From a virus: a stretch of DNA of 36,927 bases. Positions 1-36,927 of the stretch are shown piece after piece; position 1 is the first letter of the stretch; each line of letters opens with the position of its first letter. The notes beneath the pieces were generated by a model. It was not told the DNA's origin, did no database searches, and was given only the letters and a program-made list of their open reading frames with translations. The stretch is from positions 1 to 36,927 of IMG/VR virus record IMGVR_UViG_3300044843_000612; one strand, written 5' to 3'. Both the position numbers and the translations under genes were made by a program.

Positions 1-1257
1 AGCCGGCGAACCGCTAACAATACCCTCAGTAACCCAACCCTCTCGCAGCTTGTAGCCGTCTTCTACGGCTTTAAACACTTTTCCGCCGTCGAGCAGCGGC
101 GGTTTGATCGCCAGGTTTAAATTGAGATCTATTTCAAGATCGCCTGTTTTTGCTGGCAAGCCGTCGCAGTTCGTAATTACAATCGGGCTTCCTGGGGCGG
201 CTTCTAGGCTTGTAACAACACTTCGATCATTGCCGAATACCATACGCAAAAATACGACAATAACCCGCATGCGTTCGTCGCGTGGGCATTCTGGCGCCGC
301 GCTACTACTACTAGACGAACTTGACGTAACCGATGCAGGCCACGGCACATCGCCTACGCAGTCGCTCATCCACCAAATGCCGTTAGCGTCGCATACCGCC
401 AAACCGTCGCTGCCGAGCGGGATTTCAGTTGCGCCGACGCGGCTGGCTCCTTTGTCCCAAAGCATAGCTACGGCAGACACCGGTATTGGCGGCCACACAC
501 GCGAGACGGCCTCGTGCGCCGCGAGGTTGTATCCAAATACGGCGCCAGCCGGGGCTTTTCCGTTAAAGCTAGCGTGATTCGCCGGCAGCCAACCTTGCTT
601 TGTTACGTCAGGACTGGTTATTGCGTATCGGTTGTTACTAACCGTCGCGGTGCCAGCGGGTTGTGATACAAGCTCAAACCGATAATGGATGTGATCCTCT
701 AGGAAGTCGCGCACTTGCGGCATAACGACAACCCACGGATCCGCCGCGCAATTATCCTTCGGCCCCTGTATGTAACAAACCGATACAGTTGCCGGCGGCC
801 GCTGTTTTGTTAATTTACCAGCAGCCTCAGACGATAAATAATAACGGCCTGCAGTTATGGTGCCGTCAACAGCGTTGGTAAGGCCGGGTAGCTTTACAAT
901 TCCGCGCAATACAATGTCGCCGAGCGTGCTGCTTTTCTTTTTGTACAGCAACCCTAGGCAATCAGACGACGCCTGAACGGTTAGCGTTTGTGTTACGGTG
1001 TCGTGCTCTACTGCGGCTAATGCCTGCTCGTATCGCTGTGTTTGGTAATTCCAAAACACAGGTTGCCCTTCTAATACGTCAGGGGCAATTGTTGCGTCTA
1101 CATCAAATAGCGCGCGGCCCAGAGCGGCGGCGTCAAGCCGATCTTTGAGGTAGTTTGTTCTTTCAGCCAGCGCGGCGTCTGGGCGGTTAACTACGCCCGA
1201 CTGTACCGGTTCGCCCGGCGCCACATGGCGAATGTTGTATAGCCAATTGTTGGACAT
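1..1257 (-). CDS. Tail fibre/baseplate-type structural protein, partial (C-terminus beyond window)
   Basis: The reading frame is open from an ATG at 1257 to the window edge, giving 419 residues with no stop, so the gene is truncated by the window. A strong ribosome binding site (GGAGGA, 1263-1268) sits 5 bases before the ATG. The N-terminus begins MSNNWLYNIRHVAPGEPVQ and continues with a VVNRPDAALAERTNYLKDRL stretch, a pattern I associate with N-terminal, baseplate-attaching segments of phage fibre proteins. Around residues 309-317 is a serine run followed by AAPEC, probably a linker. It is last in the visible baseplate gene series, where fibres and fibre-attachment proteins usually sit. No enzymatic motif is visible. 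The structural assignment is fairly safe; the exact role is not established. Confidence 0.7.
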   Translation of the reverse strand, partial: MSNNWLYNIRHVAPGEPVQSGVVNRPDAALAERTNYLKDRLDAAALGRALFDVDATIAPDVLEGQPVFWNYQTQRYEQALAAVEHDTVTQTLTVQASSDCLGLLYKKKSSTLGDIVLRGIVKLPGLTNAVDGTITAGRYYLSSEAAGKLTKQRPPATVSVCYIQGPKDNCAADPWVVVMPQVRDFLEDHIHYRFELVSQPAGTATVSNNRYAITSPDVTKQGWLPANHASFNGKAPAGAVFGYNLAAHEAVSRVWPPIPVSAVAMLWDKGASRVGATEIPLGSDGLAVCDANGIWWMSDCVGDVPWPASVTSSSSSSSSAAPECPRDERMRVIVVFLRMVFGNDRSVVTSLEAAPGSPIVITNCDGLPAKTGDLEIDLNLNLAIKPPLLDGGKVFKAVEDGYKLREGWVTEGIVSGSPA

Positions 1258-1280
1258 CCTTGTCCTCCAAGCGTTAAAGC

Positions 1281-1916
1281 TTATTCAAATGCGATGTCCC
1301 ACGTAATGCCGATCTGCGACGAGGCCTCTTTGCTTGTTTGATCACCGGCGTCTAGGTTTATCTTGGCGAATATAAGATCGCGTGTTCTGTCTGCAAAACG
1401 CGGCATAGCGACTAACGCAGCCGAAAAGATCTTGCTGTTGACTAAATGACTGAAATTTTTACCGTGAACGCCTTGCGTACCAGCAGTCTGCGCAAAAAAC
1501 GTAAGCTGATTGCTCAAGCCGGCGGTGTTTAAAACTGTTTCGCCGGTGCTGCCTGGCATAACACTTAGTGTCGGTTCCAACCGTAACGGCACGCGCAGGA
1601 AGTCGCGTTTCGGATCGGAGGCCAGCGCGTTGTAATAGCCAAGCCCGACGGTACGATCAAAAGTGCTTGTAGTTACTGCAACCGCTGGGTCGGTTTGGTT
1701 TTCGTACTCAAAGTACATGCCCGAAATGAAATAATCGTCTCGATCTGGCTGTCGCCTAAAGCCGAGCTGCTTTGCCGCGATATGGCCCCACCAAACTTGA
1801 ATCTGATTTGATTTAGCCGCAATGGGCGTACGAATGCCCGTGTTTTCATCTATGCGCCATACGGTTACATGCCCGCGAACGCTGAAATTACCAGGAATTA
1901 GTGAATCGGCCGGCAT
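1281..1916 (-). CDS. Baseplate/tail structural protein, unknown specific role
   Basis: This 211-residue protein starts at ATG 1916 behind an AAGGAT ribosome binding site and ends 24 bases before the next gene. It reads as a soluble, beta-rich protein with no membrane segment or signal peptide. The N-terminal part (FSVRGHVTVWRIDENTG, then a segment with WWGHIAAKQLGF) resembles small phage structural proteins that carry a short beta domain followed by a conserved core. It lies between the 529-residue baseplate protein and the partial fibre-like gene, which argues for a baseplate periphery or fibre-connector role. I do not recognise a named family, so the function is inferred from position only. 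Confidence 0.6.
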   Translation of the reverse strand: MPADSLIPGNFSVRGHVTVWRIDENTGIRTPIAAKSNQIQVWWGHIAAKQLGFRRQPDRDDYFISGMYFEYENQTDPAVAVTTSTFDRTVGLGYYNALASDPKRDFLRVPLRLEPTLSVMPGSTGETVLNTAGLSNQLTFFAQTAGTQGVHGKNFSHLVNSKIFSAALVAMPRFADRTRDLIFAKINLDAGDQTSKEASSQIGITWDIAFE

Positions 1917-1925
1917 GGCGTATCC

Positions 1926-3515
1926 TTATTGGCAGGTTCCCGACACGGTTCTAACGATAACACCCCTGTCCGTCACCAATGAATTGGCGACGGAATCAGT
2001 TAATGGCTCTGCCGCTTTGAAAAAATCGATGGTTTCAAACAGTGAGTTATTGGCCGTAATTTGGTGCTTTTTACTGCTTAACGCGTATACCAGAAACAGC
2101 GCTGAGCCTGGCGGCAATAATTGCCGCACATGACGAATATTGTACAGTCCGAGATGATTTTTCCCCAATCGGGAAACCTGTACTTTGGCTATTATCGCGT
2201 TATTGCGGAATACGTTTTTTACGAGAAATTCAAGCGGATTTATCGTCGTCGGCAGGTCAGACGCTGCCGGTTCCCCTATCGGAGTTTTACGACGATCGAG
2301 GATGTGCGCCAGCGTGCCTAACCGGCGATTAAGCCCAGTCGGGTCACATTCTGGCGGCGTTTGCGGAATTTGCTCAATTCCGCGCGCGTGCATCTCGTCA
2401 AAAAAGCGCTGTACATCGCTGGGCAAACCGCTGAGCGGAAAACTGATATAAGTAAAGCCGCTGGGGTGCTCGGCATCAACGTCGAGCGGAACCGATTTGT
2501 TTTCGAAAATTAAGTCGCCGTAAAAACAGGCGGCCGTAAAACCAGAGTCAACAGCGAGCGCGGTTATTGCTGCGGGAACTTCGCCGCGATTTAACTCAAA
2601 AATATCAAACACGTCGACTAGCCTGTCGCCGCGTTTTAACGTGTCGCCAACCGCAACAACTGGATTTGCCTCAGCAGCAAACCTGTAGACATTTTTGTCG
2701 GTGGCTATTACGAGGCCCGCATTGTCGACGGTCATTAGCTCGACGACCTCGTTATCTGTTTTAACAACGGGCACGTCAAAAATTGCCGCAAACACCTCCG
2801 ACAAAACCGCAGAGCTAGCACCTCCGGCGACTAACCCGTCAATTACAGCGTTAACAAGGTTTTTTGCGTTTTCTGAACTAGGTAGATTGATATTGACGGC
2901 GTATGCAAACTGTTGAAATACGTACTGATAGTCAAATTGCGCTTTAAACGCCCACAGGGTTATCTCTTCGTCGACAAGTTTGTCGCCATCGTATATGGGG
3001 CGCCGCGTTACTGTCGTGCTGGCAAATGGATCGGATACGAACAAAATTGTGCTGGTACGGGTGTCGATAACAAAATCAACGCCGCCAGCTAGCGAAAACG
3101 TCGGGAACAGCAGCCGATCGAAAAGCTGCGCCGGCGTCCTTACGTCGCGCGATACCGGAAACGCAAAAAAATCCTTTCCAGTAAACGCATCAAATGCCAG
3201 CTGCGGCGCTCCGTCAAATTCAAACGCGCCTTCGTCAAATCGGTACTGGTTTGCGGCTGTTACATTTGTGTCGCTTTTACGCAATACAATCGGGTACCAG
3301 TTCTCAGTATGAAAAACTGGAATTTCAAAGCGGCTTAGCGCGGCAACAGTCTCGAGCAGATTTAGCTGCGTTTGCGCTACGGCGGCAGCTGTAGCGCGCG
3401 TATACGAATGTAGCTGGTCAACACCCTCATACGTGCGCGCCCAAAAACTGCCTAGCACCGCCAGCAGCGACTCGCGCCTATCAATATCGGATGATGGGTA
3501 TGTGAATGTCTGCAT
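1926..3515 (-). CDS. Baseplate wedge-associated structural protein
   Basis: A 529-residue protein directly downstream of the baseplate J-like gene (5-base gap). The N-terminus (FTYPSSDIDRRESLLAVLGS, then FWARTYEG) is helical, as in phage proteins that follow gpJ and dock onto the wedge, where P2 gpI and T4 gp7-type proteins occur. The centre (about 90-300) is mixed alpha/beta with many short hydrophobic strands. The C-terminal third contains PPECDPTGLNRRLGTLAHIL and a segment ending in a RHVRQLLPPGSALFLVYAL pattern. No catalytic motif is seen. The start codon has only a weak upstream purine stretch, so translation may be coupled to the preceding gene. The baseplate assignment rests on order and overall character. 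Confidence 0.6.
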   Translation of the reverse strand: MQTFTYPSSDIDRRESLLAVLGSFWARTYEGVDQLHSYTRATAAAVAQTQLNLLETVAALSRFEIPVFHTENWYPIVLRKSDTNVTAANQYRFDEGAFEFDGAPQLAFDAFTGKDFFAFPVSRDVRTPAQLFDRLLFPTFSLAGGVDFVIDTRTSTILFVSDPFASTTVTRRPIYDGDKLVDEEITLWAFKAQFDYQYVFQQFAYAVNINLPSSENAKNLVNAVIDGLVAGGASSAVLSEVFAAIFDVPVVKTDNEVVELMTVDNAGLVIATDKNVYRFAAEANPVVAVGDTLKRGDRLVDVFDIFELNRGEVPAAITALAVDSGFTAACFYGDLIFENKSVPLDVDAEHPSGFTYISFPLSGLPSDVQRFFDEMHARGIEQIPQTPPECDPTGLNRRLGTLAHILDRRKTPIGEPAASDLPTTINPLEFLVKNVFRNNAIIAKVQVSRLGKNHLGLYNIRHVRQLLPPGSALFLVYALSSKKHQITANNSLFETIDFFKAAEPLTDSVANSLVTDRGVIVRTVSGTCQ

Positions 3516-3520
3516 TGATC

Positions 3521-5182
3521 TCAGTCACCAAATCCGGCGATTACGTCAATGTCCACTTCGATGTCGCTTTCGGCCGTTAAAAACACTACGGTTTTAGCGC
3601 TGACTAAATTATCCGGGTCGTCAGGCACTTCAATGCGCGCCGGATCGCGTAAGTAGACAACCTGCCCGTCCGGCCTAAGAATCTTTCCAAATATGTCCAT
3701 GGCGCTAATTGATTGCTGTCCGGTCAGGTATTTGTGCGCAGCGCTGGTTATGACGGACGCAGACAGCTGCCCAGAAAACCCGATCTTCGACACGGCCGAC
3801 ACGATAGCCGATTTGATGGCGGCAATATCGGGGTCTACTTCATTAGCCGCACGTTGAATTTTAAATCCAATTGTTGTTACGCATGGCACAGCTGCTTTTA
3901 CTAGAACGTCAGCTGTCCGGCAGCGCACATCGCGGCCATTCAAGAAGTCTTGCAGCTGTCCGATTAACGGCATACCCAGCGTGGTTATTGAGTAGACAGC
4001 CGTACTTTGCCGCGAGACTAAATTTGTTGGCGGCGTGTCGGCGTCGATAAACTGCAGCGTAAGCGTTCGATACCGCGTAAACGCGCTTTCTTGAAGCGTC
4101 TGTATGTCGGGAGCGTAGTCAGAGCCGGCTAAGTTATATCCGTGAGTGCGTGTTGTGATTTCGTAGCCGGCGTTTTGGTCGTCGCCAATTTTTGCAATAC
4201 GCAATATGTCGTAAAAACCCGGGGCGGTGTCTTTGTCTAAAGTCACTTGCCAAATTGTCCCGGCGGTTAAATCACCTGGAATAGCCGGGCCGATATAAAG
4301 CGCTGTTAACAGCTGCTCGATTTTTTGCGCTGTTGCGTTAGTCTGCGCGTAGATGTCGACCCGCCCGCCGCCCGACACTGGAAATAACCCATGTTGGTCG
4401 CGTTTTTGTTCTGCGTCGCCGAAGCCGACGATAGACATATGCGCGATGTTTTGAAAATCAGGCTGGGCGCGAATTAAGGCAGTAAACGCTTTTCTACCGC
4501 CAATAGTTTTGGCAGTTAAACCGTCAGCCAGCCGCCCGATGTATTCGGCATTTGTCGCCGCGTCGGCGCCGCCGGTAAAGTCAGTCGCGGCAATAATCGA
4601 AGCTACGTTTGTCGGGGCAACAGCTGGTGTGAACTTCGTACCGCGCGTTATGTTGCCGTTACTGCCGGCCGACGTTGCGACGACTGTAATTTTAAACGCG
4701 TATGTGCCGTCGCCTACCGGTACCATGGCGCGGGCGCCGTCAAAATTAACAGGGGCGCCGGGCGGAACACCGACAAACGCACGCGCTGGTAAGAAAGATA
4801 CGCCATTTGCCGTCAAATTCACGCCGGCAATCACAGGCGTATTTGTCGGCTTGTTTACAATTACTAACGCCTCGCCTGTGGCAACGGCGCCGGCGTTGCG
4901 CGTCAAATTAAAGTTCGACAATACCCGGTCGACGATATCCGCATCAGCAAGCTCGGGATTTTGTGTAATAGCCAGCAAGCTGTTACTTTGTCGTACACGG
5001 GTAACGTTTTCCTGTACCGCGGCGTTAATAGCGCTGTTAAAGTACAGCACAAGATCGTGGAAAACACCGCGCGAGAGCTCAACTTCTGGATGTCGCTCCT
5101 TTACCCACTGCGAAAAAAGCGCGAGCAATTCCTGCACGCGGGTCGCGTCCAGTTCAGACAGGCTGTTTATTTGTAGGGCCAT
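3521..5182 (-). CDS. Baseplate J-like wedge protein (gpJ/T4 gp6 family)
   Basis: This 553-residue protein shows the baseplate J pattern. The N-terminal helical region (LDATRVQELLALFSQWVKER) precedes a central beta region, then the segment FTGGADAATNAEYIGRLADG with AKTIGGRKAFTALIR, and a SIVGFGD motif. FTGGxD...T..EY..R is typical of J-family wedge proteins, where it joins the domain inserted in the hub-facing ring. T4 gp6 and P2 gpJ form the inner baseplate ring that triggers sheath contraction. The gene directly follows a gp25-like gene (6-base gap), the same order as P2 W-J and T4-type wedges, which strengthens the call. The ribosome binding site is weak, which fits translational coupling. 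Confidence 0.85.
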   Translation of the reverse strand: MALQINSLSELDATRVQELLALFSQWVKERHPEVELSRGVFHDLVLYFNSAINAAVQENVTRVRQSNSLLAITQNPELADADIVDRVLSNFNLTRNAGAVATGEALVIVNKPTNTPVIAGVNLTANGVSFLPARAFVGVPPGAPVNFDGARAMVPVGDGTYAFKITVVATSAGSNGNITRGTKFTPAVAPTNVASIIAATDFTGGADAATNAEYIGRLADGLTAKTIGGRKAFTALIRAQPDFQNIAHMSIVGFGDAEQKRDQHGLFPVSGGGRVDIYAQTNATAQKIEQLLTALYIGPAIPGDLTAGTIWQVTLDKDTAPGFYDILRIAKIGDDQNAGYEITTRTHGYNLAGSDYAPDIQTLQESAFTRYRTLTLQFIDADTPPTNLVSRQSTAVYSITTLGMPLIGQLQDFLNGRDVRCRTADVLVKAAVPCVTTIGFKIQRAANEVDPDIAAIKSAIVSAVSKIGFSGQLSASVITSAAHKYLTGQQSISAMDIFGKILRPDGQVVYLRDPARIEVPDDPDNLVSAKTVVFLTAESDIEVDIDVIAGFGD

Positions 5183-5188
5183 GTTGCA

Positions 5189-5665
5189 CTAAATTTTTTG
5201 AGGTAATGTGGCTATCGGCATAACAACTGTTCGGTTGTTCCCGGCACGACTGTATATTGCCACTTTAATGTTCGCATATCCCGGTAAAAAACTGATATCT
5301 AACAACTCGGCGTCGGCAAGTCGCTCGTCGTCGGGCCACGTGTTGTCTTCTTCTTTGTTGAGATTTACACGCGCAGTGTACGCCGCAAAATTAAACGCCA
5401 CGATAACTGCGCCAGAAGTGCGAAGCCGGCCGGTACGCACTAGCGTCATGAAATCTGTGCCGCGATCTGGCAAGCCCGGCATAGAGCCCGTCTCTGTTAA
5501 AAATTCCAGCAGCCAACGCTGCGCTAGTTTTTGCACACCTACGCATATTTGGCTTGTGCCGTCATTTGCAAATAGCAACAAACCCAGTTGGTTGTCGCCA
5601 ACTGATTTGACGTTTTGTAATGCCAAAAAATCGTATTTTCGGTTTGCGTAGTCAGCGATAGCCAT
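5189..5665 (-). CDS. gp25/gpW-like baseplate wedge protein
   Basis: A 158-residue protein immediately before the J-like gene. The segment around residues 44-71 (VQKLAQRWLLEFLTETGSMP followed by GLPDRGTDF) matches the gp25-like plan of a helix with Q/R-W-L, then a short loop and a P-D-R-G turn. gp25-like proteins sit at the wedge core and nucleate sheath polymerisation. The remainder is beta-rich with an acidic patch (NKEEDNTWPDDERL). Length is close to the usual 100-170 residues. The gp25-then-J order is widely conserved in contractile systems. Identification is by pattern and order, so moderate confidence. Confidence 0.65.
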   Translation of the reverse strand: MAIADYANRKYDFLALQNVKSVGDNQLGLLLFANDGTSQICVGVQKLAQRWLLEFLTETGSMPGLPDRGTDFMTLVRTGRLRTSGAVIVAFNFAAYTARVNLNKEEDNTWPDDERLADAELLDISFLPGYANIKVAIYSRAGNNRTVVMPIATLPQKI

Positions 5666-5671
5666 ATAGCA

Positions 5672-6145
5672 CTATTCGTTTTCACCAGTGAATCCGCCGA
5701 GCACTAAAAGCGTGTCCGCAGTTTTTGACACGATCGAGAATACGCCGTGCTCGCTCATGCCGTGGCCGTGCAGCCGGCCGTGCGCTACTGCGGCGCAGCG
5801 TACTGGCGTAGCGTGTCGAACCCGAAAGGCGCGTTCTTCTGCCGCCATAAAGTCAATTTGCGTTTTTAGCGCCATGATATCGCCGTACGTGCCGCGGTTA
5901 TCGCTGGAAGCAGCCGCTACGTCCAACGCATACGTTTCGTTTAATTTGTCCCTATTCCATGCTGGTTCGTGTAAATTAGGCACGTCTAGCAGGTCCGCTT
6001 CCGCCATACTTTCTGGTGTATGCCAAGCGCGCACTGAGTCTTGCCGGCGAAACTGCGCGCTTTGCGCTCTCGCGACGCGTTCAAGATCGTCGACGCGCTC
6101 TAAAAATTTAGAATCCAGGTTGCCTTTTTTGATGCCGTGCGCCAT
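5672..6145 (-). CDS. Baseplate-cluster protein of unknown function
   Basis: A 157-residue protein whose ATG overlaps the stop of the sigma-like gene by one base (TAATG), with an AGGGG ribosome binding site inside that gene. The N-terminal third is charged and helical (LDSKFLERVDDLERVARAQS). The C-terminal third is a compact beta region preceded by a histidine-rich stretch (AHGRLHGHGMSEHG) that could bind metal. It lies between a regulator-like gene and the gp25-like wedge gene, so a small baseplate component or assembly factor is plausible. I do not recognise the family. Confidence 0.55.
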   Translation of the reverse strand: MAHGIKKGNLDSKFLERVDDLERVARAQSAQFRRQDSVRAWHTPESMAEADLLDVPNLHEPAWNRDKLNETYALDVAAASSDNRGTYGDIMALKTQIDFMAAEERAFRVRHATPVRCAAVAHGRLHGHGMSEHGVFSIVSKTADTLLVLGGFTGENE

Positions 6146-6963
6146 TAGAAACCCCTATTGTTGAGCATTTTTTGGATCTTAGCCGCGCGCTGACTTACAG
6201 CGCCGGGCGTAATGTTCAGCTTGCGCGCAATCTCTTGCACGCTAACTTTTTTTCTACCGTTTCGCCCAAGCGCCATGTCCATTATCAATTTATTTATCGG
6301 GTCGAGGTCTCCGTAAACAAAATCCATCCACGCATCTTGTTCGCTCATCTGGCCCGGAATTTTACTAGCAACTGCGCCGCTATCGGCATAATCGTCCGCG
6401 GTTTCAATAACAGTAGAGCCCTCTGCGATCGGTTTATGGAACGCGCGAATTTTACCGATACGCCGTGTAGATAGGCCTGTCGCATCGGCTAGCTCGTCAT
6501 CGTTTGGATCTCTGCTTAATTTGTCTCTAAGCGCGTTCTCCGCTTCTGTCAGTTTTTGAAAGTCTAAACCGACTTGTTCTGGAATCGCTATGATATTTTG
6601 TTCTTGTGCTGACAACCGGCGTAGACTCTGCAGCTGCGACAGTAAATGCGTTTTGATGTTACCGCGCGCTGGATCAAAATTTTGCATGGCGCTCAGTGCC
6701 ATAAGCTTTGCTCGAGTGCGCATTGCCGAAGACGGCGTTGGGCCCACGTAGCTAGATAGCGCCGTATCAATTGTTGGCTGTACTTTTTGCAACAACTGGC
6801 TGTTCAGCGTTGGTGTTTGGTTTTTCAACCACTGCGAATGCAACGCCGCAAAATCGTCGCCGGGTTTTGGGTCGGCTTTTGAAAACGGCGGGGTAGTGTC
6901 GCCTAAAATAGACGGCATGCCGCGACTAGGCTGTGGTTGAAGTTTCGCCATTTTAACCGCCAT
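6145..6963 (-). CDS. Sigma-70-like RNA polymerase sigma factor embedded in baseplate cluster
   Basis: This 272-residue protein has sigma-70-like features. Region-2-like: MALSAMQNFDPARGN at 88-102, followed by KTHLLSQLQSLRR at 104-116, matching the A..A...FDP.RG...T.....LRR pattern. Region-3-like: about 127-175, with PEQVG, an AENALRDKL helix and RDPNDDELADATGLSTRRI. Region 4: a helix-turn-helix at about 239-266 (VSVQEIARKLNITPGAVSQR). The aromatic residues of region 2.3 that melt the -10 element are not evident, so promoter recognition may differ or the protein may be a co-regulator. Residues 1-60 are proline-rich and unassigned. Two starts are possible: ATG 6963, overlapping the hub gene by 11 bases, or ATG 6951, which has a better purine-rich leader. 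Phage sigma factors usually direct middle or late transcription; residence inside a structural operon is unusual. Confidence 0.75.
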   Translation of the reverse strand: MAVKMAKLQPQPSRGMPSILGDTTPPFSKADPKPGDDFAALHSQWLKNQTPTLNSQLLQKVQPTIDTALSSYVGPTPSSAMRTRAKLMALSAMQNFDPARGNIKTHLLSQLQSLRRLSAQEQNIIAIPEQVGLDFQKLTEAENALRDKLSRDPNDDELADATGLSTRRIGKIRAFHKPIAEGSTVIETADDYADSGAVASKIPGQMSEQDAWMDFVYGDLDPINKLIMDMALGRNGRKKVSVQEIARKLNITPGAVSQRAAKIQKMLNNRGF

Positions 6964-8623
6964 TCGGAACAGCTAACGGGCCAGACGACCATTTGTTTGC
7001 GTACATTGGCGGCGTATCAGTTGCGTACTGCGACGCCGACGACATTTCTTCTTCTGTTTTTGTGTGCGCAATTGCGAAAGATGTGCCAGCGTTTCCGCGC
7101 TCAGCGTTTATCGCAAAAGAAACAGACATGACTGACGCGTATAAGAAATCAGTCGGGTTTGCTTCCTGCCGCCGATCTCGGATCGGCATCTCTATTTTAA
7201 CAATACTGCCGGGCGCGATATCAAAACGAAGCGGGCCGGACAATTCGCCGTATCGCTGTTTCAGAATTTCCGACATATACCAGTGTTTAGCGAATCTTTG
7301 CATTATCGGCCGCACGCCGAGCACGGCCGACGCGGTGTCTCTAAGCCCGGGGGCCAACGCTGTGCCGCCGCCATCCGGCGCGACAGTGAGGCGAGCGTTA
7401 CCGCTGGAATTGCCAGCATTAAGGCCGCTGCTGCCTATTTCTGTTCCCCACCGCGGCGGTTCTTTGAAAAGTTTTAGGCCGCGTTTGTTTTGCGCGTTTT
7501 TATCGGGCCACTCGGCGCAAGGGCGATAGTAGCTTATCTTTCTATTCGGCGGGCCGGAGCCGTTTGCTAAATTTGTCTCGGAAACTAGCGGGTAGTAAAC
7601 GTTTACAGATTCAATTATCTGACTCATGTTCGCATTGAAACTGGCGTAAGAATACTCAGACGCGCGAATCACTTTATCGCCGGCAGTCCAGCGTAAGCCG
7701 CCGCAAAAAGGTATTGGAACAGCCCACGACACCGCGGGTGAAATCGCAAATAAAAAGTCGGCCGCGTATTCGCCAACTAGCTTTGCCCAAATACTGTTTT
7801 GCACAAACGATTCGCCAATTGTTTTGTCAAAGTAGGACGCTATCGAGCTGGCTATGTTTTGATTATCAGCTGAATCAAGCGCCAAGCTCAATGGCACATA
7901 GTTAGGAGAAGCCCCCGGTATTTTTTCGAAAGCCGCTTCTGCGGCATCATTTCTATCGCGCGGATCGGCACCTGGTGGTAAACGACTTTGCGTGGCGCCG
8001 CCGCCGAATTTTCCAAGTTCTTCGAAGATAGGTTTAATCACGTCGCCCCATAAGTCTCTCGTCAAATTAGCTACATTAGCGCGTCGGACGCCGATTGCTG
8101 GCGCCGGGCCGAACGCGTTTACACGGTCATTCACGCTTCCGTCGTATAGCGCCTGCTGTGCGTAATCGAACGGGGCGCCGGGGAACCAATTGCCATTGAT
8201 TGCCGATGAGTTGTTTAAATCATCTAGCCAATGTACAAGATTTAATACATAGTTCGCGTTATTGTGTGACCGCTGATAGCCGATGCCCGCGTAATAACCT
8301 TCAAACACTGTATAGCTGCCAGATTGAAGCTTAGCCCCAGGAATTATGTCTAGCGTTACTTTAACCTTGTCGCGCATCTGCAGTTTACTTTTTGCGTCGT
8401 GTATCGTGGCTTTCGTAATGCCGCCCGTGCCGTTCACGCGATTGCCAACTGCAACAATTAGCGAAGCTGTAGGAATAGTGTTTAACGCAAACGACGCCGA
8501 CATCGACACAATGTCGTCAAACTGCGCAACAAATGTATCGCCACCGCTACCGCCAGGGTCGGGCGATCGGGTAAACGTGGCACTAAGCTTGAACTTTGCG
8601 GATACGTACGGTTCATTAGCCAT
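6953..8623 (-). CDS. Baseplate hub-type protein (gp27/gpD-like candidate)
   Basis: A 556-residue protein that overlaps the preceding gene by 8 bases. The N-terminal 150 residues are beta-rich with the order seen in hub proteins: strands around FVAQFDDIVSMSASFALNTI, a KVKVTLDII strand, then YTVFEGYYAGIGYQ and a segment ending in VLNLVHWLDDLNNSS. Hub proteins (T4 gp27, P2 gpD, VgrG N-terminus) form the trimer under the tube that holds the spike. The middle contains a glycine-rich low-complexity stretch (FGGGATQSRLPPGADPRDR), and the C-terminus returns to beta character with RFDIAPGSIVKIEMPI. The gene lies between the tape measure and the wedge genes, where hub genes usually sit. The family call is by layout rather than a diagnostic motif. 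Confidence 0.6.
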   Translation of the reverse strand: MANEPYVSAKFKLSATFTRSPDPGGSGGDTFVAQFDDIVSMSASFALNTIPTASLIVAVGNRVNGTGGITKATIHDAKSKLQMRDKVKVTLDIIPGAKLQSGSYTVFEGYYAGIGYQRSHNNANYVLNLVHWLDDLNNSSAINGNWFPGAPFDYAQQALYDGSVNDRVNAFGPAPAIGVRRANVANLTRDLWGDVIKPIFEELGKFGGGATQSRLPPGADPRDRNDAAEAAFEKIPGASPNYVPLSLALDSADNQNIASSIASYFDKTIGESFVQNSIWAKLVGEYAADFLFAISPAVSWAVPIPFCGGLRWTAGDKVIRASEYSYASFNANMSQIIESVNVYYPLVSETNLANGSGPPNRKISYYRPCAEWPDKNAQNKRGLKLFKEPPRWGTEIGSSGLNAGNSSGNARLTVAPDGGGTALAPGLRDTASAVLGVRPIMQRFAKHWYMSEILKQRYGELSGPLRFDIAPGSIVKIEMPIRDRRQEANPTDFLYASVMSVSFAINAERGNAGTSFAIAHTKTEEEMSSASQYATDTPPMYANKWSSGPLAVPNGG

Positions 8624-9614
8624 TGCTGCGCGACCTCAACTCGTCTGTGCGATAGATCATAGCCATTAAAAACGCCGCAAATCTGTACACAGAATTCGGG
8701 TGGTCTTCCCATATGTTTTTAAATGTGGCGTACGGCTCGACATCGCTGCGCACACCGAACAGCTGAATGTAAACCGGTTCGCCAAGAAACTCTAATTGCG
8801 GCAAGCATGTCACGATTGCGCTAGCCGGCCGCGCGTATGCGCTAAACCGCCACAGCGCCAGCAGCGGAAGCGAGTCTGTAATCGCTAATCGCCTTAATTC
8901 CGCGATTTCTAGATCTGTACCGGATTCCAGTGCAAACGGCAGTTCCTCGTAATTTTCGCCAAGAATTCGACGCTTTGTCTCTAAAAGCAATTTAGGCGGC
9001 AACGACCCGAGATCGGCAAACTGCACGTTTAACAGACCGTCTTGCAGCGTAATCGGTTCTGATAAACCGCGCGCACCCACTACGCCGTCTGTTTGTAGCC
9101 GCATAATCGGTAGTTGGTTGTTCTGCAGCCACGTAAGCGGCACCTCAACAGCGCCAATCGAAGAATCTTCGGTAATGGTCACAAGTTCTTCGTTTGGATA
9201 TCCGCTTACCCTTGCTGTGTACTGACTGTAGCACCGCCCAACTTTGTTATCGGCCTTCGGTTTGCCGATTATGTTTAACCTCGTCTCGTATAGCCCGAAT
9301 ATTTTTTGCGCTGTGATTTGCGTTTCAGGTCGGAAAAATTCTGTTGTCGGCTGCGGCCAGTACGTTACACGATTATCTAGTGCGTAAATAAATTCAGCGA
9401 GTTCAGTCTGGTGCAATAAACGCATGAGCTCGGCGGCGCGGTAATTCAAAAACACGCGGTCGGGATCAGTGCCGAAAATAATTCGATGCGGCACATGCAA
9501 AAACGTTGGTAGCTTTAACGGCGTGTATATAGGAATGTATTCCTCACCAAGCGTACCGGGCTTGTAGGATTCCGACGACACGTTTAACAGTAATGTGCGC
9601 GCGTGATTGATCAT
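8616..9614 (-). CDS. Baseplate/tail protein of unknown specific function
   Basis: A 332-residue soluble protein between a tube-like small tail protein and the hub. Features seen: a proline-rich beta start (YIPIYTPLKLPTFLHVPHRI), a helix (FLNYRAAELMRLLHQTELAEFIYALD), a central beta region with LPIMRLQTDGVVGARGLSEP, and a C-terminal helical end rich in aromatic residues (YATFKNIWEDHPNSVYRFAA). There is no signal peptide or enzyme motif. Its position next to the tube end and hub suggests a hub-proximal component similar in role to T4 gp48/gp54/gp53, but no family is recognised. ATG 9614 is preceded by a weak purine motif. Confidence 0.55.
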   Translation of the reverse strand: MINHARTLLLNVSSESYKPGTLGEEYIPIYTPLKLPTFLHVPHRIIFGTDPDRVFLNYRAAELMRLLHQTELAEFIYALDNRVTYWPQPTTEFFRPETQITAQKIFGLYETRLNIIGKPKADNKVGRCYSQYTARVSGYPNEELVTITEDSSIGAVEVPLTWLQNNQLPIMRLQTDGVVGARGLSEPITLQDGLLNVQFADLGSLPPKLLLETKRRILGENYEELPFALESGTDLEIAELRRLAITDSLPLLALWRFSAYARPASAIVTCLPQLEFLGEPVYIQLFGVRSDVEPYATFKNIWEDHPNSVYRFAAFLMAMIYRTDELRSRSNG

Positions 9615-9642
9615 TCGCCGATAATTTCTATTGTGTTAGAGC

Positions 9643-10119
9643 TCAGCCCGCAGACGCATTAAGTATGACTGTAAAACGTAATACCCACTGCACAATTGGG
9701 TTTGCTGGATTTGGCACTTCAAGTCGCATACCAGTCAGAAACCCGAGCAACTGCGCCGAGCCGGTCGTGCCGCCTATCGTTATTTGTGTCGGGGCCATTT
9801 TGGCCGCTAAACGATTGTTTCTGTAATAGTCGAAAACACTGCTGGCGTCAGCCGCGCCGCCAGCCCCGCCGACGCACCCAATAAACGTTATGCCGCTTAG
9901 CGTTAATTCGCCAATACGGTCGCCAAACGCGAACACGTAAATAAATTCGTCAAGGGAATGTAGAAATTGATGATTTGTGCTTAATTCTAACGCATAGCCT
10001 GTGACCGGAACTGTCGTTAAAAATCCGTCAACTTTAATGACAACGATGTCAGAACTTGTGCATTCTTCGCCGGGTGTATACCGGTAGACGCCGCCTTCGC
10101 ATGTAGCAAATACAGACAT
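9643..10119 (-). CDS. Small tail protein, tube-like/tube-initiator candidate
   Basis: I place the start at ATG 10119 (158 residues). The frame is open further upstream to 10212, but that stretch overlaps the tape measure end by about 80 bases, while 10119 has GAGGGTG ending 5 bases upstream and follows the tape measure stop directly. The protein is beta-rich: SVFATCEGGVYRYTPGEECT, a central FLHSLDEFIYVFAFGDRIG segment, a glycine loop (GCVGGAGGAADASS), a helix (VFDYYRNNRLAAKM) and a C-terminal strand pair ending WVLRFTVILNASAG. Such a fold fits tail-tube-like proteins that cap the baseplate and start tube assembly (T4 gp48/gp54 type) and the gene lies just after the tape measure. GEECT also occurs in the sheath. 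Confidence 0.55.
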   Translation of the reverse strand: MSVFATCEGGVYRYTPGEECTSSDIVVIKVDGFLTTVPVTGYALELSTNHQFLHSLDEFIYVFAFGDRIGELTLSGITFIGCVGGAGGAADASSVFDYYRNNRLAAKMAPTQITIGGTTGSAQLLGFLTGMRLEVPNPANPIVQWVLRFTVILNASAG

Positions 10120-10129
10120 AATTACACCC

Positions 10130-13100
10130 TCACGCTTGTTCGCGGACAGGCGGCCCGGCCGGTGTGCGCTCTGTGTTGTCTTTTGGCAGTGCGGACAGTA
10201 CCGCCCGGTCAACGCCGACCATTTTCAGCACGCCTGTAATAGCCATACCGCTTTTTCCATCGCCAGATGTGGCGGTACCGGCGACAGAACTAATTGCTTT
10301 AACTATGTCGTCTCCAAGCGACGGCATAGTTACATTGTTAATGGTAGCCGTCTCGATTTTGAAATCTTTGTCAAACGCGCTCTTTATTGCGTCGCCAATG
10401 GCAGGACCAACCGTACTAGCAATAGCGCTGCCGATACCCGTCGGGTCTGCTGCTCCAGAAGCGCCGGCCATTTTTGCCGCGTCGCCCTCTATCGTTTCCA
10501 TAATTTCTTTTGTGCTTTTACCGCCCGCTTCGGTTCTTTTTGCTTCCTCTTCTTGGAGTGTTTTTTCAAGCTTTTCTGGCTCTTTCACTAATTTTCGTTT
10601 TTCTTCTTCCGTGCCCTCTCGCATGACGCGCGCAACTTCGCTGTCCGCGGGTATAGCGCCCGCAGTTATTTGATCCTGAATTGCTGCAACTTTTGAAAGC
10701 GTGGCGGTGTCGCTCATGTCTGTCAACCCGCCAAGAACTTTGTGCGCCCGCGCCATTTTTGTGGCGTCGAGTAGTACCTGTTGCCGCTCTGCAGATAACC
10801 CAGAACCTTTAAGCTGTTTCTCTAAGTCGGTTATTTTGTCTTTGTCTGTGTTGTCAGTTATTGCCTTTTCAATAGATGTTTCAACGCCTTTGCGCGCCGT
10901 GGCGTTCATACCATCGCCAAACAGGTCGACGATGCCGCTTGCAGTGACTACGCCGGTTTCAAGTTGTTTGCCAAACCGCGCGTACGCCTCTATTTTGCTT
11001 TTCTTTGACGTATCCTTCATGACGTCAACATGCTCTAACTGCCGACGCGCTTCGGCTTCCGTCATTGTGTCTGACGTTAGTCCTAACTCAGTTGCGGCTT
11101 TTGCATCGGTTACGTATTCGCGAATACCGCCAAGTTCGGCGAGCGCTGTGTATGCAGAGCCGTCGGCGATCGCGGCGGCTATCTTCTTGTCGTTGCCGCC
11201 GTAGATTGATTCCAGCGCCGCAGACATTGCGTCTTTAGCTGCGCCGCCTTTGCCGTATGCTTTCTTTATGTTGTCGGCCAACTGCGCCGTTGTTAGCAGC
11301 TTTGTTTTGCCGTCAAACGCGGTTTTATTCGCGCCGCCAACTAATCGTTCTTGTAGTTGGTCAAATGTTAATCCACCACTAGCGAGTTTTTTGATTACGT
11401 CCTCGTCTGCATCTACGGCTGACCGATACTCCGAATCCATAGCCGCATACACGTTTTTCATACTAGCTCTGCCGGCGTCTTTCGACGCGTCGTCGGTGCC
11501 GCCACCAACGGCTGAATAAAATTGCTTACGGACATCGACGTCGGAAATAATGCCGAGCATCGCTTCTGGATTTCCGCCGGAATCAACAAATCGTTGTATA
11601 ACGTTGCTGCCGTCACCCAGACGATCCGCATCAAAAATTGCCGCGCGAGACAAATTACGCTGTTGGCGGACGCGTGCTTCGGCCAGACCTCGCAGATTAA
11701 ACATCTGCTGCATCTGGCCCATTTTCATGTTGTAATTACCTTCAACGAATACACCAGCTTCACCCTGTTGTGTCGCCAGAAAATCACGAAGATCAGCGTC
11801 ATTTTTAAACATACCGCCCGCGCCAATCATCAAATCTTTCGATCGGCGCATTACCTGGTCTTCGCTTAACCCCGGATTTGTTTCGCGAACGTGCGCTTGC
11901 ACTGCACGCTGCATCGATGATTGCAGCACATTGATACGCTCATCTGCCGTCATTGTCGTGTTGATAGTATCGACAAGAGACGTGGCAAGACTTTGACTTA
12001 TGCGAGATTGCAAGGCGCCTCTCTCGGCGTCGGGTACTGTGTTACCAATGCGATCAGTAATTCCGGAGTTGCCTGCAAAATTTGCCGCCAAGTTTTGTTT
12101 GAGCTCAGCTGCCTGCGCGTGCAGCGCGCGATTAGCGATCATGAACTCCTGCGTATTAGAGTCTCTGTAATACGCGTTTGCCTGCGAGCGCGAAATCTCC
12201 GCACGATCAAAATGCTCATTGAAGAATGTGCCGGGATTGTTGCCCATTTGTTCGTATATGTTTACTTCTTTATTTAGCCCCTCGTCAAAGTACGTCGAGT
12301 CGCCGCGTTTCAACGCTTCAACCATTTTTATGAGATTTTTACCGCGATTTTGCGTAAAATCTTTGTCGTTCTTGTTTTCTTCGACTATGCGATTGGCCAC
12401 GCCGATAAGCCGGCCGACGCCGGAGGCATCAGCGCGCATCCCCTGATCTAGCGCGAACATGGCGGCTTTTGTGGGATCCATGCGACCGAAACCTGGCGTG
12501 AAACCGCCTGTATCCCTTAAAGCTCTGCTGCGCTCCATTGCGCCGATAACGTTTTCTGACGCAATGCTTCTGGAAAGGCCGTACTGGTCAGCTAAAGCGC
12601 CAGATCTCGCTGTCAAACCCATCAGCGATTCCAGACTGACGCCAGAGTCGCGCGACGCCATCTGCATACGCCGCATGATGTTTTCAACTTTACCCGGCGA
12701 CATACTATTCATCGAGTTTTGAGTTAATGCTTCCATGGCCGCCATCAATTGACCCATGGGAGCATTACCCATACCGTTATCGCCAAATATCTCTCGAACG
12801 GATGCTATGGCATCGGTGTAGCCTTTCAGTGTGTTTGTCACACGGTTGGCGTCTATTTTGCGCACAGCATCTGCGCCGCCCTCTAGTTTTGTTAACTCGT
12901 CAACAGTGTCCCCGCGATCAAGCGCGTCATTAATTTCACTTGAAAAGCTAGGGTCGCGCAGTGATTTGTCGCGAAACGCTTTGCGCCTGTCGTACGAATT
13001 GAGGGCCGCAGTGCTTTCCGGCAGCAATCCACGCTGCGACAATTCGTTCATAATGTCGCCAACGCGGCCGGCCGAGAACCCGGAAATGTCATTAATGTTT

Positions 13101-13678
13101 GTGCCGGGGCCGTACAGGTTGTTGTAGATCTGGTCCGAAAATGCCTGCATCGTCTCGCCCGACATTGAGTCTCCGCCCAAGCTGTCGGCGCGCGAAAAGC
13201 CCATCCGACCGATACCGCGAGCTAGCCGAGCCTTGCTGCCTTTTCGCCCAAAGAAAATGTCTTCCGACATTTGCGGACCAAGTAGCATTTCCGACAGCAT
13301 CTGCACAGGCATGCTGTTTAATAACCCGGCACCTTGCTGCAACTGGGCTGCCTGTACGCCTGTTAGCGGGTCGGTTGTATAGTTGCTGCGGACCTTGAGC
13401 ATCGTGCCATAAATGGCCTCTTTGTCCGCCGCACGCGCCTGCATTTCGACGCCGCGGCTCGCCTGCATGTATTTACTAGAGGCGTACTGATCTAAAATGC
13501 CCTGCGCCGGAAACTGTTGGGGCAAAAACTTCCCCTGGCCGAGCATTTGCGGCACAATAAGCGCAAAAAGCATGTCTAGGTTCGGATTGCCCGAGCCTAG
13601 CGGGTTGTAATTCGGCTGCGGCGGTTTAAACAGCCCGTTTGGCTGCGGGACAGCACTGTAATCGTTTGGATCTGCCAT
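10130..13678 (-). CDS. Tail tape measure protein
   Basis: The largest gene of the window, 1182 residues, mostly predicted helix with many Ala, Gln, Met and Gly, which is typical of tape measure proteins. These fill the tail tube, set its length and are ejected into the host. The N-terminus is proline/asparagine-rich (FKPPQPNYNPLGSGNPN). The long central part consists of helical stretches. The final 200 residues include a charged coil (KLEKTLQEEEAKRTEAGG), a small glycine/alanine-rich hydrophobic stretch (GIGSAIASTVGPAIGDAI) and a short beta tail. No lytic transglycosylase or peptidase motif is evident. The start overlaps the chaperone stop (TAATG) and has AAAGGA upstream. At roughly 0.15 nm per residue this would imply a tail near 175 nm, an inference only. 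Confidence 0.85.
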   Translation of the reverse strand: MADPNDYSAVPQPNGLFKPPQPNYNPLGSGNPNLDMLFALIVPQMLGQGKFLPQQFPAQGILDQYASSKYMQASRGVEMQARAADKEAIYGTMLKVRSNYTTDPLTGVQAAQLQQGAGLLNSMPVQMLSEMLLGPQMSEDIFFGRKGSKARLARGIGRMGFSRADSLGGDSMSGETMQAFSDQIYNNLYGPGTNINDISGFSAGRVGDIMNELSQRGLLPESTAALNSYDRRKAFRDKSLRDPSFSSEINDALDRGDTVDELTKLEGGADAVRKIDANRVTNTLKGYTDAIASVREIFGDNGMGNAPMGQLMAAMEALTQNSMNSMSPGKVENIMRRMQMASRDSGVSLESLMGLTARSGALADQYGLSRSIASENVIGAMERSRALRDTGGFTPGFGRMDPTKAAMFALDQGMRADASGVGRLIGVANRIVEENKNDKDFTQNRGKNLIKMVEALKRGDSTYFDEGLNKEVNIYEQMGNNPGTFFNEHFDRAEISRSQANAYYRDSNTQEFMIANRALHAQAAELKQNLAANFAGNSGITDRIGNTVPDAERGALQSRISQSLATSLVDTINTTMTADERINVLQSSMQRAVQAHVRETNPGLSEDQVMRRSKDLMIGAGGMFKNDADLRDFLATQQGEAGVFVEGNYNMKMGQMQQMFNLRGLAEARVRQQRNLSRAAIFDADRLGDGSNVIQRFVDSGGNPEAMLGIISDVDVRKQFYSAVGGGTDDASKDAGRASMKNVYAAMDSEYRSAVDADEDVIKKLASGGLTFDQLQERLVGGANKTAFDGKTKLLTTAQLADNIKKAYGKGGAAKDAMSAALESIYGGNDKKIAAAIADGSAYTALAELGGIREYVTDAKAATELGLTSDTMTEAEARRQLEHVDVMKDTSKKSKIEAYARFGKQLETGVVTASGIVDLFGDGMNATARKGVETSIEKAITDNTDKDKITDLEKQLKGSGLSAERQQVLLDATKMARAHKVLGGLTDMSDTATLSKVAAIQDQITAGAIPADSEVARVMREGTEEEKRKLVKEPEKLEKTLQEEEAKRTEAGGKSTKEIMETIEGDAAKMAGASGAADPTGIGSAIASTVGPAIGDAIKSAFDKDFKIETATINNVTMPSLGDDIVKAISSVAGTATSGDGKSGMAITGVLKMVGVDRAVLSALPKDNTERTPAGPPVREQA

Positions 13679-14085
13679 TATTGCTGTCCTTTAGCCGGCG
13701 GCGGTTTATTGTCTTTTCCCGATACCAGCTCTCGATATTGCGCGATTAAATCGCCGTATTTGCTGTCTATTGTATCTTTTTCGTCCTTTGGTTTCTCTGA
13801 CCCCTCCCACGGAAAAACGCTTTCCCGCAACCGTGTCAGTATGCTAGACGCCTGTTTTTTCGCATTTGACCAGCTATCGTCGTCCAGTCGGCTATGCGAT
13901 ACATACGCCAACCAGTGATCGTGCAAAGCGGCTAACAGCCGCTCGTCGGCCTGCCGCGCCACGTCGCGCAGGATCAAGACATGCCGTAAACGCCACTGAG
14001 GGTTGTAGGGATCGGCTTTGGCGTAATTAAACGCGCCGGTGCTAGCGGCGCGCACCATGTACGCCGCTACGCGATCCCTTGCCAA
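13678..14085 (-). CDS. Tail assembly chaperone, downstream (-1) frame segment
   Basis: A 135-residue frame overlapping the end of the 338-residue upstream gene and ending at the tape measure start. The only starts near its beginning are a TTG at 14085 inside the slippery run and an ATG 27 bases further on without a well-spaced ribosome binding site. It is therefore best read as the C-terminal part of a -1 frameshift product, like gpT in the lambda gpG-GT pair. The sequence is helical and charged (WRLRHVLILRDVARQADERL, then NAKKQASSILTRLRESVFPW) and ends in a proline/lysine-rich tail. Tail assembly chaperones bind the tape measure and recruit tube subunits and are not in the virion. The role is inferred from position and the recoding signal. 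Confidence 0.7.
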   Translation of the reverse strand: MARDRVAAYMVRAASTGAFNYAKADPYNPQWRLRHVLILRDVARQADERLLAALHDHWLAYVSHSRLDDDSWSNAKKQASSILTRLRESVFPWEGSEKPKDEKDTIDSKYGDLIAQYRELVSGKDNKPPPAKGQQ

Positions 14086-14091
14086 AAATTT
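14043..14091 (-). promoter_or_regulatory. Candidate -1 programmed ribosomal frameshift signal
   Basis: Read on the minus strand, the heptamer A AAT TTT (14091-14085) is in the X XXY YYZ register of the upstream gene (codons CCA AAT TTT TGG). After a -1 slip the next codon is TTG at 14085, exactly the beginning of the downstream frame. The upstream frame otherwise stops at TAG 14069-14067. Fifteen bases past the heptamer is a perfect 8-bp stem, TAGCGGCG (14069-14062) with CGCCGCTA (14050-14043), and an 11-base loop; the zero-frame stop lies within the stem. The spacer is longer than the usual 5-9 bases. The location just before a tape measure gene is where such recoding is known. Confidence 0.75.
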
Positions 14092-15083
14092 GGCTCTAAC
14101 GCCATCGCCTCCAATGTTTCATAAAGTCTTTGGAATTGCCTAAATTGTGTGCCAACAATGCGGCGGGTGACTTCGTTTTTAAGCGTGCTGGCTAGCACGT
14201 ATTTGCGTAATCGGACTAAATCCGACGCAGAGCTAATGTCCGATTCGTTAGGAAGCTCTCTGCCCGCCACGTCGTCGAGTTCGGGAACAATTATTTCGGG
14301 CTTGTCGTTGATTACGATTTTTTCAATAGAGCACGCCAGACGATACTCGAAAAACCGTAAAAACCACTCTGTGTCGTTTAAGAAGTCTCCGGCTTTCTGG
14401 TCGAGCAGAAGCTGATGGTGTATTTCTGTGTTTTCTTCAGCCATCAAGCTGCGGAAATGCACGCGGTACCGGCCGCCAAGCAACTCGTATGCTTTTTTAA
14501 ACCGTTCGCCGCCAAGCGTTATGGCGATGAACACTTCCTTATCTTCCTGCGTAACGTCGTTATCAAACTTGAGCCGCATGTCCCAGTTGCAGCGCGGGCA
14601 AAACGGCTCAATTGCGGGCGACGCCGGCAGTGGTTCTGGAATTTCGCTGGTTACGCTGTCCGCAGCTTCTTCGGGCTGCGCAGCTGGCGTTTCTTTTGCG
14701 GCTTCTGCGGCCACGGCTTCGCGATCATCTACAATCTGCACAACTGTATCTGTTTGGTCATTTTTCGCGGCTATTTGCGCAAGTAATTGCCTCGCGGACT
14801 CATCCATAGCTATTCCGCCCGTATCAATCGTCTTTTTAGCGCCGGCTTGGCCCGCGTTTTTAGCCGCTTGCAGCGCCGCCTTTACAAGCGCCACATCGGC
14901 CGGCGTCATCAGCTCGGCGTCGACGTAAATGCCGGGCTTTTTGCTTTCAGGCGTTCTGCCGTGAATGTCGGCTAGGATGTCGCCCATGTTTTCTGGAATA
15001 GGCTCGCCTTTCGTCCAGTCAAATTGCTGGAGCGTTTTTTGCGTGAATTCCGAAACATACTGCGCTGAATCGATAACGCCCAT
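14067..15083 (-). CDS. Tail assembly chaperone, upstream frame (zinc-knuckle containing)
   Basis: A 338-residue protein starting at ATG 15083 after AGGAGCG. The first 100 residues are helical and mention no known domain; residues 120-160 form an acidic alanine/proline-rich linker. A CPRC pair at 162-165 might be half of a metal site. The conserved-looking core (about 190-260) reads LGGERFKKAYELLGGRYRVH followed by FRSLMAEENTEI, the Y.LfGG..v.FR.L...E pattern of phage tail assembly or baseplate-hub chaperones. It ends in the slippery sequence that could fuse it to the next frame, giving a product of about 470 residues. Larger than typical gpG-type proteins. The role is inferred from the core pattern and the gene position. 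Confidence 0.65.
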   Translation of the reverse strand: MGVIDSAQYVSEFTQKTLQQFDWTKGEPIPENMGDILADIHGRTPESKKPGIYVDAELMTPADVALVKAALQAAKNAGQAGAKKTIDTGGIAMDESARQLLAQIAAKNDQTDTVVQIVDDREAVAAEAAKETPAAQPEEAADSVTSEIPEPLPASPAIEPFCPRCNWDMRLKFDNDVTQEDKEVFIAITLGGERFKKAYELLGGRYRVHFRSLMAEENTEIHHQLLLDQKAGDFLNDTEWFLRFFEYRLACSIEKIVINDKPEIIVPELDDVAGRELPNESDISSASDLVRLRKYVLASTLKNEVTRRIVGTQFRQFQRLYETLEAMALEPNFWQGIA

Positions 15084-15092
15084 ACCGCGCTC

Positions 15093-18029
15093 CTATTTCT
15101 TGATGATGTAATACCCGTCTTTTAACGACTTACCGCCAACCACGCTGCTGAACTGCGGGTTTTTATACGGACCGGCCAAGTCGCCAGAGCCGGATCCGCG
15201 GTCTTTGTCCCGAAACGCCTTGCCGACAACCTCTACAATCGAGAAGTCTTGTTGTTTAAACACATCCTTATCCGTCATTTTTGCTTTACCCGGAAACGGC
15301 CACGTCTCTACGCCGCCGCCAGTCTTCACAGGCTTTTCTTCCCACAGCCCTGTATTCTGTCCGCCAATTCGCGCGTACTGCTGCCACCTATCTTCAAAGA
15401 TTACGAAGTCGTTGTCGACGCGATAATCTTCGTCGCGGCGAAAACTGAATTCAAGTTTTTTGATAGTGTCAGCGTTACCGGGGCGGTCGTCGTTGTACCA
15501 GAGAACCGCCCACACTTCTGTGTCTAGCTGACTAAGTGTTTTCGGGAGCTCGACCGTGGCAAACGTTTTGATTGTTTCAACTGCCGCGTTAACTTGTCCG
15601 CTGCAATCCCCTTGACATGGTCCGACTAATCCGCCCTTTTGCGTTAATATGTGCCCGGTATTCGTAACGATATTCCCGCGGCCAAGGAACGAGTAACCGT
15701 TACCGCGCCCATCTGCGGCTACCGGCCCATTTACATACAGTTTGCTGCCCAACAATGTCTGTCGGCGCTTAAATACGTTAGCGACACCACGAGCTGCGCC
15801 GGGCGTGGCAAAATTACGGAAATACTGGTAAAACCCGCCGTCTAAATCAGCATACTGAAATAAGTTGCGCGACTTTGTGACTATGTTGCCATCGCCGAGA
15901 CTTGCGTCGAGCGTAATGCATCCGGCTTGCGCTCCTGTTCCTCCGTATCCGCCAGTTGTGCGCATGTAGATGTTTTTACCGAGGCCGATTACCTCGGATT
16001 CTTTAGCGCGCAGTACAACGCCGCCGAATATCACTGCATCGCCGGGTTCGTCAAAGTTGTACGTCGGGGCTGTGGCGCGGCTTTCGATTAGTACGCCGCC
16101 CTGTTTCTTTGACGTGTCATTACCGGCCAGAATCATGACATTCTGCTCGGCTTTAATCCGTACACTTTCTTCCGTTGTGGATATGTCTACGCCGCTGTTG
16201 GCCCGCATAATAATGTCGCGGCCGGCCCACATTTGCGCGTTTTTACCGGGCTTCAACCAGACGTCGCCGGGAGCTGAAATTGTAATACTGCCCGCGCACA
16301 TGCGAATTTCAGCGCCATAGCCGTCGCCAATAACCACCGCGCCGTCTTCAAGCAGCGATATGTACGACTCAGACTCATAAAATTTCTGACCTACATAGCG
16401 ATGATCAATATTAAGCGTTTTAGGCGACGGCTGCGGCAAGTACATCGAGCCCTTCAACGTTGTGTAGTCAGGGATGTTGCTGTTGTACTGCGCGTGAGTA
16501 AGCTCGCTTTGCTCGTATGTTCTGTAATCTTTTGCATGCCAGTGAAACGGATGCAAACCAACATAATTAAACAAATAGCCGTGCAGATCTAGAATTCCGG
16601 CGGCTCTTTGTAAGTGCGGATGTTTTTCGTCTGTTGTGGCTACGTCGCCAGTAATCGTGTGATCTTTGCCGCTGCCGTTGCCGTATTTACCGGCTGCTTT
16701 GTAGTTCTTGTCCGCGTCATCTCCGTTCCCGTCTTCTGGTCGGCGCATTCTGGCCGGCACCGGAAGCAGCATACGTTTAGCGAGCGTAATGCCTTTGGCT
16801 GACGCAATAAATCTACGGCCGTCAATACTGGTATTGTCTTCCGATAAACCAATTGGCGCATTCGCCGGATCTTCGATGTTAACCGGCGCTGTTTCTTTTG
16901 CCGGTCCTTTGTTTGCTTGTAGCGCGTCGGTTGTCCATTCGTTCTGTACTTTTGTTTCAAACGGCGCGCTGGGATCGCCTTTACCTGTAAATTTGTAAGC
17001 CCACCACGCCGGCGAAGAAGCTGGCGCGCATACAACGGTACGCTCTCCTTGGCCGTAATAACCGTAAAACTTCTGTGTGCGATGGAATGGCTGCTGGCTT
17101 TCGTACTTATTTTCCCAATTCGAGTAATAAGGCCGGCCGGCAAGGGTGGCAAACTGATCGGGCGTGTATTCCTGCACCATATCGCGGCCGGGCTTTAACA
17201 TGCCCATTGCTTCCCACGGATAAGGCGAATAGCCCTGCGTGTCGTTGTACTCGGCCTGATCCATGTATGCGTCGCGCTCATGGCCGGCCGTCCACGTCTG
17301 CATGTTGTAACCGCCAACGCGCAGAAGCTGATCGTGATAGAAGCCGAATATTCCAGTAAACTCGTTTACCGCCATCTGCACCATGAAGTCATCCAGCGTG
17401 ACCTTGAGCCCGGTAACACTGGTAGCGCCCCACTCGCTGGCATGCGTGCTGTCGAACGGCTTCCACGAGCTGAAATTCGTCATTCCGCCGTTGTCGGTCA
17501 GTTGCAAGTAGCGCCGATGCGCTTCGTCAGCCCGGGACCGCGATAAGCCAGAAATATTGTCGTGAATTGATTCGCGGCCTAATACGGACGGATCAGGTAT
17601 TACGCCGAGAATAAATGCGTATTTCAGCTGCGAGTGAAGGTACAGCAGCACAGATGTACCAGGTGCGTACGTATTTATCTCTGTGGCGCCAATTACCGCC
17701 TGGCTCGTCGACATAAGCGGTACGGCCAGCTTTGGCGCGGTAGCCCGCTCGATGCTTACGCGATAACAATTGGTCAGGGCAGAGCCGTCGACGATCCGGC
17801 CGTAGCAGATGTGCCCGTCGTTATTGAAACTGGTGGTAAACGCAGTCGTCTTTCCGAGTGGGTCGGAAATAGGCGATAGATTAGCGCTATGCGCGCTTGT
17901 CGCGGTTTGACTAGCGTGTGCCGTCCTGTTTTCGAGCAGCCGTACGTCTTCAGTTAAATCTGGCTTGAGCGGAGCTGGCGTAGGACGTAACGGCGCACCA
18001 TCGCCGATGATTGCACCCATGAATACCAC
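15093..18029 (-). CDS. Baseplate central spike protein (OB-fold plus beta-helix)
   Basis: A 978-residue protein. Residues about 70-145 form an OB-like barrel (GHICYGRIVDGS ... TYAPGTSVLLYLHSQLKYAF then ILGVIPDP), as in gpV/gp5/VgrG proteins. Residues about 560-720 show short repeated strands (GAEIRMCAGSITISAPGDVW, AQMWAGRDIIMRANSG, VRIKAEQNVMILAGN), typical of the triple beta-helix of membrane-piercing spikes. The 150-545 region, with many Tyr/Trp, is unusual and not a lysozyme as in T4 gp5. The C-terminal 250 residues form an extra domain beyond the helix. GTG 18029 gives the longest form; ATG 18020, four codons in, may be the real start, and neither has a good ribosome binding site. A terminator separates it from the tube gene. 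Confidence 0.75.
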   Translation of the reverse strand: MVFMGAIIGDGAPLRPTPAPLKPDLTEDVRLLENRTAHASQTATSAHSANLSPISDPLGKTTAFTTSFNNDGHICYGRIVDGSALTNCYRVSIERATAPKLAVPLMSTSQAVIGATEINTYAPGTSVLLYLHSQLKYAFILGVIPDPSVLGRESIHDNISGLSRSRADEAHRRYLQLTDNGGMTNFSSWKPFDSTHASEWGATSVTGLKVTLDDFMVQMAVNEFTGIFGFYHDQLLRVGGYNMQTWTAGHERDAYMDQAEYNDTQGYSPYPWEAMGMLKPGRDMVQEYTPDQFATLAGRPYYSNWENKYESQQPFHRTQKFYGYYGQGERTVVCAPASSPAWWAYKFTGKGDPSAPFETKVQNEWTTDALQANKGPAKETAPVNIEDPANAPIGLSEDNTSIDGRRFIASAKGITLAKRMLLPVPARMRRPEDGNGDDADKNYKAAGKYGNGSGKDHTITGDVATTDEKHPHLQRAAGILDLHGYLFNYVGLHPFHWHAKDYRTYEQSELTHAQYNSNIPDYTTLKGSMYLPQPSPKTLNIDHRYVGQKFYESESYISLLEDGAVVIGDGYGAEIRMCAGSITISAPGDVWLKPGKNAQMWAGRDIIMRANSGVDISTTEESVRIKAEQNVMILAGNDTSKKQGGVLIESRATAPTYNFDEPGDAVIFGGVVLRAKESEVIGLGKNIYMRTTGGYGGTGAQAGCITLDASLGDGNIVTKSRNLFQYADLDGGFYQYFRNFATPGAARGVANVFKRRQTLLGSKLYVNGPVAADGRGNGYSFLGRGNIVTNTGHILTQKGGLVGPCQGDCSGQVNAAVETIKTFATVELPKTLSQLDTEVWAVLWYNDDRPGNADTIKKLEFSFRRDEDYRVDNDFVIFEDRWQQYARIGGQNTGLWEEKPVKTGGGVETWPFPGKAKMTDKDVFKQQDFSIVEVVGKAFRDKDRGSGSGDLAGPYKNPQFSSVVGGKSLKDGYYIIKK

Positions 18030-18084
18030 TATGTGAGGTTATGGGCCGAAGCCCCGAGCGTTTCCGCCCAATACCGTAAACAAT

Positions 18085-18117
18085 AAACAGCTGCTGCGTT
18101 TTACGCAACAGCTGTTT
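18085..18117 (-). terminator. Rho-independent-type terminator after tail tube gene
   Basis: Minus-strand reading gives AAACAGCTGTTGCG, loop TAAAA, CGCAGCAGCTGTTT: a 14-position stem with one mismatch, followed by ATTGTTTACGG. It lies between the tube stop (18149) and the spike start (18029), so it should lower transcription past the abundant sheath-tube unit. The U tract is short, so read-through is likely. Confidence 0.75.
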
Positions 18118-18148
18118 AATTAGGTTTGATTTTTCAGCTACTGTTGCG

Positions 18149-18628
18149 CTACGCGGCCTTGTAATCGAGATCGAGGAACACCATACCAACGGTTTCCATG
18201 ATCACGATGTCCTGTGCCGATACGCTCGCGCCTACGGTGGTTAACCGCGGGGTGATAAGCGTATACGTAACGGTTTGCGAAAGAGCGCCGCCGCCGAGCG
18301 AGCAACCGCCTTTTGCCGTCAACACGATGTCCGCACCTTTGTTTTCGCAGAGGGGCCCGTAGTTGTTTACGAGCGCCGCGAACGAATTAGAACCGCCTAC
18401 TACGCGCTCAAACTGCGCCTGGCCCTGACGCCGGCCACCAACGTAGTAAACGTTCTGCTTACCGGCGCCGCTACCGATTTCGTAGATGAAATTGATAGGG
18501 CGAGTAATGCTGAAATTTACACGTTGAACAACCGCGCCATCGCCAAGACCCGAGCCGGTTAACGAGCAATTTTCTGCTGTAAACGCGCCGCCTGGGGTCT
18601 GCGGTGTAGTTTCAAAAATGGGGGGCAT
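18149..18628 (-). CDS. Tail tube protein
   Basis: A 159-residue protein 33 bases downstream of the sheath, the usual place for the tube gene. ATG 18628 follows a GGAGTG ribosome binding site. It is beta-rich with the pattern VVQRVNFSITRPINFIYEIG (33-52), then YYVGGRRQGQAQFERVVGG (61-79), an R-Q-G-x-A-x-F...V.G turn seen in contractile tail tube subunits, and a C-terminal pair of strands ending METVGMVFLDLDYKA. Tube proteins stack as hexameric rings that carry DNA. It has three Cys (21, 94, 109), more than usual for its size, in an N-terminal loop and a glycine-rich hairpin (GGCSLGGG). Length and position agree well with the family. Confidence 0.8.
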   Translation of the reverse strand: MPPIFETTPQTPGGAFTAENCSLTGSGLGDGAVVQRVNFSITRPINFIYEIGSGAGKQNVYYVGGRRQGQAQFERVVGGSNSFAALVNNYGPLCENKGADIVLTAKGGCSLGGGALSQTVTYTLITPRLTTVGASVSAQDIVIMETVGMVFLDLDYKAA

Positions 18629-18661
18629 AGCTTAACACTCCGTTTGCTTGTTAACGCGTAA

Positions 18662-21562
18662 TTAGATCACCAAGTGCAGCTCGATGTTGTTCAGCGGCGC
18701 GGGCACCACCAGATCGAGCACAATTTCGATGCGATCCTTCAGCAGCGGATGAATCCGCAGAATACGAATCGACCCGTCAATAAGCTGCGAACCGAGCTCC
18801 TCGGTGTAGCCGTTTGACTGGAAAAAGCGAATGAGCTGATTGACTTCGCGTGTCAGCTTATCAACCATCGACTGCGTAGCGTTGGTGCGGCCGATATACG
18901 GACGCAGCCGACGCAGGAACAGATAAGAAATCGAGTCAACGTTGCGGCGAATCATCTCTTCGCGGCGGTTGAGGTCGAGATTATCTGTGGTCAGCGCATG
19001 CCGCGAGTGCGGCGTGCCGTCGCGATCTTCTGTCACAATCCACACGCCAGCTTCCGCAAGCCGGTTAAGCTGCGTTTCATTAAACAGCTTGTAAGACCGC
19101 GAGAAGTCGTCAAATCCGGCAACTTCAACATTTGTCAGCCCCTGATGCGGTACGACGCCCGACGCCAGACCAGCGACCGCGGCGGCCAGGTGGTACCCGG
19201 CCTGCATACGACCGCCAGAACCGACTTGATCCGGCCAGACAGCGCAAATACGCCGGCTGCCGAAGCTGCCAGCTGTTGTTGCTACGTCATCGGCTAGCTC
19301 GTTGCGGTCAAAGCTGTGCCAGATTTCAACACGCTCGGCCGATGTAACAGCGGCGGTTGTGCCGGAATACAGCAGCAACGAGCTCTCCGACAGCACGCTG
19401 TCTACCACGTACTCCGAGTAAGTCTCGACGCCAAAACCGTCCACAGAAAAGTTGTACCGTACGATGTCGCCGGGCCGAACGTTGTTGGTGATGAAGTAGC
19501 CCGAACCGGCCGGAACTTGCAGCAATGTATACTGGTTGCCGACCGCGTTGTTATTGTCCGACACCGTAGCTAGTACAGGGTTAGCAATTGTGTTGCCGGA
19601 CACGCCAGCGATTGGCGCACCTTGGCCGACAACCATAACATTCGTGCGAGACGGCAGCGCGAAAAACCCGGCTTTCCAGTTATTCGCGATTTCGTTCGAC
19701 TCGCCGACAACTTGCGCAGCGTACAGGTCTTGCACATCCTTGCGGAAAGTCAGCGGGACGAGATTGTAAAAATCGTCCCGACCCTTGAGCCGCTCCAGCA
19801 CGTTTACCCAGCTGTCAAGATCTTCGGGATCCTGCACGGCCGTGTACTTAACGACAGTGCCGTTCGAGTTGGAAAGCGCCTTGTATACGCCCCACTTGAG
19901 CGGATTGTCGGGATCGAGCGGACCGCGAATGTCATCGATGTCTGCGACGGTGCTGATTCCGTTTACCTCGTCGGTAAGCTCGGACAGCCACTCGCGGTAC
20001 TCGACGTACAGATCGCCCTGTTTGACGTACAGCGGCTGTTCTACGCCGTTTAGTGTCCATTCCGGATGGTAAGCTACAACGTCAGCTTTAACGCAAATTT
20101 GCGTAGCTTCCGTCTCGTAGTTAACGAGCGGCGCGAAGCCGGTACGGTTGCGCGAGACCTCAATGTCGTCTTTAATGTAGAGCCGCAGGTCTAGCGACGT
20201 AGCGTCAGCCATTTCGCCCGGCAGGTCGTGCTTTAGAATAAGCCTGTTAACCTCGCCGGCCATGCTCGACGTCACGCCGATGTACCATTTGTCGCCCTTG
20301 CGCATTTTGGTAACAGCGCCGTTTGAATTGTTAACAAACGCGACAGCAACGCCATGCGAGCCAATTGTTACAAAACCACCAGCAAGAGCGCTGGAAGTTG
20401 TAACCTCTGTCGGGCCCGAAAAGTCGTAGCCGTTAGCGGTACGCACAGAAATCTCAGGGAAGTCTGTGGCGTTTACGCCAAGCTCGCCGCCCTTCGTGCA
20501 TTCGACGATGTACGTGTCGTTTTTGTCGCCGGTATACGTGCTCGGAGCAGCGCTGCTGCCGTTACTCGAAATAGCTTTAACTTGCGTGTAAGCTTCGGTA
20601 ACGACAACCTGCCACTTCTGACCAACAACAAATTCTTCTGTAGCAACGCCGGCTGTAACCGCGGCGTCGCCGCAGTCTTCAGCTTCAGACAGTTCAAACG
20701 TGACAGTTAAACCGCGAGAACCGATCGCCACGTCGCTGCCGAGCGTGCCGGGGTTTAATTCCGCCACGTCGTCAAGCTTGCTGGCGGACCGTACGCGCAG
20801 TTTTGTGGCGTTTGTGCAACCAGCGACAGAGCTCTTGATTACCTCGATGGTGTACGTTTCGTTGATTACGCCATCAGCGAGGCCGCTATACCCGGTAGCG
20901 TCAACAGCGGTCAGCTTAACGCAATTCGAAACGCCACCGACTTGGAGGTAGTTATTACCGGACGTAGGTGTCGAGTTTGACGCGGCAACCGTCGCCTGAT
21001 TCGCAGCATCGGCAGACGCATTCGAAATAACGGCGGCAACCGACTTACTCGCAAAGCCAGTTACGGTTGTCCACAGTTCGGTCTCTGTGCACTCTTCGCC
21101 AGTTACCGAGCGCAGATATACTACGTCGCCAACTTTGACGTCGCGGTCCTTAAAAGCGCCGCTGCGATTATAGCCGCCGTTCTTTTTAAAGCTAACGCCG
21201 GCGTTAGCGCTGACGTCGCCATCAACCGACTCAATCCAGTTCGGGCGACTAGATACCGGCTGAACAACTGTCGCGGTATCAGAAATAACTTTTTCGTAGT
21301 ACAGCATGAGCGCGTCGTCGATGAACAGCTTGGTATAGCTGTCGTCAACAAGCGAGCCAGGTACGCGACCCGGCCATGTGTAGCATGTGTCGTTTTCGTA
21401 GTCATACGCGCCCAGCCGGCTAAGCGCCTTTTCAGTCGCGTCAGAGTACCGGTGCAGCATCGCATTCGGGCCGGAGATGTGCGCGCGCAGCGGTTCGGTG
21501 ATTTCGGTCGGAACGATGCTGAATTCTTGGAAGACAAGAACCTGCGGTTTTACGTATGCCAT
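18662..21562 (-). CDS. Contractile tail sheath protein (enlarged, 966 residues)
   Basis: The C-terminal 147 residues are sheath-like: FSRSYKLFNETQLNRLAEAG then VWIVTEDRDGTPHSRHALTT (820-859), a long helical stretch with EEMIRRNVDSISYLFLRRLR, and the terminal strand (LKDRIEIVLDLVVPAPLNNI) that links neighbouring subunits in sheath polymers. The N-terminal start (VKPQVLVFQEFSIVPTEI) is the other linking arm. At 966 residues it is much longer than T4 gp18 (659). The extra length lies mainly at about 140-440 and includes two related beta domains, about 228-324 and 347-432, each with a TY.(I)EC/V strand, an IGS.G...V.F stretch and a GxKW..xVT end. These probably decorate the sheath surface. Codon use is G/C-ending, like the capsid gene, as expected for an abundant product. 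Confidence 0.93.
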   Translation of the reverse strand: MAYVKPQVLVFQEFSIVPTEITEPLRAHISGPNAMLHRYSDATEKALSRLGAYDYENDTCYTWPGRVPGSLVDDSYTKLFIDDALMLYYEKVISDTATVVQPVSSRPNWIESVDGDVSANAGVSFKKNGGYNRSGAFKDRDVKVGDVVYLRSVTGEECTETELWTTVTGFASKSVAAVISNASADAANQATVAASNSTPTSGNNYLQVGGVSNCVKLTAVDATGYSGLADGVINETYTIEVIKSSVAGCTNATKLRVRSASKLDDVAELNPGTLGSDVAIGSRGLTVTFELSEAEDCGDAAVTAGVATEEFVVGQKWQVVVTEAYTQVKAISSNGSSAAPSTYTGDKNDTYIVECTKGGELGVNATDFPEISVRTANGYDFSGPTEVTTSSALAGGFVTIGSHGVAVAFVNNSNGAVTKMRKGDKWYIGVTSSMAGEVNRLILKHDLPGEMADATSLDLRLYIKDDIEVSRNRTGFAPLVNYETEATQICVKADVVAYHPEWTLNGVEQPLYVKQGDLYVEYREWLSELTDEVNGISTVADIDDIRGPLDPDNPLKWGVYKALSNSNGTVVKYTAVQDPEDLDSWVNVLERLKGRDDFYNLVPLTFRKDVQDLYAAQVVGESNEIANNWKAGFFALPSRTNVMVVGQGAPIAGVSGNTIANPVLATVSDNNNAVGNQYTLLQVPAGSGYFITNNVRPGDIVRYNFSVDGFGVETYSEYVVDSVLSESSLLLYSGTTAAVTSAERVEIWHSFDRNELADDVATTAGSFGSRRICAVWPDQVGSGGRMQAGYHLAAAVAGLASGVVPHQGLTNVEVAGFDDFSRSYKLFNETQLNRLAEAGVWIVTEDRDGTPHSRHALTTDNLDLNRREEMIRRNVDSISYLFLRRLRPYIGRTNATQSMVDKLTREVNQLIRFFQSNGYTEELGSQLIDGSIRILRIHPLLKDRIEIVLDLVVPAPLNNIELHLVI

Positions 21563-21669
21563 ATTGAAACTCTCCGTGCCGTAATGCTGTGTTCGGTGAT
21601 CTGGCTCTCAGTATAAAAAACAAACTGAGGCAAAAAAAGCACCTACACAAAGTGTATTAAATCAAACCG
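21563..21669 (-). promoter_or_regulatory. Sheath gene leader with candidate promoter and small inverted repeat
   Basis: The 107 bases before the sheath gene are AT-rich relative to the neighbours. Minus-strand reading shows a T-run, an inverted repeat CTCAGT ... ACTGAG (near 21606-21628) and a TATACT box overlapping its right arm that could serve as a -10 element; no convincing -35 is seen. CGGAGAG before ATG 21562 acts as the ribosome binding site. A dedicated late promoter for the sheath and tube is plausible but not proven. Confidence 0.3.
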
Positions 21670-22356
21670 TTAACACGCAAACAAATCCGACGCCTTGAGG
21701 ACAATCCGCTTTAAACGCGGCGCGACAGGCTGGAGTGCCCAAGACTCCTCGGCCACGTACGCGACAGTGACAGGTACGGCAAAGCCCTGCACCACCTCTT
21801 GCACTTCACCAATTCCGCCTACCTCCGTAACGCCAAATTTTTTGAACGACAGTTGGTCGCGGATCCACGGACTAAAGTGCAGTAAAAATCGAACAGTTTC
21901 AGTAGCCAAAAGCTCGGTTTCTAGGCCCCAAGCTGCAATACAGTATAACGAATGACTACCTTGCCACAAACCAGTGTAACTAGTCGAACCTTCATGCTCG
22001 TTTATACCTGAACGGTCGCCAATTCCGATGCGCGCCCATTGCCAGCTATTCCGTTTTATCAGAATAGCCGGACGTTTGTTGGCGCTATTGGGCGTCCAGC
22101 GCGTAATGCTTTCAATCATAATTCCGCTGTCGCTGAGGCCGTTTTCGTCAATTTTCCACGGGCCTGACTCTTTAAACTTAGCCCGCAACTGCGCGTCAAC
22201 GATATTATCGGCGTCAGAAAAGTGGTTGATTAGTAGCTGGCGCAATAATCCTGTAACCAAGTGCGGGCGCATGCCAAACTCGCATAGCTCGCTTACTTTG
22301 GCTATGCGGTTTTCAGGATTGCCGGCCGGCGGACATGTTTGATTAACGTCTGTCAT
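21670..22356 (-). CDS. Tail terminator/completion protein candidate
   Basis: A 228-residue protein immediately before the sheath gene. It has an N-terminal helix (MRPHLVTGLLRQLLINHFSD), a strand-rich core containing IMIESITRWTPNSANKRPAI then LIKRNSWQWARIGIGDR, and a YTGLWQGSHSLYCIAAWG segment. Small alpha/beta proteins encoded just before the sheath are often tail terminators (T4 gp15/gp3, lambda gpU type) that cap the tube and sheath. The IxRxxP...RPAIxIKRN pattern supports a terminator-like fold but is not diagnostic. Its start overlaps the preceding 52-residue gene by 14 bases, and the ribosome binding site is weak, suggesting coupled translation. Confidence 0.5.
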   Translation of the reverse strand: MTDVNQTCPPAGNPENRIAKVSELCEFGMRPHLVTGLLRQLLINHFSDADNIVDAQLRAKFKESGPWKIDENGLSDSGIMIESITRWTPNSANKRPAILIKRNSWQWARIGIGDRSGINEHEGSTSYTGLWQGSHSLYCIAAWGLETELLATETVRFLLHFSPWIRDQLSFKKFGVTEVGGIGEVQEVVQGFAVPVTVAYVAEESWALQPVAPRLKRIVLKASDLFAC

Positions 22357-22501
22357 TTTTGCCGAATTCTTTTACGTATTTAAGTAGCGGATCGTTCTTT
22401 GGCAAGCTTGGCGCGAGCTTGTATTTTGGCAGTGGCTGTATTGGTTTGCCGGCTAGCTTTATTTTCGGCAGCACTGGCTCGTTTTTATTCGCGCGCGCCA
22501 T
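22343..22501 (-). CDS. Small basic proline-rich protein, 52 residues
   Basis: The ATG at 22501 overlaps the TGA of the zinc-ribbon gene (TGATG) and the frame runs to TAA at 22343, overlapping the next gene by 14 bases, so it fills the gap exactly with no spare bases. The product is basic and proline/lysine-rich (KIKLAGKPIQPLPKYKLAPS) with a periodic PLPK/SLPK pattern. No known family is recognised. The tight double overlap is typical of real coupled phage genes. It could be a small neck or tail accessory peptide; it might also be a relic, but the intact frame argues against that. Confidence 0.6.
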   Translation of the reverse strand: MARANKNEPVLPKIKLAGKPIQPLPKYKLAPSLPKNDPLLKYVKEFGKNDRR

Positions 22502-23760
22502 CAGATATCCCAGAAATTGTTAACAACGCGGGCATTGCTGGGCGGGGTTGGGCAAATAACGTCTGGCTCTGCCGCGCTACTGCTAGACGAACTACACGAA
22601 CTACATGGAGTATCAACAACCGCGCATGGATTTTCAACTGTTATTTCAAAATTGTTTGGGCCGTACGCGTCGGGTTTCTCGTACACTAGCACGTATTTTC
22701 CCGGATCTAAGTTCAATGCGTTAACCCACGTACCGTCTGCCAGTGTTTTTGTACTGGCTACCGCGTCTGTTTTTAAAGGATAAACCGGGTATGTACGGTC
22801 AAAATTTGCTTTCTCAAATGCGTGTACATACGCATTAACAATAAACGCGCCGTTCGCGTCTTTGTATTTCAACGCGTTAGCCGAAACGCCAGCCCAGTCC
22901 GAATTTACTGTCACGCAGCCAGTTCCGGGGACCAATGGCCACGTGGGTTGCGGCTGCTCGAGCTCTATGCTGTAAATACCGTTGTGAAACGGCACGAGGC
23001 CCAGCTTAACCTGATAAATGAGCGGCACACCACGCAAAGCCGCAGCGATTGCAATTTCACTAACAACCCAGCGCTCGTCTGTTGTAGCGTTAACCCAGAT
23101 ATCGTAGTTGTTTAAAGCCGGATACCCGATAACGCGCGCCTGAATGTACGGATTTTCTCGCGACGTACCTTTCAGCTGCAAATCTTGCGTTTCGCTGATT
23201 ACTTGGTTAGACAAATCCCAACACTGCAGCGGAACAGCCGGATGAAAACCGATTTCAAACCCCGTGCCGTTACACAGCGGACAGTTATTATCTGATGGTT
23301 CTTGCGTCAAAGGATCGCGGCAGCGGCTGCACGGTTTACCGTAACGCAGCGCTTTAATTAGGTATCCATCTACGGCTACCTTGTTTAACCGCAAACGCTC
23401 TTTACGTACGATCTCTCTAGCGAGCAGCCAATCATGCTCAGAAAGCATTCCCGAGCACGGCGCCGGCTCTGACACATAAACCGACGTAGGCGTGGTAAGC
23501 GTAACGCGGTAATGCGTGGTAATTATGCTGCCGCTATTTCGCCAAACTGTGTCAACGGCCACAAACCCATTAACAACAGGATTGCCGACGTTTTGCCAAT
23601 CGATAGCTTCCGATACGCCTGCGCTGCCCGCTTGTAACTGAAAAACATACGGGCCGGCTTCATGAAAATCGCGCTCGAGCTGCCACCAAACACGCGTTTC
23701 GCCGCGTGTCATGTGATCTACAGAGATACGGCGAAACGGATAGTTTTTTTGTAGCGACAT
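22501..23760 (-). CDS. Zinc-ribbon neck/tail structural protein
   Basis: A 419-residue protein. Residues 1-100 are beta-rich and Ig-like (ETRVWWQLERDFHEAGPYVF). A helical stretch (SEHDWLLAREIVRKERLRL) is followed by a four-cysteine site at 144, 147, 160 and 163 (CSRC, then CPLCNGTGF), which should bind zinc. This C..C..C..C-GTGF arrangement is known to me from head-to-tail region proteins of phages. About 300-390 form another beta domain (LADGTWVNALNLDPGKYVLV). The tail has a Cys/Ser-rich stretch (CSSCSSSSSSAAE) and a Pro-rich end. It lies between neck and tail-terminator genes and opens the unit after a terminator. The ribosome binding site is poor (GAG only). Confidence 0.6.
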   Translation of the reverse strand: MSLQKNYPFRRISVDHMTRGETRVWWQLERDFHEAGPYVFQLQAGSAGVSEAIDWQNVGNPVVNGFVAVDTVWRNSGSIITTHYRVTLTTPTSVYVSEPAPCSGMLSEHDWLLAREIVRKERLRLNKVAVDGYLIKALRYGKPCSRCRDPLTQEPSDNNCPLCNGTGFEIGFHPAVPLQCWDLSNQVISETQDLQLKGTSRENPYIQARVIGYPALNNYDIWVNATTDERWVVSEIAIAAALRGVPLIYQVKLGLVPFHNGIYSIELEQPQPTWPLVPGTGCVTVNSDWAGVSANALKYKDANGAFIVNAYVHAFEKANFDRTYPVYPLKTDAVASTKTLADGTWVNALNLDPGKYVLVYEKPDAYGPNNFEITVENPCAVVDTPCSSCSSSSSSAAEPDVICPTPPSNARVVNNFWDI

Positions 23761-23814
23761 CGCGCGGCTCTATTCCGATTAAAGCGACATATTCATTATG
23801 CCCGCGCTGATAGC

Positions 23815-23855
23815 TAAAAAAAAGCGGGGCGGCGGCGGTCAAACCGCTGCCCCGC
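23815..23855 (-). terminator. Strong Rho-independent terminator after the neck gene unit
   Basis: On the minus strand GCGGGGCAGCGG pairs with CCGCCGCCCCGC across a short loop and is followed by eight T bases (A run 23816-23823 on the plus strand). It closes the unit ending with the 118-residue gene (stop 23936). The 80 bases between that stop and the hairpin and the 54 bases after it hold no gene. Confidence 0.88.
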
Positions 23856-23935
23856 AAACTTAGCGCTAGACCACAGTCCTCGCCAGGTTTAAGCGCCCGC
23901 GCTCAAAAACACGGCCGCTTCACAACAGGAGACGT

Positions 23936-24292
23936 TTAGCGCCCGACGAGGACCATCTTGCCGCGCTTGAAGCGCGTGCCGATTTTACGGCCTCGTGGGC
24001 TTGGCGGCTCGTACTTCACCCCCAAGCGCACCAACTTCGCCGCGCGATTGGCGGCGAAGACGTACGCCGACCCGACCACCCGGGTAGCGATGTACGGGTT
24101 ACGCTCTAACCCGTAATTGCCGTCGGGGTAGGCGTCAAGAAACGCCTCAGCCGCATCGGAACGAATACGATATAGCGTCGCCGATGATATTGGGCGCTTG
24201 CCCATATGTACCCGGAACTTGTTTACCTGCGTCAAAATCTGCTTAAAACTGACCGCACAACTACAAGCCCAACGACCTTTCTTCTTTGCCAT
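23936..24292 (-). CDS. Small basic protein of unknown function (neck region)
   Basis: A 118-residue, strongly basic protein (MAKKKGRW start; SPRGRKIGTRFKRGK near the end). ATG 24292 follows GGAGCC. The centre (RPISSATLYRIRSDAAEAFL, then DAYPDGNYGLERNPYIATRV) may be a small helical fold. It contains two Cys near the start (CSC). The basic charge suggests DNA or capsid contact, as in head-completion proteins near the neck, but no family is recognised. It is the last gene before a strong terminator. Confidence 0.55.
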   Translation of the reverse strand: MAKKKGRWACSCAVSFKQILTQVNKFRVHMGKRPISSATLYRIRSDAAEAFLDAYPDGNYGLERNPYIATRVVGSAYVFAANRAAKLVRLGVKYEPPSPRGRKIGTRFKRGKMVLVGR

Positions 24293-24346
24293 TATTATGG
24301 CTCCTGTTGCGTTCTTTCCTCCATGAAACGGCCGACGCTACGCACG

Positions 24347-24799
24347 TCAACCATCGTCCGAGCTAGTCTCGCCAGTTGCACGCTTGTGCCCGGCTTCAAT
24401 TACGCGCTCGGCGACGTAAGTCCAATCCACCATCGTTAACGACGCTTTGACTACACACACAACGTGCATAAGTCCAGCAGCGCTCCGCGTGGCGTTGTCC
24501 TTTAATTTTTTGATTTGTTTTTCAGTTACCGCGTCACCAAGCGCGTTGACCTGCATTAGCGTCTTTGTGACCATCAAGATCGACTCTTTTGTCAGTCGAT
24601 CGATTAGGTGCTCGGCAAACGCTGCGGTGGCTGAGTACGCCTCTTCCGGGAACGGGCTGCCGTCCCCCGGGGGAAATTGGTATTCGGCTTGCGTTTTCAG
24701 TAACGCGCCGTAAATAGTGCCGCTTTCATCATCATCGTTTTTTTCTTTGTTGATGATGAGTTCGGCAATGTAAGAAGACAACTCATCGACTGCGAGCAT
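24347..24799 (-). CDS. Small helical protein of unknown function (neck region)
   Basis: A 150-residue protein, acidic and largely helical (LAVDELSSYIAELIINKEKN at the start; FAEHLIDRLTKESILMVTKT in the middle). ATG 24799 follows GGAGGG, just after a nested inverted repeat. No motif is recognised. It lies between the adaptor-like gene and a basic gene, so a head-tail joining component or an assembly chaperone is possible. The acidic/basic pair with the next gene may point to a complex, which is a guess. Confidence 0.5.
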   Translation of the reverse strand: MLAVDELSSYIAELIINKEKNDDDESGTIYGALLKTQAEYQFPPGDGSPFPEEAYSATAAFAEHLIDRLTKESILMVTKTLMQVNALGDAVTEKQIKKLKDNATRSAAGLMHVVCVVKASLTMVDWTYVAERVIEAGHKRATGETSSDDG

Positions 24800-24807
24800 G
24801 AACCCTC

Positions 24808-24852
24808 CACGGCACCCGGAGTGAAAAGCCGGGCTCTATTAAATATGCCGTG
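24808..24852 (-). repeat. Nested inverted repeat immediately before a ribosome binding site
   Basis: Plus-strand CACGGCA (24808-24814) pairs with TGCCGTG (24846-24852), and inside it CCCGG (24815-24819) pairs with CCGGG (24829-24833). In the minus-strand mRNA this forms a two-tier hairpin ending one base before the GGAGGG of the 150-residue gene, so it may modulate that translation. On the plus strand it is followed by T5 and T6 runs, so it could also end antisense transcription. Confidence 0.5.
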
Positions 24853-24873
24853 TTTTTGCTCGTTTTTTAGGGC

Positions 24874-25875
24874 TCAGAAGCGCGACCGAATTCCAGAAGA
24901 ATACGTGCCATACTGATACGTCGAGCCGACTTCGCCGTATGCGCCTTCCAGATTAATCTCAGCCTTCTTAACACGCACCCATTCTCTGTAGGCTTGCCAG
25001 CGCATTTGGCCAGCGCGTTCGTAATTAGCTTCTTTGTTTTGATCGTCTAGCGCTACCCCTGCGGCAGAATAATTCAGCTGATTTCGCCGGTATTGCTCTG
25101 CCGCCATCATAAACAGGTTAGCGCAAATACCCTCTAACCAGTGGTACCTAAACGGAAAAGTTTGCGTTGTAAAAACACCAATTGGTGGCGGGATCTCGTT
25201 CCAGTATTGAACGGGCCGCGTAATCGCAAGCGCAATTTCTGCGTCGTCGAACATTAGGTGGTCGAGCAAAAAGCTTTCAGACGGGCTGCTGTCGCGCAGA
25301 TGCAGCCGGATTTCAGCTATAGATGGCGGACCACCTGCGGCCATATCCCCGAACGTGCTTCGCGTAATAATTAGCGAAAACAGATTCGAAAAAATAACGC
25401 AGGATTTCGTTTCTGGAGCAGGTACGGTTACAAGAGCAATTTCAGCGTAAAAAATGCCTGGGTATGCCACCGCGCTGCTGTCCAGCGTTGCCGAGACTTT
25501 CCCGGTTTCGGCGTCGACGATAGTCGCGGTTAGTTCTTTAGGCGCCGCGTTTTCGCCGAGCAATATCTGTTCTTTTAACCGCAATACAACTTCGTACTCC
25601 GGTTCTGCTGGCGCTGGTGTCGGAAAACACGAACTTAAATCAACCGGATTATTGTCTTTGTCGTGCATCTGCCATTCGATCGTTGCGCATTGCCCCTGCG
25701 AAACCGTCACAGCGCGCATACGGCTTAGCACAGGTTGCGCGTTAATAGTCGAAACAGCAGCGCTAACAACGTTCTGCCCGATCGCGGATACGGGCGGGTT
25801 TGGCGTCGGAGGCGGCTCTGCGATGTTGCAGCAGGGCGTAGCGGGAGGTGTGTTGGGCGTGCCGATGACAACCAT
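24874..25875 (-). CDS. Neck/head-tail adaptor-type protein with N-terminal Ig-like domain
   Basis: A 333-residue protein opening the unit after the capsid terminator, with GAGG upstream of ATG 25875. Residues 1-35 are Pro/Cys-rich (TPPATPCCNIAEPPPTPNPP). About 55-175 form a beta domain resembling the N-terminal domain of baseplate/neck Ig-like proteins (VTVSQGQCATIEWQMHDKDN, then YPGIFYAEIAL). About 180-300 are helical, with IAEIRLHLRDSSPSESFLLD, then a FDDAEIALAITRPVQYWNEI pattern like adaptor proteins that sit below the portal (R-x-x-L-x-D...L....F.D.EI..A...A...WN). The C-terminus has YREWVRVKKAEINLEGAYG. The place after the capsid genes fits an adaptor. Confidence 0.6.
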   Translation of the reverse strand: MVVIGTPNTPPATPCCNIAEPPPTPNPPVSAIGQNVVSAAVSTINAQPVLSRMRAVTVSQGQCATIEWQMHDKDNNPVDLSSCFPTPAPAEPEYEVVLRLKEQILLGENAAPKELTATIVDAETGKVSATLDSSAVAYPGIFYAEIALVTVPAPETKSCVIFSNLFSLIITRSTFGDMAAGGPPSIAEIRLHLRDSSPSESFLLDHLMFDDAEIALAITRPVQYWNEIPPPIGVFTTQTFPFRYHWLEGICANLFMMAAEQYRRNQLNYSAAGVALDDQNKEANYERAGQMRWQAYREWVRVKKAEINLEGAYGEVGSTYQYGTYSSGIRSRF

Positions 25876-25891
25876 AAAAACCTCGCGAGTA

Positions 25892-25927
25892 AAAACAAAA
25901 AGGCCGGCCCGGTTGGGCCAGCCTTTT
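25892..25927 (-). terminator. Rho-independent terminator after capsid unit
   Basis: Minus strand: AAAAGGCTGGCCC, loop AACC, GGGCCGGCCTTTT, followed by TGTTTTT. The stem is 13 bp with one mismatch. It lies between the stop of the 104-residue gene (25960) and the start of the adaptor-like gene (25875), separating the highly expressed capsid genes from the neck unit. Confidence 0.88.
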
Positions 25928-25959
25928 CATCTTATCACTAATGACTGTGACAATTAAAC

Positions 25960-26274
25960 TCAGTCCCAACCGTCGGGCGAAATTGTTTCGACCGCTCCAT
26001 CGTTCACCGTCACCTGATCGATGCTGTTGTCATCGGTGTCGGTGATGTATACGGCCGGGGAGTTGACGATAACAAGATCGCCGTCTTCAAGGGCCTTTTC
26101 AAGAGCCTTGAACTGGCGCTGACTGCGCTGATTACCGAGCTTGGCGACGAGATCGCCAGGAACGGTAAACGTGGCGTTGTTAGCCAGTCGCTTGCCGTGC
26201 AGGCCGAGGAAACCGAATACGGCCTCCGCGCCCGACACATTCTTTACTGTGGTGTATAAGCCTGGTACTGCCAT
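25960..26274 (-). CDS. Small structural protein after major capsid gene, unknown role
   Basis: A 104-residue protein with AGGAGCG before ATG 26274. The N-terminal half is beta-rich (VPGLYTTVKNVSGAEAVFGF, then NNATFTVPGDLV); a basic helix (GNQRSQRQFKALEKALEDGD) follows, then a strand (LVIVNSPAVYITD) and an acidic tail. It shares the G/C-ending codon style of the capsid gene, hinting at high expression. It could be a minor capsid or decoration protein. No family is recognised. A terminator follows. Confidence 0.55.
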   Translation of the reverse strand: MAVPGLYTTVKNVSGAEAVFGFLGLHGKRLANNATFTVPGDLVAKLGNQRSQRQFKALEKALEDGDLVIVNSPAVYITDTDDNSIDQVTVNDGAVETISPDGWD

Positions 26275-26291
26275 GTTACGCTCCTAGTTAG

Positions 26292-26681
26292 TTAACCTGC
26301 GTTATGCGCAGCGATTTCGGCCGCGGCACGCAGCTTTAAGACCGCGTCAGCGATCGCCGGCTGCTGCGCCGCAACTTCCGCCGCCTGATTGAACGCCGCA
26401 ACTTTCTCCGAACCGGCCAAGCCGGCAGCGACAAGGGCAGCGTCTAGCTGCTCATTGGCGCTGGCGAGCTTGGAGGTTTGGACGGCCGCAGCTTTCTGCT
26501 GCTCAGCCGTATAGAGCACGTGCAGCTTATGGGCCGCGGCCCACATTTCCCCCGCCTCTTCTTCGGTGCGCGGCACGATGCCGTGCGCCGAGAGCTTCTC
26601 GAAGAAATAGGGAGCCGCAAGTTCCGTTACGAGCGTAGCGAAACCTTGCTCAGCGGCTTGCTTTACCTGATCCATAGCCAT
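26292..26681 (-). CDS. Alanine-rich helical protein after major capsid gene
   Basis: A 129-residue protein, nearly all helix and very rich in Ala and Glu/Gln (KLASANEQLDAALVAAGLAG, NQAAEVAAQQPAIADAVLKL). ATG 26681 follows GGAGC; a second ATG is two codons in. There is no membrane segment. It lies between the capsid gene and another small gene, with G/C-ending codons. Possible roles are an internal head protein or assembly factor; I recognise no family. Confidence 0.5.
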   Translation of the reverse strand: MAMDQVKQAAEQGFATLVTELAAPYFFEKLSAHGIVPRTEEEAGEMWAAAHKLHVLYTAEQQKAAAVQTSKLASANEQLDAALVAAGLAGSEKVAAFNQAAEVAAQQPAIADAVLKLRAAAEIAAHNAG

Positions 26682-26713
26682 GTCATGTGCTCCTAGATGT
26701 TAAGGCTTTGTTA

Positions 26714-27640
26714 TCACTTGAAGTCCACGCGGGCCAGACCGTTCGTGTGACCGAACGAGCCGCCTTGCGTGTTGTAGGCGAAGTACTCAAGCATGTAAGC
26801 CTCACGACGGATGTACATCGTGGTGGGCTCAAGCTCGTAGTTCTTGCCGATGAACTTCGGCGAGGCGAACATGAACAGGCTGTCCGTCGGGATGAGACCA
26901 GTCTTGATGGTCACGATCCAGCGGCAGTTGAGGAAGTTCGTCTCGGCCCAGCCGTTCTTGATGATGTCCTGCGAGAAGTCGCCGCCCATCTCGTCGCGAC
27001 CGAACTTGAGGAGTTCCTTGATCGTGATGTTATTCACGAGGCAAGTCTCAACCTCAAAGTGCGACGAGGTGCGGGGCATAACCTTCAGCGCGTCCACCAG
27101 CGTTTCACGGGTGATACCGCCGTAGATCTCTTCGTACTGCACATAACCAGACGCAACGTTCGCCACACCCGGGGTCGGGAGGACGGCGTTGAACGCCGCG
27201 ATAAACTTGGAGTCTTCTTCGGCGAGCATGTCCTTGATCATGTTGTCCGACAGAACCTGGCGGATGTCCATGACGTAGGTGCGCAGCTCGTCAACGTCCT
27301 TCACAGCGCGAGGCGACACGATCCGGTCAAACATGACGCGGTAGCGCGGGCCACGGATGTAGAAGTTGATCGGAAGTGTCGCAAACGGGAGCGACACAGC
27401 CGCCGGGGAATCGGGCTCCTTGTCCACAACCTTAACGGGCTTGTCAGTGTCAACCTGACGGTCAAGCTCGTCGTTGGTGATGGTCAGCGGCGGCATAATC
27501 CGCCGGTAGAACCCGTCTTCACGCATCTTGGTGCGCGTGAAGTCGTTAACCGCATCAATGGCCTGCTTCTGCATGCCGGGGGTATCAAGCTGTTCAAACA
27601 GCGTCTCGTTGAGCAGCTGTACTTCTTGCTGTGTGGGCAT
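26714..27640 (-). CDS. Major capsid protein (HK97-fold type)
   Basis: A 308-residue protein in the classic place after protease and scaffold genes. It starts with a helical N-arm (QEVQLLNETLFEQLDTPGMQ), then DFTRTKMREDGFYRRIMPP, a beta hinge (PFATLPINFYIRGPRYRVMF), a long spine-like helix (ELRTYVMDIRQVLSDNMIKD) and a C-terminal beta part (LFMFASPKFIGKNYELEPTT), matching the layout of HK97-type capsid subunits found in myoviruses. A separate scaffold explains the lack of a delta domain. A strong GGAGGT lies 7 bases before ATG. Codon use is strikingly G/C-ending (AAG for Lys, TTC for Phe), unlike baseplate genes, as for a very abundant protein. Confidence 0.85.
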   Translation of the reverse strand: MPTQQEVQLLNETLFEQLDTPGMQKQAIDAVNDFTRTKMREDGFYRRIMPPLTITNDELDRQVDTDKPVKVVDKEPDSPAAVSLPFATLPINFYIRGPRYRVMFDRIVSPRAVKDVDELRTYVMDIRQVLSDNMIKDMLAEEDSKFIAAFNAVLPTPGVANVASGYVQYEEIYGGITRETLVDALKVMPRTSSHFEVETCLVNNITIKELLKFGRDEMGGDFSQDIIKNGWAETNFLNCRWIVTIKTGLIPTDSLFMFASPKFIGKNYELEPTTMYIRREAYMLEYFAYNTQGGSFGHTNGLARVDFK

Positions 27641-27647
27641 TTTGGGA

Positions 27648-27653
27648 ACCTCC
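27648..27653 (-). promoter_or_regulatory. Strong ribosome binding site of major capsid gene
   Basis: GGAGGT in the context ACACGGAGGT, 7 bases before ATG 27640. The same ACACGGAGGT decamer precedes the decoration candidate (GGAGGT 28258-28263) and the 140-residue gene (28743-28748), with spacings of 6 and 7 bases, so the head genes share a strong leader. Confidence 0.75.
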
Positions 27654-27678
27654 GTGTTCCTAGTTAGTTAGGGGTAGA

Positions 27679-28251
27679 TCAGTCGATTGTCGCTGCAGTG
27701 CCGGCCGGCAGATACACGCTCCAAAAAGAGAGCGTACTGACGCCGTTGTGGTTCGTGTGCTTACCGCTAGAGACCACGCCCACAACTGCGTTGACATACT
27801 GCACAACGCTGTTGTTAGTTAACACACCGCCAGTGTCGGCGTTGGCCAGCAGGGCGCCGGTCGGAGCAGTGAGCAGATCGCCAGGGGCGTACGTACGGCT
27901 CGAGTCGAATTCAGTCGAATCGATTTCGTAACCGCCCGTGGCGACAACACCTGAAAGCTTGCCAGTCGGCGAAACCGCCTGCTGCACAAACTTGCCAGAC
28001 GCCGTAGTGCCAGGATTTGACACGTCGGCGTCGTCCGAACCGTTTAACAAAAAGATGGCGACGTCAGTAGCACGAACGCCAGGCAGGAATACCTCCTGAC
28101 CGCCGACCACCTCGAGGTGAACTACGCGGCCGCGAGGAACAGAGTAGCCGACGGTACCCAGCTTAGCCGAGTAGTCGAGCGACGCCATGTCGAACCAGCC
28201 CTTTTTGATATCCAGGCCATGTTCGAAGGGAAGATCGGGAGCAACAGCCAT
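27679..28251 (-). CDS. Capsid decoration/head structural protein candidate
   Basis: A 190-residue beta-rich protein directly upstream of the major capsid gene, where decoration (cement) proteins are often encoded. It includes LEVVGGQEVFLPGVRATDVA, a TYAPGDLLTAPTGALLANAD segment and a final strand region (SVYLPAGTAATID). The YxxGDxLxAxTG..L.N pattern is similar to phage proteins of the decoration or capsid-stabilising kind. Expression signals are strong (GGAGGT, G/C-ending codons). There are no Cys residues. The assignment is inferred from position and composition. Confidence 0.6.
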   Translation of the reverse strand: MAVAPDLPFEHGLDIKKGWFDMASLDYSAKLGTVGYSVPRGRVVHLEVVGGQEVFLPGVRATDVAIFLLNGSDDADVSNPGTTASGKFVQQAVSPTGKLSGVVATGGYEIDSTEFDSSRTYAPGDLLTAPTGALLANADTGGVLTNNSVVQYVNAVVGVVSSGKHTNHNGVSTLSFWSVYLPAGTAATID

Positions 28252-28280
28252 TTTAAGACCTCCGTGTCTTACTTGGGTGA

Positions 28281-28297
28281 AAGTGCGTCACGCACTT
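28281..28297 (-). repeat. Perfect 7-bp inverted repeat between head genes
   Basis: AAGTGCG (28281-28287) and CGCACTT (28291-28297) with a 3-base loop, in the 61-base gap before the decoration candidate. On the minus strand it is followed by TTTCACCC, too weak for a confident terminator. It may act as an attenuator or an mRNA-stabilising stem in front of the capsid genes. Confidence 0.4.
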
Positions 28298-28312
28298 AGT
28301 GGAAAAACCTAA

Positions 28313-28735
28313 TCAACTCGTGGGCGGGTTAAGACCAAGGCCGGTGAACAGTTTAATGTCGCTAGCCCTGAGCTTGCCGTCACGAGCTCCCACGTACGAG
28401 CTTGTGACGCTTGTGTTCGGATCGTAACCAGCGGTCTTCTGCACATGCGGCGTGCCGATGCGCGCCAGCTCCGCGCCGTTACGGTGCGAGGCTAGCTTGA
28501 TAACCAGCTCCATAGTACGAACCGGATCTTGAAGAGCAGCCGCAAGCGCTTCCTTCTGATTCGGCTCAATGCGCTCGTTATCGGCGCAGGCCTTCACAGC
28601 TTCCGGAATGAGCTTGGCGAGTTTCTCAACCTGAGTCTCGCGCTCCTTGAGCACCGTAGCAGCTTTGCTCATCGCCGCATCGGAGTAACCGATGTAGTCG
28701 ATGATCTTCTGCACTAAAACGTTGTTATCGGGCAT
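28313..28735 (-). CDS. Small helical head-region protein, unknown function
   Basis: A 140-residue protein between the scaffold-like gene and the decoration candidate. The first 90 residues are helical (AMSKAATVLKERETQVEKLA; EPNQKEALAAALQDPVRTME), the end is Gly/Thr-rich and ends in a short helix (GKLRASDIKLFTGLGLNPPT). Strong leader ACACGGAGGT upstream. It may be an assembly factor or minor head protein. I do not recognise the family. Confidence 0.5.
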   Translation of the reverse strand: MPDNNVLVQKIIDYIGYSDAAMSKAATVLKERETQVEKLAKLIPEAVKACADNERIEPNQKEALAAALQDPVRTMELVIKLASHRNGAELARIGTPHVQKTAGYDPNTSVTSSYVGARDGKLRASDIKLFTGLGLNPPTS

Positions 28736-28754
28736 AGTGGAAACCTCCGTGTAA

Positions 28755-30056
28755 TTAACGACTCAGGAGCTCGCGAACGTAGCTCTTCATAGTGTCACGC
28801 AGCTCGCGCGACCGCTTTGTGCGAGCTTCTTTGATCTGAAAGTTACCGGACTGCTGAAAATTCAGCACGGCGTTTCCGATCATTTTTAACTCATTGGCAG
28901 CCGCCATTTTCGGCGCGGCGCCCATCGGCATCTCGCCGCCCATCGGCATTTCGCCACCGGCTTCGCCAGCCAGCTGCTGCATTAGAACTTCCGGCGGGAT
29001 TCCAAGCTCTTGCAGCGCCATCGCTAGCTCCTGCAGCGCCTCGTCTTCCGAGGGCGGCGCGCTTTCGAGGCCCGGGGCTTCCGCGCCGCCGCCTAGAACC
29101 TCTTCACTAGCAGCCGGCCCGTTTTCGCCAGAACCTACGTCTTCAGGGTTTCCGTGATCTTCGCCCTCGGACGCCTCTTCGATAGGATCAGCCCCGGCGG
29201 ACTTCGCCGTGTAAAAACCGACGAACAGCTCAGCCATCTCGTCGGCCTCGCGAAGCGTGTTAGCGCAAACATCGCGCACACTGGCTTCAGCAGCCTGCTT
29301 GTCTAAACCAATCGCGGCGGCAAGTTCGTAACCAGCGGCAAAAGCTTCGGCGTTGGCTTTCTTGCCATTGCGCAAGCTAGCAAGATCGCTGCCTTCGATT
29401 TTTCCGTCGTGGTCTACGTCCAGTTTGTGCTGGTCGCCTTTTAGTTCGCCGTGCTCGGCCTTATCGTCTTTGTCCTCAGCCGGCTTTTCCTTTTTTTCGC
29501 CAAGAGCAGCGGCGAGCTGCGGCGGCATGCCAGCCGCTTTCTGCTCAACAGCGACCGCACCAAAATTAATGAGGTCAGCAAGAATCTCGTTACCGAGTGT
29601 GCTGCACTGCGCGTGCGCTTGCTTGAACGTAACCGAGCTGTACTTCTCGCCGTCGTTGGCCTTAGCCGGATGCGATGTGCCCGGGTCGTCTTTAGTGCCC
29701 TTGTAATCTTTCTCCGCTGCCGGATCTTCGCCAGTGGCCGCGACGTTGGTGCCGATGTTTGTCTGCACCTGGTCTTGCCGACCTTCTTGCGACATTTCCG
29801 GAGTGTTATCAACAGCAAGCGCGCCCTGCTGCTGCTTGATGTCGGCTTCGTACTCGGCGGCACGTGCGCCAGTCGTCGCTTTCTGCACGTCGTTATCGAC
29901 GTGCGCGCTCGGATGCGAAGAAGCACCCTGATAACCACCCGGATCGGCGGGGACCGGCGCGGCCTGTTTAGCAGCCGCCACCTTCTCCGCATTCTGCGAA
30001 ATCTCTTCAGCCAGCGCGTTCAGTTGCGCGAAAAGCGAACGTTGCATCCGTGCCAT
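28755..30056 (-). CDS. Scaffold-like head assembly protein with EF-hand-type loop
   Basis: A 433-residue, very acidic, Ala/Glu/Lys/Gln-rich protein between the protease and capsid genes, the usual scaffold position. AAAGGAGA precedes ATG 30056. The N-terminal 35 residues are helical; 35-140 are disordered and polar (TSHPAKANDGEKYSS end). A canonical 12-residue EF-hand/dockerin-type loop, DVDHDGKIEGSD, occupies 213-224 and should bind calcium. The region 280-390 is acidic with GGEMPMGGEMPMG repeats, and the last 30 residues are basic and helical (KRSRELRDTMKSYVRELLSR), like the capsid-binding ends of scaffolds. Scaffolds of this kind are removed by the protease. No scaffold signature is absolute, so the call rests on order and composition. 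Confidence 0.6.
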   Translation of the reverse strand: MARMQRSLFAQLNALAEEISQNAEKVAAAKQAAPVPADPGGYQGASSHPSAHVDNDVQKATTGARAAEYEADIKQQQGALAVDNTPEMSQEGRQDQVQTNIGTNVAATGEDPAAEKDYKGTKDDPGTSHPAKANDGEKYSSVTFKQAHAQCSTLGNEILADLINFGAVAVEQKAAGMPPQLAAALGEKKEKPAEDKDDKAEHGELKGDQHKLDVDHDGKIEGSDLASLRNGKKANAEAFAAGYELAAAIGLDKQAAEASVRDVCANTLREADEMAELFVGFYTAKSAGADPIEEASEGEDHGNPEDVGSGENGPAASEEVLGGGAEAPGLESAPPSEDEALQELAMALQELGIPPEVLMQQLAGEAGGEMPMGGEMPMGAAPKMAAANELKMIGNAVLNFQQSGNFQIKEARTKRSRELRDTMKSYVRELLSR

Positions 30057-30097
30057 AATGGTCTCCTTTATACGCCGATCGTAAGTATCAGCGTCGT

Positions 30098-31579
30098 TTA
30101 CTTTATGTAATTCTGCATAACACAGTACGGGGCTGTCAACCCATCAGCGTCATATTTTTTCATGAAGTCCGCGAAAGCAGCAATTTTATACATGGCGTAG
30201 TGATGCGCAAGAGCGGTTACAGCCGGTGTACTTGTTGATGCCGTCTTGGATAACTGATGGAAACTTGTATTATTTGTTGCCGGTAACGGCGCATTGCGTA
30301 ACACGGCTAAGTATGCGCGCTTCTCTACTTCTTTTGGAAGTACGCTGCGCGTAGCGGCGACCTTCTCCGCCCAAATACGCGCGCGAGGTGCGGCCGCATA
30401 AGCAGAATTATACGCGTTTTGCTCTAAACATGAAACAACATCGTGACGTTCGGCTATTTTCGAAAACATACCCGGGAGCGCATCAACGACAGCGTGCGCC
30501 AAATCAGGTCCGGCTGATTTAACAGTTAAAGCAAGGAAGTCGCGCACCGGCAGGATAACACCGGCATCCGACAAAGCACGAAAAACCTCAGCCAGTTTCA
30601 CGTTCTCTATCTCTGCTAGGTTAATCGGCTCCTGTACCGCGGCCGATTGCGCCAAAAGCGTTTTATTCCAAATAGGACCAATTTGGCTCAATTGCTCAGC
30701 CTCGGCGAGCTTTTCGAGCGCCGCAAGCTGCGCACAAACATGCGCCGGCGTGCCTAACTCTACGCCGAGTCCCGACGGCGCGCTTACGCCAAGACGTTCG
30801 GCAAGCTCGGCGCCGGAGATAATTCCAGCAGCTGCAACTTTGTCAAACGCGCCAGAAATATAAGCGATACGGTCGGCCGGGCGGAACACATGTGAGATAT
30901 CAAAAAACCGGGGATTTGGGTTATCGGCGTGAAGAACATGTCCGTCGGAAAGACACCGACCCATGTTGTGCTTTAAACCGCCTGCTTTACAGTGGCCGCC
31001 CTTTTCAATTGAGTCGCAGTACTCGGCGCGGGTTTTTGCTTTGTTGCCGCAGCCGCTACATACGTCAAACGGGATAGTGCAGGCCATGGACACGCCGATA
31101 TCTTCGCCGCGAGCGAGCTTCTCGAGTTCTTTGTCCGCTACCAGGCCGCCATTGCGATCAGCCGCTTCTTTCGTGGCGTTAAGCGCGGCTACGAGCTCAA
31201 TACGCTTCATCGGCTCGTGATACGCGGATGCTTTAACTAGGCCATAGCTCTTGGCCGGATTCTTGTTCAGATGGTCGCGATAGAACCTGGCAAATTTTGT
31301 GAACGTGTCGTGGTATTTTTCACAGCAGGCGCGCTTAAACCCGTCGCCGTTGCGGTTCGGGCCGTAATCCTCTGTGGCGCCAATAGCGATGAGGTGTACA
31401 GGAACTTCGTCTTTTGCGAATTTAATGTTCTGCAGTTTATCCGCAAATTCAGCCCCTGCGCGTTTAATCAAATCGGCTTTATCATTGCCGATGATGCCGC
31501 GGCTAGATACTTTGATGAGCGCCGCGACGGGTTCGCTGAAATCTTGCGATTGTGGCTGAATTACTTTGATCATGCTCAT
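30098..31579 (-). CDS. Prohead (capsid maturation) protease with Cys cluster
   Basis: A 493-residue protein in head genes. The first 250 residues have a prohead protease layout: VPVHLIAIGATEDYGPNRNG, a FARFYRDHLN segment with candidate catalytic His103, a GLVKASAYHEPMKRIELVAA strand region, and GVSMACTIPF with candidate nucleophile Ser164. A FFDISHVFRPADRIAY strand then follows. Between Ser164 and this strand are Cys174, 177, 188 and His196/Cys197 with a CSGCGNKAKTRAEYCDS pattern, a probable zinc site. The C-terminal 240 residues are helical and exceed the normal length (about 200), perhaps a scaffold-like extension. Proteases of this type cleave scaffold and capsid N-arms. The catalytic assignments are motif-based. 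Confidence 0.7.
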   Translation of the reverse strand: MSMIKVIQPQSQDFSEPVAALIKVSSRGIIGNDKADLIKRAGAEFADKLQNIKFAKDEVPVHLIAIGATEDYGPNRNGDGFKRACCEKYHDTFTKFARFYRDHLNKNPAKSYGLVKASAYHEPMKRIELVAALNATKEAADRNGGLVADKELEKLARGEDIGVSMACTIPFDVCSGCGNKAKTRAEYCDSIEKGGHCKAGGLKHNMGRCLSDGHVLHADNPNPRFFDISHVFRPADRIAYISGAFDKVAAAGIISGAELAERLGVSAPSGLGVELGTPAHVCAQLAALEKLAEAEQLSQIGPIWNKTLLAQSAAVQEPINLAEIENVKLAEVFRALSDAGVILPVRDFLALTVKSAGPDLAHAVVDALPGMFSKIAERHDVVSCLEQNAYNSAYAAAPRARIWAEKVAATRSVLPKEVEKRAYLAVLRNAPLPATNNTSFHQLSKTASTSTPAVTALAHHYAMYKIAAFADFMKKYDADGLTAPYCVMQNYIK

Positions 31580-31591
31580 GTGTACGTGTCC

Positions 31592-32470
31592 CTACTTGTC
31601 GGCTTTCCCTTGTAACAAATTATAGAGCGTATTGAGTACATATTCAGTGCCCAAACCGCCGGCTATACCCGCCAAGTTTCCGCCAACCCGGCCAGCTCTG
31701 CCCGCCATTACTCGGCCGCGTGGGCCTTTATGCGCTTTTTGCAGCTGCGTTAAAAAATCACCCGGCAATTGCTGCGGCGGTTTAGTTAGGCTGTTTAACT
31801 GCGCAACCTGTTGTTGAGCAATCGCGGGATCGTTTGCAAATTGGCCGCGTAGTTGTAATTTTTTTACAACAGGGTTTTTCGGATTTGCATCGATTATACT
31901 CTGTAAAATTCTTGCCGGATCTATTGCGCCTTTACCGCCTCTTAACGATTTTATTTTACCCTCAGTAAGCGCGGTTGCCAGCGAGCCTGTGTTGACAGAC
32001 TTGCCGGTAATGCGGTCATACAGCCCAACTGCGCTATCTGCGGCGCGCGTAGCTATGCTTTTACTGCCGAGTGGTAAATTAGCGAAGCCGAGACCGCTGG
32101 CGGCGGCCAATGATTGAAAGGGCAGAGTAACGGTATTAAACGCGCCGGTAAGCGCTTTGTTTATCGTATTACCCGTTCCCGAAGCTGCTCCATCAATTTT
32201 CGGGCTTTGGCTGTTGCCTAAGTAGTGATACGCCGTTTGTAAGCCGCCCGCGCCCAGCCCGCCGGTTAACGCGCCATACGCGGCATTTCGCGCTTTGTTT
32301 TTTTCTTTTTCCGTTCCAAAGTACCCAGCAGCGCCGCCGACACCAGCGCCGGCCAAGGACGCAAGCAAAATTTCAGGTAGACCGGCTTGCTTTACAAGCT
32401 CGCGCGAATCGCCAGTGGCCGCGCACTTGCCGAGTAGCTCTGCAAATTTTTCAGCTGTTTGCTCGTCCAT
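31592..32470 (-). CDS. Glycine-rich protein with possible membrane-active segments, probable virion protein
   Basis: A 292-residue protein with GAGG just before ATG 32470. The N-terminus is helical, then residues about 30-80 are glycine/alanine-rich (ILLASLAGAGVGGAAGYFGT; YGALTGGLGAGGLQTAYHYL), a glycine-zipper pattern able to insert into membranes. A second hydrophobic stretch (TLPFQSLAAASGLGFANLPL) and a C-terminal glycine stretch (GRVGGNLAGIAGGLG) follow. Such proteins are often ejected with DNA (internal virion proteins). The middle is Lys/Pro-rich. It lies between a helical protein and the protease. The function is inferred. Confidence 0.45.
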   Translation of the reverse strand: MDEQTAEKFAELLGKCAATGDSRELVKQAGLPEILLASLAGAGVGGAAGYFGTEKEKNKARNAAYGALTGGLGAGGLQTAYHYLGNSQSPKIDGAASGTGNTINKALTGAFNTVTLPFQSLAAASGLGFANLPLGSKSIATRAADSAVGLYDRITGKSVNTGSLATALTEGKIKSLRGGKGAIDPARILQSIIDANPKNPVVKKLQLRGQFANDPAIAQQQVAQLNSLTKPPQQLPGDFLTQLQKAHKGPRGRVMAGRAGRVGGNLAGIAGGLGTEYVLNTLYNLLQGKADK

Positions 32471-32473
32471 GCC

Positions 32474-33814
32474 TCACCCCAGTAAGTCGCGCTTCCGAAC
32501 CTGAGTATCAACCAGGTTTTTCTGCTGTTCTGCTTTGATTTTTTCAAGCTCTACCAGTTGCTTGAGGTCGAAATCCGCCAGCTGGCCCGCCTCTAACCTT
32601 TTGCGCAACAACGCCTGCACTGTTGCCGACGAGTCCATGAAATTTGGCGCAACTTCAGCAAGCTCATTAAACGCGTTAGTTACGTCTCGCGGATCATGCC
32701 CGGAGATTACAGGATCATTGACGATTAAATCAGCCAGAACACTTTGCGCGCGAATGTTTTTTAGTTTGCGCTCGTGGTCTGGATCGGTAATGTCGGCAAA
32801 TGCTTCGTTGCGCAATTGCTCCGGTTTTTTGATGTAGCTGTTGGCGCCCTCGTACATGGTCTGACCGAGCATTTGCGTCGCCGATACCGGCCCTGTTGGC
32901 AAGGTTGGCGACGCATTAGCTTTTTTTAGTTCAAGCGGTACCTCCAACGGATTGAAGAGAATAGAGCCGGTAATCGGTTCCGGCTTCTCTGCGCTTGCTT
33001 GCTTATTGGCCGGGCTGGCGTCGTTAAACTTGGCTTGGTACTCCTTGTACTCGGCAAGTTTTTCTACGACGGTTTCAATCAGCGCGTACGGTCCGTTATT
33101 GCCAAAATGCGCTTTATTCGTGGCGGCTTGCTTCTTCAGCCAAGGATAAACCTCAGCAAGCTTTGTCAGCACAGCCACGCCCTCGTCGCCTAGTCGCAGG
33201 CCGGCTTGTTTCACCGCATCGCCGAAACGCATGTTGCCGGGCGCGCGAAAATAAGTGGCAAGCTCGTCCATCGCCTCAGCGGCTTTGCTGTAAGCAACTG
33301 TGGCCACTCGCCGCAGCTCTTCTAGGGCGCGCTTTTCTGCCTGTTTCTTACTGTAACCACGCATAGCCTCGGCATGCTCGTCTCGAGGCGGAGCAATCCA
33401 CGTCTTCTCGGGTAAAGCGATTAACGCGGCCGCTGCCTTCTCCATTACCGCTTTACGACGCGATAAAAAGCCAACGGGAGAAACCGCATACTCTGTCGAC
33501 ACAATCGAATTCGTTGCGATTTCAGCAGATGTCTTTACACTCTTCGGGTAAAGCGCGTCCATGATTACGTCGGCGTCTGCTAGGTTGAAGTCGGCAGCTT
33601 TTTCGTGCGCCGAATCTCCGCTTTCGCGCTGTTTCGTCGTGCGGCCGGTGTTATACGCGTGCACCATCAAATTGATATGGCCAGCCGGGATATTTTCATC
33701 GCCGGCCACTTTGATAATAGCGGCGTTTGGCGTTTCGCCGGAATTCACAAGCTCTGCGGCTTTTTCGATCGCCGCGAGAAGCTTGTTTTCGGCTTCTTTG
33801 CTAAGTGGCTGCAT
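32474..33814 (-). CDS. Large helical head-region protein, unknown function
   Basis: A 446-residue, mostly helical, Ala/Lys/Glu-rich protein. Features: an N-terminal helix pair (LSKEAENKLLAAIEKAAELV), a central KKQAEKRALEELRRVATVAY coil and a C-terminal part with VLADLIVNDPVISGHDPRDV then NAFNELAEVAPNF and a final coiled-coil-like stretch (DLKQLVELEKIKAEQQKNLV). The latter block resembles internal head proteins of large phages as far as I recall. GGAG precedes ATG 33814 inside the end of the previous gene. Neither portal nor terminase motifs are present. The function is unknown. Confidence 0.55.
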   Translation of the reverse strand: MQPLSKEAENKLLAAIEKAAELVNSGETPNAAIIKVAGDENIPAGHINLMVHAYNTGRTTKQRESGDSAHEKAADFNLADADVIMDALYPKSVKTSAEIATNSIVSTEYAVSPVGFLSRRKAVMEKAAAALIALPEKTWIAPPRDEHAEAMRGYSKKQAEKRALEELRRVATVAYSKAAEAMDELATYFRAPGNMRFGDAVKQAGLRLGDEGVAVLTKLAEVYPWLKKQAATNKAHFGNNGPYALIETVVEKLAEYKEYQAKFNDASPANKQASAEKPEPITGSILFNPLEVPLELKKANASPTLPTGPVSATQMLGQTMYEGANSYIKKPEQLRNEAFADITDPDHERKLKNIRAQSVLADLIVNDPVISGHDPRDVTNAFNELAEVAPNFMDSSATVQALLRKRLEAGQLADFDLKQLVELEKIKAEQQKNLVDTQVRKRDLLG

Positions 33815-33817
33815 GCT

Positions 33818-34747
33818 TTATTCTCCAGGAAATCTTAACTCTTCAAGCAGTGGCTGATTTTTAAGCTTCCCGCCGGCCGCTACGACCATTAATTCATCAC
33901 TGCGCAATTCTGCGGCGTTATTATCAAAGGGTACCATTTTATCCCCTGCGGAATCCAGCTTTGTGCCTACTTTGAATGGCAGAGCCGCCAGCATCGCGCC
34001 AATATTCTGCACAATTCCGACGTGTGCGCGCTCTGCATTTTGCGTGGTTCTCTCAATTTCGACGTATTTAACGTAGGCGTCGAGGAGCGGCAGTTGTGTA
34101 TGCGTATTGATCGGCACCGTCAGAGCCGCCACAGCCGCCTTATGTCGCATAGAGTTAATTGCAGCTTCTTGGAAGAATTGTGACACGTCTTCTGGGCGTT
34201 GCGGTTTTGCCAGCGTACTGAATTTACCAATCATGGCATCCAGTACATGCGAACCACCGCGATAACCGAAAAGCTTCCAGAGTAAATCATACTGCCGCTC
34301 GGTTAAACCGCGCGCAACTGCATCGCCCATGACCACGTTTGAAATGTAGTTAACCTTGTCTAGCTTTTCGCGTACATTAAAAAATACAGCTTCGTACGCT
34401 TCTATTACAGCCGGGTCGCAGCCCACTTTTTTGGCTATGGATTCGTCATCTTCGTTTGCAAGAATGTGCGCCTCAATCGCCCAACGAGTCGGCGCGCGCT
34501 CTTCGGCCCAAATTGAGTGCGCCCAGAATAGTTCCTTATCGGCGCGCGCAAGCGCAAAAATAGCCTGCGGTCGAGTCGCGGCTAATGCGTGTCGTCTTTT
34601 TAGTCGCAGCGCTCGCCGGATCCACGCGAAGCCGTCGCCGCCATCTATGACGCGCGAAGGGCGTTGGCCGCCGGCGTCTACCTGCATTGCCCGCAGCCAT
34701 CGCCAGTGCGGCGCGCGCATCGGATTGTCGCGTAGCGCGTTTAGCAT
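33818..34747 (-). CDS. Helix-turn-helix protein, small-terminase-like candidate
   Basis: A 309-residue protein starting 1 base after the preceding stop (TAG C ATG). Residues about 91-125 contain a helix-turn-helix-like segment: IEAHILANEDDESIAKKVGC, then DPAVIEAYEAVFFNVR, with the ...I...ILA.....EIA...G....VI..YE..FF.V pattern. The N-terminus is Arg/Trp-rich (HWRWLRAMQ; FAWIRRALRLKRR). The rest is helical with an AALPFKVGTKLDSAGDKMVP segment. Possible roles: DNA recognition for packaging or a transcription regulator. Because the gene is upstream of head genes, a packaging-initiation role is tempting, but no ATPase partner is seen here. Confidence 0.45.
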   Translation of the reverse strand: MLNALRDNPMRAPHWRWLRAMQVDAGGQRPSRVIDGGDGFAWIRRALRLKRRHALAATRPQAIFALARADKELFWAHSIWAEERAPTRWAIEAHILANEDDESIAKKVGCDPAVIEAYEAVFFNVREKLDKVNYISNVVMGDAVARGLTERQYDLLWKLFGYRGGSHVLDAMIGKFSTLAKPQRPEDVSQFFQEAAINSMRHKAAVAALTVPINTHTQLPLLDAYVKYVEIERTTQNAERAHVGIVQNIGAMLAALPFKVGTKLDSAGDKMVPFDNNAAELRSDELMVVAAGGKLKNQPLLEELRFPGE

Positions 34748-34748
34748 G

Positions 34749-35321
34749 CTAATAGCCGTAATTCACAGGACAGCCCGGAGAGCGCCAGCGCTGGATCGTT
34801 GGGTCGTAAAAAAATATCGCGTCTTGGTTTGGATAGATTACTCGGGCTGTGTTGCCGGGCAGCACAATTCTATTTGCGGCCTCGCTTTGCGCGGACTGCG
34901 GCACAACTGTGATGTTGTTCAGCGAGACGTTAATAATTCGGTGCCACGTGTGCGCCGCACCGCCGCTAAACCCGGTGATTGTAGCCGCACCTATTGTGTT
35001 TAACCGCAGCATGTTTGCTGGTTGCGCTAAATAATTGCTAACAACGCCGGTAATTGTTCGCGTGGCCCATGTAAAACTTATGTAATTGTCGGCGTCCAAC
35101 CGCCCGGCTAACGCCGCGGGCAAGCCCGAGATATCTGACTGCGTCAGCGTTACTGCGCCAACCTTGCCGGCAACAGATGCAACTGGCGCAAGTGTCGCGA
35201 TATAGCTAGCCGCAACGGATTTAGCTGTCGGCGGCGTTGTTGTCGTATCTAAAACAACAAGTAGGTCGTTACCGCTAACGCTTACGGCGTCCAACAAATC
35301 TGTAATGCGTGTATTGGCCAT
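34749..35321 (-). CDS. Tail fibre-type structural protein, short
   Basis: A 190-residue protein. The N-terminus (TRITDLLDAVSVSGNDLLVV) is the kind of repeat-forming start found in phage fibre and appendage proteins, followed by the VAGKVGAVTLTQSDISGLPA motif common in fibres and host-recognition proteins. The second half is beta-rich (ATITGFSGGAAHTWHRIINV; YPNQDAIFFYDPTIQRW), similar to beta-sandwich tips. It is small for a fibre, so it may be a head-fibre or a capsid-attached appendage. The ribosome binding site is weak. Confidence 0.6.
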   Translation of the reverse strand: MANTRITDLLDAVSVSGNDLLVVLDTTTTPPTAKSVAASYIATLAPVASVAGKVGAVTLTQSDISGLPAALAGRLDADNYISFTWATRTITGVVSNYLAQPANMLRLNTIGAATITGFSGGAAHTWHRIINVSLNNITVVPQSAQSEAANRIVLPGNTARVIYPNQDAIFFYDPTIQRWRSPGCPVNYGY

Positions 35322-35361
35322 GTTAAAGCGTACAAATTAATAGTGTCAGTCGATTTTGCGA

Positions 35362-35775
35362 TTAAACGGCATAACCCACGCTGTAGCGCCAACACCGCGC
35401 AAACACCGCGTGCGGCTGCGTGGCGTCAAACAGCCGAATGTTCCAACCACGCTCGTCGCGGTCTTCGACAACTAAGTCGTCTTTGAGAAACAACATCCCG
35501 CTGTTTCCCGTTTCGCTCCACGAAATATAGAGCCGCCGCGGCGAAAAGTGCGTATTTGTGTGCCACCCCTGACCACCACCGGGAGGATACAACCAACTGC
35601 CCGTTACACCGTCCGCCCTGCCGTCGCAATACAAGTTTTTGGCCGAACTGTTGGCGGAAATGTTTGTCGGCATTTCAAATAGTGCGTCAAGCACAAACGC
35701 AGGGTCTTGCACGCGTACCCATCCAGCGCTGGGCGGCAACTCCGGAACGGCGGGTAGGGATGCTTTAAGCCACAT
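35362..35775 (-). CDS. Possible 2-oxoglutarate/Fe(II) oxygenase-like fold protein
   Basis: A 137-residue protein whose start overlaps the fibre gene end by 11 bases. The spacing resembles a small double-stranded beta-helix oxygenase: GWHTN at 70-74 (His72, Asn74 where HxD would be), a [20 protein letters not shown] pair of strands (81-100), an [15 protein letters not shown] segment ending at His122, and RYSVGYAV with Arg130 and Ser132, like the RxS 2-oxoglutarate contact. The canonical Asp is replaced by Asn, so iron binding may be lost or changed. The same small WHTN-type protein occurs, as far as I recall, in other phages as a hypothetical. Alternative: a structural fold with only a resemblance. 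The identification is tentative. Confidence 0.4.
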
Positions 35776-36916
35776 ATGCAGAAAACCCAGTCAAGGCTTC
35801 GTTGTACCACGCTTCGTACAGCACGCTTATAGTGTCGCCTGCCGCTACGGCAAACGAGCCGGTATAACTGCTGCGGCACACTCCTGCTAGGCCAGCGTAC
35901 ACTCCATTCTTGTACCACTCACTGCGCTGATCACTGTCTCCGCACATAGCACCTTGCGCCGTTACGTTAATGTAAAGCATGCCGGATGTTTGTACTGTGA
36001 ATGCAGATGCGACACCTGCGCTTGAACCCGCAACACCGCCCCATCGGATTGACCCCGACCAGACCAAGGGACTGGCTGCGGTTCCCGAGCCAGAGGCAGT
36101 GCCGTTTGTCGTCAGGCCGGAAAGCGGAGTGAGTGCCGCAGCGGGCGTAGGCGTTGCGGTTGGTTCTGGTGTGGGAGTGGGTGTAGCTGTTGGTTCTGGG
36201 GTAGGCGTTGGTGTAGCTGTTGGTTCTGGGGTAGGCGTTGGTGTAGCTGTAGGCGGAATTGGCGTTGCTGTTGGTGTTGGGTTTGATCCACCGCATGTTG
36301 TAGATGATAGTGTTGGTGCTGGTGAGCTGGCAAGATAGGTTGTCCAACCGCTTAATGGCGGAGTGGCTGATGAAGAAAGGTTAAAATACTGAGTAAATGT
36401 CCAGTTACTATTGCCAGCCTGGATAAACCATCCAGGTCCATAGTTTTCCTCCTCATTTACTACCCAATTATTTGTATATTCTATTGTGTAATTACTTCCA
36501 GCCAATACATATCGGGCTTTTCCATTAAGAGTGCCGTCTGGGCAATAGGTGCCGTTAAAGGCTGATGAACCAGCACCGCTCACGACAAATCCTTGCGCTC
36601 CCCCTGCTCCAGCTGTAGCTGTTGGTTCTGGTGTGGGAGTGGGTGTAGCTGTCGGTTCTGGGGTAGGCGTTGGTGTAGCTGTTGGTTCTGGTGTGGGAGT
36701 GGGTGTAGCTGTTGGTTCTGGTGTGGGAGTGGGTGTAGCTGTTGGTTCTGGTGTAGGCGTTGGTGTAGCTGTTGGTTCTGGCGTAGGCGTTGGTGTAGCT
36801 GTTGGTTCTGGCGTAGGCGTAGCTGTTGCTGTTGGTGTTGGTGTAATCGATAGCGTGACTGTGATGTTGTCTGTGCCAACGTCTCCCGAATCGTCTTTTG
36901 TGTACGTCACTACCAC
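35765..36916 (-). CDS. Fibre-like protein with PTPEP repeat arrays, 5' end beyond window
   Basis: The frame is open to the window edge; the first possible start inside is GTG 36916 with no ribosome binding site, so the N-terminus lies outside. Visible residues: a short beta start ([20 protein letters not shown]), a decapeptide array ([10 protein letters not shown] units, about 25-102), an AT-rich-coded domain (about 104-212, with [20 protein letters not shown] and [10 protein letters not shown]), a second shorter array (about 213-257) and a C-terminal beta domain with GQ-type strands ([20 protein letters not shown]). The NGK.RY...PPLSGWT pattern is one I know from repeated domains in fibre and surface proteins. 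It is probably a host-binding appendage; the Pro/Thr stretches act as rigid spacers. Confidence 0.75.
36144..36276 (-). repeat. 30-bp tandem repeat array A ([10 protein letters not shown] units)
   Basis: About four copies of a 30-base unit coding [10 protein letters not shown] (or close variants) on the minus strand. Two silent unit versions alternate: one reading ggtgtgggagtgggtgtagct and one reading ggggtaggcgttggtgtagct on the plus strand. In frame, without spacers, so this is a protein repeat and not CRISPR. Confidence 0.9.
36611..36843 (-). repeat. 30-bp tandem repeat array B ([10 protein letters not shown] units)
   Basis: About seven copies of the same 30-base unit as array A, with the same two silent unit versions intermixed. 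The arrays flank an AT-rich domain of about 330 bases in the same gene and could recombine with each other. Confidence 0.9.
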
Positions 36917-36927
36917 GTACTGGCCAG

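Follow-up and report, generated by a model that had tools for sequence, protein, structure and literature searches.

Long-tailed phages widely conserve frameshifting of the G/GT type, with T4 as the exception (PMC5009743). In the lambda gpG/gpGT system, two overlapping ORFs lie right before the tape measure gene, and a −1 shift shortly before the first ORF ends yields a minor fused product (PMC5009743). The RNA structures known to stimulate such shifts start 5-9 nt past the slip site, and a recognized error in describing them is to take a lower stem for spacer (PMC5009743). For the slip site itself, all Z_ZZN tetramers have been measured in E. coli, where a strong stimulator gives the order A_AAG >> U_UUC > U_UUU (Sharma et al., PMC4066793). 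Given a structural stimulator, U_UUC and U_UUU, the two tetramers found in the present relatives, thus rank second and third in shift-proneness, and R_RRU_UUY heptamers shift better than their mixed composition predicts (PMC4066793). In addition, the PRFect study found that most annotated phage frameshift overlaps are without an XXXYYYZ heptamer (PMC10885494). The phage locus analyzed here has the same gene layout as lambda, with a shift and a minor fused product predicted at the corresponding place, although its genes have no detectable sequence relation to gpG/gpGT. Our comparison of related sequences indicates that the tail assembly chaperone of this divergent large myophage is very probably made by a lambda G/GT-type −1 ribosomal frameshift, which would occur on a U_UUY site under the influence of a conserved stimulatory RNA.

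The window, meaning the whole stretch of DNA analyzed, is a 36.9-kb virus record with the putative chaperone genes on the minus strand. ORF1 (gpG/TAC-N-like; 14067..15083, −) encodes a zero-frame product of 338 aa and stops at TAG, and ORF2 (gpT/TAC-C-like; 13678..14118, −) lies in the −1 frame. This frame runs open between 14118 and the stop at 13678, and TTG (14085-14083) is its first codon after the slip. The ATG of the presumed tape measure gene (10130..13678, −; 1182 aa), so designated for its position and length, overlaps the ORF2 stop by 1 base. Further along lie a weakly matched tail sheath gene (18665-21562; PHROG, 3.7e-5), whose product is ~28-31% identical to those of Salmonella phage Arash and three Vibrio phages, genes for a Baseplate_J protein (3524-5182) and a baseplate-like protein (5192-5665), and a sigma-factor-like ORF (6148-6963, wider span 6145-6963; −), which together form a contractile-tail module. 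The sigma-70-like protein, with matches to a PHROG sigma factor (1.4e-8) and to Pfam Sigma70_r3 (3.2e-7), is thereby encoded within the tail and baseplate gene block. A 978-aa ORF with a GTG start (15093-18029, −) separates the chaperone from the presumed tube gene, a small ORF after the sheath; it has no convincing family, Glyco_transf_7C being a weak match below the cut-off. Elsewhere in the window, two ORFs on opposite strands overlap almost totally (26687-27667, +, 326 aa; 26714-27640, −, 308 aa).

By sequence, neither ORF1 nor ORF2 finds anything usable in Pfam, PHROGs or the PDB, and the presumed tape measure protein matches no named family. The AlphaFold model of ORF1 is of moderate confidence (pLDDT 77) with a well predicted C-terminal alpha/beta part. 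Its fold finds nothing in the PDB, and in a viral Foldseek search it gives weak matches (best E ~2e-3, none with E <= 0.001), several of them annotated as tail assembly chaperones. ORF2 is predicted to be helical, and its viral fold search returned nothing convincing. Residues 162-170 of ORF1 (CPRCNWDMR) contain a CPxCxWD motif that looks like one half of a zinc-binding site, with its two Cys unchanged throughout the 32 main relatives and the aligned distant ones.

Our comparison draws on about 50 related IMG/VR contigs with 42 distinct junctions between the two ORFs. Protein searches of IMG/VR gave 40 ORF1 loci and from these a main set of 32 distinct junctions, window included, in which ORF1 is 39-55% identical to that of the window. 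Five contigs were added by a DNA pattern scan for the stem described below (L085, L091, L094, L095 and L108), and a further five by a distant-profile search. Since these last five were selected by ORF1 protein only, they are unbiased as to RNA; the pattern-picked contigs provide no evidence for the stem, for which the remaining 37 junctions are usable. The contigs reach 229 kb, and the group is divergent, with distant member L095 showing 27-33% identity to the others in its alignment. ORF1 and ORF2 have no match in annotated phage records, and ORF1 relatives are absent from the bacterial and archaeal genomes searched. Gene order is kept throughout: a tape-measure-sized ORF directly follows ORF2 at 41 of 41 checkable junctions (L091, with 1.1 kb of sequence only, was left out), starting −53 to +18 nt relative to the ORF2 stop. 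This ORF has at least 804 aa in every case except L124, where 355 aa precede the contig end.

The 3′ end of ORF1 reads CCA AAT TTT TGG CAA GGG ATC GCG TAG. Near the end of this 338-codon ORF, A_AAT_TTT (14091-14085, −) does stand in the X_XXY_YYZ register, as had been noted, with 15 nt between it and the TAG, and contains the conserved core U_UUU (14088-14085). The ORFs of the window, with 11,442 codons in total, hold 60 in-frame XXXYYYZ heptamers, four of which are A_AAT_TTT. The heptamer by itself is therefore unremarkable, and it is conservation in the relatives that lifts the case far above chance. U_UUY is in register at all 42 junctions, whereas a canonical X_XXY_YYZ heptamer is present at only 8 of them, window included (AAGTTTT 24, AAATTTT 8, GGATTTT 6, GTCTTTT 2, GTCTTTC 2). 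The initial annotation had named relatives that keep both frames but lose the heptamer as evidence against frameshifting, and formally such relatives are the majority (34 of 42), yet every one of them retains U_UUY in register. The P-site codon varies between AAT, AGT, GAT and TCT with a final T throughout, and AAATTTT is scattered over several separate parts of the tree. For the commonest slip sequence, A_AGU_UUU, the P-site tRNA would re-pair poorly after the −1 move, which we count against a frameshift. As for an upstream Shine-Dalgarno stimulator, the window has a GGAGG ~18 nt from the slip site that is not conserved, and this candidate was rejected.

A run of T at the shift site also raises the question of whether RNA polymerase, and not the ribosome, changes the frame by slipping on T5. 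Five or more T in a row are found at 40 of 42 junctions, but in L125 and L127 (TCTTTCTGG) the run is interrupted by a C that preserves the ribosomal motif U_UUC. Five T are short for polymerase slippage, which moreover offers no role for RNA structure and spacing, and we regard this explanation as scarcely credible.

The fusion of the two chaperone ORFs by a −1 frameshift, as originally proposed, is strongly supported by the comparative evidence, while the mechanism given for it needs correction. The stimulator had been taken to be an 8-bp hairpin behind a bare spacer of 15 nt. Instead, this spacer holds GGGATCG (14072..14078, −), the 5′ arm of a larger 7-bp outer stem whose 3′ arm, CGATCCC (14008..14014, −), follows 57 nt past the 5′ arm, and this outer stem replaces the hairpin as the main candidate stimulator. 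The actual spacer is TGGCAA (14079..14084, −), and its length of 6 nt (TGGNNN) is the same at all 42 junctions and within the range of known stimulators; adding the pair A14079-T14007 would extend the window's stem to 8 bp and shorten its spacer to 5 nt. The pairing probability of the outer stem in the window is 0.99, and the folding energy of the element region is −40.3 kcal/mol (z −3.4). Across the 32 main junctions, 99.6% of its cells are paired. The stem is complete at 39 of all 42 junctions, once with a G-U pair (L153), and imperfect in L035 and L124 (6/7 pairs each) and L123 (5/7). Rfam has no family for this RNA element.

Both arms are nearly invariant and the outer stem shows no covariation, which means its conservation might have another cause. 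In every pair, however, the amino acids R-D-R or D-P lock one base, and with one side fixed by the protein, covariation is hardly possible. The role of the outer stem as RNA is instead suggested by its synonymous sites, its single G-U pair and its position. Five synonymous sites within it always carry the pairing base in the main set (third positions G of R, T of D, C of A, T of D and C of P). The two Asp codons are GAT at 32/32 and 31/31 junctions, whereas GAC is commoner at conserved Asp columns of ORF1, and the Pro codon is CCC at 32/32 although CCC is a minority Pro codon elsewhere. Columns with a single codon make up 8 of 16 inside the element and 1 of 72 outside it (Fisher p 1.6e-6, a guide only, as the sequences are related and relatedness is uncorrected).

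These observations also bear on the alternative that GGGATCG...CGATCCC is an inverted repeat acting as DNA or as a protein-binding site, or some other regulatory RNA, and that the frameshift uses the inner hairpin only or no structure. Near-invariant arms without compensatory change are what such a repeat would show. Yet the locking of one side by R-D-R and D-P leaves little room for covariation in any case, the pairing base occupies all five free sites, L153 carries a G-U pair of the kind permitted in RNA, and a start 6 nt past the slip fits the known stimulators (5-9 nt, PMC5009743). We therefore consider the inverted repeat improbable. The spacing between the arms is strict. When IMG/VR was scanned for the DNA stem pattern and any gap between 42 and 72 was allowed, 42 stretches matched and all had a gap of 57. 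The same scan of 257 Gb of bacterial and archaeal genomes gave six matches, about as many as we would expect by chance, and none with a gap of 57.

Inside the outer stem, the perfect 8-bp stem described earlier is present as claimed: TAGCGGCG (14069-14062) pairs with CGCCGCTA (14050-14043), starts 15 nt past the heptamer and contains the zero-frame TAG. At random positions, a perfect stem of 8 bp or more starts no more than 20 nt away in 0.8% of cases. This stem belongs to inner hairpin 2 (14043..14069, −), which is followed by the region of inner hairpin 3 (14018..14039, −; alignment columns 59-64 with 75-80), weak in the window. In contrast to the outer stem, both hairpins covary, at column pairs 33-51 and 36-48 in hairpin 2 and 63-76 and 60-79 in hairpin 3. 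The top three covarying pairs in the alignment all lie in these two helices, the covariation score was reached by none of 500 shuffles, and parsimony on a protein tree infers ~15 both-sided, pair-keeping changes at four pairs. In most relatives, covariation and folding point to an outer stem that closes two hairpins as a three-way junction. In the window, L002, L004 and the five distant members found by pattern, the outer stem is retained (P ~0.99) and other folds are preferred inside it. In the window's minimum-energy fold, a longer imperfect inner hairpin replaces the 8-bp stem, and folding with that stem is 6 kcal/mol worse (−31.7 vs −37.7 kcal/mol). Inspection by eye for loop-loop pairing gave no pseudoknot candidate.

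The loop of hairpin 2 also holds an ATG (14058-14056) in frame with ORF2, making the earlier statement that the second frame lacks a normal start inexact. This codon suggests a reading without any frameshift, in which ORF2 would be a gene of its own, its translation started at ATG 14058 by coupled re-initiation. The ATG stands 8 nt past the ORF1 stop, a short distance typical of coupling, and its Met is kept at 40 of 42 junctions. The other two junctions carry a Leu codon (L094) and an Ile codon (L123), and AUG initiation is consequently unavailable there. No Shine-Dalgarno is apparent before the ATG, and the ORF1 stops range from just after TGG to 27 nt past the slip codon. In addition, nearly all relatives share the post-slip −1 reading LxRDRxAAxMVRAA...DP, in which nine codons upstream of the ATG are conserved as protein, whereas the zero-frame tail after the slip has only 1 to about 10 codons and ends in varying stops (TAG, TGA, TAA). 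Re-initiation, which further fails to explain why U_UUY and the 6-nt spacing are fixed, is in our judgement very unlikely. Recoding of the TAG stop was rejected by inspection, with relatives using TAG, TGA and TAA in the same role. Separately, ATGGTG (14058-14053, −; columns 40-45) in the hairpin 2 loop is invariant at 32/32 main junctions, and so is the third base of its Val codon (GTG 32/32), which the protein leaves free, a constraint at the level of the nucleotides.

Under the favored −1 ribosomal frameshift, we infer that most ribosomes would read ORF1 to its stop and produce a short tail assembly chaperone. A minority, paused by the downstream RNA, would slip back one base as tRNA-Phe reads UUU, a step that in the window may be aided by the Asn codon AAU re-pairing to AAA. 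Translation would continue as TTG GCA AGG GAT... in the −1 frame, giving a chaperone fused to ~135 ORF2 residues. The putative stimulator is a 71-nt RNA that starts 6 nt past the slip, its outer stem presumably closing an inner fold. By analogy with lambda, the tape measure protein might be coated by the short form, while the fused form might recruit tail-tube subunits. We also entertain the more speculative and on balance unlikely idea that the 71-nt element represents an RNA family of its own, a branched, dedicated frameshift stimulator inherited, with its nearly invariant outer stem, throughout a group of uncultivated large myophages. Its near-invariance and two competing inner folds would then reflect a tunable switch that sets the ratio of short to fused product, for example through binding of the chaperone or another factor, and hence tail assembly.

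The comparative data suggest that a lambda-type chaperone frameshift very probably operates also in this divergent group of large phages with contractile tails, and they separate the features that are kept, U_UUY and a stem at +6, from the canonical-looking one, the heptamer. The fused product would be missed by gene callers in all these genomes. Furthermore, the natural series AAU, AGU, GAU and UCU at the P site, combined with one stimulator, lends itself to testing the weight of P-site re-pairing in bacterial −1 frameshifting.

Several described systems share part of this arrangement. T4-like chaperones reportedly, according to work by Vladimirov in 2022, use a mechanism other than frameshifting. 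T4 gp26/gp51/gp28 resemble the present proteins as assembly factors for the contractile-tail hub or tape measure, and differ in that a frameshift is indicated for the present group. A relationship was considered and rejected, with no profile similarity and hhalign probabilities of 5.4% (gp26) and 0.8% (gp51). Similar in its slip site is the −1 shift described in 2025 for Vandenendeviridae and Andersonviridae (phage Adele, PMC12846349), whose chaperone genes have an invariant GTTTTT and likewise place the shift on a T run; the available text of that report mentions no such RNA element for its site. Citrobacter phage Moogle (KM236239; L206, 13863-14264) carries A_AGT_TTT_TTC in its annotated chaperone frameshift region, and A_AGT_TTT is the commonest heptamer of the present relatives, but the fold in Moogle is weak with no comparable stem at +6. 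For the RNA, a likeness exists with IS911, where a three-way junction has been described as stimulator (Rettberg 1999, as cited in PMC4066793 and PMC5009743). It too is a branched bacterial −1 stimulator, though with a different sequence, slip site and gene context, and branching here is supported in the relatives and not favored in the window. In the open-access literature we found no report of the conserved stem-type stimulator of this group, although absence there is not proof. What is new is the combination of these features in the present phages, above all the fixed-length, nearly invariant stimulator. Compared with lambda gpG/gpGT, the canonical heptamer of this group is not conserved, whereas the RNA downstream of it is strongly conserved.
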